Source: Limnanthes douglasii subsp. nivea
Taxonomy: Eukaryota; Streptophyta; Magnoliopsida; Brassicales; Limnanthaceae
Assembly: GCA_036936605.1 (NCBI GenBank)
Contig: JAUPFV010000005.1
Coordinates: 77,884,885 to 77,948,884 of the forward strand
Length of the DNA: 64,000 nucleotides
Direction: 5' to 3'
The translations under genes were made by a program, and so were the position numbers. The notes below the pieces were generated by a model. The model was given only the letters and a program-made list of their open reading frames with translations. It had not been told where the DNA came from and did not search any database. Positions 1 to 64,000 of the stretch are shown piece by piece. Position 1 is the stretch's first letter. Each line of letters starts with the position of its first letter.

Positions 1-19
1 AGAATCTTCCAGTAGCTCA

Positions 20-1202
20 TTGGACGAAGATGGAATAGAAGAATCCTTGTCCTCCAGCAGTGATGAGGGCCGATCTAAAAAGAAACAAAAGTTGGTTAAG
101 AAGTATTCAAGAAAAAGGGATAGGCATGGAAAGTTAAAGAGGCATATAGGCAAAGGATCATCTCATAACCGGAGACACATAGACCGGATGTTGGTGGATC
201 CCTTTGCCTTCTATGATGAGCCATGTATCTTTGTAACTCCTAACGAGGATACCGTTTTCAGTCGTGGCCAGAATTGGGTCTTCCAAGATCCTGTCCGGAA
301 TCCTCCCCAAGAGGTTTGATAGCATGAAGATGGAAAAATACGATGGCAGTAAAGACCCGGACAATCACTTGGAACAATTCAAAAATTTCATGATGAACTT
401 CGATGACGACGATAAGTTGCTTTGTACAACATTCTCCCAGTCTTTTACGGGGAGTGCCTTGAAGTGGTATAACAGCCTACCACAGGGGTGCATTAGAAAT
501 TTCGATACCTTTTGGGTGGCCTTCCGGAGGCAATTTATTGGAAGTAAGGAGGTGAAGGGCAATGGAGATACAATTATCCATTGTGCCCAAGAACCGAATG
601 AATCACTGAAAGAATATATATAAGTCGCTTTATAAATACCAAAAATGGGTTGGCTGATTGCTTCGAGCAAGTGGCAATAGCTTCCCTGAGGCAGGGCTTA
701 AACCCTGGAAATTTGGCTGATTCAGTGACCAGAAAAAAGGCCATGACATGGGGAGGTTTACTGAATCAGGTCGGAAAGCAAATTAACGTGGATGAAACAA
801 AGAAAACTAGGGTGTACAGGAAGGTGAGGTCTGCCCCGGTTGCACCAAACCCCAACCAAAATCAGTCCGGGAACAAGGCAAGGGAGGCCGGCCAGAGTCA
901 ACAATCTAAAAATAAGAGAGGGCCTTGGGTTCAACCGGAGTGGTTTGCTGAGCTAAAAGAAAGTATGGCCGCCATTTATGACAAAACATCGTAACAATTC
1001 CTTCTGTCAGTACCACAATGATACTGGCCATACCACTGACGATTGTATTTCTTTAAAGCAAGAAGTCCAAAATTTGATTGAAAGAGGAAAGTTGGGAGCA
1101 TATGTTAAAAGAAGAGGAGGGAATAGGCCTGATAATGCTCATCGGCCTAGCCCGAACAATGCAAGCACATCCGCTCCAGAGGGAGCTATGGTGATAATTT
1201 AG
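20..1202 (+). pseudogene. gag polyprotein of Tat element 1, frameshifted
   Basis: Gag would form the virus-like particle of the retrotransposon. The region opens with a Ser/Asp/Glu- and Lys/Arg-rich stretch. The retrotransposon gag core lies at about 310-640 (KWYNSLPQG, then FDTFWVAFRRQF and NESLKEYI). A basic linker follows, and a C-x2-H-type zinc-binding piece at 1005-1100 (CQYHNDTGHTTDDC, then LKQEVQNLIERGKLGAYV) is typical of Tat/Athila gag. The reading moves through three frames near 300, 625-650 and 985, so at least three indels or stops break it. The true start is left of the window. Confidence 0.85.
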
Positions 1203-1219
1203 AGATTCGATGTAGAATC

Positions 1220-1281
1220 AGAGTACTTGGACCCTGATCCAACTCGAAACAGAGTACTTGGACCCTGATCCAACTCGAAAC
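1220..1281 (+). repeat. 31-bp tandem duplication between gag and protease
   Basis: A 31-bp block starting AGAGTACTTGGACCCTG at 1220 is repeated exactly from 1251. The length is not a multiple of three, so the duplication shifts the reading frame between the gag zinc region and the downstream protease region. Confidence 0.9.
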
Positions 1282-1983
1282 AGAGTGGGTGCTATTAAGG
1301 AACGTTGTAAAAAAGTGTCCGAGCTTATTAAATTTTTTGAGTCACTTACAATTTTTGGAGGGGATACCATGACGGCACCCACTACTTCTTCAAGGAAGAG
1401 GCACGTTCATACATTAGCTACCCAACTGGAGGGAGGCATGACTTCCTATCAATGACAGATTCCATTTCCCTTCATAGTGTTCGATGAGGATGACTTGAGG
1501 GATATAGCAAGTCCTCATGAAGATGTTGTTGTCATAAGAGCATCCATTGGGGGCAATGACAAAAGACGAATCTTGGTGGATACTGGGAGTTCAGCCAATA
1601 TCCTCTTTTTAACCTCCTATAAAAAGATGAAAAATCATGCAGTAATTCAGCGTTCCAACAGGTCAATTGTGGGTTTCACTGGAAGCTCAGCAGATGTGAT
1701 CGGGGAGTTCGAAGAGGAAGTTTTGTTGGGAAAATGCCTTTTTAAGAAGATGGTTAGAATTTTTTTTATCGTGGTGGATTGTCCCACTTGTTACAATGCT
1801 ATTCTAGGGAGGTCTTGGCTCTCTAGGATGCATGCAGTGGCCTCAACAGTCCACCAATGTTTGAAATATGCTGTGCAAGGACAAGTGGGAGTTGTTCGGA
1901 GCAGCCAAAAGATTGCAAGAGAGTGTTATGCAACAGCACTGGCCCCTCGAACGTTGGGGGCAGTTCGTATCAATGAAGAATAG
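1258..1983 (+). pseudogene. retropepsin-like aspartic protease region of Tat element 1
   Basis: This is the aspartic protease that would mature Gag-Pol. The catalytic motif is visible as ILVDTGSSANILF at about 1570-1610, followed by the ILGRSWL block near 1800-1820 that forms the second half of the protease fold in plant gypsy elements. The 1477-1983 stretch is open for 168 residues. A stop near 1455 separates it from the upstream linker, and the frame is lost again at 1983 before RT. Other retropepsins share the motif, so the assignment is firm at family level only. Confidence 0.85.
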
Positions 1984-2277
1984 CAGTTTGAGGGGCTTTC
2001 TGGGGGTGGGGGTGAAATTGATGACCCCAGAGAGACCCCTGGAATTTTAATACCGGTTGAAGAGGTTGAAACGTATTCTTTGGGAGAGGGAAAAAATGTT
2101 AAGATAGGGTCCAAAATGGCCTATGAACTGAAGGGTAAAATGTTGAAGTTCCTAAAAGACCATTAGCATGCTTTTGCTTGGTGCAATGCTGATGTTACCC
2201 GGGGTACCAGCAGATATCATATCACACCACTTGTCCATCCGAAGAGACATAGCACCTGTAATACAAAAAAGAAGAGC

Positions 2278-3398
2278 TTGGTTGATGCCATTGTTAAAGA
2301 AGTCGACAGGCTTACTAAAATGGGGCATATAAAGGAGTCTCAATATCCTTTATGGACAGCCAATCCGGTCTTGGTGAAAAATAAAAATGGCAAGTGGCGT
2401 ATGTGTATTGATTTTACAAATCTCAACAGGTCCTGCCCAAAGGATTTATACCCTGTCCCCCGGATTGATCAGTTGGTGGATTGTACATCCGGGAATAAGC
2501 TACTATCTTTCATAGATGTCTTCTCCGGGTATAACCAGATTCAAGTAGATTTGAACGATAAGGAGCATACTACGTTTGTCACTGATATGGGCCTTCATTG
2601 TTACAAGGTGATGCCTTTTGGGTTAAAAAATGATGGGGCTACCTATCAGAGGGTTGGTAAACAAAGCCTTTGCTGATCAAATTGGAAGAAATATGGAAGT
2701 GTATATTTACGACATGATGGTAAAAAGTGTGGACGAAGAGCTACACTTGGCAGATCTACAAGAAACTTTTGCTAACTTTGTAAAAGTAAATTTGAAACTA
2801 AATCCAGAGAAGTGTGTGTTCGGAGTGCAGTCCGGAAAATTCCTAGGATATATAATAAGTGAGCAAGGGATACAGCCCGATCCGGACCAGCTTAATGCTT
2901 TATTTCAAATTGAGCCTCCTCGGAATATTAAAGAAGTACAACGGTTGATTGGGAGGTTGGCTGCATTAAATCGGTTCATCTCAAGGTCTTTGGACAGATG
3001 TGCCCCGTTTTTTCAAACTTTAAAAGGTGCAAAGCGATTTGACTGGACTTCACAATGTGATGAGGCCTTCAATGAGATAAAAAAAACATATGTCCTCCCC
3101 CAAGACATTATTTAAACGTGTTGATGGAGAGACACTCTTCGTTTATTTGGCAGTTTCCAGTTGTGCCATCAGTGCTGTATTGGTAAGGGAGGTGGATAAT
3201 TACCCCCGTCCAGTGTATTACATCAGCAAGAGCTTAATAGATGCAGAAAAACGCTATCTAAAGCTTGAAAAGTTAGCACTAGCCCTGGTAATTGATGCTA
3301 GGAAGACGAGGCCTTATTTTCAGGCTCATCCTATTATTGTCCAGACGTCCTATCCCCTGAAAAACATTTACAAAAGGCGGATGTTTCGATTAAAATGA
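2278..3398 (+). pseudogene. reverse transcriptase and first RNase H of Tat element 1, active site mutated
   Basis: RT motifs run in order: NPVLVKNKNGKWRMCIDF (about 2365-2420), FIDVFSGYNQIQVD (2510-2550), MPFGLKNDGATYQR (2610-2650), then the active-site block at 2700-2720, and the connection with FLGYIISEQGI and IGRLAALNRFIS. A gypsy RNase H follows at 3120-3330 (YYISKSLIDAEKRYLKLEKLALALV). Frameshifts lie near 2640-2675 and 3090-3115. The active site reads YIYDM where the family has YIDDM, so one metal-binding Asp is lost and this RT would be inactive. The second Tat element in the window keeps YIDDM. Confidence 0.92.
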
Positions 3399-5246
3399 CT
3401 AAGTGGTCAGTGGAACTGGGGGATTTCGATATTGATTTTGCTCCTCGAATAGCAATCAAATCCCAAACCGTGGCTGATTTCTTAGTTGAATTCCACTCGG
3501 ATAGGGATACAAAGCAAACAACTGAGATGAAAGACAAAAAGGTCTGGGTCGTCCGGACGGATGGTGGATGTGGTGCAGGGGTATGCTTGACCTCTCCGTA
3601 TGGTGACAAAATGTACCAAGCTATATGTTTTGCTTTTAGGGCTTCTAACAATGAGTCCGAATATGAAGCTGCTATAGCTGGTTTAAAGTTAGCTCATATT
3701 TGTGGGGCCAAAAGGGTCAAGTTGATGAGTGATTCCCAGCATCTTATTCACCATGCGCAAGGTCAATCTGAAGCCAAAAATGAGCAGCTAATAAAATACT
3801 TACTTCTTCTCAAAGATGTGGCACTTAGGTTCAAGAGTGTTGTCTATGAGCACATACCCCGAACAGAAAATGAGCTAGCAGACTCCTTGGCAACCATAAC
3901 CTATATTGAATTATACCCTTGGATCCATGTGTTGGAGTGCCCTTCCATTCAACTCAATATGGGTAAGGAGGAAGAAAGCTTCGATATACAGATGGAACAG
4001 CCCCAAGATTGGAGGTTTCCTCTCCTTCAATATCTCTCCGATGCCATCTTTCCTCCGGATAAATCAATAGCAAGAAAAGTGAAGTACAAAGCTCGTGGTT
4101 TTATCATACTAAGAGATGTTCTTTATAAAAAGTCTTACAGTAAACCCCTCTTACGATGTTTGGGGGTTGATGAATCTCAAATAGTCCTCTCTGAATTACA
4201 TGATGGTGAGGGGTCAGCTCACTGTGGGTTCAGGGCTCTAACACGGCGAGTTTTGTTGGCTGGTTATTATTGGCCCACTATAATGCAAGATGCTAAGGAG
4301 CTGGTGAGAAGGTGTGACCCATGCCAGAGATATAGCAGCGAAATTCATGTTCCAGCCACCCCGTTAGAATCAATTTCTGAGCCTATACCCTTTGCTCGAT
4401 GGGGGCTGGATTTGGTGGCACCTCTACCTATGGCATCCGGAGGGCGCAGAACAATAATTGTGGCTATTGACTATTTTTCGAAGTGGATCGAAGAAGCCCC
4501 ACTGGCAGGTACAACATCAAAAGCTGTCATAAAATTCATTTTATCCAATATCTGTTGCAGATTTGGCATTCCACAGAAGATAACAACAGACAATGGGCCA
4601 CAGTTCGATAACAAGGAAATGGAGAGTTTCTGTGCCTCTAGAGGTATACAACATTGTTTCTCTTCACCTTTCCACCCACAAGCAAATGGTCAGGTTGAAG
4701 TGGCTAACAGAACTATACTGTCCGTTTTGAAGAGAAATTTAGAAGGGGCTGCTGGAAAATGGCCTAGCTATTTACAAGAGGTTTTGTGGGCCTACCGGAC
4801 TACACCTGGGGCTGCAACACAAGAGTCACCTTTTGCCTTGGTCTATGGGATGGATGCCATAGCTCCCATAGAAGCAACTCTCCCTTCATTTTGAGTTCAC
4901 AATTTCTCCAAACATGCTAACGAAGTGGCAATCAGAGGCCAGCTTGACTTAATAGAAGAAAGAAGAGTTAAGGCTCGCCTTAGAGCTGCGCACTATCAGG
5001 GTTTGATGAGAAGCAGGTTTGCTTCCAAAGTTAAAAGAAGAGATTTTCAGCCGGGGGACAAGGTGTTAAGGAAAGTCTTCTTATACACTGAAAGAGAAGC
5101 TGCTCGGCGAACTAGCCCCAACTTGGGAAGGACCCTATATGGTCATTGAAAAGCTTAAACCTGGGACATACTGGCTAGAAGACAAGGATGGAAGGGTTTT
5201 AAATCACCCTTGGAATATTGATCACCTCCGGATGTACTTGGAGTAG
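3395..5246 (+). CDS. second RNase H plus integrase of Tat element 1
   Basis: The 499-residue open stretch 3395-4894 starts at the end of the first RNase H region. It then holds an archaeal-like second RNase H (TDGG, NNESEYEA, MSDSQ, NELADSLA as the acidic residues), a hallmark of Tat elements. Integrase follows: a zinc-binding H-H-C-C region (LHDG, AHCG, RRCDPC) at about 4200-4330, and the catalytic core with VAIDYFSKW, TDNGPQF and GQVEVANR giving the D, D, E triad. The protein continues past a stop at 4894 through 4925-5149 and, in another frame, to a stop at 5244-5246 (GPYMVIEKL, HLRMYLE), the usual integrase C-terminus. The glycine-rich loop after TDGG is a few residues shorter than usual. 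Confidence 0.93.
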
Positions 5247-5740
5247 AAACTATGTAAATATTTACTTGTTTAAAAATCCATGTAAATATTTGGGGGCATA
5301 CTCTTTCCTACCCTGGTGGCGCGGGGAGGTTTTAATGAGGTGTCCGGGCTCTTTTATAAAATTTGATGCCTTCTTAAAGATTCGGAGTGTTCTTACTTTG
5401 TTTCTTGTCAAATTTTTGTTTAAACACCGGCCGGATTGAATTAAAGGAAAGATGACTACATAAACATTTGTCATCGGAGAATTTAAACACTCTCACTTTA
5501 GAATATTTATTAAATAACTAGGGGTTGTTTAAACATTAGCCACCAAAATTAAGGAATGCAAGAGCTGTGCAAAATAAAGACATCCATTAAAATAATCGAA
5601 GTGCCTTTGCCATCCAAGGACTTTAAATTGTCAAAACAAACAGACCTGTCCGGTCAAACACCGGACATAGTTACAAAAATGCCTTGGCCTTCCAAGGACT
5701 TTAGTTCAATCGAAATAAAAGATAAAAGATAATTGATATT
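5247..5740. other. non-coding spacer between integrase and antisense ORF, element 1
   Basis: This stretch carries no protein-like frame. It includes the sequence GGGGGCATACTCTTTCC and two short near-repeats of AAGGACTTTA next to CCGGTC-type motifs. The convergent ends of the pol gene (plus) and the antisense ORF (minus) meet here, so it probably holds both 3' untranslated regions. No clear polyadenylation signal was assigned. Confidence 0.5.
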
Positions 5741-8330
5741 CTAAAGCTGAGCCTTTGAAGACGGCTCAACCTCACTTGTTTTCTTTTTCTTGGGGTCATC
5801 ATTCTCCTCGCCTGGACTCTCCCCAGTGTTATCTTCTTCATCGGATGACGATGTACTGGAGAAATCAAACCTGTCATACTCAGCCATTGTATGAAAGGGA
5901 AGGTCTGGATACTCTACAAAACTCCATATGTCTCCCAGATACCTCTTCGGAAACTTCTCGTGAAAAAACAAGACCATGTCCGACTTCACCTTGGCGTACA
6001 TCTCTTCTTGACTGTCTATTACATTGTTGGCATAAGCATCAATCTTGGCCTGGATTTTTGCCTCTTGCTCCCTTAGCAGATCAGCTTTTTCCTCTATAGC
6101 CTTGGACACCGAGTCCTCGAGTGAGATCTTGTCGTTGTTCAAAGTAAGAATGACTTGATCATTGGTCTTCGTCTCCTCTTTTGAAGAGGTGAGATCTTTC
6201 TCTAACCCGGACAGCTTTTCCCGGAGGCCTTTGATGGTATCTTCTAAGGTTGCAACCTTTAAGGTCCAATCCACCTGGTTCTTCTTCAACTCTTCGTTTT
6301 CTCTCCTCAAAACATCAGCATTTTGGGTGGCAATGAGGAGGTCGTTGGATAACATCTCCTTCTCGGAATTAAGGGTAGTGATGATGGCTGCCTGACCTCG
6401 CACTTACTTCTCCAGGACCAACACTGGCTGAATGGTACTCAGTATAGAGTGAGTTATAGCCTCTCTTTCACTTGAAACGGTGAAAGACTTACCATTAAAA
6501 TTAACAGTGTTCGAAGTGCTTGGAGGGAGGCAGGGCCCAGCAAAGTCGTCTCTGGGAAGGTTTGCAAAATAGTCACCAAGCCCGTCAAGCCCTGTAATGT
6601 CGACACCGTCGATACTAATGTCTCCTCCTCCAACCTCATCGGTTTAAAAGTCAGCAGGGATATCTTCTGCTCTTGTTGGATCCGGAGAGAAAGTTCATCA
6701 CCCCTGGAAGTCTTTTTCTTCTTGGACTTCCTATCCTTGCTTTCTGCTCCCCGTTTCCTGTCCCTCTTAGGAACCCCTGGAGGCTTTTGAGATCCTGCCT
6801 CTTCCCTAGCACCCTCATGCTCCACTACTTCAAGAAGATCAGCATCAATCTGACTTGGAGCTGGCCCCTCTTGGTATGTTGGAGCAGTTTCCTCCGCTTC
6901 AGTAGGATTGGCTTCAACCACACTCTTCTTGCCCTTCCCCTTTTTGCCTTTCATCTTACTTGGGGCCTTGGCTCGACCTGAAAAATACAGTCACCTGTCT
7001 GGTGCGTGTGTTCTTTTAAGGACTACATCCGGAGGGGGCGGAGTGGTAAGTTCCTCCCAGGTCAAGTCCCTCCAGCCAGTAGTGTTCCAGAGATGGGACC
7101 TTGCGAGATTGCCTCCGGTAAAGGCGTCATGAAAACGGTTTCCCCACTTTTCAGCAGCCCAAGTGTTGATCTTGGTACAAGTGGTCTGCCCAGCCTTTAA
7201 ATAATCATTGAAATCTTTAGGCAGCTCTGTCAAGAAAAAAGACAATACCAGTCAGTTAAATAAATTTGATAAAAATAAAAATGAGAATGTAAGGTGGGAT
7301 TCTTACGATCACTTCGCCATCTGCTGGTAAGGAGACTCGGGTTTACTCCGGCTTTGATCTTCCTCCCATTCTCCCAAGCACCACTCATAAACAAGAAGTG
7401 AGTCCTCCAATTTCTCTCCGACTCGAGCGGTCATCCACCGCCTTATAATTATCACCCATGTTGAAGTGATAAAAGGGGATATGAGGGTTTTTGCAGAGGT
7501 TGGCCACAGCAGCGAATTCCTCCATCGGAAGAGGAATTCGGGAGAGTCTGGAAGCCATGATACAGGCCATGAGGGTGTACCAGGAATTAGGGCTCAGTTG
7601 ACTTGGGCAGAGCTTTATGAGGTGCAGATATCTGACTATCTCCGGATCTAAGGGAAACCTTAATCCCTAGTTAAAAAGTTCAGTAAAGATGACCACTTCA
7701 CTAAGCTTGCAGTCCATTAGCGTTTTAGGGTCTATTGGGATCCTTATCTTTACATTCTCCGGAATCCCCCACTTCGTTCGCATCCGACCCAGTTCGGCTG
7801 TGTGGATGAAGGCATAATTGATTTTTTGTAAAGCAAGTAAATACTTAACATTGACCTTGTGGAAACAAGGTCCCACTTTTCCCACAAGACACTCCGGCAG
7901 ATCCGGATGCCTAAGACATATTTTTTCTTTGCCTTTATCCTTCTTGGCAACACCAACATCACTTGTTTGTCCGGAGACTTCGGACTCGAACGGAGCCTCT
8001 TCAATGGAATCCTCCATTGCTTCCTCCATTACCGAGGAGGGGTTTTTGGTTGTTTTTGGGGGAGGGGAGTTAGGATTTGGTTCAGTCTGGCCTCCGAACT
8101 GTTGGGCTTCAATACTTTTCTGAAATCTAGCCTCCGACTCGGGCTCAGATGTGAGCAAAATTCTGAAAAGATGAAACGAACCAGAGAGAGACACGTGTCC
8201 CAAGAACTCTGAAAAGAAATCGTTTAAATTCAAGAACCTTTTTCAGTCCGGATAAAGCTATAACACACTTCGAAGGACCTGTCCGGATGTAACTGTCACG
8301 AGCAATAGACTGTTTTTTAGGTCTTGCCAA
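5741..8330 (-). pseudogene. antisense ORF of Tat element 1 (Transposase_28 / 'putative gypsy type transposon' protein)
   Basis: This is the additional ORF found antisense in the 3' part of several Tat-lineage elements; its function is unknown. Reading leftwards from 8330 it has an acidic/Ser-rich N-terminus, then at 7850-7400 a globular part (KWGIPENVKIRIP, CPSQLSPNSWYTLMACIMA, FYHFNMGDNYKAV). Next come WRSD then LPKDFNDYLKAG joined across a clean 80-bp intron (7227-7306, GT-AG), a Lys-rich linker near 6960-6700, and a long coiled coil ending in an acidic Ser-rich tail (6403-5741). Single frameshifts lie near 7420 and 6660, and a TAA near 6405. Element 2 has the same order at 24336-21704, so the ORF was maintained in the family. 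Confidence 0.8.
7227..7306 (-). other. 80-bp intron in the antisense ORF
   Basis: Read on the minus strand the donor is GATC|GTAAGAATCC and the acceptor TTCTTGACAG|AGCTGCC. Removing it joins WRSD to QLPKDFNDYLKAG in one frame. The matching part of element 2 (about 22930-23030) is also non-coding between homologous exons, which supports a real intron. Confidence 0.75.
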
Positions 8331-8349
8331 AGGATTTTGAACACCACCT

Positions 8350-8363
8350 AAAAAAGGGGCTAC
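8350..8363 (+). other. polypurine tract of Tat element 1
   Basis: TAAAAAAGGGGCTAC lies directly before the TG of the 3' LTR. Tat elements use this position to prime plus-strand DNA synthesis. Confidence 0.85.
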
Positions 8364-8722
8364 TGATGAGTCCGGATTCTGTCACCACCTCGGACAGGGT
8401 CAGTTTGGACAATGTCCACTTAACCGGACAGGGGCAGTTCGGACACCATCATCCATTGACCTGTTCGAACAGAACTAAAGTACTTAAAACCTAATCACTT
8501 TTTAATTAAGCTGCTTGTTCCCCTACTTAGAACTAATGGGTCCTTAAACTCGACCCAACCACCAACATTAAATGAGGGTAATGAAAATTAAATACAACCA
8601 GACAGCTTAATTCTCCCTCTACATTCTACCCAAACATTAAATACTCACAAAACTCCACAAAATTCTAAACAGAAATTACAAACTTACCCTCCGACGAAAA
8701 TAAACCACACCATTTGTGATCA
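8364..8722 (+). repeat. 3' LTR of Tat element 1
   Basis: The LTR begins TGATGAGTCCGG directly after the polypurine tract and ends near TTTGTGATCA. The first part is rich in CCGGAC/TTCGGAC motifs. A clear relative, aligned along most of its length, is the solo LTR at 48240-48668. The 5' partner is outside the window, so the right boundary (about 8722) is inferred from the CA end and the comparison with the solo LTR. Confidence 0.82.
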
Positions 8723-8965
8723 ACAATGGTTTGATTGTTGGTGGTCGTTTGAAATTAATAAAGCATGTCACTTTTCATCAATAACTAGTGTGACATTATT
8801 GGATTGTTTTACTATACCATGGGTTATAATTCTTACACGAATCTTTATGGGAACCTAATACTCTTTATAGGTTATTATTCATAAAACATTCATTTTCTGT
8901 TTGTTGATTTTGGTCTTAATCTTTTCAATATATATACATGTTCTTTTGTTCTTACATGTTCAAAG
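8723..8965. other. AT-rich flank right of Tat element 1
   Basis: No ORF or repeat was recognised. The right half (8760-8965) is T-rich and ends in TTCAAAG, and looks like the end of an intron leading into the exon-like block at 8966. Confidence 0.4.
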
Positions 8966-9334
8966 GAATTATGTGCCAAAAATAAAGACAGGGTCGAACT
9001 GATTGCAATGCTTGGTTTATTCGGGATGCAACGCGGCAGAACTGTATCCTTTTCATGTGAATTTTTTTATAGATTATACCTCTCGTCTTTTATTCTATAA
9101 TCTTCTCTTAGATCTTTTTTCGAGCTTAAAACATTAAGAATTGTTAAATGGTCTACAAATATTGTAAGTGTGATTAAGTTCATTAGAAATTTAAATATGT
9201 TATTAATGCTTCAAATAAAGGTTTGAATAGTTTAGAAGATAGATGGAAAAGTAACTTTATTCCAAATTTTAACAGGTGTTGGGTATGCCATTGGAGGATT
9301 TGTATTCTATACTCTTGTTCCACTCGTGTTAAAG
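8966..9334 (+). pseudogene. two exon-like blocks of an unknown membrane-protein gene
   Basis: Block 1 (8966-9056) and block 2 (9276-9334) are flanked by AG and GT. Joined with the donor at 9057 they give one open reading frame: KDRVELIAMLGLFGMQRGR, then VSFS, then VGYAIGGFVFYTLVPLVLK, so two short hydrophobic segments. The next donor is AAAG|GTAATAAG at 9335. I do not recognise the protein. It could be the 3' part of a host gene cut off by Tat element 1, or a captured fragment. The splice fit and the sudden amino-acid complexity in AT-rich DNA are the only evidence. Confidence 0.4.
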
Positions 9335-9669
9335 GTAATAAGTTTCCGATAAACAAACATGAGATGGGGCGTTCCAGAAGGAATTTGGCTTCAACAGTCA
9401 TGTGGGCAGTAGGAAATGACAAATATAAAAGAAAATATACAAAATACAGTATATACTTTGATACTATTAAACATACAAAATACGAAAAAATATAACTCAA
9501 CACTTGAATTTTACAACTATACATGTTTTGATGTCTTATACATATATAATTGAGTTTAAAACTGTTAAACTTATGATTTACAGAAATAATAAATGAAAGA
9601 AACATGACCTTGTTCTTGATCATATAATCTCAGTTCCAACTCTTATTGAAATAAATAATGAAAAATAAG

Positions 9670-9870
9670 TCAACAAATTCACTTGCTAAACTAAAAATGT
9701 AAGTCTGAAAATCACAAATTCACTTGGCATTCAAGTTATACATAAAAAAGACCACAAATTCCCTTGTTAAGCTGAAAAATGTAAGCATGCCAGTCACAAA
9801 TCCACTTAGCATTCAAGTCATACAGAACAACACCAAAAATTCACTTGCTAAGCTGATAATACTAGTCTCA
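9670..9870 (+). repeat. imperfect tandem repeat, about 80-bp higher-order unit
   Basis: Blocks of about 40 bp alternate. One type reads CACAAATTCACTTG then GCATTCAAGT (near 9713 and 9794); the other reads AAATTCACTTGCTAAACT or similar (near 9675, 9752 and 9834). The pair forms a unit of about 80 bp with roughly two and a half copies. It lies just downstream of the Ulp1-A stop codon. The rest of 9335-10039 is AT-rich without recognisable features. Confidence 0.7.
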
Positions 9871-10222
9871 ATGTTTAACATTTTATTTCATCATTACCTA
9901 AAATTTAAAAAACAGGTAGTATAAAACCCAATAACTAGGTAAAATCGAAAGATAGATGGGTGGTCTACATTCACCTCCTCTGTAAGTACTTAAGTTTTCT
10001 TGACACCATCGTACGAAACAAACAACTCCACATAATCTATTACTTGTCATGGTCGTCGCTGGTAGGAGTCTCGTTTTCTAAAAGAATACATTCTTTAGGC
10101 TTAGCTATCTCGGTTTCATCATTATACTTTACAGTGTAAACATCACTTAATAGGGCATAAAATATGTCGACCCTTACTTTAGTTGTCCGATCCTTTTCAT
10201 ATGTCTTGCTTATTTTTTTATA

Positions 10223-11090
10223 GGCCAAAGCTATTTCCTCCATGGAAATTATTATTTCCTCCATAATTTGAAAAAACCTCCATGATGTTATTTCCTCCAT
10301 AAAGGAAGTTACAAATTTGCCCTTTTACCCATTACCCTAACATACCATTACACATTCAGTACAACAAAACCCATTCTTCACCATTATCACTGCCTTACGA
10401 AGAAGAAAACCCATTTTTCACCATTATCACTACCTTACAAAACAGATTCGAAGAGAGAGAAGCCTTGGAGAAGGTATGATTTCTTCATTTTCTTTGCTTC
10501 TTCATTTTCCGATCAGGGTTTGAAGTTAGATTTCTTTGTTCAATTGTTGTTAGATTTCTATGTTAGATTCGATTAGGGTTTCGATTGGGGTTTGATTTCT
10601 TTGTTAGAATCGATTAGGGTTTCGACTTGGGATAAATCACTGTTCTGAATTTTTTTTTATGCACTGAGCATGTGATTCTCAGTGGTCCACTCGGAATCAC
10701 ATGCTTTTTTTTAACCGAGCAACAACTGATTCCGAGTGGCCCTCTCAGAATTAGTTGCACATTTTTTTTTGAAAAATTGCAACTGATTCCGAGAGGGCCA
10801 CTCGGAATCAGTTGCAAACTCTCTGTCTCCACATTTTGGTTATAAATTGGTAAAAAAACTAATGTTTTTTGGGTTTAGGGTTAATTTAAGTTGCCAAAGT
10901 CAGATATGTAGGATTAAAAAGGGTTTAATCTTATGTTTTTACACAGTAGGGTAATCTATTTCACTAATGGCACCCAACATTAAATTTGAATACAAAACAA
11001 GGGTAAAATAGTAAAATTATGCTTCACTAGTTTTAGAGATTTCAAATTATGGAGGAAATAACAATTTCCATGGAGGAAATAGCTTTGGCC
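10223..11090. mobile_element. non-autonomous Mutator-like element (MITE/Pack-MULE type) inside Ulp1-A
   Basis: Terminal inverted repeats of about 50 bp begin GGCCAAAGCTATTTCCTCC at 10223 and end as its complement at 11090. The 9-bp target duplication TTTTTTATA is exact (10214-10222 and 11091-11099), as expected for Mutator. The interior holds a stretch like a plant 5' UTR with a GGTATGA donor (about 10360-10480), which may be captured gene DNA, and three consecutive palindromes at 10668-10817. No transposase is encoded. Excising it rejoins the coding sequence of Ulp1-A. Confidence 0.93.
10668..10817. repeat. three consecutive palindromes inside the MITE
   Basis: Palindromes at about 10668-10704 (arms GCATGTGATTC), 10720-10758 (arms GCAACTRATTCYGAG) and 10777-10817 (arms TTGCAACTGATTCCGAG) are separated by T-rich spacers. 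The centres are all GTGG/GGCC/CCAC-like, so the three are variants of one unit. In RNA each would fold into a short perfect or near-perfect hairpin. Confidence 0.88.
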
Positions 11091-11099
11091 TTTTTTATA

Positions 11100-12160
11100 T
11101 TCAAATATCTCTCTGATGTACTCACAAACTAGAATTCCACAATCAAGATTTCCTTCATTTTGGTGCGGACATTCCTTTTTTCTTATACTTCACTCTTGAA
11201 CATTTGTGTATTTTATTTGTCCAAGGTATGTCATCTGAAAAATAAATATCATTAATTAAATTATATTAACATATACAAATTACAAACAGCCCTAATATAC
11301 AATGATCTACCATGTACGGACAACCCTAACAGACAACCCTAATATACAATGATCTGTCATGTACCGACAGTCCTAACAGACTGCCTATACAACGATGTGC
11401 CAAGTACCTTAGAATGAAAATAAAGAAACAACAAAGTTGCATCTTCTAGATTCTTAATATACATTTCAATACGTTAAATTAATATATACTTACCGTTGAA
11501 TAGAATGTTTCCATGTACGGATCTCGCGCATTCTTTTATCAGGGGAGTAGCGAGCTGTAATGAGTTAAGGTCCCTCTATCAGCATCCAATATTAATAGAG
11601 TTCAATGGTCGCTTAATCTTTTGTTCATCGCTGTCTCTAACGGAAAGAGAAAGAAACGCCTAACCTTTTTAATTCATTCTCTTAGTACATCCTCAATCTT
11701 TAGCTTGATTAAATCTCTGTGTCATTTTCTCCAGCGCACGTTTGTTGTGTTTTGTAAGCCGAAAAATAAAAATAAAAATAATACTATGTTAACAATACTA
11801 AATTTAATGTTATAATTTTTAATCATATTTTAACGAGATAAAACTATACATAACGTGCATCCAGTTGTTAGAGTGATGATTGCATTGTTTCATTTACCTA
11901 CTAATACTTCTGGCTGAGGATGTAATCGAAGGAGATATTCCACATATGCATCTATAATCTGCAAATATGACACTACAAGACTTAACAGAGTTTTTCTCAT
12001 TCAACAAATAGTAATGAAATTTTATTCACCTCTATTCCAATTGCACCGTTATTTAAAAGGTCATACATCTGTTGTTTAGTGACATATGTATTTTCATTTT
12101 CCTATATGCATACTCTGAAAATAAAAAAACTAATTAAATATATGTTTAAAGATCGAAAAA
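11100..12160 (-). other. protease-domain exons and introns of Ulp1-A
   Basis: The stretch mixes short exons of the Ulp1 domain (about 11110-11190, 11520-11640, 11900-11960, 12030-12110) with AT-rich introns. The triad region reads THYSSLLP where active Ulp1 proteins have an Asp (YYDSL-like). Near 11280-11400 an intron-like segment holds two near copies of CTAATATACAATGATCTRYCATGTAC. Confidence 0.55.
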
Positions 12161-12907
12161 TCATATGTACCCAGCAGTGTTATTGCTTCTACCAATAATA
12201 TTGTAATACTTGTCAATATTTTTCTTATTTAGAAGCGTGGTTGGTTCTTTAGTAAGTCTTGGAACCATACTATCGATCTCCGGTTTTTTATGATCATTGA
12301 CTTCAATCGCATCAAGTGAAAAAACTATAGTTGGATTCTTCTCATTTAGTGCAGTTATTTGTTTTTTTATTCCTCTCGTATGTAAATTGGGGGTCATCTT
12401 GTTTCTTTTTTCGATCTATTTTCATCTTAATATTCTTCACCAATGATGAAGGATCTATTTAGTACTTTTATCCTCTCGTCTCTTTGGTATCATATCTTTA
12501 GTTCCTTCATCAATATTGTTAACTCCATCCTCCTCCACAAGATTTTTTCTTCTCATCGTTTTTACGATATTGAGCTAGTTCATCCTTCAATATTTGATTA
12601 TCGGTTGCAATCAACTTATTTTTTTCCTCGGATTCCTTATCACTGTCGGTAAAAGGAGGATCGTCAACCAATTCTTGTAAAGTCTTCAGCTTTACTTCTG
12701 CAGACTTAAGAATTTTTTTGATCTTTTTTACTTTAGATTGAAAATCTTCAATGATCTATAAATAATAAATAATAAATAAATTTTTTACATATATGCAGAA
12801 TCTTTAAGGTAATTTGACATAAAATTGTTATAAATATTAAAGCATAAAATTTTTAAATCTATTAAAAAAATTAAATACTTAAAACTGTTAATTTTTATAA
12901 AATTGTT

Positions 12908-13319
12908 AAAACGTTAAAACGATAATCCCTCTGATGAATATCTAGAACAATGAGTCATGAAGCTTCAATGTATAATTCACCCAGATTAAATCAGATTTCA
13001 TCTTTAAAAAACTCAAATCAATATCTATTGAAAATTAGAAATGAGACATGAAGCGTCACACTAGACACGAAAATTCCCACTAATACTCATATTTTTCACG
13101 AACCAAACTTAAAAATGCAAATCCTTTTGGTGAATGACATAGTGGGTCATATAAAGTTTCATCCGTGTATCAGTTTTAATATTCTAAACATTTCCTTAAA
13201 CACTCAAGACAACATCTAATCACTCGAAGACGAACACTAACATTAAAACACCTAATCACTCTAAGAAATCTCTAGAAAAATGAGTCATGGGGCTTCCCTG
13301 ATTATCGTTTTAACGTTTT
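12908..13319. mobile_element. 412-bp MITE-like element in an intron of Ulp1-A
   Basis: The ends are a 20-bp inverted repeat, AAAACGTTAAAACGATAATC at 12908-12927 and its complement at 13300-13319. Inside, next to each end, lies a direct near-copy of TCTAGAAMAATGAGTCATG. No target-site duplication could be made out, so the superfamily is open. It sits in a long non-coding stretch (12740-13390) between two exons of Ulp1-A. Confidence 0.65.
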
Positions 13320-14814
13320 TCTTCATAATTAAAAAGGTTAAAACTTTTAACACTGCAAAAATAGTAATTCAGCCTACCTTTTCATAGTGAGACTATCTTG
13401 TTGCAAAGTCATCGAACGTGTTTTTATTTTGTTCTTGAAGATTGGGTATGGTTTTCTACATAAAAAATTAAAACAATTAGAATTTATTAATATCTTAATT
13501 TAAATATATATCTATTCATACCTTTGAATTCGTATTTTTTGTTTATTTTGTAATTTTTATATCCTTTACGACTCGTCTTATTATTTGGGATACAATATTT
13601 AATTTCTCTTCATATTTTCTCTCTTGCTTTTTATTATCTGGATGTTCAAAATCTGATGAATCGTCATCCTTTGCTTCTTGAATCTTAAGATCTTCTTCGT
13701 CACCACTTTCTTCGACATCGTCGTTGAGTTCCATTAGTAATTTCTATCTCTCTGTTAGGTGTAACTCCCCAACATTAACCTATTAAAAAGAAAATGACAG
13801 GTTTTAAAAATGTATTATTGGCTAGCAGTAATAACTTTTCTAATAATGTTAAACATAATTCTTACCTTGTTTGGCTTTATTTGATTTATGTTTTCAAATT
13901 TTCTTAATTTCGCCACACCTTCCCATTGGAAAAATCTTGGGAAGTTTACGACCAGTTCTTGCACACATGTATGCTCCACAAAAAAATATTGTCACATAGT
14001 AAAATAGAATATTAGTTCACTTTAAAAAAAATAAGAAATAAACTATTGGTTTCACAATAAGGATCCTGCAGTGTTTTCCAGTTTGGTTTCATAATACATT
14101 TTTATTGATTCCATCAACTTGTCTACAACCAATTGTGCCCAATCATAATTTTTTAAGTCTTCGAACTCTTTCTTAATAAAATGAACAAATTTCTTGTTTA
14201 GATATTCTCCCGAAGTTGAGAAAAACATAGTTATGCACATGTACATGATATGCATCATAGAGACCTTCATAACACTTTGTGCATCAACTTCTACAGATGC
14301 ATTCTCAATTGTTTCTTTTAACATTTTCTTGGTTACGTTTGGGTAACCTCCGTTTTTTCCTTTGGTTAATATATCGAGGAAGTATTTTGTATAATGTTTT
14401 ACTCCTCATTTTCTTCATTAGAGTTTGCTTGACTATTATATGATTGAAGATCTATTATTCGCAGCCACCATTTACACTGTATATAAGTTCGACATCGAAG
14501 ATCGTCAAAGTCACATATTTTCCTCCCAAATGAAACGATTTTTTCTCCATGTCGTATGACTTGATTATTGCAATAATCATTTCCCATGACTTTTGCGCTT
14601 TAAATGAATCTTGCAACTTCCATAATGTTTTCAGAAGGATATATAATGAAGTCGTTTTTTGTTCTATATGACTTAAACTCATATTCATCGTTCTTATAAG
14701 CTTTTTAATCGCCTCAATATTTGATCGAAATATAGATGTCGGGTTTTTTTCTTGTTCTCGATGTTTAGGCGTTCTAGAATTTCTTGCTTTTGCAACTGCT
14801 TTTGTGCAAACCAT

Positions 14815-15079
14815 ATATGTATCAAATATAAATAATAGATGTTATACATCATTATTAAAATTGGCTAAAAACAAAACTGTTAAACTCAATACTACTAAAC
14901 AAATAAACTGATAAACGTAATATTGTTAAACAACAATACTGCTAAACTAACAAAACTGCTAAACTTATCTTAATAGAAAGTAAAACTTACAAAGATTACA
15001 TCAAATTTCAAATAAAATCAAACCGAACAAAACCAAACAAAAATATTCACATAATTTAGACAATGCAAGTAGTTCTTAG
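14815..15079 (-). other. upstream region of Ulp1-A with G(C/T)TAAAC motifs
   Basis: On the minus strand a T-rich tract ending TTTTTAG lies about 45 bp before the ATG and could be the 3' splice site of a 5' UTR intron. The stretch 14870-14965 holds six near copies of the motif ACTGYTAAACT or its variants. The same motif occurs at 9557, 12885 and 25636, all in non-coding DNA near this gene. Confidence 0.45.
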
Positions 15080-15442
15080 TGATAAAGGAAGATTAAAGAT
15101 CTAACAAATATATATGTGTTTTATTAATAAAAAACGTTTCTTAGAAGAACTTTTAAATTATGTAAGAGAAAATGACCAATTTATAACAAACAATAGACTT
15201 GAGGATAAGACCACAATTAGTGAATTGTTAGACTTGTGGGACCTACTATTTCTACTATAACACCACCCATTTCTTGAATATAGGTGATTGATAAATGATT
15301 GAGCAATTATTACATTAACTTTCTCTCTTTAAAACATGTTTGTATCTCTCTAAAATATTGTCAAAGTAAATTGAAAAGCACTTTTAGGCCTCTAAATATT
15401 ATCTTACCCAAAAACCTCCTCCAAATATTTCTGGAACGATCA
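15080..15442 (+). repeat. 5' LTR of Tat element 2
   Basis: The LTR starts TGATAAAGGAAGATTAAA and ends GGAACGATCA, directly before the primer binding site. It aligns along its length with 24860-25191. Confidence 0.93.
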
Positions 15443-15460
15443 TTGGCGTCGTCTGTGGGA
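15443..15460 (+). other. primer binding site of Tat element 2
   Basis: TTGGCGTCGTCTGTGGGA follows the 5' LTR immediately. Tat elements characteristically carry TTGGCGCCGTCTGTGGGA-like sequence here, so only one base differs. Confidence 0.85.
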
Positions 15461-15539
15461 ACAATTCGGTACCAGAAATCGTTTTCCAAAACCAATCTGA
15501 AATTTTGAAAGAAAAGTAATAGAAATCTGAGGAAATATC

Positions 15540-16902
15540 AACATGAATAACGACTTGGAAATCGGAAAAGAATTCGAAGAAAACCCAGTTTAAATAATAT
15601 GGAAATCGATCAACAACATGATGAACAACACGTTAGTGAAATTTTAGAAGAGTCTTTGTTGGTTGGTCGTATAAATGAGTTGTTGGAAGAAATCGAAAGG
15701 TTAAATGCTACAAGAGACGCAACGATTGCCTCTAAAAATTCGATCGGAAGTCCAAAGAGAAAATGAGACTGAGAAAGATGAGCCAGATCACTACCATAAG
15801 ATTAGTAAGAAGGACAGGTATCGAAGATATCATTGTAATTCTCTGAGAAATAAATTGAAACCAAGGTACAAGTATGAATCATCTGCGTCAAGTGGTTGTT
15901 CAATCTATGATTCTATTGAATTTTCTTCAGATAGAGAGTTTCGTTGAAAGAAATATGCCATAAAGAAATAGTCGAAGAGGTATAGAAAGGAGCATCGATC
16001 AAATCATCGTACTAATGAGTTAAAAGGAATGGACCAGGTTTCCGAGGAACTTTTCAAGAAAGATAATTTTGTGAATGTTCAGAATCAGTAGTAGAAAGGT
16101 CTTTACGCCCAAGAACTAATGTTTATAAAGCGGGCCATAATTGGAGGTGTTTTCTTTTGTCTGCAGAGATACTTTATGGCAATCTTCTAAAGCATTTCAA
16201 CATTTCTAAGATAGAAATTTTTTACGGAATTCAAGATCTTCATAGTCACATTGAACAATTTAATATTTTCATGATATATTTTGATGATGATGATGAGAAG
16301 TTTTGGTGTAGGGATTTCTCTCAGACTTTTAAGGGAGTCGCTTCAAAATGGTATAATCTATTGCCGTAGGATTATATCAAGAACTTTGATATGTTTTGGA
16401 ATGTATTTCGTCTAACATTTTGTGGGAAGCAAAAAAATTGTGCTAATAGAGATACTATAATATATTGCAGACAGAAGGTTGGAGAAAGTCTAAAAAAATT
16501 ATACCAACCGTTTTGGTAAGGCAAAGACTGATATGGAATACTGTAAAACTTTTATGGCTTTGGGAGTATACGGGAATGGGGCTTCTCCCTGAAATATTAA
16601 ACGATACAGGGGTTGAGAGTCGGGAAATGATATTTGGAGCTCTTTTTTATCAGGTTGAAAAGAGGATTTTGGTGGAAGAAACTCAAGCTTCGGAAAGAGG
16701 ATCTAGTGATCAATTGGAGCAATATCAGTTTCAAAGATCTCTTGCTACTACTCAACCTCCTCGAATTAGTGCAACACCAAAAGCAGTGAGACAGTATCCT
16801 CCGAATCCCCGGGTAAATCAAGACATATAGTACACAACAAGTGCTTAGGCCAATATCTAACAAGACCATAATACTTTGCAGATCTGTCTGAGTGCATGGC
16901 AA
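15540..16902 (+). pseudogene. gag region of Tat element 2, heavily mutated
   Basis: Acidic and Lys/Arg-rich N-terminal pieces (15590-15950) match the start of gag in element 1. The core is at 16157-16369 (HIEQFNIFMIYFDDDDEKF, ASKWYNLLP), followed by degraded pieces to about 16900. A zinc-binding remnant lies near 16980-17080. Several stops and frameshifts interrupt it. Confidence 0.8.
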
Positions 16903-17399
16903 CTATATTTGATAAAACTCATGGTCATGTACAATGTCGAAAACCTTTCCCAATTCAAACCCGGAGGGAAAATAGAAGCAGTAGGTTTTGAAAATATGAT
17001 GAAGATATTGGCCATGACACAAAAGAGTGTATTGCTTTGAAAAAATAAATTTATGTATTAATTGAAAATGGGAAGTTGACAGATTTTGTAAAAAACAATT
17101 CTAACAAGAATCTAATGGTTAAAGAAAAGTCAAAGGAAGAAACTGCATTGGTCATTTCCGAGGAGATTGACTCTTTTGATATTGCGACTGAGTACTTAGA
17201 TCCAAAATAAGGTAGAAATGATATTAGCATGGTGGAGGAAAGCATCCCAAGAAAAAAGTTTAGTGACTTGTGTGCTTATTTTGAATCTTTAGCAATTTTG
17301 GGGGTGATACTGTTGTATGAAATTCGAACAGTTCCAAAAAGAGGCATATATTAAGTTTAACTACCCAGTTAGAAGTCGGTGCCTCGTCACATCAGTACT

Positions 17400-17910
17400 G
17401 AGCTCCCTCCCTAATAATCTGCTTCGAGGATGATAATATGAGAAATATGGCAGACCCAAATGAAGATGCGGTAGTAATTGGAGCAGGGATAGGTTGTGAT
17501 CATGTGCAAAGGGTTTTGACTGACACAGGAAGTTGTGCCAACATTTTGTTTATGAGCACTTACAAGAAAATAGTTGACCCACTTGTTATCTGACGATCAG
17601 GTAGAACTATTTTAGGGTTTACATGAGCAACTCCTGAAGTGTTGGGTGAATTTTAAAGTGTGGTTGAATTAGGTCAGGGACCTTTCAAAAAAGAGGTTGA
17701 AATCCTATTCATCGTTGTAGATGCGCCTACATCTTACAATTCTATTTTTGGGAGGTCATGATTGTCAAAGATGCATTCTTTTATTTCTACGGTACATTAG
17801 TTTTTAAAGTATGTTGTGGGGAATAATCTTGGAACAGTTAGAAGTAGCAAAAAATGGCTAGAGATTATTATCCAATTGCTTTGTCTACTAAGCAAATTTG
17901 AGGGAATGAG
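17400..17910 (+). pseudogene. aspartic protease remnant of Tat element 2
   Basis: The catalytic block reads VLTDTGSCANILFMSTYKK at 17515-17570, and IFGRS at about 17740 marks the second half. In-frame stops follow (for example TGA at 17593 and 17760). It matches the protease of element 1 segment by segment. Confidence 0.8.
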
Positions 17911-18307
17911 TTAGAAAAAGCATAACAGTTAGTCGGGACTTCCTCAGAACTAACCCCTTTTGATGATCCAAGTGAGTCCCCAATATTTTGGTTCCTGATG
18001 AAGACTACGAAGATCATATATATCCAGGAGGAAAAGTGTTAAAATTGGAACAAAGTTGTCCTCGGATTTAAGGCAAAGGTTGATTGAATTCTTGTGGTCA
18101 AAATTACATATGTTTGGTGGGTGTTCTGAAGATGTAATTGGTGTTCTCTCTGAGTTTATTTTTCATAAGTTGTTAATCAAGAACAATGTAAGACCAATAA
18201 TTCAGAAATGAGACATTTCTATCATGACAAATCCGAGGAAATAATAGCGGAGGTAGAAATCTTAACTAGAGTTCGATATATTCGAGATTCGTGCTATCCG
18301 TTGTGGC

Positions 18308-19513
18308 ATGTGGGCTGCAAATCCGGTTTTGGTTAAAAATAATAACGGTAAATGGCGAACGTGTGTAGACTTCACAGGTTTAAATAGAGCTTGCCCAAAC
18401 GATCATTTTCCAACCCCATGGATTGATCAACTGGTAGATTCAACATCCGGATACCGATTGCTTTCTTCCATGGACACTTATGCAGGGTATAATCAAATGA
18501 AGATGGATCAGAGAGATGAGGAAAATACGTCGTTCATTACTGTAAGGGGTTTATATTGTTATAAAGTAGTATCGTCTGGGTTAAAAAATGCAGGGGCAAC
18601 TTATCAACGTCTAGTGAATAAGACTTTAGAGTCCCAAATCGGGAGAAATGTGGAAGTATATATTGATGATATGCTGGCTGAAATTTCGAAGGATGAGAAT
18701 CATTTCGATGACTTAGAGTAAACCTTTATCAACTTGAAAATGGTGAATTTAAAATTAAATCTAGAGAAGTGCACGTTCGGGGTTCAACCTGGAAAGTTCC
18801 TTGAACATATAGTTAATGAAAAAGGGATTGAAGCTGACCCAGTACAGTTAAAAGCTCTTACATCTATGACTCATCTTCGGAATATTAAGGAATTTCAAAT
18901 ATTCATGGGAAGATTGGCAACTCTAAAAAGATTTATATCGCCCGCGTCGGATAAATACACTCATTTTTTCCAAGTATTAAGACATTAAAATTGTTTCAAT
19001 TGGACAAATTAATATTCGGAGGCTTTTGCATCAGATATATAGTATTTTTCTTCCCCATAAATTCTTACTAAACGTTTTTCAAGAGAGAGACTATTTGTTT
19101 ACATATCCGTCTCAGATTATGTTGTAAGTGTCGTACTAGTTCGAGAAGAAGATAATGTTCCAAAGCTAGTGTATTACATTAGTAAAAGCTTGTTAGATGC
19201 CAAAAAATGGTATCTGAAGATGGAAAAGTTGGGTCTTGCGTCGGTAATTGTTGCTCCAAAAATGCGGCCATACTTTCAAGCTTATTCTATTACACTACGA
19301 ACATCTTTTCCAATGAAAACTATGCATCAAAGACCTGATATTTCAGGGAGAATGACTAAATGGTCGGTTGATTTAGGGGATTTTGATATCGAGTTTGAAT
19401 CAAGAAATGCAATTAAAGCTCAAACCCTTGCAGATTTTTTAGCGGATTTTTATTCTGAGCGTTCGGATATGGATGTTCATAAGGATAATTTTGAGGCTGA
19501 GTGGATAATTTGA
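18308..19513 (+). pseudogene. reverse transcriptase and first RNase H of Tat element 2
   Basis: RT motifs: NPVLVKNNNGKWRTCVDF, SSMDTYAGYNQMKMD, SGLKNAGATYQRLVN, and the active site VYIDDM at 18655-18675, here intact. A TAA at 18719-18721 and later indels break the frame. RNase H lies at about 19080-19300 (YYISKSLLDAKKWYLKMEKLGLASV) and the linker to the second RNase H at 19300-19513. Confidence 0.88.
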
Positions 19514-21215
19514 ACGGATGGAGGATCGAGCACGTCTGGAAATGGAGTTGGGATACATTTACTCTTTTCGGAAGTAATAACAATGTTTCAAGTCATTCGG
19601 TTTGGGTACAAAGTAACAAATAATGAAGTAGATTATGTAGCAGCTTTAGCAGGGTTAAGGCTTGCACAAATTTGTGGGGCTAAAAGGTTAAGTTAATCAG
19701 TGATTCATAGCTTCTCAATAATCGTGCACCGCGACAATTTGAGGCTCGAAAGGATGATTTAGTGATGTATTTGAAAGCGTTAAAAGACTTGTCTTTAAGT
19801 TTTGAAAAAAAATAAGCTACGAACATGTTCGAAGAGAAGAAAATTCTGTGACAGATTCTTTGGCTACTATTTCATATTCTGAGAAATATCTGTGGATTAT
19901 TACATTGGAAAATCCATCAGTCAGTAAAACATCAGAGTAGATAGTTGGGATTATTGATGAAAACAGCCAAGTATCTATTTGTGAAAATAAAGATTGGAGG
20001 CAAGACATGTCCAATATTTAAAGAGTGATGAGTTACCCGTTGACAAGTCATTATCTAAGAAGGTGCGTTTCAAATTTCATGGGTATATTATTCTTGGGGC
20101 GTTTTGTATAAGAAATCTTTTAGTAGACCTATGCTCCGATGTTTGGGAAAAACTGAGTCACAAGTAATATCATCAAAGCTTCATGATAGGGAAGGATGTG
20201 CACATTGTGGGTATAAATCATTGATTAGAAGAGTATTTTTGGCAGGATATTATTAGCCCACGATATCGCCTGACGCAAAAGAGTTGGTTAAAAAATATGA
20301 TACATGTCAAAGATTTGCTAATATAATACATAAGCCTGGAGCTACCTTCGAAAGTATATCAGAGGCATTTCCATTTGACCGATGGGGTATTGACTTTGTG
20401 GGACCTCTTCTAATGGCTTCCGTGGGGCGACAGAAAATAATCGTGGTAGTGGATTACTTTTCTAAATGAGTGGAAGCCGAACTATTAGTAGGGACAAACG
20501 CCAAAGATGTAATCACATTTATTACGTCAAATATTTGTTGCCATTTTGGGGTCCCAATGAAAATCACTACTGATAATGGGCTTGAATTCGATAACAAGGA
20601 TTTGAAGAGATTTTGTAGTTCTCGGGCGATACAATAATTTTTTTCAACTTCTTTTCATCCACAAGAAAATGGGTAAGTAGAAGTTACTAATCGAACAATG
20701 CTTGATGCGTTGAAGAAAAGTTTAGAAGGAAAAGCTGGGAACTGGCCTGATTATTTGCAAGAAGTTCTTTGGCCATACCGAACAACTCCTCGAATAGCAA
20801 CATCAGAATCTCCATTTGCATTAGTATATGGGATGGATTTCGTAGTACCATCCGAGATAGTTTTTCCGTCTTACCAAGTCATGACATATTCTGAATAGCC
20901 TAATGACATAAGCAGAGCAGTGGAGCTTGATTTGGTTGAAGAAAAAAGAAGGCGAGCAAAAATTAAAGCTTTACACTATCAAACACTGATGAGAAGTACA
21001 TATTCCTCCAAAGTAAAACAAATGGAATTTAAGGTGGGCGATAAAGTGTTAAGGAAGGTTTTTCTTCACACCAAGGTAATGCATCTTGGGAAATTAGGTC
21101 CTAATTGGGAAGGCTCCAATGAAGTAGTAGAGAAGGTGAAGCCTCGATCAGATTAAAGATAAAGAAGGAAGAAATCTTAAACACCATTGGAGTATAAAGC
21201 ATCTTAAATCGTACT
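19511..21215 (+). pseudogene. second RNase H and integrase of Tat element 2
   Basis: A second RNase H remnant starts with TDGGSSTSGNGVG at 19514 and runs to about 19900. Integrase follows: zinc region near 20170-20320 (AHCGYKSL, then KKYDTCQR, with Tyr replacing the first zinc Cys), core with VVVDYFSK, TDNGLEF and VEVTNRTML, and the C-terminal part to about 21210 (GDKVLRKVFLHTK). Stops occur at 20256, 20467 and within the core. The order and spacing match element 1. Confidence 0.87.
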
Positions 21216-21703
21216 TAGTATTAATGTATAAATTGTATATATTCTTTTTTCTTTGCTGTTGTCCAAAGCAAATGTGGCACACTCTTTTCTACCCTCATAG
21301 GCACAGGAAGGTTTTAATGAGGTGTTGTTTTAGCCGATTTATATATATATATATATATACGATTTTTTGCCTTAAATTTTTAATGTTGGACCTAGAGGGT
21401 CCTTCAACGAAAGTTGGTCTACAACGATTATATTTCCAACAAAAGTTGGTCTACAACGATTATATTTCCTAATGAAAGTTGGGTTTAGCTATTAAAATTT
21501 TGGACCTTTAAGGTTTTCCAACAAAGTTGGTCTGAATTATTCGAAGAATGATAAAAGTATAAACAAAAGATAACATTGTGAGAATTGATAAAACTTTTAC
21601 AAAAATGTTTCGAAATTCATAAGGAATTTTACAAAAAAACACCTCGAAATTCATGAAGACTTTTATAAAATGCCTTTAAAAAATAGAGTACTTATAATTT
21701 TCT
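21216..21703 (+). other. spacer between integrase and antisense ORF, element 2
   Basis: The stretch is non-coding. It contains CACACTCTTTTCTACCCTCATAG (compare CATACTCTTTCCTACCC in element 1), a short TA run at 21341-21360 and a 32-bp tandem repeat at 21405-21468 (unit starting CAACRAAAGTTGGTCT). Confidence 0.6.
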
Positions 21704-24336
21704 TTACTCTAATGATTCAGATGAGTCACTATCTTCAAATGCTGATTCTTCACTTCTTGTATCAACGCACACCTAACAGTTTCATCCTTCGACTTTAGCT
21801 TATCAACGCACTTTGTAGCGTAACTTTCTACAACATTGTATTTCTCCTTTTCAACTTTGTCTAATAACCTGTTTCTCTTTTATAACTCTTTCAAAATCTT
21901 TGAAGAATCTTCTGAAACCATCTATAGCAATGGTATTTGATTCCTTGTAAAGAGCAATAAGTTTTTCTTTAGCATCATTTTTGTGTGTGTAAAGATCCAT
22001 TTCATCTTTACAATATTTTTCGAGGAGCATGATGTAATACTCAGATGCAACGAATTTTTTGAAAATTTCATCAACTTGTCGTTCAAGGGTTGAATTTCGT
22101 TGTTTAAGCTCGTCGAGTTCTGATTTAACCCGAGAAAGTCAAATTTGTAATGGCTCATCTGATCTTTGAGATATTGCATTCATCTTTCAATAGAGACAGA
22201 TGAATGAAGAAGACTTGGAATGTAAAGAGAGAATTCATCCTCTAAAAGAATTTCAAAGGAGCTTGATGGTGGACCCTCATCGAACTTATTCAGTGGTGAG
22301 GAGATAGCCGGTTGAATATTTTCTTGAATTTCTCGAGAAGTCTTGTTAGCGAGTGGAAGTGGATTAAGTTTGGGCACAAAGGTTACTTTTTCTGGAGAGA
22401 TATTAACTGGGTTATTCTTTTCCGTTTTTTAGGAGACAACATGATCAAAAGCTTCTGGGATATCCTTCTAAATATTCTTTGGACTTTTTTCTTGCGAGAA
22501 GTCTGAGTGGGAAGCTTCGTTTTCGAGGGGCTAGACAGCTTTTTGAGTTTATCAGTATTCTTTGCCTTTGAGCTCTTAGCTGTGCTACTTTCTTTTGGTG
22601 CTTTCTCAGAAGCTTCTTCTATTTCTGAAAGAATATCTAATTCTTCATCAAGATGACTTTTAGCCCTATCTCTTGTTGGGAGATAAAATATCACATCTTT
22701 CATGTCTAAACTGTCTAACACGTCTGGTTACAAGAGGGAATCATGAGTTCCTTTAAAGATAGCCTTTCTGATTGGTTAAACCTCCACAAATGGCCTTTGG
22801 CGAGATTCGAAGGGGTAAAGCAGATTAAAAATTTATTGAGCCAAGCAGTCTTGGTCCACAAACTCAGTTCCGAAAAAACATCTTTTGTGTGAGGGACAAA
22901 ATCAGCATAAGGCTTACATATACCACCCATTGTTTCTTACAAAAAGTGTAAAAATCAGTAAAGAAAAGCAAAGAAGAATTTTTATTTACAATGTAAGGAA
23001 AGTCATACTTTTATTTGTCCATATTAGCGTGAATTTGTGATGGTTATCGGCAGTGGCCTCAGATCTTATCTTCTAAATCCCCGAGAAAAAAAGGAAGCGT
23101 TGGTTCTATTTTTTGTCTCTCTCAAGCAGATTCTTGACTATTTTTTTACCGCGTCCAAAGGTGAGAGAGTAGAAGGGAAATATAGATTCTTTGTTAAGCC
23201 CGAAAGACCAATTAATTCCTCTAAGGAGAAAGGGATCCTAGAAATCCTGGAGGCCATGATGCAGGCCATAAGGGTGAACCACATATTATGACCTGCTTTG
23301 GTTGGACAGAGGTCAATCTTTGAGAAATATTCGACGAAGAAGGGGTCCGGCGGTTAACAAAGCTCTCAATTTAATATCTCTATATATACCATCAATTTGT
23401 TATCCTTAATTGATAGAGGACAGTCACCAACTGTAGGAAAATGGATGGAGATTGATGAAGGGATCCCCCATCGAAGGTTTAATAATTTTTCCTCAGAAGG
23501 GTCAAAGTATTTATACTAGATTTTATTCAAGTCTAGTAGATTCGTATTTTCAACGGCTTTGAGATTCTTTCCCACCAAGGCGTAGATTTTCGGGGGTAAT
23601 GGGATGTCTTCCTTTGATTTATTTTTCTTGTTATGGGAATGGTTCTTGTGTCCTATTAAAGAACCAACAGCTTCTGATGTATTTTCGAGGAGACCCACGA
23701 TAGTGATTTTTCTTTGACAGTTTGAGAAACAGCAGAGCAGGATGCTTTTTTAGAAAGTTGTCCATCAATACTCTTCTCTTCAGGAATTAAAGAACCAGCA
23801 ACAGTTGGATTTTTTTCGAAAATAGGAGTTCTCTTATCTTCAGAGACTATGTGATCTCTTTCCTCTCTTGGTAAATTGATTTCTGGGGTGGCCTCAAGAG
23901 GTTGCTTAGTCATCCGAGCGACATCTGGTCATGTTAGTTTTTGGGGTGGTATCTCATGTGTTGGCTTTATGGTCCCATGAGATATGGCAGAAGGTGTTGA
24001 AGAAACATCTGATGTGGATTGTTTTGAATATTTTGAATGTTTGTGTTTGTTGTCCTTATGGTGTCTCTGTCTCTTCGAAGAAGATCCTTTTGACTATTTA
24101 TATTTTCCCATAACTTTGTATTCACTCTTGTAGATTTGTAAACAAGATTGACTGGAGGGCTGAGAGAAAATACCTGAGGGAATAATAGCGGTTGAGTTTT
24201 CTATGGGAGGCCAGGTACCGTAGTAGAAAACTTCAGGGGGTTGGGGCTTTGGTGCAACGTACAAACCCGTAACTCTTCTTTCTTTGAATTTATGGCTAAT
24301 AATTAGCCACTATGGTATACGAGAACGTTTTGGCAT
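21704..24336 (-). pseudogene. antisense ORF of Tat element 2 (Transposase_28-like)
   Basis: Read leftwards from an ATG at 24336 (MPKRSRIP): Pro/Ser-rich N-terminus (about 24290-23900), KNPTVAGSLIPEEKS region (23913-23656), the globular part near 23290-23200 (TLMACIMASRISRIP, parallel to element 1), the piece FSELSLWTKTAWLNKF and NLAKGHLWRF (22880-22760), a Lys/Ser-rich linker (22700-22400), and a C-terminal helical part ending in an acidic Ser-rich tail with TAA at 21704-21706. Stops and frameshifts are frequent. The match to element 1 in several separate blocks shows common descent of the ORF. Confidence 0.77.
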
Positions 24337-24859
24337 ACACCATTTTTTCTCTCTCTAGATTAATTTTTCAAAGCTCTCTCTCTCTCTAAAGTATTGTGAT
24401 GAGTTATGATGAAGTGAAGGTATTTATAAGCGGAAAATAAGCATGCACACATCAAAGCCCAGGGAGCTGATGAGTTATTTGCGCAGGGGTAAATTGTCCA
24501 GAATAGGATTAATGAGTGCATATAGAAGCGTCACGTCGTCCCTAGACTATATCTTGTAAAAACTAAAAGCACACCAAGGATCTGTCAATCGACATTTGTC
24601 AAAAGAGAGGAAATTTTATTGGTGGTGTCAGAAAAAGGTGTGACGTCACAAGTTTTAAAATCTGAGAAACGTTTGGTATGGGTATAAAACAAATCGGTTA
24701 GAATTCGAGGGAAATTTATTCATCTTAGAATTCGATGGACAAAGATTGATGTCAAAGATCCGGGGAGATTTCTCAGGAACAAAAGATGTAAAATTCGATG
24801 GAGTTAAAGATATACAACTGTCCTTGTCTAAAATATTTTCACAATGACTATTGGGCTAC
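24337..24859 (-). other. promoter region of antisense ORF and 3' end of element 2
   Basis: No coding frame was found. The part near 24360-24440 carries the TATA box and GA-rich leader on the minus strand. The last bases (TTGGGCTAC, 24851-24859) correspond to the polypurine tract, which is weakened compared with element 1. Confidence 0.5.
24418..24431 (-). promoter_or_regulatory. TATA box upstream of antisense ORF in element 2
   Basis: CTTATAAATACC on the minus strand lies about 85 bp upstream of the ATG at 24336, followed by a GA-rich AGAGAGAGAGAG leader. The arrangement suggests the antisense ORF had its own promoter inside the element, separate from the LTR. Confidence 0.55.
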
Positions 24860-25191
24860 TGATAAAGGAAGATTAAATATCTAAGAAATATAGAGGTGTT
24901 TTATTAATAAAGAAAGTTTCTTAGGAGAAATTGTTAATTATGTAAGGGAAAATGACCAATTTATAACAAGTAATAGACTTGAGGGATCTACTATTTGTAC
25001 TATAAAAGCGTCACCCCTTTCTTGGAAATTGATGATTGATAAATGATTGAGTAATTATTACATTGACTTTCTCTATCTTAAAACACATGTTTCTCTCTTT
25101 AAAATATTATCTAAGTAATATGAACAACACTTTTAGTCCTTTAAATATTATCTTACCCAAAAACCTCCACCAAAGATTTCTAGAACGATCA
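24860..25191 (+). repeat. 3' LTR of Tat element 2
   Basis: It starts TGATAAAGGAAGATTAAA and ends GAACGATCA, then CTTAG. A TATA-like CTATAAAAG lies near 25000. It is about 30 bp shorter than the 5' LTR. Confidence 0.93.
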
Positions 25192-26540
25192 CTTAGATGA
25201 TTATCTAGTTGTTGGTTTTAAGTAACAAAACTTCAACAACATGAAATTCCAAGCGAAAGTTCTGAAATGAAGCTAATGTTTTAAGAAACACAATAAGATA
25301 ACATGAAATTCCATGTGAAATAAGTGAAATAACACTCAATAAAGCTAAGATCACGACAAATATAACAATATGGAGCTTAAGAGAGACACTTAATTTTGAA
25401 GCATAAAATAGCTAAACTTAAGAGAGATACTTTTACTAGTGTATTTTACCATATGAACGAGTTATCTAAGATAAGAAGCATAAAATGAAAAATATTTTAA
25501 ATGTAGATAAAATAGTCAAGTGGACATTAGTTTTGATCTAATCTAACCAATGTTTCTGATTTTAATGTAGAAGTGAGTGTATTAGTGTCAGAATAAGTTT
25601 TAGAGTTTATCAAGTGACTTATATTTGATAACAAAACTGCTAATCTGACAAAATTGTTGAACTTAGCTTAACAAAAATTAAAACTTAAAAAGATTAAAAT
25701 AGTAAAAAATGTAGATAAACTTAAGAGCAAGTAAACCATATTTGAAGTCTCTGAAGCATATGAGAAAAAAAATGAAGAGAGTTTAATATTATCAACTTAT
25801 ATCACGAAATTACGAATTTGTCTTCCTACTTCAATCAATTTTATCAAAACATTATTTTGGGTAAAACTTTATAGAATTGTAACTTTCTCAAGTTCTTAAC
25901 TTTTTCTAACTCTCTAACTTTCATCACAACTAATAAGAACACCCATCCATAACTAAATTACAAGAAAAAATAGAATCTAACTAATTTCGTCTCTAATTTA
26001 TAATTCTATAAATCTCATCCCGTGAATTCTAAACACAACAATGGAACTTTGCAACTCGAACTCTCAAAAGCAAGAACAATCAACAAAAATAAATATATAA
26101 AAATTAAACAAAAAACATTGTTGCATTAAACTAAAAAATAGGAAAAGAGTAGGAGAAAACCAGGAAGAAAACGTACATAATCACCGGCTAAAGAACGACA
26201 AAGATCTTGAAAACCCTAGAAAATCTATTGATTGAAAACTTGAAACTTGATTTGGGATGAATGTGATTTATTTACTTGTTATGCATTGAAAAGAGTATTG
26301 GGTTTTTTTAGTGTAAAGCTAAAAAAGAGAGAGTTACTGCATGCTAAAAGAAGAGAGAGATATTACGTAATTTAACTAAACGTTGGTATTGATTTTCCAT
26401 TTCAATCTCATTTGGTATCTATAACTGATTTTGAAACTATTACTGTACTAATATGTCAATCTCCATATAAATAATATAATATATTTAAAATAAAATATAT
26501 AAAAAATATTAAAATTGATGTCCACTAGTCGGATGTGGTT
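25192..26540 (-). other. flank right of element 2, possible first exon and promoter of Ulp1-A
   Basis: On the minus strand 26250-26178 looks like a 5' UTR exon (TTTTCTAGGGTTTTCAAG, then GGTGATTAT|GTACGT as donor). If so, element 2 lies in a 5' UTR intron of Ulp1-A. The interval 25200-25960 is AT-rich, with GCTAATCT/GTTGAACTT motifs near 25636 like those in the introns of Ulp1-A. No ORF was found. Confidence 0.35.
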
Positions 26541-26686
26541 GACCGACGGACATGAACAGACGGGTTTGGATTTGAAAATATTAGGTCGGGAGCGGATCAG
26601 ACCAGGTTCGGGCTCCAATGTCCAAAAAACGGACTTAGACGAACCGACATGAACCCGATCCGCGGACGACCTATTGCCATCCTTAG
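26541..26686. mobile_element. possible hAT-like terminal fragment
   Basis: The stretch is unusually GC-rich for its surroundings (CCGACGGAC, GGTCGGGAGCGG) and ends CTATTGCCATCCTTA, close to the complement of the hAT ends at 33286 and 52284. No matching left end or 8-bp duplication was found, so it may be a truncated relative. Confidence 0.35.
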
Positions 26687-27449
26687 GTGATCTAATTTAT
26701 TGTTTTTATTTACACTTAAATTTTTTGTTTTTTATTTAATAAAAAAATTATACTAAATCAAATACAGTATTAACATTTATTTATTTTTATAATATTATGG
26801 GTTGTATTGTAGCCTTAATTACTAAATAAAATATATATGAATTAGAAAAAGCTCGCATCCATAAAAACGCATTTTCTTTCTAAGAAATGTTTTCATTTTC
26901 TCATTGTCAAATGAAATAACTAAACACCTAAATTAGAGATCAAAAGCTTGCTTCAACCTCAATTAAACAGGAGATCAAATCAGCAGTTAGATTTTGGAAG
27001 CTTGAAGGTTTTCGGCTTCTCTCCAAAAAAGGAATTTTCTCAAAGTAAAATCTTAAGAATGGAAATTTCTTCTGGACTATTTTTTATTTGAACTCATATT
27101 CCAATCTGCAGCAACAATCAATGGGGGGGTCTCCCACTACAACCTTCTCTCGAGGTTGAATTTTCCTCAAATCAGATCATACATGGAAAATAAATCATTG
27201 AAACTCTAGTTTCAAGTTCAAAACCCATAAAATCAAATCGAGGCAAAGAATCAAAGGATCAAGACAAATGAACAAATAAAGAAGAATTCACACATCTTCC
27301 TCACAGTCAGAAAAACCTCAACGTTGCTCTTCATCCACATGAGATTAGAACCAATCCGATCTTTCAAAAGTCGTTATTAAAACAACATAAAAGACAACAC
27401 TTGATTAATGGCTAAAACAGAAGATCATATGCGGAAGCCACCCGAATTA
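26687..27449. other. AT-rich interval, nothing recognised
   Basis: No ORF, repeat or terminal structure was recognised. A short G run (GGGGGGG at 27124) and a CTACAACCTTCTCTCGAGG stretch stand out in base composition but match nothing I know. Part of it may be the 5' end of the LINE that follows. Confidence 0.3.
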
Positions 27450-29260
27450 AATGGTACAACTTCACCCACAGGAAGGTCTTAGTCCAGGAAAAAGAATACT
27501 TCAAAACTATCATTTTTCGAGAGAAAGATAAGAACTTTCTTATTCTAAATTTACATTAGTAGAAAAAATTTCATATGGTGGACCCAAATACGAAGAAATT
27601 AAAAGTTTCATGCAAAAATTTAAATTCATAAAATTATTCAGTATTTCAATTTGGAATTATAAACACATATTAATTGAATTAGATCATAAATAAGATGTTG
27701 AAAAATTATATAAACTTAACGTATGGACTATATGATAGTTTTCTCTTAGATTACTTAAATGGTATCCATGATTTAATCGCAGAATAGAGTGTCCAATAAG
27801 TCCAGTATGGGTTTTCTTCCCAAATATTTCTAAATATATGTATATTCAGGATGTTATAACCAATATTTCAAAGATATTATGTACTTCTCTTTCAACTTGG
27901 GTACCTTCTGAAAATAGAGAAAGCTTTAACTATTGTAAAGTTTGTCTAAAACTGATATCTCAAAATATGTGCCCCAAAAGATTTGGGAACAATTTGGTGA
28001 GCGATATGACTATTGACAAGATATTACCTATGGTGATATGTTAGCTTACTTCCTATCTTGCAAGCATACAAGGAATAAATCTTCAAACTGTATTAAGCTT
28101 TCTATAAATAATGATAGGTCAACCCCAAAAGATAAACAACAAACAAGTGAGGAGAATAAAATTTATAATATGAACCCAAATTCCAATAAGTAAATATGGG
28201 TTCAAAAAGTTAAATCTGTTATTGTAAAACACAATCAAAATCAAAATAATGACAACAATCCTTCTCCTACAGTCTATAGGAATATAGACTGTAATGGAAC
28301 TCAAGAGACTCCTGAAACTAAAATAAATAACAGTAACCAAACATCCCCATATTTCAACCGAACCCACAATTCATCCAACATTGAAAACACCAAGAATAAA
28401 GATCCTCACCATGAACATTCTCAGGACAAAGATAACACAAATTATAAAGAAAAAACATTAGGACTCGATTCTACCAAGGTCTCAAATAATACGAATAGAA
28501 TTAAGAAACATGTTTATCTCCTCAAATGAATGGGAAAATTTGAAAAATTGTCAAGAATATCTTGAAAATTCATCAACAAACAACTTACATATTCCTCCAA
28601 TACTTGAAAATATTGCTGAAAGATAAGACAGAAAAATACCATTAATAAAAGATTAAAAAACAAAGCTTACAAAGGTCTTCTTGATTCAAAGGTTGTCCAC
28701 TTTAAAGGATCTCTCATATAATATAGCTCAATCTTCAATTGACATTAACTGTCACAAATTGGAATGCTTGTGGAGAATAAGCAACACAGGAACAATCTGT
28801 AGACTCAAATCTATAATTAAAATAGAAAAAACAAATCACATTGATCTCCAAGAGTCAATGATATCTCTGGATAAACTTGATAATGTCAAAAAAATCAATA
28901 GGCTTCAATTTTGGTTGTGCAAACATAATTAATAAAATAGCTATGTTGGTGACTGGGCTGCATAATGGGTCTTAAACTTTAAAACAAACTCTGAATTCTC
29001 TATTAAATAAGCCATAGCTCCATTAAGAGATATTTTAATACTTGAAATCTTAGATTTTGGCTATCAAAGAATAGAAAAACTGAGATACAATTAACTCTGT
29101 ATATATTGATTCTTCTAATATGATCTATATCACTAACCAAATATCAAGCAGGGTAATACTAGACTTTCTAGCTTCTCGCTTCTCTCTTAGTTTTGCAGGT
29201 TTAATGAGGACTAGTATGCATAAGATTGTTGGCTGCATTTACAGATTCAAGCCCATGAGC
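27450..29260 (+). pseudogene. degenerate L1-type LINE: ORF1 (DUF4283) and start of ORF2 endonuclease
   Basis: ORF1 part at about 27560-28080: pieces such as GPKYEEIKSFMQKF, then PVWVFFPNISKYMYIQDV and LSCKHTRNKSSN correspond to the DUF4283 domain and the Cys/His region of plant LINE ORF1. ORF2 part at about 28735-29150: NTGTICRLKSIIKIEK, LQESMISLDKLDN, then weak EN blocks to DFLASRFSLS, matching the endonuclease N-terminus (WNCRGxxN, LQE). Many stops and frameshifts are present. RT is absent; the sequence gives way to a copia LTR at about 29470. Confidence 0.68.
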
Positions 29261-29472
29261 TAGATATTTCTATGGATTCAAAAATATAATTGAATAATTC
29301 GAGAACAAGACTTCAGCTAGAAGGCTCTATTTACAAAATCAGAAATCCAAAAAGGCTTCATAATAAAGATTGTGAGCTTGATAAAGTCTTAAAGCCTAAG
29401 AAGAAGAGGAAGCTCAAATACATTAAGCTTGAAATTAATCTCAAAATTCAATCAGAAATAACAATAATTTAG

Positions 29473-30420
29473 GTATTGTTAATACTCAAACATTATTTTC
29501 AAACACAAAGATTAATATTCAAGTATTATCAAACAAAAAGGGTTCAATCATTATTTGTTACAAAGATAACGTGATTGAAAGAACACTTTATTAAGTGTTT
29601 ATCTCTCACATCACTTCTCTCTCAAAAGACCTAGACTTTTATCCCTCACATAGAAAAATATGTCACTCTAACACTGTCTAGCCACACTCATAACTTTGTG
29701 TATAGTTTTTTGAAGAAAAACCTTAATTCTTCACCGGACAGTCTATATTAAATCTCATTCATCAACGGCTGTAATAAAGCCCTAGTACTTTAAAATAGGA
29801 AATATCATAAATAAGAAATCCAAATCAATAAGAAATTTATTTAATATATAAGACCCAATTAATATAGTAATAACAACATAAGAGGTCAATTAAATAGGAA
29901 ACTAACAAGTAGAAGAAGTCAAGTTTGATTAAGAACGTAAGCCTAACTCCATCTGAGGCATCGGTCCAGGAAGCACTCGACAGTCTCGACCACCTCAGTA
30001 GTCTTGATAACCTAGAAAATCTAAGAATCCTCAGATCAGAGACATCAAAACCATGCCATCGAACATGGGCATCAAATCGATATACGTTTATGGCTCAGTC
30101 TCTACTCCATCAGCCATTTTATTTGGCCTAGTAGAAAATAACATGCATGTGATCTACCAAACTCACCTTTAGGTTCCATCAAATTTCGATGCACCTATGT
30201 CTTGGCCACAACTCTGTCTTGAGAGAATCCAACAATTTCTAGACGATCCATTTATGACCCATGTAGTCCATCAATAATACCTATGTTGTCGAGTTACTTA
30301 TAGCGTACACCTAACAATTATTATAGTTAGATTTATATTATAAATACAATCTAATATAATAAATGTTTGGTCAATTTATTGAATGCATATCACCGCTTTA
30401 AAATAAAATAAAAATTATAT
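29473..30420 (-). repeat. left LTR copy of minus-strand copia remnant
   Basis: It aligns with 31490-32462, for example around CAGGAAGCACTCGACAGTCTC, GAAAATAACATGCAYG and CACCTAACAATTATTATA. Exact ends are uncertain; similarity to the right copy continues to AAATAAAAATTAT at about 30420. Confidence 0.72.
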
Positions 30421-31489
30421 TATTGATAACATCTAAATTATCTTGAGTTCAAGAACATCCCCTGCATTTCAATAGATACAACATAATCAGTTACATCGGT
30501 AAAACCATACATTTGTAGTTTCTTGTTTGGTCTATATGTTTTATCCATTGTCAGTTAATAACTATCAAATTCAATTTTTTCTCCCATTTGATTATGCGAA
30601 GGCCCTAGAACACTAGAACCTTGGCCAACTTTGACCCCATCCAGTGGTTGAACTTCCTTTGTACAATTCGATACTAAACCAGGTCCTAAATCAACTTTGG
30701 AAAATGCATCGACAACCTAATATTCTAGATTAGATCCATCATCCACATCACATCTCTTCTCTGTATTACTAGGTTGAGTCTCCGCCACCTTCTTCAATTA
30801 TATTTCTTCTTCATTGAAAACCATATATATGTTTATCAAAGCCTTTTGACGTACAGGTTCAAGGCACCATAACCTATACCCTCTTAGTCCTTACGGATAG
30901 TGGATGAAGAAATATTTTGATGCTCTCGAGCCTAAGCTTATCTTGCTTCACGTGTGCGTAGGTACCACATCTGAACCTCTCAAAACGACTCTTGCGGACA
31001 AATAAACTTAAGCCTCGTAAATGGACTATTGTTGATGATATGTGGATCCGTTTTCAAATCTTCTCCCGGAATCTTTGACCCATTCAAGCTGTATGAAACA
31101 TACACCTAATGTATTCCTCACATTTGTTTCATTCTCTCAGTAAGCTCGTTTTATTGGGGAGTCTCACTTACGGTTCAGTATCTAACAATGTCAAGCTTCG
31201 CACACTAGCTAGTGAATTTCTTGTTCACATATTCCAAGCCATTATTAGTCTAAAGTTTCTTAAGAATTTTTCTCGATTTGATTCTCGACCAATGTCTTGC
31301 AGTTCATAACAGAAGCAAAACTTTCATACTTACTCTTCAAAAGTATAACCCATATCTTCCTGATATAGTCATATATTAGAGACAAAAATTACCTTACACC
31401 ACCTGCGGTAGGTTCCTTTGCCGGAACCCAAAGGTCTGAATGAACATAATCAAGTACTCCATTGGATTTCTGGTTGTAAGGCAGAAATT
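30421..31489 (-). pseudogene. copia integrase fragment
   Basis: Read leftwards from about 31410: IKSRKILKKL, TNNGLEYVNKKFTS, VSETPQ, NELTERMKQM, PHIINNSPFTRL, then TYAHVKQDKLRLES at about 30970-30930. These are the D-, E- and downstream blocks of a copia integrase and the start of the RT linker. Stops are frequent. The left third (30421-30600) has only weak traces of coding sequence. Confidence 0.75.
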
Positions 31490-32462
31490 TCACCCTCTCA
31501 AACACAAAGGGTTGAGTCACTATTTTATAATATAAGTAGGTTACATAAATACTCTCAAACACAAAGGGTTCAGTTACTATTTGTTAAAAATCTAACGTGA
31601 TTCACAGAACTCTTTAGTTAGTGTTTATATCTCAACTCATTTCTCTCTCAAAACACTTAAAGTTTTTTCTCCCACTTAGATCATATGTCGCTCTCAATAG
31701 TGTCTCACCACACCCCTAGCTTTGGGTATTTTATTTTATTCATAGGTTTGGAGTAAGTCCTAATTATTTATCAGACGCTCCAGACTAAATCGCATTCATA
31801 AACGGATGTAATAAAGTTCTATTACTTTAAAGTATCAAACCTCAGAAATAGGAAATCCAAACTAATATGAAATCTAATTAATATAGAAGCCGCGATTAAT
31901 TTAGGAAGGGCATAATAAGAAATTCAATTAAATATGAAACTTAATAAGTAGAATAATTACAGTTCAATTAAACACCTAAGCCTAAATTCGGTTGAGACAT
32001 CAGCCCAGGAAGCACTCGAGAGTCTCAGCAGTCTTGGCAGCCTCGACAATCTCAACAACATCAGATCATAGTCATCTACGCCATGCAATCGGACAAGGAC
32101 ATCTGTTGTGGTCATCGGCTTAGTCTTTACACTGTCGACCAAATATATGACATAATAGAAAATAACATGCACGCGGTCTCGGTCAAACTCTCATTTAGGT
32201 TCCCACAAACGTTTTTGCAACTAAGTTTTGGCCACAACTCTATTTTGAAAAAATCTACAGTTCTAAATATATGTGTCGTTAGTCAATCCATTTATGGTCT
32301 ATGTAGTCCCGTGATTGTACATCTATTTTTGAAATACCGATACCATGCACCTAACAATTATTATATTTAGATTTATATTATAAATATAATACACTATAAT
32401 TATAACTTGATCAATTTAATGGAGGTATATCACCCCCTTTATAATAAAATAAAAATTATGTA
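31490..32462 (-). repeat. right LTR copy of minus-strand copia remnant
   Basis: It pairs with the left copy. On the minus strand it is preceded by TTATAAAGGGGGTGATAT, which looks like a polypurine tract followed by an LTR start. A polypurine tract belongs before a 3' LTR, so the right copy may derive from a different element end than expected. Confidence 0.7.
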
Positions 32463-33277
32463 TATAAATTTATCTTACTCATATAAAAAAAAATGTATGA
32501 GATTTTGCTAAAATAACATTTAGACATTGTTGAACGATATATTATTGGTCATCATTTTGACAATATTTATTTTTTTAGTTATAAATTATAAAATATGTTT
32601 TTAGTAAGACATAGATAATTATAATTTATAATCAATTATATATATATATATATTATCTTTTTATATTTATTATAACGATCTTTACTTTATATTATTATTT
32701 ATAAATTTGATTTTTATTAATTCTAGCTTACAATTTATTTTATATCTTTTCTTCTCCCCACGTATTAACACTATATTAAATTGTTTAATTACTTTCTCCA
32801 CTTTGTGATTTTTAATAATCAATTTATTTTAAACATAAATCATGTTGGGAGGTTATCCTAATTGTTGGTTTCAAAGATTGGGTGATTGTATATATGAGTT
32901 TGACCATGCCAATTATTTGGTTTTGATTTATTTAAAAGAAATTATCAATAAAACAATTTTTATTAATTTTTATATCATTGACCGCATGAATTTGATTATG
33001 ATAGTTTTTTGTATCGTTTTATTTTTGAGAAATTCTCAATAAAACAATTTATTTATTTTTATTATTTTTTGGTAAAATTAATCATGCACAAAAAAATAGT
33101 TTAAAATAAATATAGTTCTTTTTTAGGTATATCAATGGTCGTGCGACAATTTTTTATATTAAATTTTGTATTAAATTGAGTCTCACATATTTGGTTAAAA
33201 TAGAAATATTGTTTCATGTTTATGTTTTTCAACAAACATGTCTTTCATTTTATTAAAAAAATATTGTATTTTTAGTC
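32463..33277. other. AT-rich interval, nothing recognised
   Basis: Very AT-rich, with a short TATATATA run at 32638-32653. The short frame 32842-33042 has no recognisable protein character. Confidence 0.4.
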
Positions 33278-33285
33278 CTTTAAAT

Positions 33286-33697
33286 TATGGATGGCAATGG
33301 GTCACCATGGGTGCGGATATAGCTAAACCCGAAAACCATCCCGTCTATATGTTTCCGAACCAATACCCTAACTCGTATCTATCGGGTAGTAATATTGTTT
33401 TCCCACACCCGAACCCGTCCGGTTCGGGTATCCATTCGCGAGTATCCATTGAAGTTATGAGTTTTTTTAAAAAAGAACTACACAGGTTTTTAGATTTAAG
33501 TCATTCTATAAAAAAAACTCCAACATAATGCTAATCGATATCTATTGATAATTAAGTCATTTCTTAAACCCATAACCTATCTCATACCCGACGGGTAGTA
33601 AACTTTCACATCCACAACCCATCCACGAGAAATTTTTAAAACCCATAACTCATCCCATCGGGTCGGCTCGCGGATTCGTAAAAAATTGTCATCCTTA
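33286..33697. mobile_element. non-autonomous hAT element, 412 bp
   Basis: It is bounded by the exact 8-bp duplication CTTTAAAT (33278-33285 and 33698-33705). Ends are TATGGATGGCAAT and ATTGTCATCCTTA, imperfect inverted repeats of the TAGGGATGGCAA-type known from plant hAT elements. The subterminal parts are full of CCCGAACCC/CGGGTAGTA motifs in inverted arrangement. It encodes no transposase. A longer relative is at 52284-53374. Confidence 0.93.
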
Positions 33698-33705
33698 CTT
33701 TAAAT

Positions 33706-35141
33706 CTAACATATGAAAATAAAAAATAAAATTTTGTTAGAATATAAAAATCTCGTTTAATAAAAAAATAAACAGAAAAAAATATATTGTGACTTAAACC
33801 AAATGTAAAATATTATCTTCTTTGTAAACTCAAAAATTAATAGAATTACCTGCTTTTGATTGTTCAATTATGATTTATAATGCGTATATTTTTAAATAAC
33901 TTAATATATTTGTGAATATTATTGAAAAATAATTGTTAAAATTAATATTACAAATAAATTGATTTTGAGGTTTTAAGAAATTATTATCAGTGAAATTAAA
34001 GATAAAAATAGGTAGGGTTATCCACCGAACATGGATAAGTCCGATATCATTTTAATACTTTTAAATCTCCGTCTGTTTGTGTCCGTGGGTTATCCTGCCG
34101 CAAAGGCTATTTGTTCAATCGGTTTGATCCGATCAGAACCCAACTCAAATTTGATTTTATTTTTTAATTTCCAAAATGTATTTTTAAAAAAACCAAAACA
34201 CATAACTAAATAAACAATTTAATTATTTAAAAAAACAAACATAAATCTTTAACAAAAGAAGTAATCTAAAATATGTTTTTAATAGTTTGAAATAAAAAAT
34301 TAAAACAATCACAAACATTCTTGAAAGTTCTTTTAATCTCTAATAGCATCATCAACCACCACCATTTATCAGAATGCTTTCACCTTTATCTTCATTGTCA
34401 AACTCATCAAGAAACTTTTGAAATGCCGCTTCCAAATACATGTATATATTATACTTTGTATTGTTGGATCAGGTTGGGTTAAAAAAAATTAAAACCCATA
34501 TCTGACATGACCCACATACAGACCATAATTTTAATATTTGTACCAAACCTGTTATAAATTTGGTCCGGCTAAAACCCAACTGGATTAGCCAAATCAGGTC
34601 GGTTCGGATCAACATTTCCAAATGAATATAAATTATATATATATATATGTATATTTATTGTATGATATTTTGTATGGTATATGAGAAGTTTATAGTATGA
34701 TTCTTGACCCTAAACATTATTACCGTAATCTTCCAAATTACTTCTTATTGAAAACTCATAAAAGTTACACGTAAGTACAAAAATTAGAATCGTTGATTAG
34801 AAAGAGACACTGTATTTCCTCTCGAAATTTAACTTTTCAAAATTTTAAACGTAAAACCAATTTTATTCATTAAAATCCATGGGTTTCAAACTTTCTTTAT
34901 TTTTACCTTTGATTTCCAAGTCATGTGGTTGGAAGATGATCAAATCAATGTACATATCACTTAATCCCTTCATTCGCTTTTAATTGTCGTTTTAGACATT
35001 TGCACAAATATTAAGAAGGTTAATTATGACTTCTCAACCGTGTAAAAATCATAAAAGCAGTCCATTCGATTGGTCCCACACTAATAAATGTCTCATAACT
35101 TTTGTACAAAATACAAAGCAAAGGAATATGATTGGCTTTTA

Positions 35142-35145
<4 letters not shown>
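33706..35145. other. AT-rich interval with a possible further hAT-like derivative
   Basis: The segments 34010-34150 and 34470-34625 contain GGGTTATC, GGTTTGATCCGATC and GGTCCGGCTAAAACCC, resembling the GGGTT-rich subterminal parts of the hAT copies, but no ends or duplications could be defined. The rest shows nothing. Confidence 0.3.

Positions 35146-35202
<57 letters not shown>
35146..35202. repeat. TA microsatellite
   Basis: A run of alternating A and T about 57 bp long. Any ORF through it (repeating YIYI) is an artefact. Confidence 0.95.
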
Positions 35203-35205
<3 letters not shown>

Positions 35206-36521
35206 ATGGGCTACTAAAAACCTAAAACGATATTTAATTTGGAATATTAAAATTTTCCTAGAGCGTCTATTAATTCGGAATAAAGGAAGTATTTTTTAAG
35301 AAACAATATACGGTAAACAATGGAGGAATGTTTTTGGTGCACAAAATCCATTCAATGGAGGCTCACACACCTCTAACAAAATCCACGCATGTCTATTAGA
35401 ATATTCGTATTATATTCAAATACAACTAAAACGAATAGATTAACCTAACTCAATGTATTTAGGTAACTAGATTTAGATTAGAAATTTTAAAAGTTAAGCA
35501 TCAATTTGAGCTCATAGTCATTATAGCAGCAACCAACAATCAAAATCGGAAAATAAATATTGGGAAGTACAACAATTTTACTTAATCATTGAAGCTCTTG
35601 ATCTAATTACGTAGAACTAAGGTGAAGAGAATGGACTGATTTTTTTGCTATGTGAAGAGGATAGACTGATTTTTTGTGCAAACTCTCTCGTTAGATAGGA
35701 TAGACTTATTATTTGCTATATGAAGAGGCTGATAGTTTCAGTTCTAGAGTCAACTGGGCTATGCAAAGAGGCATGTAGCTTTGGTTTTGGGCTCTCATGT
35801 AGTTAATTTAATGGATAGATAATTTATAGTATTCATACATAAGTTTGTTTACTATTGCAACTACTAGTATTTTAATTTATATTAAACTTATTATTACTAC
35901 TAGTTTTTTAATTTACATTATGGTACCTAGGCTCAATTTATCTTGTAATTAAGTCCTATAGAACCAAACTGTAGTGTTATTATTAACTACTAATTATAAC
36001 TATGTACAACTAAATTATGTACAATTAACTCTAATGATACCTAGATTCAATTTTGTAAACCAAGTATTCAAACCAAATTAATTAAAATTGTTGAACCACT
36101 AAATTATATTAACACCAAGTCTCATTTGGGGAAATCTAATTCTGGTAGATCATAAACTATGATATTAATTTAAATAATTCAAATACAAATACAAAAACAG
36201 GAGTACTAGATTTTGATAAAACATAACATACATATACGAAGAGAAGTCATATGTACATCAAATTATGATCATACATTAGACAAGTATTCAAAGTACACAA
36301 TATCCAAAATTGGTGTACAATATACGCTCAAACCCCAGTACATCATACAAAACATTAACCAAAAATGTATGATTACCACATACAAGATAAAACAACTAGT
36401 CAAGTTGGAGAAGAACCTCTAGTACCATCACCATTACAATCTCCATTGCCATCACCAACATCGCCACTTGCATTAGCTTCATTCTCATGCCGAACCAATT
36501 CACATCACCTGACATAATCTT
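35203..36521. other. AT-rich interval, nothing recognised
   Basis: A near-duplicate phrase occurs at 35620-35680 (GAAGAGRATRGACTGATTTTTT, twice, about 35 bp apart). Otherwise no coding or repeat structure was identified. The last 100 bp are probably the 3' UTR of the minus-strand gene that ends at 36522. Confidence 0.35.
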
Positions 36522-37025
36522 CTATGCAACTTCATATTTAGAATGTACAGTGAGAATTTTGATAGTTTTCTCAAGCATCACCATCCTCTCCGACATCTTC
36601 TTATTCTTCTCAATCAATTTTTTTGCTTCCTCACAACTCAAAACAGAAGAGATTAATCATTGCGATGAACTCCCCCGAACAATGTGATAAGAATGCTTAG
36701 TTAGTCCTATTCCAATTAAACTCCCCTTCCTCTTTCTCGACTTCACCATTGGAAGAGATAAGAACAGGTTTGGATCATCAACAGATTTTGGATCAGTGTT
36801 GTCACCATGTTTTGACCTAACTTCTTATTTCCACTCTTCCTAATAATTTTCGGAAAAAAATTAAAAACCTTTATTAGTTATGCATGAAACGATTAAAAAC
36901 TATAACTATATACGTACATTGACAAGGTCAAAAGAGCAGTTAAACTACGAAAACAATCACATTGTACAAACAAGGCAATAACCCACAAGCAAATATATAA
37001 AACCAACGCTCACAACACGAGAGAA

Positions 37026-37260
37026 ACAACATTGGTCGTACTGTAAGACATATATAGAAATTATCATTCGGAATAGCAAGGAAACAAAATAAATTACTAA
37101 TTCTATTATGCAACATATGTAGATAATGTCATTCAAAATGCCAAGCAAACACAAATAATTTGTAATCCTACTATGCAACATATATCGACAATGTCTTTTG
37201 GAACCCACAAGGAAACACAAACAATTACTAATTCTACTATACAACATGTATACACAATGA
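37026..37260. repeat. tandem repeat, about 65-bp unit, in an intron of the Transposase_24 gene
   Basis: Three clear units, each with ATTACTAATTCTACTATRCAACATRT followed by a short variable part and AATGTCATTC-like ends, begin near 37067, 37132 and 37197. A weaker fourth precedes them near 37026. They lie in the long intron 36839-37338. ORFs read through them are artefacts. Confidence 0.85.
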
Positions 37261-38589
37261 TCAACTAAACCAAATATACAAGATACTACGTACATATACA
37301 TATAATCTTATATGAAACAGATTTAACCAAAAAATTACCATGATTTTAGAATACGAGGGGTTCACAAATTCCAACATAGCGTTGCCCAAGCCATCCTTCT
37401 TTCCATATGTAAACCTTAGGCATTTGGTCACCGATAATATTTCTCTGGTTTTCTCAAACTGCACCAGAGGGTAAAAATTAATATATAAAAAATAGAAACT
37501 CAGCTTAAATTTAAAAATTAAAAACACTTACATGTTAACTAACTGATCCGGAATGACTCATCGACCCACCAGCATGAGTCCCCACCCCATCATGATGAGC
37601 TTTATAGCTTGATTTTTTTTCTGACAGCTTCATCTTCCTAGGACTGCACCATAAACAAGCCATGACTTCCATAATCTTGGCTTATTCGTTAAGAAGGATG
37701 GTCGGACATTGATCAACTCGGTTGATGGAAGTTGCAAGTTGGCTCTCCTCAAGGAACTTCTCTTCATTCTAGCCACGAAATTCTTGTAAAAACTATTTAG
37801 TTGTTCCAAGGACAACTTATGGACAACATCATAATTGTTGTCTTGTACAGTGTAGCATTGCTACAAATAAAACAAAAACAAATCAGTTATGCAATTTTAC
37901 AAATTAATACATCGAAAAATAATAATACGGTTAGTACCTTGAATTCCTTCCACATGTCAGCCTTAAAACCAAGAAGTGTCTTCTCAAAATTCTCCCATAA
38001 GCCTGTAAGTTGAAGCCTTATTTCAGGGGCAAAACAGCGAGGAATATCTTCTGGCTGTAGTCTGAGACGAAAAAATAATCACTTTAGGAAAAAATAAATA
38101 ATACTTAGATGGAAATAAATCTAGTTGTACATTACAAATAAACTTACATGTCCTCGTATATCATAACATGATTACAGTCCAGACTGAGCTTTTTTGTAAG
38201 TTAAAGGTTTCACACGGTATTTGCAGTGCTTCACCGCTCCCTCTTGATCAACGCTAACGTCATGTCCGCTAGCTTCCTCTTAAACGTCACCAGCATCTTT
38301 TTGTTTCATTGATCGACACCACCTTTATTTTGCTCGAATTCCATTTGATCGCCAATCTCCTCATCAGCATCTCCCCCTTATCAACAGTTTCCCCATTATC
38401 TTTCCCATCATTAGCATCCTCCTGCTCCTCTTATGAACTATGTTAAGATTCGTAGTCCTCAACTATACTTCAAAGAGGAGGTCGGTGAGATATGGTTGGT
38501 TCAGACGGGCTGGGAATAAGTGGAGAGTCACCAGTCACTATGTCCGGTGAAGTTCTAATACTGGTCCCAGATGCATAAACATCCGTAGT

Positions 38590-38720
38590 TGAACTGGCAG
38601 TCGGAGTGGGAGTTGATGTGGGAGTGAGATGTGGAGAGAGAGTGGGAGTTGGAGTTGAAGTGGGAGTGAGAGTTGGAGAGAGAGAGAGCAAGAGTTGGAG
38701 TTGGATTGGGAGTGGGAGTA
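38590..38720. repeat. GTGGGAGTTG-type minisatellite in the N-terminal exon
   Basis: GTGGGAGT, GTTGGAGT and GAGAGTT units of 6-12 bp repeat here. On the minus strand they encode the Pro/Thr/Ser-rich segment of the Transposase_24-type gene (PTPTLSP-like). Confidence 0.75.
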
Positions 38721-39244
38721 GGGATGGGAATTTGTTTGAGGTAGGTATTCCGTCTTGTTTGAATACGAAGAGTAGCTACCCTCCCTGACAGAGGTTTTCT
38801 AGTTGGGGGTTGCGAGGATTTTTCATCACGAAGTTTGAGGGAACAATTGCGAATTTGAGGCACCGGAACGAACGATAACCTCTTCACTTAACATGGCTTG
38901 TTTTCATTTTAGGTTTTCCTTCTTACCGGCCATACCTTCCAAAAAAATTTAAAAAGTTAAATAAACAAATTTGAAACATTAAACACAATAACGGTAACAA
39001 ACATAAATGACTGTCCATCATATGAACTCATTCTCATAAAAAATATTAATATTTTATACTTAAACGGTTATAGTTAAATTCCAACAGCTAATTAGACATG
39101 TAAACCGAAGTAGATCCACAAATCGTAATAAAAAAATATAACCTTGAAAATACCACACATACATCAGCCTAAACATAACTAAAAACAGAACATCAAACCA
39201 TATATATAATATACAACATGATATTCAATATCATTGAATCATTG

Positions 39245-39473
39245 ACTCACAACTTCAACAAAATACATGAGTGTTAACACAAACTTACTGAATCACAAAC
39301 ACAATATTAACACATACTCGCTATATCACAAACACAATACATACTCACTAAATTACTGACTCACAACATCAACACAATACATGAGTGTTAACATAAACTT
39401 ACTGAATCACAAACACAATATTAACACATATTGATTAAATCACAAACACAATACATACTCACTAAATCGATGA
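39245..39473. repeat. two tandem copies of a 114-bp unit
   Basis: The unit starts ACTCACAACWTCAACAMAATAC and recurs at 39359 with few changes. Each unit itself contains CACAAACACAATA twice. Confidence 0.88.
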
Positions 39474-39639
39474 ATCGCAAAATTAACACAATACAATATT
39501 CATGTCAGATTTATAACTATAAATCTAGACTCAAATAGGGTATTAACACAATAGACTCACATTTAGAACATAAATCAAGCAAAATACTTCAACTCACAGG
39601 TTAAGAGAGTCAATATATGTTGATGATAGATCGTCTACT

Positions 39640-40110
39640 TCCTTACCACCTTGCTGCAACCCACGTTCCTACAACAGACAATCATAGTGTTAACATACAA
39701 CAACATAAATATATTAACAAACAATAAACAAGTATGAACTGAAATAAAATGTAATACACTCACGATTACCGTATAAATGAAGCTTAATACTAAAAATAAT
39801 AACATAAAATTTACCTCTTTAATGTATTTCTTCTTCTTGTACACTTCCCTTAGAGCAGACTTATGTTTCTACGAAGAGACAATCAACAAGACATAAACAT
39901 GTAAACTCATGTTAATCAACACACTGTAGTAAATAACATTAAAAAATACACTGGAGAATACATTACTTATGTTAGACAGTCAATGCATGTTGTCAATACT
40001 CTTTCTAATCAACACTTTGCTGCAACCCACCTTCCTACAACAGACAAGTTAAGTGTTAACATACGATGCCAATTTATTAACAAACAATAAACCACTACAA
40101 ACTAAAAGAA
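39640..40110. repeat. dispersed duplicate block upstream of the Transposase_24 gene
   Basis: A block of about 110 bp starting TTGCTGCAACCCACSTTCC at 39650 recurs near 40017. Both copies contain AGTGTTAACATAC and TATTAACAAACAATAA. The motif TRTTAACA occurs about ten times between 39250 and 40090. Confidence 0.75.
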
Positions 40111-40700
40111 AACATACATATCAAATCGAACAGAACAAAAATTAATATACAACAAAATTAAAACTTACGCTAAGACGATACATTGGTTTAGAGAGGAGAA
40201 AATAAATAAAAATAAAGGGATTTGGCAGAAATAGAACTTAATTAATAATACAGAGAAATAATTCATACCTTTGAATGACTGTTAGGACCACCACCCAAAG
40301 ATGAGAAATGAGAGAGATGAGATTACAGTTTTCGAAAGAACAAGAAAGGAGTTCAAAAGGTTTCAAAGATGAGAGATAGCTTAATTTTGGTTTGCTGGGA
40401 AATTAAAGATGAGAGAGAGGGAGCAGAGGTAGATGGATAGATGAAAGATAGGGAAATCAAGGGGTCATGGGGTCGTTAAGTGGTTGATTTTAAGGTGGGT
40501 TAAAATAATTGGGTAAAATTGATGGGTAAAAAATAAACGGGTTAATTTTGGGTAAATATTGGGTGCGGTCTAAAATTTAGTTAGTGGGTTAAATGTTGTT
40601 ACGGTGTATAACGAAGAAACCCTAACCCGATTTTATTTATTAATTATAAAAAAACATTAATAAAACACTATTGCAAATCTGTATCCACAGAGAAAGTTCT
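40111..40700 (-). other. probable upstream region of the minus-strand Transposase_24 gene
   Basis: There is no coding frame. GA-rich stretches (GAGAGAGAGGGAGC near 40410) and GGGTTAAAAT-type repeats (40490-40560) are present, as often seen in plant transposon leaders. No TATA box was assigned with confidence. Confidence 0.35.
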
Positions 40701-40859
40701 TCAACGAAATAAAACGCTTGTTGTAATCTTGTGGTAACAAAACCCCTCTTTTCATTAAATTAATCAAATCAGATAGTGGTGCAAAAATGCTTCTAGTTGC
40801 AACATATTCGCAACCGAAAAAGCGGGGGTGTTCTAAAAAGTATTTTATCCAATAGTGAG

Positions 40860-42340
40860 ACCCTATTCAGCAAAAAAACGTTACCGATTACATCTTATGT
40901 ACGCATATATATTTGTTATATGTCTAGTTGAAACAAAAATCAGTGAAAACAAGATTGATAATATTATCAGAACCATGCTCCCCTACTTGCATTATAAAAG
41001 CAACCATTACGTTCACCATTACAGTATGATCATTATTTCTTGGAACCATAGTGATGTTACGTTAGGTCTAGAAGATTCACCCCTCAAATCTTAGATTATA
41101 GCATCATGTATATCACGTATAATATCAAATTCTCCCTTTCTGTGATCTACGAACTCACTATGCCTCAAATCACTCTCCTCTCTAGAAGAACCTTACAGTA
41201 ATCTTCATCACCCGTTCTATCGCCCCATGGATTGATCTTGAAGATTTCCACACTATACACAAGCTACCTGACAATACATATAACTCGGATATCTGATCTC
41301 ATCAATCAATTATTTGAACCAGTGTTGTTATGATTGCAAGCTGGTGGATCTTAGAGCCACCGACTTCAAATTTTTATGGTCCAATAAGCCAACACGTAAT
41401 ACTATCTCATCCCGAATCGATCGTACTATCGTTAACAACCTCTTGCACTGCCATTTTCTTATATTTTTTAGCCACTATAACTTTCCAAAAACCTCTGACC
41501 ATACCCATAGCGACCTCCGCCTCATCCTCTCTCATATTTGTTATTAAGAAACCCTTTTGTTACTTTAACATATGGCAATCTCATCCAAACTATAAGCATA
41601 CTATTTTTTAAAGTTGGAACCTCCTCATGGAAGGATCTACGATGTCAATTATCCCTAGTAAACTCAAGCATCTCTAACCTATCCTTTTGTTCTTCAACAA
41701 ACGAGAATTTAACAATATTAGTGAAAGTACCTCAACCGTCCAAACCTTTCTCTTTCAAGCTCATAACAATATGACAAGTGACCCTCAAAACCCTTTCATA
41801 ATTGAGGTCGATATTAACGCTTCTAAAATTTTCATATTCTTCAATGACGCTGAAAAATAATTTCTCAAATAGAGATCTCGCGAAACTTGTATCACGGGAA
41901 ATAAAATCATATGTATTACATACGCACACGGTATTGAATGCACCTCACGTAAATAGATTGTTAACATCTTCGTTAACCACTTTCGTAAACTTCTCGGGTA
42001 GAAATGCCCCTCAAACTACCTTAGTCTAACAGTATTGTTTATACCACTTTAAAATTTACAATTCTCACCCCTCCGACTTTGTACCAATTTTCCGCTGCAG
42101 TATTGTCTATCAAGCCATTTCAAAAATCCTAGCTCAGAAGATCAAAGTTGTCATTCCATCTTTCATAGATTCCTTGCAGTCGGCCTTCATCCCGACCATA
42201 AGTATTTCAGACAATATCACACTCACCCAGGAACTCCTCTACAGTTACAAAACTAACAGGAAAAGCCTAAGATTCACTCTCAAAATTGATCTTCTGAAAG
42301 CTTTCGACGACGTCCGATGACGCATTCCCATAGATGTTAT
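40860..42340 (+). pseudogene. L1-type LINE ORF2 fragment: endonuclease and start of RT
   Basis: Endonuclease blocks: ETKISENKIDNIIRTMLP (about 40930), IIISWNHSDV (41030), DLRATDFKFLWSNKPTRN (41345), SRIDRTIVNNL (41410), SDHTHS (41500). The linker follows, then RT blocks: AISKILAQKIKVVIPSFI (42120), LQSAFIPTISISDNITLTQE (42180), LRFTLKIDLLKAFDD (42270). Frameshifts and stops are common, and the sequence stops abruptly at about 42340. It is on the same strand as the 3' LINE piece at 43760-44390, so both may come from one insertion. Confidence 0.8.
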
Positions 42341-43387
42341 TACCTCAACGATATACGTTTTTGGTGTTTTACTTTTATAATACAAATTTAGGTTTTTCAC
42401 TAATAATTTCGTGAAACCATATTCTTACGTGTTTTTAATTTTGAAAAGCAAGTTTTACGTGACAATTTAATTTCAAAATTTTAATTTGGTTTTTACAATC
42501 AAATTTTATGTACTCCTATAATTAAATTTCATTTTTTAATCTGTAATCGTAAATTAAATTTATGAGAAAACAGATATTGTATTTTTTTGGAACAAAAGTA
42601 AATATGGATGATGAATAAGATCGATAATAGTTTCAGATATTAATGATGTTATGTATTTAAAATTCAATAGTCTAAATATTTTTTGAGGTACTTCACTGTA
42701 CGATTTTTATCTTTTTAGTACCTAAATGTTGAGGCTTCCATGAATAAAAGATGAGAAACTATCAATTAGACCAAGCCTAACATATTTTGTCAATTTAAAT
42801 CATTTATGGTGAAATATCAAGAATATATTTTATTCTTTAAAACTACGATATTTTTTTTAGCAAAACTATAACTTATTTTATTATTTTTATTAAATAACGA
42901 CTTTCAAAGTTGTTACATTGAATTAAGTTATGAAAGCTATCAAATAATTTATACAGTAAAAACCGATTGAGAATTTTGAAATTCTCATGTAGTTTTTACA
43001 TTTGCAAAACCAAAGCAAGGATCAATTGAGAACCTTCAGATACTTATTTGGGTTATATAATAAGAACGTTCATGTTTACATTTAGTCCATATAGTTGCTA
43101 AAGAAAAGAAAGATCGATTAAAAACTTTTGAAGCTCTTCTTTGGTTTGTACAATAGCGGCAAACATGAATCCGGTACAATTGAATTAATATTTTAAGCAA
43201 TGTATTTGAATTAACAAAAAAAAATATCAAATTATTGATTGTTACATCCGGCTAAAACAAAATGAATAATATTCAGATTAGTTTTAAATTTAGAACATAT
43301 AAATTATCTCAAATAAAATAAATAAATTTAAAAAATACGTAAATAAAAAAATTTATAAAACTAAAAAAATTAATGATGCCAAATGAA

Positions 43388-43447
<60 letters not shown>

Positions 43448-43759
43448 CCGTCATTAAAATAAATAAAAATATCTACACACATAACATCTTTTTTAGTTCA
43501 ATTTGTGTTTAACTCACTTTTTAATATAAAATAATTTTGATATGAAAAGTTTTTGTAAGTATAACTTTACTCAGAATGGGCTGTCTATTTTTCTGTGGCT
43601 AATTTCATTTCTTTTGAAATATAAATGTTTCCTATTTATTTATTTTAAATGTTTTATAAATCTAATAGCTTATAAATAAATTTATTTTGTTTATATTATT
43701 TTTTATTGAAATGAAAATGATAATTTTCAATATTTTTTTTTGTCGAATAAATCCAAGAG
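42341..43759. other. AT-rich interval between two LINE pieces
   Basis: No protein-like frame was found. It contains the TA microsatellite 43391-43443. A repeated phrase around AAAACCAAAGCAAGGATCAATTGAGAAC and GAGAATTTTGAAATTCTCATG at 42960-43030 is the only other structure seen. It could be a decayed insertion into the LINE. Confidence 0.35.
43391..43443. repeat. TA microsatellite
   Basis: Alternating A and T for about 53 bp. Confidence 0.95.
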
Positions 43760-44390
43760 TATGGATCATTAGGAACTACTTACTATAGATCACTTTCTCC
43801 TTGACCGTAGTTTCATCCGGAGTATTTGGATCAATGCTAGTACTAAATTGGGAGTTTTTTTTTTCTGTTTCTAACTCGCTATCTTGGGTTAATGAAGCAT
43901 TAAATTGGTCTCATTCTCGAAACCGTCATATTTGGCGCTCTTGTTTCGGCGTAATAATTTACGTCGGGAAGGAGAGGAATTCAAGAATTTTTGGTTCCTC
44001 TCTGTCCAATGCACCCATTGTTTCTTACCGAATTTTCTCGGATCTTCGTGATAGATTTCATGGCACCAAGATTAGTTGGCCACCATAAAAGCTAACTCGT
44101 ACACTTATTCTAATTATTATTATTTTAGGTTTCACTTTTTTGGCTCTTTTCTTGTTGCAGACTTGCGGTGGACTTCCCGGGAGCTTCCTTCCAGTATAAG
44201 GGTCGAGTTTGACTGCGTAGAATTTTTATCTCCAAGATTATCACTCGGATTTGTTTCTTGAGACTTTCTTCCATTTCTTTATCGTTATGTTTGTAGTCCT
44301 GTAACTCGGTTTATATGCGCCGATTGTGAATATGCTCCAGTTTTCTTATATGAACTATTTTCATTTATTTAAAAAAAATTACACCAAAAA
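43760..44390 (+). pseudogene. 3' end of an L1-type LINE (C-terminal ORF2, 3' UTR, short poly-A)
   Basis: The frame 43801-44088 contains SHSRNRHIWRSCFGVIIY, VGKERNSRIFGSS and YRIFSDLRDRFHGTKISWP, which match the C-terminal end of plant LINE ORF2 (IWxERNxRIF). A 3' UTR follows (GTAGTCCTGTAACTCGG) and ends near 44370 with TTTATTTAAAAAAAATTACACC, a degraded poly-A tail. Confidence 0.72.
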
Positions 44391-47300
44391 AAACACTACT
44401 CACTATATAAGTCGTTTATACTTCGGAGTATGAGAGTAAAAATGGCCGCTAGTTTTTTATGCTTCTAGTTGGTATAAGGTTCGGTTTTTTAATAGTCTTT
44501 AATGTTCTAGAATCTTGATTGTTCAGTTTTTTTTTCATGCACTCAATTGCTTATGAGTTGACAGATTTCTTTTTAAAAATGTTTCCAAAAATTTCACATC
44601 GTAAACTTTTGTCAATCCTAGTAAAATTAAAATGTGTGTTATGGAAAAAATTTAGAAAAACAAATATAAAATGAAATATTATAATATTTTAACGTTAGGC
44701 GACAACTCCTAAACAATGGTACACGGACCGAAATTAAACATATACAATTTTGAGATATAGAAAGCTAATAAAAAAATTAAAATAAATTCGAAAAAACTAA
44801 AGCCAATTTTAGCGACCGTCCGTACGTGGAATATATTCCAAATAATACTTGGAAGAGTATATCCAAAATAATGTTACCTAAAATTATTATTAATATTATG
44901 AGCAACAAAGACAGGTAATATCTGCTGCCTTATATCGTCATTCAGCTTAATAAATTGAACACGTAATACCGCTTTAAAACGAATTTAGGTGCAAATTGTA
45001 ACTAAGGGCGTTAATGAGAATCTTGGGAATTTAATAATAACTAAAAAACCTCCTGTCGTTTTTTATAATTCTATTTGATTCGAATATTTGGTACATAACT
45101 CACATAAATCAGCCAAACACATATAGATGGTTACTAATTTGGTCCAATAATTCTTTTGAAGAAATAATGGAGACATGCTTTAAAGATACGAAATTTACAT
45201 GTGTATTGATTCTAAAAGTGAGTACATACAGATGGTAGCTTGTTTAAAGTAGCGAAAATGAATTCTATATATTGTTGTTTAGGATATGTATAAGGAACAA
45301 TTTACCTAATTTATTATAATAATTAATAAAAAATTGAAATAAGAAAATATAGTAGAAGTGGTTTATATATTGGAATTTTATGCAGTTTGGTATTATCATA
45401 GTTTAAAATTCATATTTATAATTGCTGTAAGATTATTATTTTATGTTTTTGGATTAAAGTTTAACAATCACAATTTCATTAATTAAAGTTATAAATATAT
45501 AGTTTTCAGTCGGTCGTTTGTTATAAATATCAAAAACAAGTTTATGGTGCATGCATTAAACAACAAATTTTTAATGTTTAATGCGAATAGTAGTAAATAA
45601 TTATTTGTATTTATTTTGTATGTTTTTTAAATTGATATCCTCATTTGTAGATGTGTAAACTACCGTTCTTTTAAATAAATATAGATAACCAATTGTGATT
45701 AAGATGAATAATATCTGGCTAAGCTCTATAGATTACTATTATGATTTGGTTGGAGTGTCTCTAAGAATCGGACGGTGTGATCTGTTTGGAATGAAATGGA
45801 TCGATGTATTAGACGATGTGATCGGATTTGATTGAACTAAACTTATGTATTAAGTAGTATAACTTGATTAAAGTGGCGTAATAGAACATATAGTATGGTC
45901 TCGATTAGAGTGATCATATAGATCTATTGTAAAACTCTATAGTTCGGTTCGTACACAACTTTAATAAAGTGGGAAAATAAAAGTAAACTGAGATGAAACT
46001 AAATAATATTTTATTCGAGATGAATATTGTTAGGATGCGTACAAAATCGCACATATGTTAAAACATGGGAAAGATCATGGTATATAAGTATAGATTTTTC
46101 TCCACTAGTATGTAGCTTTTTACGAGTGGATCGAAAGCGAAGTCGTGTGGATCATCGAGCCTAAAACGAACAATATATACTAATGCATAGATTAAGTTGG
46201 TTCTTATTTATATACGAAAACAAAATATGAAGTCTTCATATTCCTACCATAGTTTATTTTAATTCTCTTACCATACACTAGACTTATATCTATAGGCTCT
46301 TACAAAATCAAATCCATTGTGTTCTCGTGTCACCTAGGGACCCTAACTTTATTAGACTCATAGAGCTCAATAATTAAAACATTACACCAAGTGATTATCT
46401 CTCATAATTCATTTTAACTCGACTAGTATATACATAACTAAATGTCCATGATATTATTTTATTATTGCATGGTGTTCTAAATGAATTAATTAAAGTTTGA
46501 TGATTTTTATTAATGGACCAATATTTACAATAGCTAGGATACTCAAATTATGCAATAGATACGACATTTCAATTAAGAAATTGTTTAAATAACCTACTTG
46601 GATTATCGTTTCTGTTAAATTTATCTGCCTAAATAATTTTGAACAACATTATCGTATAAAAAGGTAATCCAAAGTCAGTTATCATTTTAAACAATAATCG
46701 ATAAAAAAACTACAAAATTTTGTGCCACTTAAGCGTAATTGTTCTCATAGTAATCGTGTTTCTAACTATTACAAAAGAACTTAGACTTCTCATGGTATTA
46801 TAGCATGAAAACTGCGTGACTATGTAATAAATATGCGCAGATTTCCAATTAGCCTAGAGAAAATTAAATAGTGTATTACTTAACTAAATTATGAAAAAAA
46901 CTGAAACTAAAACAATAATCCAAAACTAAATTTATAAATTAACTATAAATAAGCTCCCACTAAATCCGAATATCCCCTAGACTAAGTACGTCTGCACGAA
47001 CATTGTGTTCACGAAAAACTTTGTACATTGAAATTTTAGCATGGATGGATAAAAAGAGACATAAACAAAATTGTTTATTTTCTTGCAATTTAAAAATGAA
47101 TCATAGAGTTTATTTTTTCTATTTAAATTTCCTTAAGGGTAACAAACTATATTTTAATACTCGATTTTTTAAGGCGTGTTACAAATTGGATTCTTATAAA
47201 CATGCAGACATAAAAAATAAATTTAATCAAAAATTTATTAAACCCCGAAAGTCATAGAGCATAAATGATATTCTTAATTGCTTAACTTTCTTTATTTTAT

Positions 47301-48050
47301 AATTTGATACTTTGTTGTTTTTAACATCATAAGATAAATATCATATTGTATAATAATTATTTTGTTGAATAACTAAGTGTCTACTTACAATTCTTGCTAT
47401 AAATGTTATACATTATCTTGAGTAAACTTGAGCATACATAAAAGAATCTAATTATCAAAACATATGAAATATTTTGCATCTCTTGACATTCCAAATCATC
47501 ATGAGTTATTAAGTGAGATATAACTTATTTCAATTTATTTCAATGAGATTTATAAGTTTGTTATTTTCCATACCACAATACTGTAAAATGATCTTAACTT
47601 TTATTTTTTGAAAAAACCAAAATATATCAAGAGTGATCCTTATAAATATAGATTTCTAACATATAAGATGTATCCATTCAATAAGGCTTATTGTTAAAGA
47701 GTGCAATATGTAACATATTTATTTTAAAAGAACCATTCACCGACTAAAATGAATGCTCGCCTTAATGTAATTCTTTTCAATTTGAATCATATTTTGCAAT
47801 AAAAACATTTAAAACTAACTAGTCTAATTTATTTAGCTAACATAGAAGGATTTAAATTTGAATTATTTTATAAAAATATGTATTATTGTTGTATTATCTA
47901 TGTTGAGAATTAAAATTCTATATGATGGTACAAAGAACTAAACTAATTCGTTCATTACATTCCAAAAATTCAATGTTTTGTAGAATTTTTTGTGATGTTA
48001 CAAACGTTGAAACTGATTTTTTTGTATTATCTCATAAGAAACTTAATATG
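44391..48050. other. 3.7-kb AT-rich interval, nothing recognised
   Basis: Several short frames exist, the longest 47003-47257 (84 codons), but none has recognisable motifs. No inverted or direct terminal structures were found. It may be old decayed transposon sequence. Confidence 0.4.
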
Positions 48051-48055
48051 TTAGA

Positions 48056-49432
48056 TGTAAGCTAGAAGTAACTTGTCAACATAAGTACGTATGAATACAT
48101 GGTTATAGTTGGATCTGTTGTGATATTTATAAGAAAGAACTGTTGAAACTCTCTGGGTAAATCTTGAGTCGTGACTTAGTGGTAGAGACACATGCTGGAT
48201 CCTAAAGGTTGAGACAAGCTGTCAAATACTAGTGATTATTGATGAGTCGAATTCCGCATGCTCTCCGGACAAGGACAGATCGGTCCAAGGGCTCCGGACC
48301 GGACAGATCACACGGACCGGACAGATCGTTTTGAACACTATGACCATGGGACTGTTCGAACTATGACAAAAGTACTAAAAAACCTAAACACTTCTTGACT
48401 AAGCTACTTGCTCTCCTACTTAGAGCTCATGGGTCTTTGAACATGACCCGGGTCCATTAAACATGACCCGAAAGCCCATAAGGGCCCAAACTTCAGGGTA
48501 TAAATACCCAACCACCTGCATTAAGTGTGGGTAATGAGAATTAACTGCTACCAGGCTGCTTAATTATCTCTCTACTCTCTACTCTAAACACATAACACCC
48601 ACACACTACTATAAAACACCAACCAAATTACTAGCCTACCCTCAGGCGATTATTATCCTCACCAATCATTATATCAAAGGAAATATGTATTAAGCTGAAG
48701 CTAAATGGTTTGAAGCAGGGTGGTCCGGAGCGAGCTGATCTGAAGCACCACTCTGAACCAAAACGAGATGGACCGTAACACCACACTTGAAGCGAAGAAT
48801 ATTTTTCTATTTTTTAGGTCTATTATATTAATTAGGTCTCATATTTTAGTCTTCCTATATTAGTTAGATTGTATATATTAATTAGGATTTGATATTTATG
48901 ATGTTTCAAGTATTAATGTATTAAAAGTTATTTTAGCCGCTGATTAACGAGGTTTAATCTAGAGTATCTGATGAAGAATACGGTTTCCTCTAAACCTATA
49001 AATAGATGTATATATTATTATCCAATATGTCGCGTGACTGCGTTGGTGTACTTAAGTGAGCAACATATTTCATTGGAGAGTGAAATGGCTTTATGTCTTT
49101 TTCAGAGATAAGTAATATGAGAAATAAACACTAAAGATAAGATCTGTGATTCACGTCATCTTTTGTAATATATAGCTATTGATTCCTTTTTATTTGAAAG
49201 TCTTTATGTAACAAACTTATTTATAAAACGAGTGTTTGTTGCTCGTTGATGTAAAATTTCTTCATAATCGGATCCATATTAAGTATGTCTTGTGTGCTTG
49301 ATTTTATTAGTCTTTATTTTATTTTTGCTCGTCTTGAACATGATAATTAGATCGTTCTTCTGTAGGTTTATTAATTGTTTATCGGTTCTTACCTCGACCA
49401 AACGATAGTGGTTTCCCGAACAAGTATAGTAG
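48056..49432 (+). repeat. 5' LTR of the copia element, interrupted by a solo Tat LTR
   Basis: It starts TGTAAGCTAGAAGTAAC and pairs with TGTGGGCTAGAAGTAAC at 54551. Homology resumes after the insert with AAATATGTATTAAGC. A TATA box (CCTATAAATAG) lies near 48998. The right end (about 49432, CCCGAACA) is judged by comparison with the 3' LTR. Confidence 0.87.
48240..48668 (+). mobile_element. solo LTR of the Tat element 1 family
   Basis: It starts TGATGAGTC and ends ACCAATCA. The insertion is flanked by TTAT (or ATTAT, sharing the last A of the LTR) on both sides: 48235-48239 and 48668-48672. It aligns with the 3' LTR of element 1, for example around CTACTTAGARCTMATGGGTC. Solo LTRs arise by recombination between the two LTRs of a complete element. 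Confidence 0.92.
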
Positions 49433-49519
49433 TGAGTGTGGAGAAAAATAGAAGAACTAGATCGATTACTGATCTAAACGCTGGAGAAGTAGATTGCAAC
49501 TAGAAACTGAAAGCCATGA

Positions 49520-50460
49520 ACGATGAGTTCCATGAAGTTTAACTTAGAAAAAATCGACGGATCTAATGATTTCGATCTTTGAAGAATAAAGGTTAAAGCT
49601 TACCTAGTACAGAAGGATTGACTGCTTCTACCGATCAATAAAGGTATATAAGTTGATGAAGTGCTATGAGAGGTATCTAAAGAGCCTACGATGAATAAGT
49701 ACACAAATGGACTATTAAAATTTACATGAATAAGTAATTTATGAACATGTTTTATATAAAGAAACAACTTTACACATTTTTATTGGATAATAGCACAAAG
49801 ATTCGAAAACACCTAGATGATTAGAACCAAATAGTAATCGACTTAGATGTAGTTGGTGTAAAGATGGAGGAAGAGGACCAACCAATCATCCTTTTAAGTT
49901 CTATGCCGAAGAAGTGTGAAAATTTCGTGAACACCGTGTGCTACGGGATAAACTTCTTACAATGGTTGAAGTGAAGAGGACATTAAGCTCCAATGAACTT
50001 CAAAAAAGAGTGTTCTGAAGGATGATTCCGAAGGGTACATATTGAGTGTGAGAGACCGCTGCAGAAATATATATTATGGTAAGAATAAATGAAATGCTCG
50101 ATCAAAGTCCAAAAGGGTTGGGGCAGGTTTAAAATTAATATGTTGGGTTTGGAAAAAGAAATAACATATTAGTCAAAACTTCCCAGAGAATGGATATTGC
50201 AACAATTGTCAAAAGACCGAAACCGGAGATACTGCAATGATGTCTGAGGATTGTGAGTATGTTGATGGTTTAATGAATTTTTATACTTGCATATACAATA
50301 ATAAATGGGTGCTGTAATTTGGTGCTTAATTCTACGTGACTTCCAATAAACATTGGTTTAAACACCTGCAAATACTTGATGGTGGAAGGGTCATCCTCGG
50401 GAATGATGAAGCTTGTGATGTCAAAAGGATTGGAACGGTACGGTTCAAATTATCTACGTG
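49520..50460 (+). pseudogene. copia gag and protease remnants
   Basis: Gag begins near 49530 with MKFNLEKIDGSNDF and continues with stops. A CCHC-like remnant lies at about 50185-50250 (YCNNCQKTETGD). Protease traces lie at about 50305-50420 (NKWVL then TSNKHWFKHLQ and ILGNDEACDVKRIG), corresponding to WxLDSGAS and its downstream blocks, with the catalytic Asp codon lost to a stop. Confidence 0.72.
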
Positions 50461-50699
50461 ACTCGAGAAAGTTACTAACAAGATAAGGTATAGATTCAAA
50501 GTTAAATGTAGCCTTATTTCTATTGGTTGTTAGATGCAATAATGTTTACCTATAGATATAAAGAAGGCAGACTTATGATCTTTTAAGGCTCCCTTGTTAT
50601 TATAAATGTATATAGGACTATTGACGTGTTAGTTCTTCAGGGTAAAGTAGTAGTATGGGGTGTGTCTAGTATGGTGAAAGATTCTACCAGGTTGTGACA

Positions 50700-51430
50700 T
50701 CTTCGACTGGGCATTAAGTGAAAAGATATTTAGTTAACTAATTAAACATGGGTTGTTAGATAGTACCACAATTCAGAAGCTCAGCTTTTATGAAAACTAT
50801 ATATTGGGTAAGAAAAAGATGGTGAAGTTTATACCCATAAACCAAACATCAAGTGAAGTAATTAATTATGTTTATTCAAACTTTTGGGGTTTAGCACGGG
50901 AAAATACCTTAGGCGGTGCAAGTTACTTTATATCTATGATTGATGACTATTCAGGAAAGTATGTATTATACTTTTGAAGACTAAAGATGAAATATTTGTT
51001 TCCTTTGTGAACTAAAAGATTTTGGTAAAGAACCAAACCGAGAAAGTGTTGAGGAAGCTTCAGAATAATAATACTTTGGAATATGTGAACGATAAAATCA
51101 AAATCTATTGTGCAAATATTGGCATTTTTAGACACCAAACTATAAGTGAAACTCTCCAACCGAACGGGCTTGTTAAGAGCGTGAATCAAAACATACTGGA
51201 ACGGGTTCGATATGTGCTTCGTACAATTAGGGAGAAATCGTGACAACATCCGCATATATCATAAATACGAGTCCATCTACGTTGATATATCTTGGTCCTC
51301 AAGAGGCCTGGAATAGATAGAAACCTAATTTAGAACATTCAAGAGTGCCCAAATATGCTTCTTACGCACATGTGAAGCATGATAAGCTTAGGGAAAGAGC
51401 ACTTAAATGTTAGTTTCTCGTGTATTCAGA
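50700..51430 (+). pseudogene. copia integrase remnant
   Basis: GLLDSTTIQKLSFYENYILGKK (50745-50815) is the zinc-finger end of integrase. Then come SSEVINYVYSNFWGLAREN and SYFISMIDDYSGKYVLYF (core, first Asp), the weak second block at 51060-51120, and SETLQPNGLVKSVNQNILERVR (third acidic block altered). HVKHDKLRERAL near 51370 belongs to the linker. Stops interrupt it. Confidence 0.8.
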
Positions 51431-52283
51431 ATGAGTAAAATAATATAGGTTATGATGGCTTGATCATAGACATCAGAAGACTTTGATAAGAATACACATG
51501 GTTTTCATTGAAGAGGACATGCCATTGAAGAAGGCAGTAAAGACTCAACCTAGTATTTCCGATAAAATATTTGATGTTGATGATAGATCTATTCTAAAAA
51601 GTGACGCATCACTAGCTTCTGCTTTGGGTCGTATATAAGAAGTTCAATCATTGCATGATTTTGAAGTAGACCAAGGATTTGTTGTTATAGGGCATTCAGA
51701 TGATCATATGGGAGAGTAAAATGATTTTGACAAATAACAAATAGCGAGGGATAGAGCACGAAGACCAAAAAAATAATCGCAGATGTATGGTTTTTTTAAT
51801 TTAATTAGTTGTGCTTTATCTATTGAAATCCATGGAGATGTTCTTAAACCCAATATATATCATTATGTTGTCAAAAATATTGATAAAATAAATGGCTTAC
51901 AACGATGAAAGAAAAGATGAAATCTTTCCAAAAAGATTATTCTTGTGAAAAAACCAAAGAGTCAGAAGCTGGTTGGGAGTAAATGGATATTCACTGTATT
52001 TCTATTGTTAAGTTACCCATATATAAGGCTAAACTCGTGGCTAAGGGCTCCATGTAAAAATATAATGTCAATTTTAATAGAAGATTCTCATCAATTGTGA
52101 AACAAACCTCCACCCGGGTTTTGCTGTCAATTGTTGTTAGATTTTATGTTTATTTAAATCAAATGGATGTTGTTATTGTCTTACTTTATTGTTATTTGAA
52201 AGATAAAATTTACATATATCAATCGAATAAGTTTGAAGAAATGAATGAAGATTATGTGTGTTTGTTGAAAATACCTCTCCATG

Positions 52284-53374
52284 TATGGATGGCAATGGGT
52301 CAGGATGGGTGCGGGCATAGCTAAACCCGCAACCCATCCCGTCTATATTTTTCCGAACCCATACCCTAACCCGAACCCATCGGGTAGTAATATTTTTTCC
52401 CCACACACGAACCCGTCGCGTTCGGGTACCCATCCGCGGGTACCCATTGAAGTTATGAGTTTTTTAAAATAGAACTACCGAGGTCTTTAGATTTAAGTCA
52501 TTCTATAAAAAAAACTCCAACTTTAATTTAATTCAATTAATTATATTATTATGTGGTATTGAGTTTGATACTAATTGCAAAAAAAATGAAAAAAATGTTT
52601 AAAAAATATAAATCATCAATTTTGAATATTTAAATGTATAATACAATTTTGTTATCTATTAATACTTGATATATGATTTCGGTATATGTTAGTAATTTTT
52701 TTATTTGATAAATAATTATATTATTAGACCGAAAAAGAAAAAATATTTTTGAAAAAATAAAAATTGAAAAATTAAATTTAATGTTTAAATGAAGAAAAAT
52801 ATTTTTCAATATATATAGTATTCAGTGATAATTAGCAAATGTTTTATATTTTTATAATGTTATTAATAATTAATATATGGTTTTGGTATATGTTAGTATT
52901 TTTTAAATTTAATTAATAATAATATTGATATTAGACTGATATGGATAATATCACTTTTGCAGAGAAACATAAAAAAATATTAAAAGAAAAAAATTAAAAA
53001 ACTAAATTTAATGTTTAAATGTAGAATAATATTTTTCAAAAATATATTGTATATATATGAGAAAACAATATATGATTTGGGTATTACAGATACTAATATT
53101 AATAAATTTATTTTAAACTTGATAAATAATATTATATAATATAATATTTTATATAATATTAATTTAACGGGTTCCCGGGTATTATCCAGTGGGTCGGCTT
53201 GGGTTGGATACCCATGAGAAATTTTTTAAACCCATAACACATCCCATACACGGCGGGTAGTAAACTTTCAAACCCACAACTCATCTGTGGGAAATTTTCA
53301 AAAACCCATAGCCCATCCCATCGGGTTGGCTCGGGTCGGGTATCGCGGATTCAGGAAAAAAATTGTCATTCCTA
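52284..53374. mobile_element. non-autonomous hAT element, 1091 bp
   Basis: The 8-bp duplication TCTCCATG is exact (52276-52283 and 53375-53382). Ends are TATGGATGGCAAT and ATTGTCATTCCTA. The outer 150-200 bp closely match the 412-bp copy at 33286 (CCCGTCTATAT, CGGGTAGTAATATT, CGGGTACCCAT); the longer interior is AT-rich and non-coding. It interrupts copia RT, so it inserted after that element. Confidence 0.95.
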
Positions 53375-53654
53375 TCTCCATGTGCTGGAATAATCATCGA
53401 GACAATATAATAAAAGGTTTGATTATTTTATTAGATCCATTAAGTATGTCTACTATGAAAACTGTGTCTATTAGAATGAGGAAACACACATGAAGAGATA
53501 ATTACTATTGTTGTTGTATATGGATGATATACTACTAGTTGGAAGAGGATGCAAATTGAAGCGGTAAAGACTCAGCTGAAAGAAGAGTTTGAGATAAAGA
53601 ATATATGACAGGCTGAGAAGATACTTGATGTTGAGATGAAAAGGAATATGCGAA

Positions 53655-53656
<2 letters not shown>

Positions 53657-53733
<77 letters not shown>
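53657..53733. repeat. TA microsatellite within copia RT
   Basis: About 76 bp of alternating TA in place of the short coding stretch between the KIYI-like codons and KVLRKF. It seems to have grown from the ATATAT that encodes IYI. Confidence 0.93.
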
Positions 53734-53738
<5 letters not shown>

Positions 53739-54129
53739 CTAAGGAAGTTCTCGATATCCGAAGTAAAAAATGTTGGAACTCCCATTGGTTCCCAATTCAA
53801 ACATAATGCAACTTTAGGACAACCAAATAAGCAGATAAGAAGTACATGTTGGAGATACCTTATACAAATGTTATTGGTAACATTATGTATGCTATGATTT
53901 GCATGAGACCTGATCTTTCTTATGTCATAAGTGGTTTCAGCAGATTCATGTTAAATCCGGGAAAGCCACATTGTCATGCACTCAAGTAGCTCATGACATA
54001 CTTCAAGGGCTCAATTGTTGTAAGGTTATGTTACAATCAGAAGGAAGGGTGTGGGGACTCTAATTTTACAAGTTACCTTGGCACAAAGAAATATACTTCG
54101 GGTTATCTGTTTACTGTTCTATGAGGAGT

Positions 54130-54480
54130 AGTTAGCTTGAAGTCTTGTATACAGAAGTTCGTTGCACTTTTGTCTATGGAAGCTGAGTATATGAATGCTA
54201 GGGAAGCCGTGAAGAAAGCAATTTGGCTGAAGGGATTATTGAATGAACTCACTAATATGGAGCAAGATGTGGTTCTATTTTATGATAACAATAGTTCTCT
54301 TTATTTGATGAGAAATATGAAGTTCTGTGGACGAACTAAACATGTAAACATAAAGTTACACTTAAATGTATCTAAGATTTCTAGCGGGGAAAATGCTTCG
54401 GATTTCGACCAAGGTATTACCAATTTCAAAGCTTACGGACTACATGAGACTCATGCAAGTCCTAGGTGCAGGTGAATTGG
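54130..54480 (+). pseudogene. copia RNase H
   Basis: The frame 54137-54475 contains KFVALLSMEAEYMNAREAVK, KAIWLKGLLNEL, LFYDNNSSLYLMRN and GRTKHVNIKLH, the diagnostic blocks of Ty1/copia RNase H. It is the best preserved part of the element. A stop at 54122-54124 separates it from RT. Confidence 0.88.
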
Positions 54481-54550
54481 TCTTTAAAGAGTAGAACATT
54501 GTGTGCAACATATACTATAATTATCATAAGCCTTGTGGAAAATATTTAGG

Positions 54551-55462
54551 TGTGGGCTAGAAGTAACTCGTCAACAAAAGTATTATCGTAGGACTACATG
54601 GGCATAGTTGGATCTGTCGTGATATGTATAGGCAAGAACAGTCAAAACTCTCAGGGGTGTAGCTTAACTCGTGATTTAGTGGCAGATTCATTTGTTGGTT
54701 CCTAAGGGCTAAGAACAGTTGTCGAAGACTGGTGACCATTATGTCAAACAAAATATGTATTAAGCCAAAGTAGACTGATCTGAAGCATGACGGTCCCAAG
54801 TGAGCTGATCCAAAACGATATGGACTATAGCACCACAGCTAGAACGTTGCGGAGTTCTTTATCGAATAGGTCTCATATATTAATTAGATCTCCTATTTTG
54901 GTTTCCCTATATTATATAGATTTCTTATATTAATTTAGTCTTCTATATTAATTAGTTTGCTATTTATGAGGTTTCATATATTAATCGATTAGAAGTTATT
55001 TCAGTCGTTGATTAATATGCTTTAATCTGAAGTGTCTGATGAATAATTAGGATTTTTCCTAAACCTATAAACAAAATAAGATATTGCTAAACAGTATTTG
55101 GCGAAACTGCGACGGTGCAAATACATAAGCAACATATTTTCTAAAAGAGTAAAATAACTCTAGACCTTTTTTAAAATAAATGATGTGAGAGTTAAATACT
55201 ATCATCATCTTTTATAACAAAAATTGATCGAGTCTTTTATGTTTGAGAATATTATGTAACCTATTTATTTATTAAAAAAGTGTATGTTGTCTCTAGACAT
55301 AAAATTTCTTCAAAATCAAAATTAAACTATATCTCTTTTATGTATTTTGTTTTATTACTATTTTTTCACTTATTTTAGCTATGATAATTAAATCGTTTTT
55401 TAGTAGATTTATTAGTTGTATACCGTGTTTTGTCTTGACCAAACAATGATGATTTTTCTAAT
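54551..55462 (+). repeat. 3' LTR of the copia element
   Basis: It starts TGTGGGCTAGAAGTAACTC after AAAATATTTAGG and matches 48056-49432 without the inserted solo LTR. The right end at about 55462 is judged from the comparison. Confidence 0.87.
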
Positions 55463-55839
55463 CTACTATGCTTTAAAAACTGAACAAAAAACTCTTACCT
55501 TATTTTATTACTATATAAAATTTGAAACAACAACTCATAAAAAATATATCTTTAAATTGTTATTGTATCCACCTCTATTTTTATGTTTATAAAATCCTGT
55601 AACTAAAGTTTCTAAAAGACATGTTTACTCAACCGATACTTAAAATACTATTGTTGTATGATATCATTCTATTACTACACATGATGCAAACTAAACTGAA
55701 TTATATTTAGTTACAAACCACAACCCAACATATTAAACATTCTAATTAAAAAATAGTTATTATATAAAACATTCACTTTTTAATATAACAATTAGTATAC
55801 GACCATCTCACTTAAACCTGCTTTTATTTTTATTTTTTT

Positions 55840-56131
55840 AAAGGAAATTGTACTTAAACCCATTCAACTATTCAATTATCACTTACCACCCAAGGTTTGA
55901 TCAATTGTTACTTAATACCCATCTCAACTACCTTACTGTCACTTACAACCTAATTTTATTTTAATACCCTAACTACCCTTAACCCACTATATAAACCTTA
56001 TTTTCTGTTTTCTTTCTATTTTTTCTAGCTTTTTGAAGATTTGAATTTGTTAGCCGCTCTAACCACCTAACCCTACCAACCACCACGAGCTGGGTTGAAA
56101 TCACATTTTCCGGTGATCGGAAGCTGCTAAA
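55840..56131 (+). promoter_or_regulatory. left part of the right-hand MULE: presumed end, promoter and first untranslated exon
   Basis: From 55851 (GGAAATTGTACTTAAACCC) an imperfect direct repeat of about 57 bp (CTTAAACCCATTCAACT... then CTTAATACCCATCTCAACT...) leads to a TATA box ACTATATAAACC near 55988. The sequence resembles the ends of plant MULEs (GTAAATTRCACTTTAACCC-type), but the partner end is outside the window, so the boundary is inferred. The first exon would run from about 56020 to 56131. Confidence 0.5.
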
Positions 56132-56795
56132 GGTTTGTTTCTTTATGTAAGTTGTTGTGTTAAACCTGTCTAACCTCTGTTTTATACGTACATGAGTTGA
56201 TCGTTTCTTTTTGGAATCTTATAGCTTACAAGTAATCGTGTTGCGAGCTTTTTAGGTAATTACCTACCGATTTCGAAGTTTATTATTTGTTTTCTCTGTT
56301 GGAATAGGTTCTATTCTACTGTTTTTAGATGTCATTGCCTGATTTCGAGCTTTTCTCTGTTTTTTTTTGTTATAGTGATCTGTTATTGTTTAGTTAATAT
56401 TGTTCGTTATATAGTTCGTTATATAATTTGGTAGTGCTTTAGTTTTGTATTGAATGTGTAGATTATGAGTTTTTAGGTCAGTTAGAGTATTGTATTTTGA
56501 AACAAATATCAGGACCGGTGTTACATAGAAATATCAGGACAGGATGCGAATAGCTCTATGTAGATATACACAATTTGCAAGATAGGATGCGAACTGGTGC
56601 AGTAAATAATCTGCATAGTTTTTGTGACTAATAACAAATATCAGGACTTTGTTACCTACAAATATCAGGACAAGATGCGAATAGACCGTTGTAGGTATAC
56701 ACAATTCGCACCTTAGGATGCGAATTGTTTGATGCAGTAGTAAATATTTTGCACCTAGTTATTGTGACTAATAACAAATAACTTGTATTGTCCAG
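56132..56795 (+). other. 5' UTR intron of the MULE transposase gene with TGCGAA motifs
   Basis: The donor is CTAAAG|GTTTGTTTC and the acceptor TTGTCCAG|GTTAAGAG, 8 bp before the ATG. The right third holds five TGCGAA/TTCGCA sites, each near ATATCAGG. One pair forms the palindrome ACAATTCGCA-N8-TGCGAATTGT at 56702-56729. Confidence 0.6.
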
Positions 56796-56803
56796 GTTAA
56801 GAG

Positions 56804-59228
56804 ATGTCTAAATCACGAGTTTGTATTTTTAAATATGGTCACCAAACTGCAATTGTGCCTTTCACGGAGTTTGAAAGCTTCGAAAGTATCCAAGCTTATG
56901 TAGAGAACACATGGGAGGAGCTTGCCACAGGTGAGTACCTAATTACTTACTCCTGTGGGGATTACAATAATTGTTTCTTTAATAACCAGAATGATTTTGT
57001 TAGGTTGGTGTTATATCTTGATTTGGAGCGTTTAAAACGGGTTAGTTTTCTCATAGAACAACACGTCTTTGATAAGGGTTCTGGTAATAAAAGTTCTCTT
57101 GATAAGAGCTCTGGTGGTAAGGATTCTGGTGGTAAGCATAAAGAGCGTAGCTTGATTTTGGGAGAACCATCTCTTGATCAACTAGTTAGCGGGGAGAGTA
57201 GTAACGGTTTAGTTAATTCTGATCAGAGGAAAAAACAACTTGCTACTGCTGGTTGGGCTGATGCTATTACAGGAGTGGGTCAAGCTTTTGAAGAAGGTGC
57301 TGCCGGTCTGAGGGTATCCTTGTGCAAGTTTGCGTTAGAGCATGGTTTTTCTTTCAAATACCTGCACAACACAACAAATAAGATCACTGCTTATTGTGAA
57401 AATAAGCTCACAAGCGGGTGCAAATGGAGGGTTTATGCATCTATTGACTCAAGCACCGGCCTTATGACGATCAAGAAGCATTTCCCGTACCATACTTGCA
57501 GTCCTGTTTTCTCCCAGAAGCATAAGCATAAGCGGCACAGGCATTTGACATCAGATTTGATTGCAGAGGAAATTCAGGATTCTCTCCGGACCTGCCATTC
57601 GTTGACAGCCAAAACCATACAATCGACAGTCAAACAAGATTACGGTCTTCAGACTGCCAGTTGGAGTTGTCAGCTGGAAACCGATTCAAGCGCTGTTTTG
57701 TAACATTCGGTTCGTCCCTTAGTGGTTTTCATTCATGCCGTCCAATGTTGTTTGTCGATGGAACCCATTTATATGCAAAGTACAAGGGTACATTACTCAC
57801 TGCTGTAGCAAAGGACGGAAACAACGGTTAGTTACATTTATCTAGTTAATGAACGATGTTTTTTTGTGAAAATGCTGATGGTGTTCGCAGCAGATGATGC
57901 GAATTAAGCAGTGTTGTGATCCTCACATTTCGCATTTGAGGCTGCGAATTATGCATATTGCTGAGTAAACTGTACATACATCGCAGCTTGAGTTAGGTAT
58001 TATTTAAAGTTTCCACAAGCTGCGAATTCACATGCCAAGCTGCGAACTGTTTGCATGAGCAATTAAGATGTCACACATATTTCGCATGACAAGCTGCGAA
58101 TTGTTCCAGGACAGCATGCGAATTGTTACTCGTTCTTAAACGTTTGCATACTGTTGTAGTGTTTATTTGATCTGCCTTTTTCCAGGACTATTCCCTGTTG
58201 CTGTTGGTGTAGTTAGCATTGAAGATTGGGACAATTGGATGTGGTTTTTGGGGTGTTTGAAACCACATTTGCTGGATCGCCAGATCACATTTATTTCAGA
58301 CCGTCATTCTGGTATTGTTAATGCTGTTTCTGTCTTGTATCCAAACTGCTATCATGCGTACTGTTATTTCCATCTCATGCAGAATTTGAGAGCCAAACTG
58401 GAACATACTAGCAGGGAGTATAAAAAAAAGATGTTGAGTTTCTTCCACCGTCTTGCTTATGCTCCCAGTCAAGAGCTTTTTAAAGATATACTAACAGCTT
58501 TTCTATGTGAAGGTGGTGAGAGAATGAGTGATTTTCTTGCAAATTTACCCCCTGAAAAGTATGCGCAGGCTTACGTAAAAGGGAAGCAATACGGCTCTAT
58601 GGCTTCTACCGCAGCTGAATCGTTCAACAATCAGATTAAAAAATATTGCGGCTTACCAATTGTTGAGTTTATTGATTGGATTAGAGTCTTGCTTATGACT
58701 CAGGTTTCCCGGAGATACGAAGAAGGTCTCAGCTGGAGTACTAATTTGGTTCCCGAGTACGAGAAGAAGCTAAAGCAGAATGTTGACATGTGCCGAAGTT
58801 GGGTAGTACGTAAGTCCTCTTCCGCCATGTTCGAAGTCTTTTCGACTCCTGTGGCTGTTGTTAATCTGTTGGATTTCAAATGTTCATGCGGATCATGGCA
58901 ACAAGAGTGTTTTCCATGTGCTCATGCTCTAGCGGTATTACAATACACCGACCAAGATCCATTGACTGTAATAGAACCCTTCTTTACGGTTAAGAATTAC
59001 AGGGAAACTTACTCTTTCAGCATACCAGCTATAACTGATTTCGGCGAAGGGTCCAGCGCTAACGATCCTTCTTTTGTTGAAGTTCTGCCTCCGAACGTTA
59101 AGAGACGCTCCGGAAGGCCTAAGAAAAAGCGAATCCCTTCTAGAGGAGAAATCTTAACCAAGAAGTTAAGGTGTGGCCGATGTTCGAAATCAGGCCATAA
59201 CCGGAGGACTTGTGATGTTCCAGTTTAA
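56804..59228 (+). pseudogene. mudrA-like transposase of the right-hand MULE
   Basis: Exons 56804-57826 and 58186-59228 are separated by a 359-bp GT-AG intron in the codon of GNNG|LFPV. The protein starts with a PB1-like domain (RVCIFKYGHQTAIVPF), then a Ser/Gly/Lys linker and the MULE DNA-binding domain (FALEHGFSFKYLHN, CENKLTSGCKWRVYAS). The DDE core follows: LFVDGTHLYAKYKG, ITFISDRHSGIVNAV, CYFHL, AESFNNQI. After it come a SWIM zinc finger (CSCGSWQQECFPCAHAL) and a CCHC knuckle (CGRCSKSGHNRRTC). Between QDYGLQ (57650) and RFKRCFVTFG (57682) about 60 residues normally present are missing and the frame shifts, with a stop at 57701-57703. The copy is therefore defective, but both zinc fingers and the catalytic blocks are intact. 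Confidence 0.93.
57827..58185 (+). other. transposase intron 2 with dense TGCGAA motifs
   Basis: Donor AACG|GTTAGTTAC, acceptor TTTTTCCAG|GACTA. Within 359 bp there are nine exact TGCGAA or TTCGCA sites (57884-58122), in both orientations. Confidence 0.85.
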
Positions 59229-60003
59229 GGACATTTATTTTTGTAGCATAGTTATTGTTCTGTACAGAAAACTAAACATTTGTACATTCCTGTGTTTTTG
59301 TATCTGCCACTATTGGAGTTGCAAGCATTTCGCATCCTGTGCTGCGAATCATTTACAATATGTTGGTGTATTGTTACAAACATCTATCAGGATTACATGC
59401 GAATTATGTGCAATTATGTGAAATGCTTACAGGCTGCGAATTATGATAAGAAAATTATGTTCTAGTCAACAGGATGCGAATTATGTGAAATTATGTGCAA
59501 TTGTGTGAAATTTCGCAGCATACCAGATCTCATTTCGCAGCATGCATACTTAACATCTATCAGAATTACATGCGAATTATGTGCAATTATGTGAAATGCT
59601 TACAGGCTGCGAATTATGATAAGGGAATTATGTTCTAGTCAACAGGATGCGAATTATGTGAAATTATGTGCAATTGTGTGAAATTTCAACAGGATTACAT
59701 GCGAATTATGTGCAATTAGAAGTCCTGATATTTGTCTTATGATAAGCTGCGAATTGTCATTTATAAAAATACCAGGATATTCAGTAAGTTTGAAAATAAG
59801 TAATATAGCAGGATAACATGCGAATGAAGTGCAAAATGTATTTGGATGCGAATCAGTTATATCATTGAAATTCTGTAAACAAGTTGTATTACAAAAAGGA
59901 GGATTACAATATGTCCAGAAACTAACAACTGTTTACACATATCAGTACAAGCTACTATTGCTAGTTAGCTGCATTCCAAAAAAACAAAAAACAAAAACCA
60001 ACT
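59229..60003. repeat. intergenic TGCGAA motif array with a 172-bp tandem duplication
   Basis: Fourteen exact core sites lie in 59329-59852. A block starting ATCTATCAGRATTACATGCG at 59382 is repeated from 59554 (period 172 bp) with few changes, followed by a partial third copy near 59687. The stretch separates the stop codon of the transposase from the stop codon of the small minus-strand ORF. Confidence 0.88.
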
Positions 60004-60504
60004 CTAGTAGTTGGTAGAGGATTCATCACCAACTGTTTCCTCTTTCTCCTTTTTGTGCTGATCATCTTTGTCTTTCTCCTCTTTGTCTTCGACTTTCTCT
60101 TTCTCTTCCACTTTATCTTCAGCTTCAACATCAACGTCCATCATGCTTAAAAATTTTGTCCTTGATGGACCAGCTTCGTCTTCCCTCTTCCTTTTGTTGT
60201 TTCGAACCTCTGCCGTTTGAGGTTCCACCTTTTCTGGCTGAGGTGCAGCAGGAAGCATTGGAACCTGTTCTGGCTAAGGTTCAGCAGCAACCTGTGGAAC
60301 AACCTCCACTGGTTGAGAGTCAGCAGAGTAGTAGTCATCATATATGTCTAGTTCTAAGACAGAGACTGGGCTTGGGGGTGGTACTGCTGGCATGATCAAC
60401 TCATCACTCCAGTTAACGGTTAAGGATGACCAGGAGTCACCCAGAGAACCGAGTGAACCAGAGTTTGAGTATGAGGTGGTTGTTGTGGTGGTGGAAAAAG
60501 ACAT
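60004..60504 (-). pseudogene. small acidic ORF of unknown function in the MULE, one in-frame stop
   Basis: An ATG at 60504 opens a 166-codon frame without introns, broken only by TAG at 60274-60276 (codon 77). Composition: Ser/Thr-rich start (SFSTTTTTTS), Pro/Val/Glu-rich middle, a nuclear-localisation-like NNKRKRED near residue 107, and a charged Glu/Lys/Asp C-terminus. I do not recognise a family. It has its own TATA box 80-90 bp upstream and lies between the transposase and the protease genes, so it is probably an element gene and not chance. The stop could come from one CAG-to-TAG change. Confidence 0.6.
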
Positions 60505-60583
60505 GACTGTTTGAATTCGAAGAGAAGAAGAGGTGTTTTTAAAAAAATATAGAGTTTGGTGTAAAATTAGCCTTTGGTTACTA

Positions 60584-60596
60584 GAGGTTTTTATAG
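60584..60596 (-). promoter_or_regulatory. TATA box of the small MULE ORF
   Basis: CCCTATAAAAACC on the minus strand, about 80 bp upstream of the ATG at 60504. Confidence 0.6.
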
Positions 60597-61095
60597 GGAA
60601 ATGAGGTAATCATTACATAGCCTCCATGTCCAATCAGCATTTAATGAATTATATACTTGATTAGATTGTTTTTTTGTGCTCAATGTAGAAAACGTTTACC
60701 AAGGCATAAGCCACAGCCTATTCGTATCCTTCCACTTTGTATTTTTAATTTTTTATTCCTGCACCAGGCTGCGAACTGGGTTTAAGCTGGGATACCAGGA
60801 TGCGAACTGTGTGTGAAGTGATTACCATCTATCAGGTTAGGCTGCGAAATATTTGATGATAAGTTAGGATGCAAACTGTTCATAAGGATTTAGGCTGCGA
60901 ACTGTTCTTACATACCTGAGTAAACTACCAGGATCATAATCAACCATTATATATCAGGTTATGATGCGAACTATAAGATAAGGAGTATTCAGAGATGTGA
61001 AAATGTAATTTGTTTATGTATGCACAACAAAACTAAAAATTACAACAGACATATGTATTTACAAGCAACAGATGTATTTACAAGCAATACACGAA
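60597..61095. repeat. spacer between the small ORF and Ulp1-B with TGCGAA motifs
   Basis: Five exact core sites (60769-60970) plus degenerate ones such as GGATGCAAACTG at 60868, mostly as RGGMTGCGAACTG, with neighbouring ATATCAGG or TACCAGGA. The 3' UTR of Ulp1-B should also lie here. Confidence 0.8.
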
Positions 61096-61344
61096 TCAGT
61101 CATATGTGATGGTGTCTATGTCATTTAAAAAGTAATAGAACATTTCTTCTCTGAAGACAGTCACCATATCTGCATCGTATTTTTTCTGGACTGATCCATG
61201 CTCAATAATATCCCTTGCATATTTGCAGACGAAGACACCACAGTCCACACTGCCTCGCTTTTGTTGTGGGAAGCCTCTTTCCACTTTCACCTTCCACCCT
61301 GTAGTATATTTGGGTAGGAATCCTTTATCCAACAAATATTTGAT

Positions 61345-61675
61345 CTGTGTATAATAATTAGTGTTAGGAATATGCACAAAAACAAAAATAGTTGGTGACA
61401 TACAATTCGCATCCTCAGGCTGCGAATTATATTACAATAAATCATACACGATTCGCATCTTAGGTTGCGAATTGTATGACAGCCTTGATAGGCTGCGAAT
61501 TGAGTTGTGGACAGGCTGCGAATTGTATCCAACATAGATAGGCTGCGAATTGAGTTATGGACAGGCTGCGAAAAAACATCTTGTTTACTCACAATTCGCA
61601 GCATACCAGATCTCATTTCGCAGCATTCATACTTAAAATGTGTTCAGATTTAAGTGTATAGTTTGGAATATTTAC
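61345..61675 (-). other. Ulp1-B last intron with ten TGCGAA sites
   Basis: Ten exact sites between 61406 and 61622, including the palindromic pairs at 61403-61431 and 61449-61476 and four direct copies of AGGCTGCGAA spaced 22-28 bp. Confidence 0.85.
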
Positions 61676-62499
61676 CAGTAGTGCAGGTGTTCTTGTGGTG
61701 GTGTCTATGGCATGAAGCTTAGGCAGAAGCGAATTGTAGTTTGAAATTGTCCTTCCGTCGATGTCGATGACGAGCAACGTCCAGTGGTTTACATTGTCCT
61801 TCGACTTGGTGCACACTGGAACCATGATGATGTTGGCTGCTTTGTGCCCCTTCCTAAAAGCCATGTCCACCAAATTTTCCACTTGCCACCCTGCTTTCAT
61901 TTGATGCTGCATCCAAGCAAGAGTATATTAAAGTGAGAACATTTCTGAGAACTTTGTTCAATTCACGTGAGCTAAACTTACCGCAGTCATGCCCGAAATC
62001 AGTATGGTGTCGTGATGCTCTCCTTTAGCTTTAGTGCATGGAACTTTGTAGTCTGCATCTTCAAGCATCTTTCGAATCCAAGCATCGATAAGCTAACAAA
62101 GGAGTTGTAGATTTATGTTAAATATAGAATACATATGTGAAACATTGAATATAAAGTTGGTTGACAATTGGATACCTTTACGTCCAGCTCCATTTCTAAA
62201 GGTAGTGCCATGACATCACTCACTTGCACCTTGATTCCGTACGTAAACTTGGACTCCGGTAACTGCCATACCACTGGATCAGGGGTGTCGCTCTCGTAGG
62301 CTTTAACCAACTGTATTTTGTGGTATTGTGCCACATCGATACGGTCAGTTACTTTTGTTTTCTTTGGTCAGTCGCTGTATTCTACTACTGGCGGTTCCCG
62401 CATTGTAATTACGAACTCTTCTTCTTCCTCTTCCACTTGAGGCGGCGTTTGTGTCAGTAGCGCAAAACTTGGCTCCTCTATCTCCTTACTGGGCTCGAG

Positions 62500-62759
62500 C
62501 TTAGTAAATAACAAAAATCAAGAGTTGAAGGGCGTCAGTGTTTTATAAGTGCAACTAGTCCAAACAGTTCGCAGCTTAGGCTGCGAAATGTAAGGTAGCA
62601 GTTAAATAAATTTATTATTATATATCAGGGGAGGGTGCGAACTGTTCGAGGTTCCACTGAACAGTTCGCATCCTACCCTGATATTCGTTTGTAATACCCC
62701 AATCACCATTAGACACAAATCTTATGTTATGATGCGAAATCATTATAAGTAGGCCTTAC
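62500..62759 (-). other. Ulp1-B intron with five TGCGAA sites
   Basis: Core sites at 62569, 62582, 62636, 62665 and 62733, with TATATCAGG at 62621 and CCTGATAT at 62677. The two smaller introns (61907-61981 and 62093-62175) have none. Confidence 0.85.
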
Positions 62760-63214
62760 CGCTCGGTCAGCGACAACCACTGCCGTTGACTTGTTCGGCA
62801 TAGGATCTGGATCGTGTCGGCAGAAATCATTAAAGTCATCCTCCGACATGTTCTCCAGAGACCGTTGTATTATAGAATCGTAATATACATTATCAGTTTC
62901 ATTTAAAAATGTCTGTGAAACTTGAGTGTAAATACCATCAACAAAAGCATTCGGTAAACCTACTGTGTTATCGTGGGACTCTGGAGCTGGCAGTTGATTT
63001 GTTACCGGGCCTACAGTTTGACGTTGGCTTAGCAATTCTGACTTTGCTGACAGCACCATTGGTCTTTGAGGTTCCACCGAAGAAGTGGTTTTGTCTTCTA
63101 AGGATGGTCCTTCCTGGCTGAGTAGTTCTGTCTTCTCACCGGGATGGACAGGTTCTGACTCTTGAGGTGCTACCTCTTGAGTTAGCCTTTCTCTCTTCGC
63201 CAAGGTTATCTGTT

Positions 63215-63647
63215 GTTGCTGTTGTTGTTCTTGTTGTCCTTGTTGTCGGTCTTCGTGTTGAACCTGTGGCTGCTGGTGTTGCTGGGGGTGTTCTTCGTGT
63301 TGTTGTTGCTGGGGGTGTTCTTCTTGTTGGTGCTGTTGTTGTTGTTGTTGCTGTTCGTGTTGTTGTTGTTGTTGCTGTTGTTGCTGTTGTTGCTGTTGTT
63401 CCTGTTGTTGGGGGTGTTGTTGTTCTTCTTCTTCTTGTTGCTGTTGCTGGGGGTATTCTTCTTCTTGTTGCTGCTGTTGTTGTTGTTGTTGCTGTTGTTG
63501 CTGTTGTTGTGGTTGCTCTTGTTGTTGTTGCTGGGGGTGTTCTTCTTGTTGGTGCTGTTGTTGTTGTTGCTGCTGTTCGTGTTGTTGTTGTTGTTGTTGC
63601 TGTTGGTCTTGCTGTTTCTGCTGGTGTTGTTGTTGTCTTTCGGTCTC
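63215..63647 (-). repeat. CAA/CAG repeat coding for the poly-Gln segment of Ulp1-B
   Basis: On the minus strand CAA and CAG codons alternate for about 430 bp with interspersed GAA, CAC and CCC (EEHP, EEEYP blocks). The mixed codons indicate that Gln content is kept at protein level, or old slippage. Overlapping Thr-, Leu- and Val-rich frames in other phases are shadows. Confidence 0.9.
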
Positions 63648-63938
63648 CTATTTCATACAAAAATAAAAAAAACAAAAGGGTGGAAGGGTTAAGCATAAGT
63701 TAATCATTGTGTAATCATATTTCGCACCCTGACCTGATATCTATGTTATTCATTCCTAACAATTCGCAGCTCAGCATGCGAATTGTGTAATAACCAAACC
63801 ACCAGTTTATTACATAATTCGCAGCTCAACCTGCGAAACGTTTGGAATGAATAACCAACCAGTAATAACCAACCAGTTTATTACATAATTCGCAGCTCAA
63901 CCTGATATTTGTTTGATAACATCATATCATCTACTTAC
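63648..63938 (-). other. Ulp1-B intron with six TGCGAA sites
   Basis: Sites at 63721, 63763, 63777, 63818, 63832 and 63889. The pairs at 63760-63787 and 63815-63840 are palindromes of the ATTCGCA-N-TGCGAAT type. ATAACCAACCAGT repeats at 63850 and 63866. Donor GTAAGTAG at 63938 and acceptor GAAATAG at 63648 frame the intron. Confidence 0.85.
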
Positions 63939-64000
63939 ATTATCTACCTCCTCTGTATGTGTCTCCATGATGGGTGAATTGTGGGCATCATCGTCCCTTT

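Follow-up and report, generated by a model that had tools for sequence, protein, structure and literature searches.

TGCGAA sites in the non-coding DNA of an Ulp1-carrying Mutator-like element of Limnanthes douglasii resemble the target motifs of VANDAL elements

In Arabidopsis, the VANC proteins of VANDAL elements are associated with short sequence motifs, YAGTATTAY in the case of VANC21 and AGTTGTCC/AGTTGTAC in that of VANC6 (Hosaka 2017, PMC5735166; Sasaki 2023, PMC10398659), and the target arrays of VANC21 run in one orientation (PMC5735166). According to a review, the VANC gene of some VANDALs (KIU, or Kaonashi) includes an Ulp1 domain, and KIU-type VANCs recognise the motifs of their own group (PMC13317346). 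KI-MULEs are defined by an Ulp1 in reverse orientation to mudrA (PMC2528002). In this work, we describe a Mutator-like element (MULE) from Limnanthes douglasii subsp. nivea that recalls these systems. A further comparison is offered by DNA transposons such as Spm, in which subterminal sites bound by TNPA aid transposition. In Spm/CACTA elements TNPA is self-encoded, its short motif also occurs as inverted pairs, and there is a link to demethylation.

The Limnanthes MULE lies at one end of the window, that is, the whole stretch of 64,000 nucleotides analysed here. It shares with VANDALs (PMC5735166, PMC10398659) degenerate terminal repeats, an accessory gene diverging beside a MuDR-type transposase (VANA in VANDALs; recognised here by the PF03108 and PF10551 profiles), a short motif that is dense chiefly in non-coding DNA such as introns and spacers and (nearly) absent from exons, partial tandem repetition of the motif regions, and related families with different motifs, here TGCGAA versus TGAGAR, the latter type being represented by two gene-bearing copies. 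Unlike the same-orientation arrays of VANC21, its sites occur on both strands, most commonly as inward pairs 8 bp apart; the motif also differs in sequence from those of VANC21 and VANC6, with a CpG-containing core set in a palindrome, and the N-terminal domain of its Ulp1 product is not significantly matched to DUF1985, the VANC domain. With Kaonashi/KIU MULEs it has in common an Ulp1 gene opposite the transposase strand and degenerate or non-TIR ends, but neither the TGCGAA motif nor the 8-bp geometry appears in the accessible portions of their descriptions (PMC2528002, PMC13317346). Spm resembles the Limnanthes MULE in its short motif, inverted pairs included, and in the self-encoded protein that we propose below, but it belongs to a different superfamily and its sites are subterminal, whereas those of the full Limnanthes element are internal.

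Reading of the sequence and comparison of the ends placed the MULE on the forward strand from 55842 to the window end at 64000 and on to about 67069 (position 3953 of L009), giving a total length of 11.2 kb. The two ends show merely patchy likeness, that is, degenerate terminal inverted repeats, and are flanked by a low-complexity 9-bp target duplication, TTTTTTTAA (55833-55841 and L009 3954-3962). With an E cut-off of 1e-3, blastn found nothing similar to the element elsewhere in the window. The transposase (+ strand) has one exon with the MuDR DNA-binding domain (56804-57831; PF03108, E 7.7e-9) and another with the MULE domain and a SWIM zinc finger (58186-59228; PF10551, E 1.7e-9; PF04434, E 2.7e-6). 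Its frame is broken near 57660-57700, probably by a deletion with frameshift; L019 and L024 carry roughly 100 bp extra at this place. A search for relatives returned none above 48% identity, and the viral contigs searched with it gave no match. On the minus strand follows a small, low-complexity, acidic and Lys-rich ORF (60004-60504) with one in-frame stop and without a Pfam match up to E 1, present in most gene-bearing copies with 40-96% identity across matched pieces. The Ulp1 (C48 peptidase) gene, also on the minus strand, spans 61096-64000 with further exons past the window; splice sites predict exons at 61096-61344, 61676-61906, 61982-62092, 62176-62499, 62760-63647 and from 63939 onward, and PF02902 matched with E 1.9e-6 (above the cut-off) and 8.4e-4 (below it). 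This gene has an in-frame stop at 62368-62370, and its N-terminal domain, outside the window (L009 2235-3025, or 65351-66141 in window numbering; minus strand), was read with another. The initial annotation had recognised no VANC-like gene in the element, a statement made unsafe by this opposite-strand Ulp1 gene, since some VANDAL VANCs have an Ulp1 domain according to the review (PMC13317346).

Exact TGCGAA/TTCGCA hexamers number 62 in the window, compared with a mean of 16.5 and a maximum of 27 in 100 dinucleotide shuffles. The MULE holds 54 of them (37 on the plus and 17 on the minus strand, at 56545-63894), precisely the figure that had been reached approximately by hand. The earlier count for each segment was also exact: five in the 5' UTR intron of the transposase (56541-56797), nine in its next intron (57832-58185), 14 in the spacer between transposase and small ORF (59229-60003), five in that between small ORF and Ulp1 (60505-61095), and 10, five and six in three Ulp1 introns (61345-61675, 62500-62759 and 63648-63938). 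Their absence from exons was borne out by a program count: none in 4,442 bp of coding sequence, including both transposase exons and the small ORF, against 54 in 3,559 bp of non-coding DNA, where a first-order Markov model expects 1.6 and 1.7, respectively. The other 56 kb contain eight copies rather than the "about four" first reported, with about 14 expected. The limits initially given to the motif (56541-63895) hold for the window part, but the window end cuts the element, and 18 more copies lie beyond it, most of them in two clusters (10 at L009 1706-1941 and seven at 3068-3237). Some 700 bp separate the left end from the leftmost site; the right-hand sites, with a single exception, keep a distance of more than 700 bp from their end. 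That introns and spacers share the motif and no other sequence proved only partly true. The motif regions are partly tandem-repeated, some arrays being plain tandem repeats, and we found a 136-nt copy at 59379/59552 (173-bp spacing, 98% identical), a 78-nt repeat, 83% identical, inside the 5' UTR intron, and 45 nt that a spacer and an Ulp1 intron have in common (59512/61595, 96%).

The sites have a defined architecture. Their unit is a dimer-like palindrome, ACAATTCGCA-N8-TGCGAATTGT (for example at 63759-63786), whose left half may instead be (A/C)TATCA in the same fixed place. Nine TTCGCA-N8-TGCGAA palindromes occur in the window (one at 62568-62587), whereas 2,000 simulations gave a mean of 0.22 and a maximum of three; the initial annotation did not mention them. 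It had placed ATATCAGG loosely 10-25 bp from the motif; instead, TGCGAA starts exactly 13 bp after the start of TATCAGG, leaving a 6-bp gap, in nine of 12 cases in the window. Among 745 motifs of 15 copies, inward N8 pairs number 126 and the next-commonest spacing 17, and TATCAGG-N6-TGCGAA accounts for 69 of 182 TATCAGG, the next spacing for nine. L023, a near-duplicate of L022 (1.2% non-coding difference), was omitted from the first part of these spacing counts and from the pooled and matched CpG figures below. No clear 10.5-bp helical periodicity was detected between same-strand pairs (p = 0.14 within 60 bp, 0.09 within 120 bp). An 11-bp period gave an uncorrected p of 0.018 at 120 bp.

The 14-mer AGGMTGCGAAYTGT occurs 7,794 times in the 1.78-Gb host genome, against six for the reversed control. 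Counted within 400 bp of genes in the window copy plus 18 fetched stretches, of which some overlap, motifs were absent from 52,755 coding bp and numbered 774 in 94,078 other bp; the 3-kb loci L001-L008 contributed motif counts only. Most copies were retrieved via the motif itself, and four picked by transposase alone contained 47, 40, 54 and 50 motifs, one of them coding. Among 17 motif clusters picked on contig C1, 15 had family genes and two were family derivatives.

A related version of the site carries TGAGAR: its 16-mer, TGAGARTTGTTTGCAA, has 6,439 genomic matches against five for the control. Both gene-bearing copies seen with it (L017/L034 and L035) retain the N8 geometry. L035, with unchanged gene order, has 32 TGAGAR-TTG (one coding) and six TGCGAA, and its inward N8 pairs number nine with every other spacing found once at most; L017 mixes the half-site types, with 15 TGCGAA and 20 AGAGTTG, two of the latter coding. 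Two short derivatives, L033 (1,081 bp) and L026 (744 bp), consist of element ends plus tandem site arrays with 11 and six inward N8 pairs, respectively, and neither matched the family proteins. The L033 array lies about 350 and 160 bp from its ends; the small size of such gene-less derivatives inevitably brings the array closer to the ends than in the full element.

The motif is retained in other copies while the surrounding non-coding DNA diverges. Its non-CpG bases differ between copies at 0.038, compared with 0.139 for other non-coding and 0.115 for coding sequence. Among 190 pairs, 46 were dropped for having too few sites; in the 144 usable ones, motif divergence was below that of other non-coding DNA in all 144 (and in 9/9 disjoint pairs) and below that of exons in 136. 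TGCGAA ranks fifth of 445 hexamers in conservation and seventh, not first, of the 220 that contain CpG, and homogenisation of repeats could contribute to its low divergence. In the window copy, 15 CpG surround the motifs where 71.4 are expected (o/e 0.21); random window segments gave 0.68, and none of 5,000 sets was as low. This strong depletion is weakened across copies, to 0.47 in a set of 48 matched introns and spacers from 14 copies (263 CpG versus 560.7 expected; L017 omitted) and 0.58 in pooled copies under a cruder coding mask that left Ulp1 exons in.

Based on these data, it is on balance probable that the motif is recognised by a sequence-specific DNA-binding protein, presumably a dimer, which the family itself encodes and which is most likely the Ulp1 product, with a VANC-like anti-silencing function in trans. 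Such a VANDAL-like reading, already put forward in the initial annotation, fits because the motif is family-tied, non-coding and conserved, persists in two gene-less derivatives and has shifted in related copies; binding, the identity of the binder and anti-silencing are what we infer from this pattern. The full site would comprise two TGCGAATTGT half-sites with hexamer cores 8 bp apart, one half often being degenerate ((A/C)TATCA for TTCGCA). With dozens of sites in spacers and larger introns, the putative binder could therefore coat the non-coding DNA of the element. The N-terminal domain of the opposite-strand Ulp1 product would contact the DNA, and the protein would act in trans, like VANC proteins, removing or blocking silent chromatin on all site-bearing copies, among them gene-less derivatives and copies that are broken, like the one in the window. 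The shift from TGCGAA to TGAGAR with the geometry kept is the pattern that joint change of protein and sites would produce. More tentatively, and rather doubtfully as a whole, the system may combine VANC-like anti-silencing with a binding domain unrelated to DUF1985 and another recognition logic, in which a dimer would read two half-sites 8 bp apart, each with a CpG, so that methylation might be sensed by the act of binding or kept off by it. In this view the family has spread to thousands of motif sites in one genome and has split into subfamilies with half-sites one or two bases apart at constant geometry, and its gene-less derivatives are reduced to ends plus array.

The Ulp1 N-domain may or may not be homologous to VANC, because its DUF1985 match is not significant (one of seven members, E 0.059, below the cut-off). 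Five further members did not match DUF1985, the best PMD match was weak and likewise below the cut-off (E 0.053), and homologue searches found none among 1,646 candidates for the N-domain or 264 for the C-terminus. In four divergent copies (L012/L013, L014, L020 and L025) the N-domain has a dN/dS of 0.19-0.35, indicating constraint, but the transposase of the same copies has 0.20-0.52, so that the constraint is no stronger and does not single out the binder. Median dN/dS was 0.35 and 0.21 for the N-domain and 0.55 and 0.52 for the transposase, from unlike sets of copies (11 and 12 versus 19 and 14). A reading of the N-domain as the lowest of seven segments was rejected, since the medians come from differing sets and the transposase of the same divergent copies is as constrained.

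The transposase itself might bind the motif, or the motif might aid transposition as the subterminal sites of Spm do. The transposase has a DNA-binding domain (PF03108) and the two gene-less derivatives, which depend on an outside transposase to move, retain their arrays; we nevertheless consider this rather unlikely, given that the sites of the window element begin some 700 bp inside the left end, lie farther still from the right end with one exception, and cluster in introns and spacers of the mid-element. A reading as subterminal repeats in the strict sense was rejected, as the first 700 bp contain none and the full element has its clusters in the interior. Palindromes are frequent targets of dimeric host factors, and sites around the element genes on both strands would suit a host transcription factor that drives or insulates their expression. 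However, the motif is scarcer than expected in the other 56 kb, the clusters picked on C1 all belonged to the family, and a half-site shift at constant geometry is not easily explained, making a host factor improbable.

There is only a slight chance that the binder or anti-silencing factor is the small acidic ORF, which is widespread among gene-bearing copies but low-complexity, acidic/Lys-rich and devoid of Pfam matches. We give equally little credence to drift of tandem repeats or to a signal at the RNA level, such as splicing or hairpins, acting without a DNA-binding protein: although some arrays are plain tandem repeats and the palindromes could form hairpins, a single spacing dominates, the motif bases are better conserved than exons in most pairs, and sites lie on both strands, in spacers and introns of genes of either orientation, and in gene-less derivatives. 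On account of the strands, the spacers and the gene-less arrays, the RNA-level reading was rejected.

If recognition by a family-encoded, VANC-like protein is true, motif-guided self-recognition by transposons would also exist outside Arabidopsis, at thousands of sites. The Limnanthes family would then offer a clear dimer site, half-sites in two versions for comparison and, in its gene-less arrays of about 1 kb, natural substrates of small size, making the joint change of protein and target directly testable, and it might yield a second, differently built, sequence-specific demethylation tool.

The element in the window (C441:77884885-77948884 of a 1.78-Gb assembly, whose five contigs most often met in this analysis measure 293-405 Mb each) is a Mutator-like element that extends, with the adjoining sequence, from 55842 to roughly 67069 (window coordinates). 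It carries a transposase gene with a MuDR DNA-binding domain (PF03108, E 7.7e-9), a MULE domain (PF10551, E 1.7e-9) and a SWIM finger, an Ulp1/C48 peptidase gene on the opposite strand (PF02902, E 1.9e-6, in the last exon) and, placed between them, a small ORF. The Ulp1 N-terminal domain (N-domain) and two further motif clusters lie beyond the window end. The element is flanked by a 9-bp target duplication of low complexity, TTTTTTTAA, and the similarity between its two ends is no more than degenerate. This copy is defective: the transposase frame is broken, and in-frame stop codons interrupt both the small ORF and two exons of Ulp1. A stop-free N-domain is present in some other copies. In the Ulp1 domain (61676-61906, minus strand), both His and Cys of the catalytic triad seem to be in place, and an Asn (ISNYNSL) stands at what we take to be the catalytic Asp site. 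The central part of the Ulp1 protein includes a long Gln-rich repeat with His, Glu and Pro interruptions (coded at 63211-63636). Outside the element, a stretch of ~70 bp was seen by eye in direct orientation on both flanks (window about 55753-55821; about 3992-4060 of the adjoining stretch L009), as if the element had inserted between two copies of another repeat. Pieces of LTR retrotransposons (reverse transcriptase, RNase H, integrase) occur at 3395-4894 and 18308-18721.

A script count gave 62 TGCGAA/TTCGCA in the window, against a mean of 16.5 and a maximum of 27 in shuffles of the whole window. Fifty-four of them fall at 56545-63894, in agreement with the hand count of the initial annotation, both in total and per segment (5, 9, 14, 5, 10, 5 and 6). 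Its statement that the exons lack the motif also held, with none in 4,442 bp of coding sequence, but the "about four" motifs that it placed outside the element are in fact eight, below the ~14 expected. Among sites of the window copy whose flanks are the same (score of at least 3), the core reads TGCGAA 49 times, TGCAAA twice, and TGTGAA and TGCGAT once each. The CpG observed/expected ratio around motifs in the noncoding DNA of this copy was 0.21 versus 0.68 in random segments of the window, a shortage that is milder across the family (0.47 in 14 copies).

The 14-mer AGGMTGCGAAYTGT has 7,794 exact matches in the genome, compared with six for its reversed control. In a transposase search of the genome, 117 of 19,519 first-look candidates were scored and all 117 showed 95-100% identity; therefore the family is large and, we infer, recently active. 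Family genes were found in 15 of 17 motif clusters, mostly dense ones, chosen from 100 places listed on contig C1, the remaining two being L026 and L033. At 400 bp or less from genes, the 52,755 bp of coding sequence contained no motif, against 774 in the other 94,078 bp. This count combines the window copy with 18 fetched stretches, is partly doubled where these overlap, and includes Ulp1 exons outside query coverage among the "other" bp. Since these copies had been found through the motif, four more were picked by transposase alone; they contain 47, 40, 54 and 50 motifs, one of the 191 in coding sequence, and all are close kin of the window copy. On C1, a similar motif cluster repeats every ~92-109 kb (17251619, 17360249, 17462284 and 17554525), which suggests a large tandem duplication that carries the element.

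The motifs are arranged with a fixed geometry. TTCGCA-N8-TGCGAA occurs nine times in the window, against a simulated mean of 0.22, and in nine of 12 cases TGCGAA stands at exactly 13 bp after TATCAGG. Over 15 copies (745 motifs), which are homologous and thus do not provide independent events, the inward spacing N8 was found 126 times and the runner-up 17 times; in 15 copies, likewise homologous and not independent, TATCAGG-N6-TGCGAA accounts for 69 of 182 TATCAGG, with nine for the next spacing. In both arrangements the left half has a constant position, spanning bases 14 to 9 ahead of the core, and because of this the full unit resembles a site for a dimer, ACAATTCGCA-N8-TGCGAATTGT, in which one half is frequently relaxed. 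Among 787 sites from 16 copies, readings of the left half include TTCGCA (264), ATATCA (57), TTTGCA (27), CTATCA (26) and TTCACA (16); TTTGCA and TTCACA are the products expected from CpG decay of TTCGCA.

Pairwise difference between copies, in pairs that are not independent, was 0.038 at non-CpG bases of the motif, 0.139 in other noncoding DNA and 0.115 in coding DNA, and at CpGs it was 0.104 within motifs versus 0.215 elsewhere in noncoding DNA. With the four transposase-picked copies included, 144 of 190 pairs had enough sites: motif difference was below noncoding in all 144 and below coding in 136, and motif CpG difference was below that of other CpGs in 136. In nine disjoint pairs, the corresponding figures were nine, nine and eight. 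Of the 445 hexamers that had 600 or more aligned cases, TGCGAA was the fifth most conserved (0.698 kept; mean 0.417), with 6,297 aligned cases versus 620-984 for the four ranked higher, and seventh among the 220 that contain CpG. The simplest reading of these alignments is that selection has kept motif divergence low; homogenisation among repeats may add to the effect.

Some copies carry a shifted half-site. L017, a copy with a transposase identity of 74-79%, contains sites of the kind CAAACAACTCTCA-N8-TGAGAGTTGTTTG. Its 33 TGAGAR half-sites form three inward N8 pairs, with at most one pair at every other spacing, and it carries 15 TGCGAA in addition; the N-domain in the adjoining L034 is 63% identical to the window copy's. 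The 16-mer TGAGARTTGTTTGCAA matches the genome 6,439 times, against five for the reversed control, and the single cluster fetched with it, L035, shows an unchanged gene order and contains 32 TGAGAR-TTG half-sites (one coding), only six TGCGAA and nine inward N8 pairs, with at most one at any other spacing. Compared with the window copy, L035 shows 66-74% identity in the transposase, 37-55% in the C-terminal half of Ulp1 and 52-60% in the matched N-domain parts. In these two copies (L017/L034 and L035), half-site and N-domain both differ from those of the window copy under a constant N8 geometry, which is a correlation and no more.

The two C1 clusters that lack family genes contain small nonautonomous elements (L033:4125-5205 and L026:4160-4903), made up of family ends (left 79%, right 73-76% identical to the window copy) and, as sole content between them, a tandem motif array with a period of about 50 bp. 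The 9-bp target duplication of L033, AATATATAA, is perfect. In both elements most sites read TTCGCA-N8-TGAGAA, and inward N8 pairs number 11 in L033 and six in L026. No tblastn match to family proteins was found in either element, and therefore the array is retained despite the loss of all genes and introns.

Sasaki 2022 is said to describe rapid diversification of both motifs and VANC domains among eudicots, as well as helical periodicity. Related motifs may already be in that paper, and any novelty of the motif is conditional on this. In the parts covered here of the literature on VANDAL, VANC, Ulp1, Kaonashi and anti-silencing, searched by topic rather than by motif letters, no mention of the TGCGAA motif was found (including PMC6446971, PMC2528002 and PMC12844716).

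As for the protein that may bind the motif, dN/dS of the N-domain, measured against the window copy, is 0.19-0.35 in four divergent copies (L012/L013, L014, L020 and L025), which indicates that this domain has been under constraint. The transposase C-terminal exon gives 0.20-0.52 in the same copies, so that constraint fails to distinguish one protein as the binder. The main argument comes from where the gene lies: a review (PMC13317346) describes Ulp1 genes placed on the opposite strand of a MULE as KIU-type VANCs, and for this reason the Ulp1 protein is the most likely candidate for the binder. It may or may not share descent with VANC, since Pfam matches DUF1985 in the N-domain of a single member out of seven, at E 0.059, and in none of five others. 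In two reports, VANC21 and VANC6 bind noncoding arrays in trans, with loss of CG methylation locally and of non-CG methylation more widely (PMC5735166, PMC10398659). By analogy, the Ulp1 protein would bind the noncoding arrays of the family in trans, and its binding would cause a local loss of CG methylation and a wider loss of non-CG methylation.
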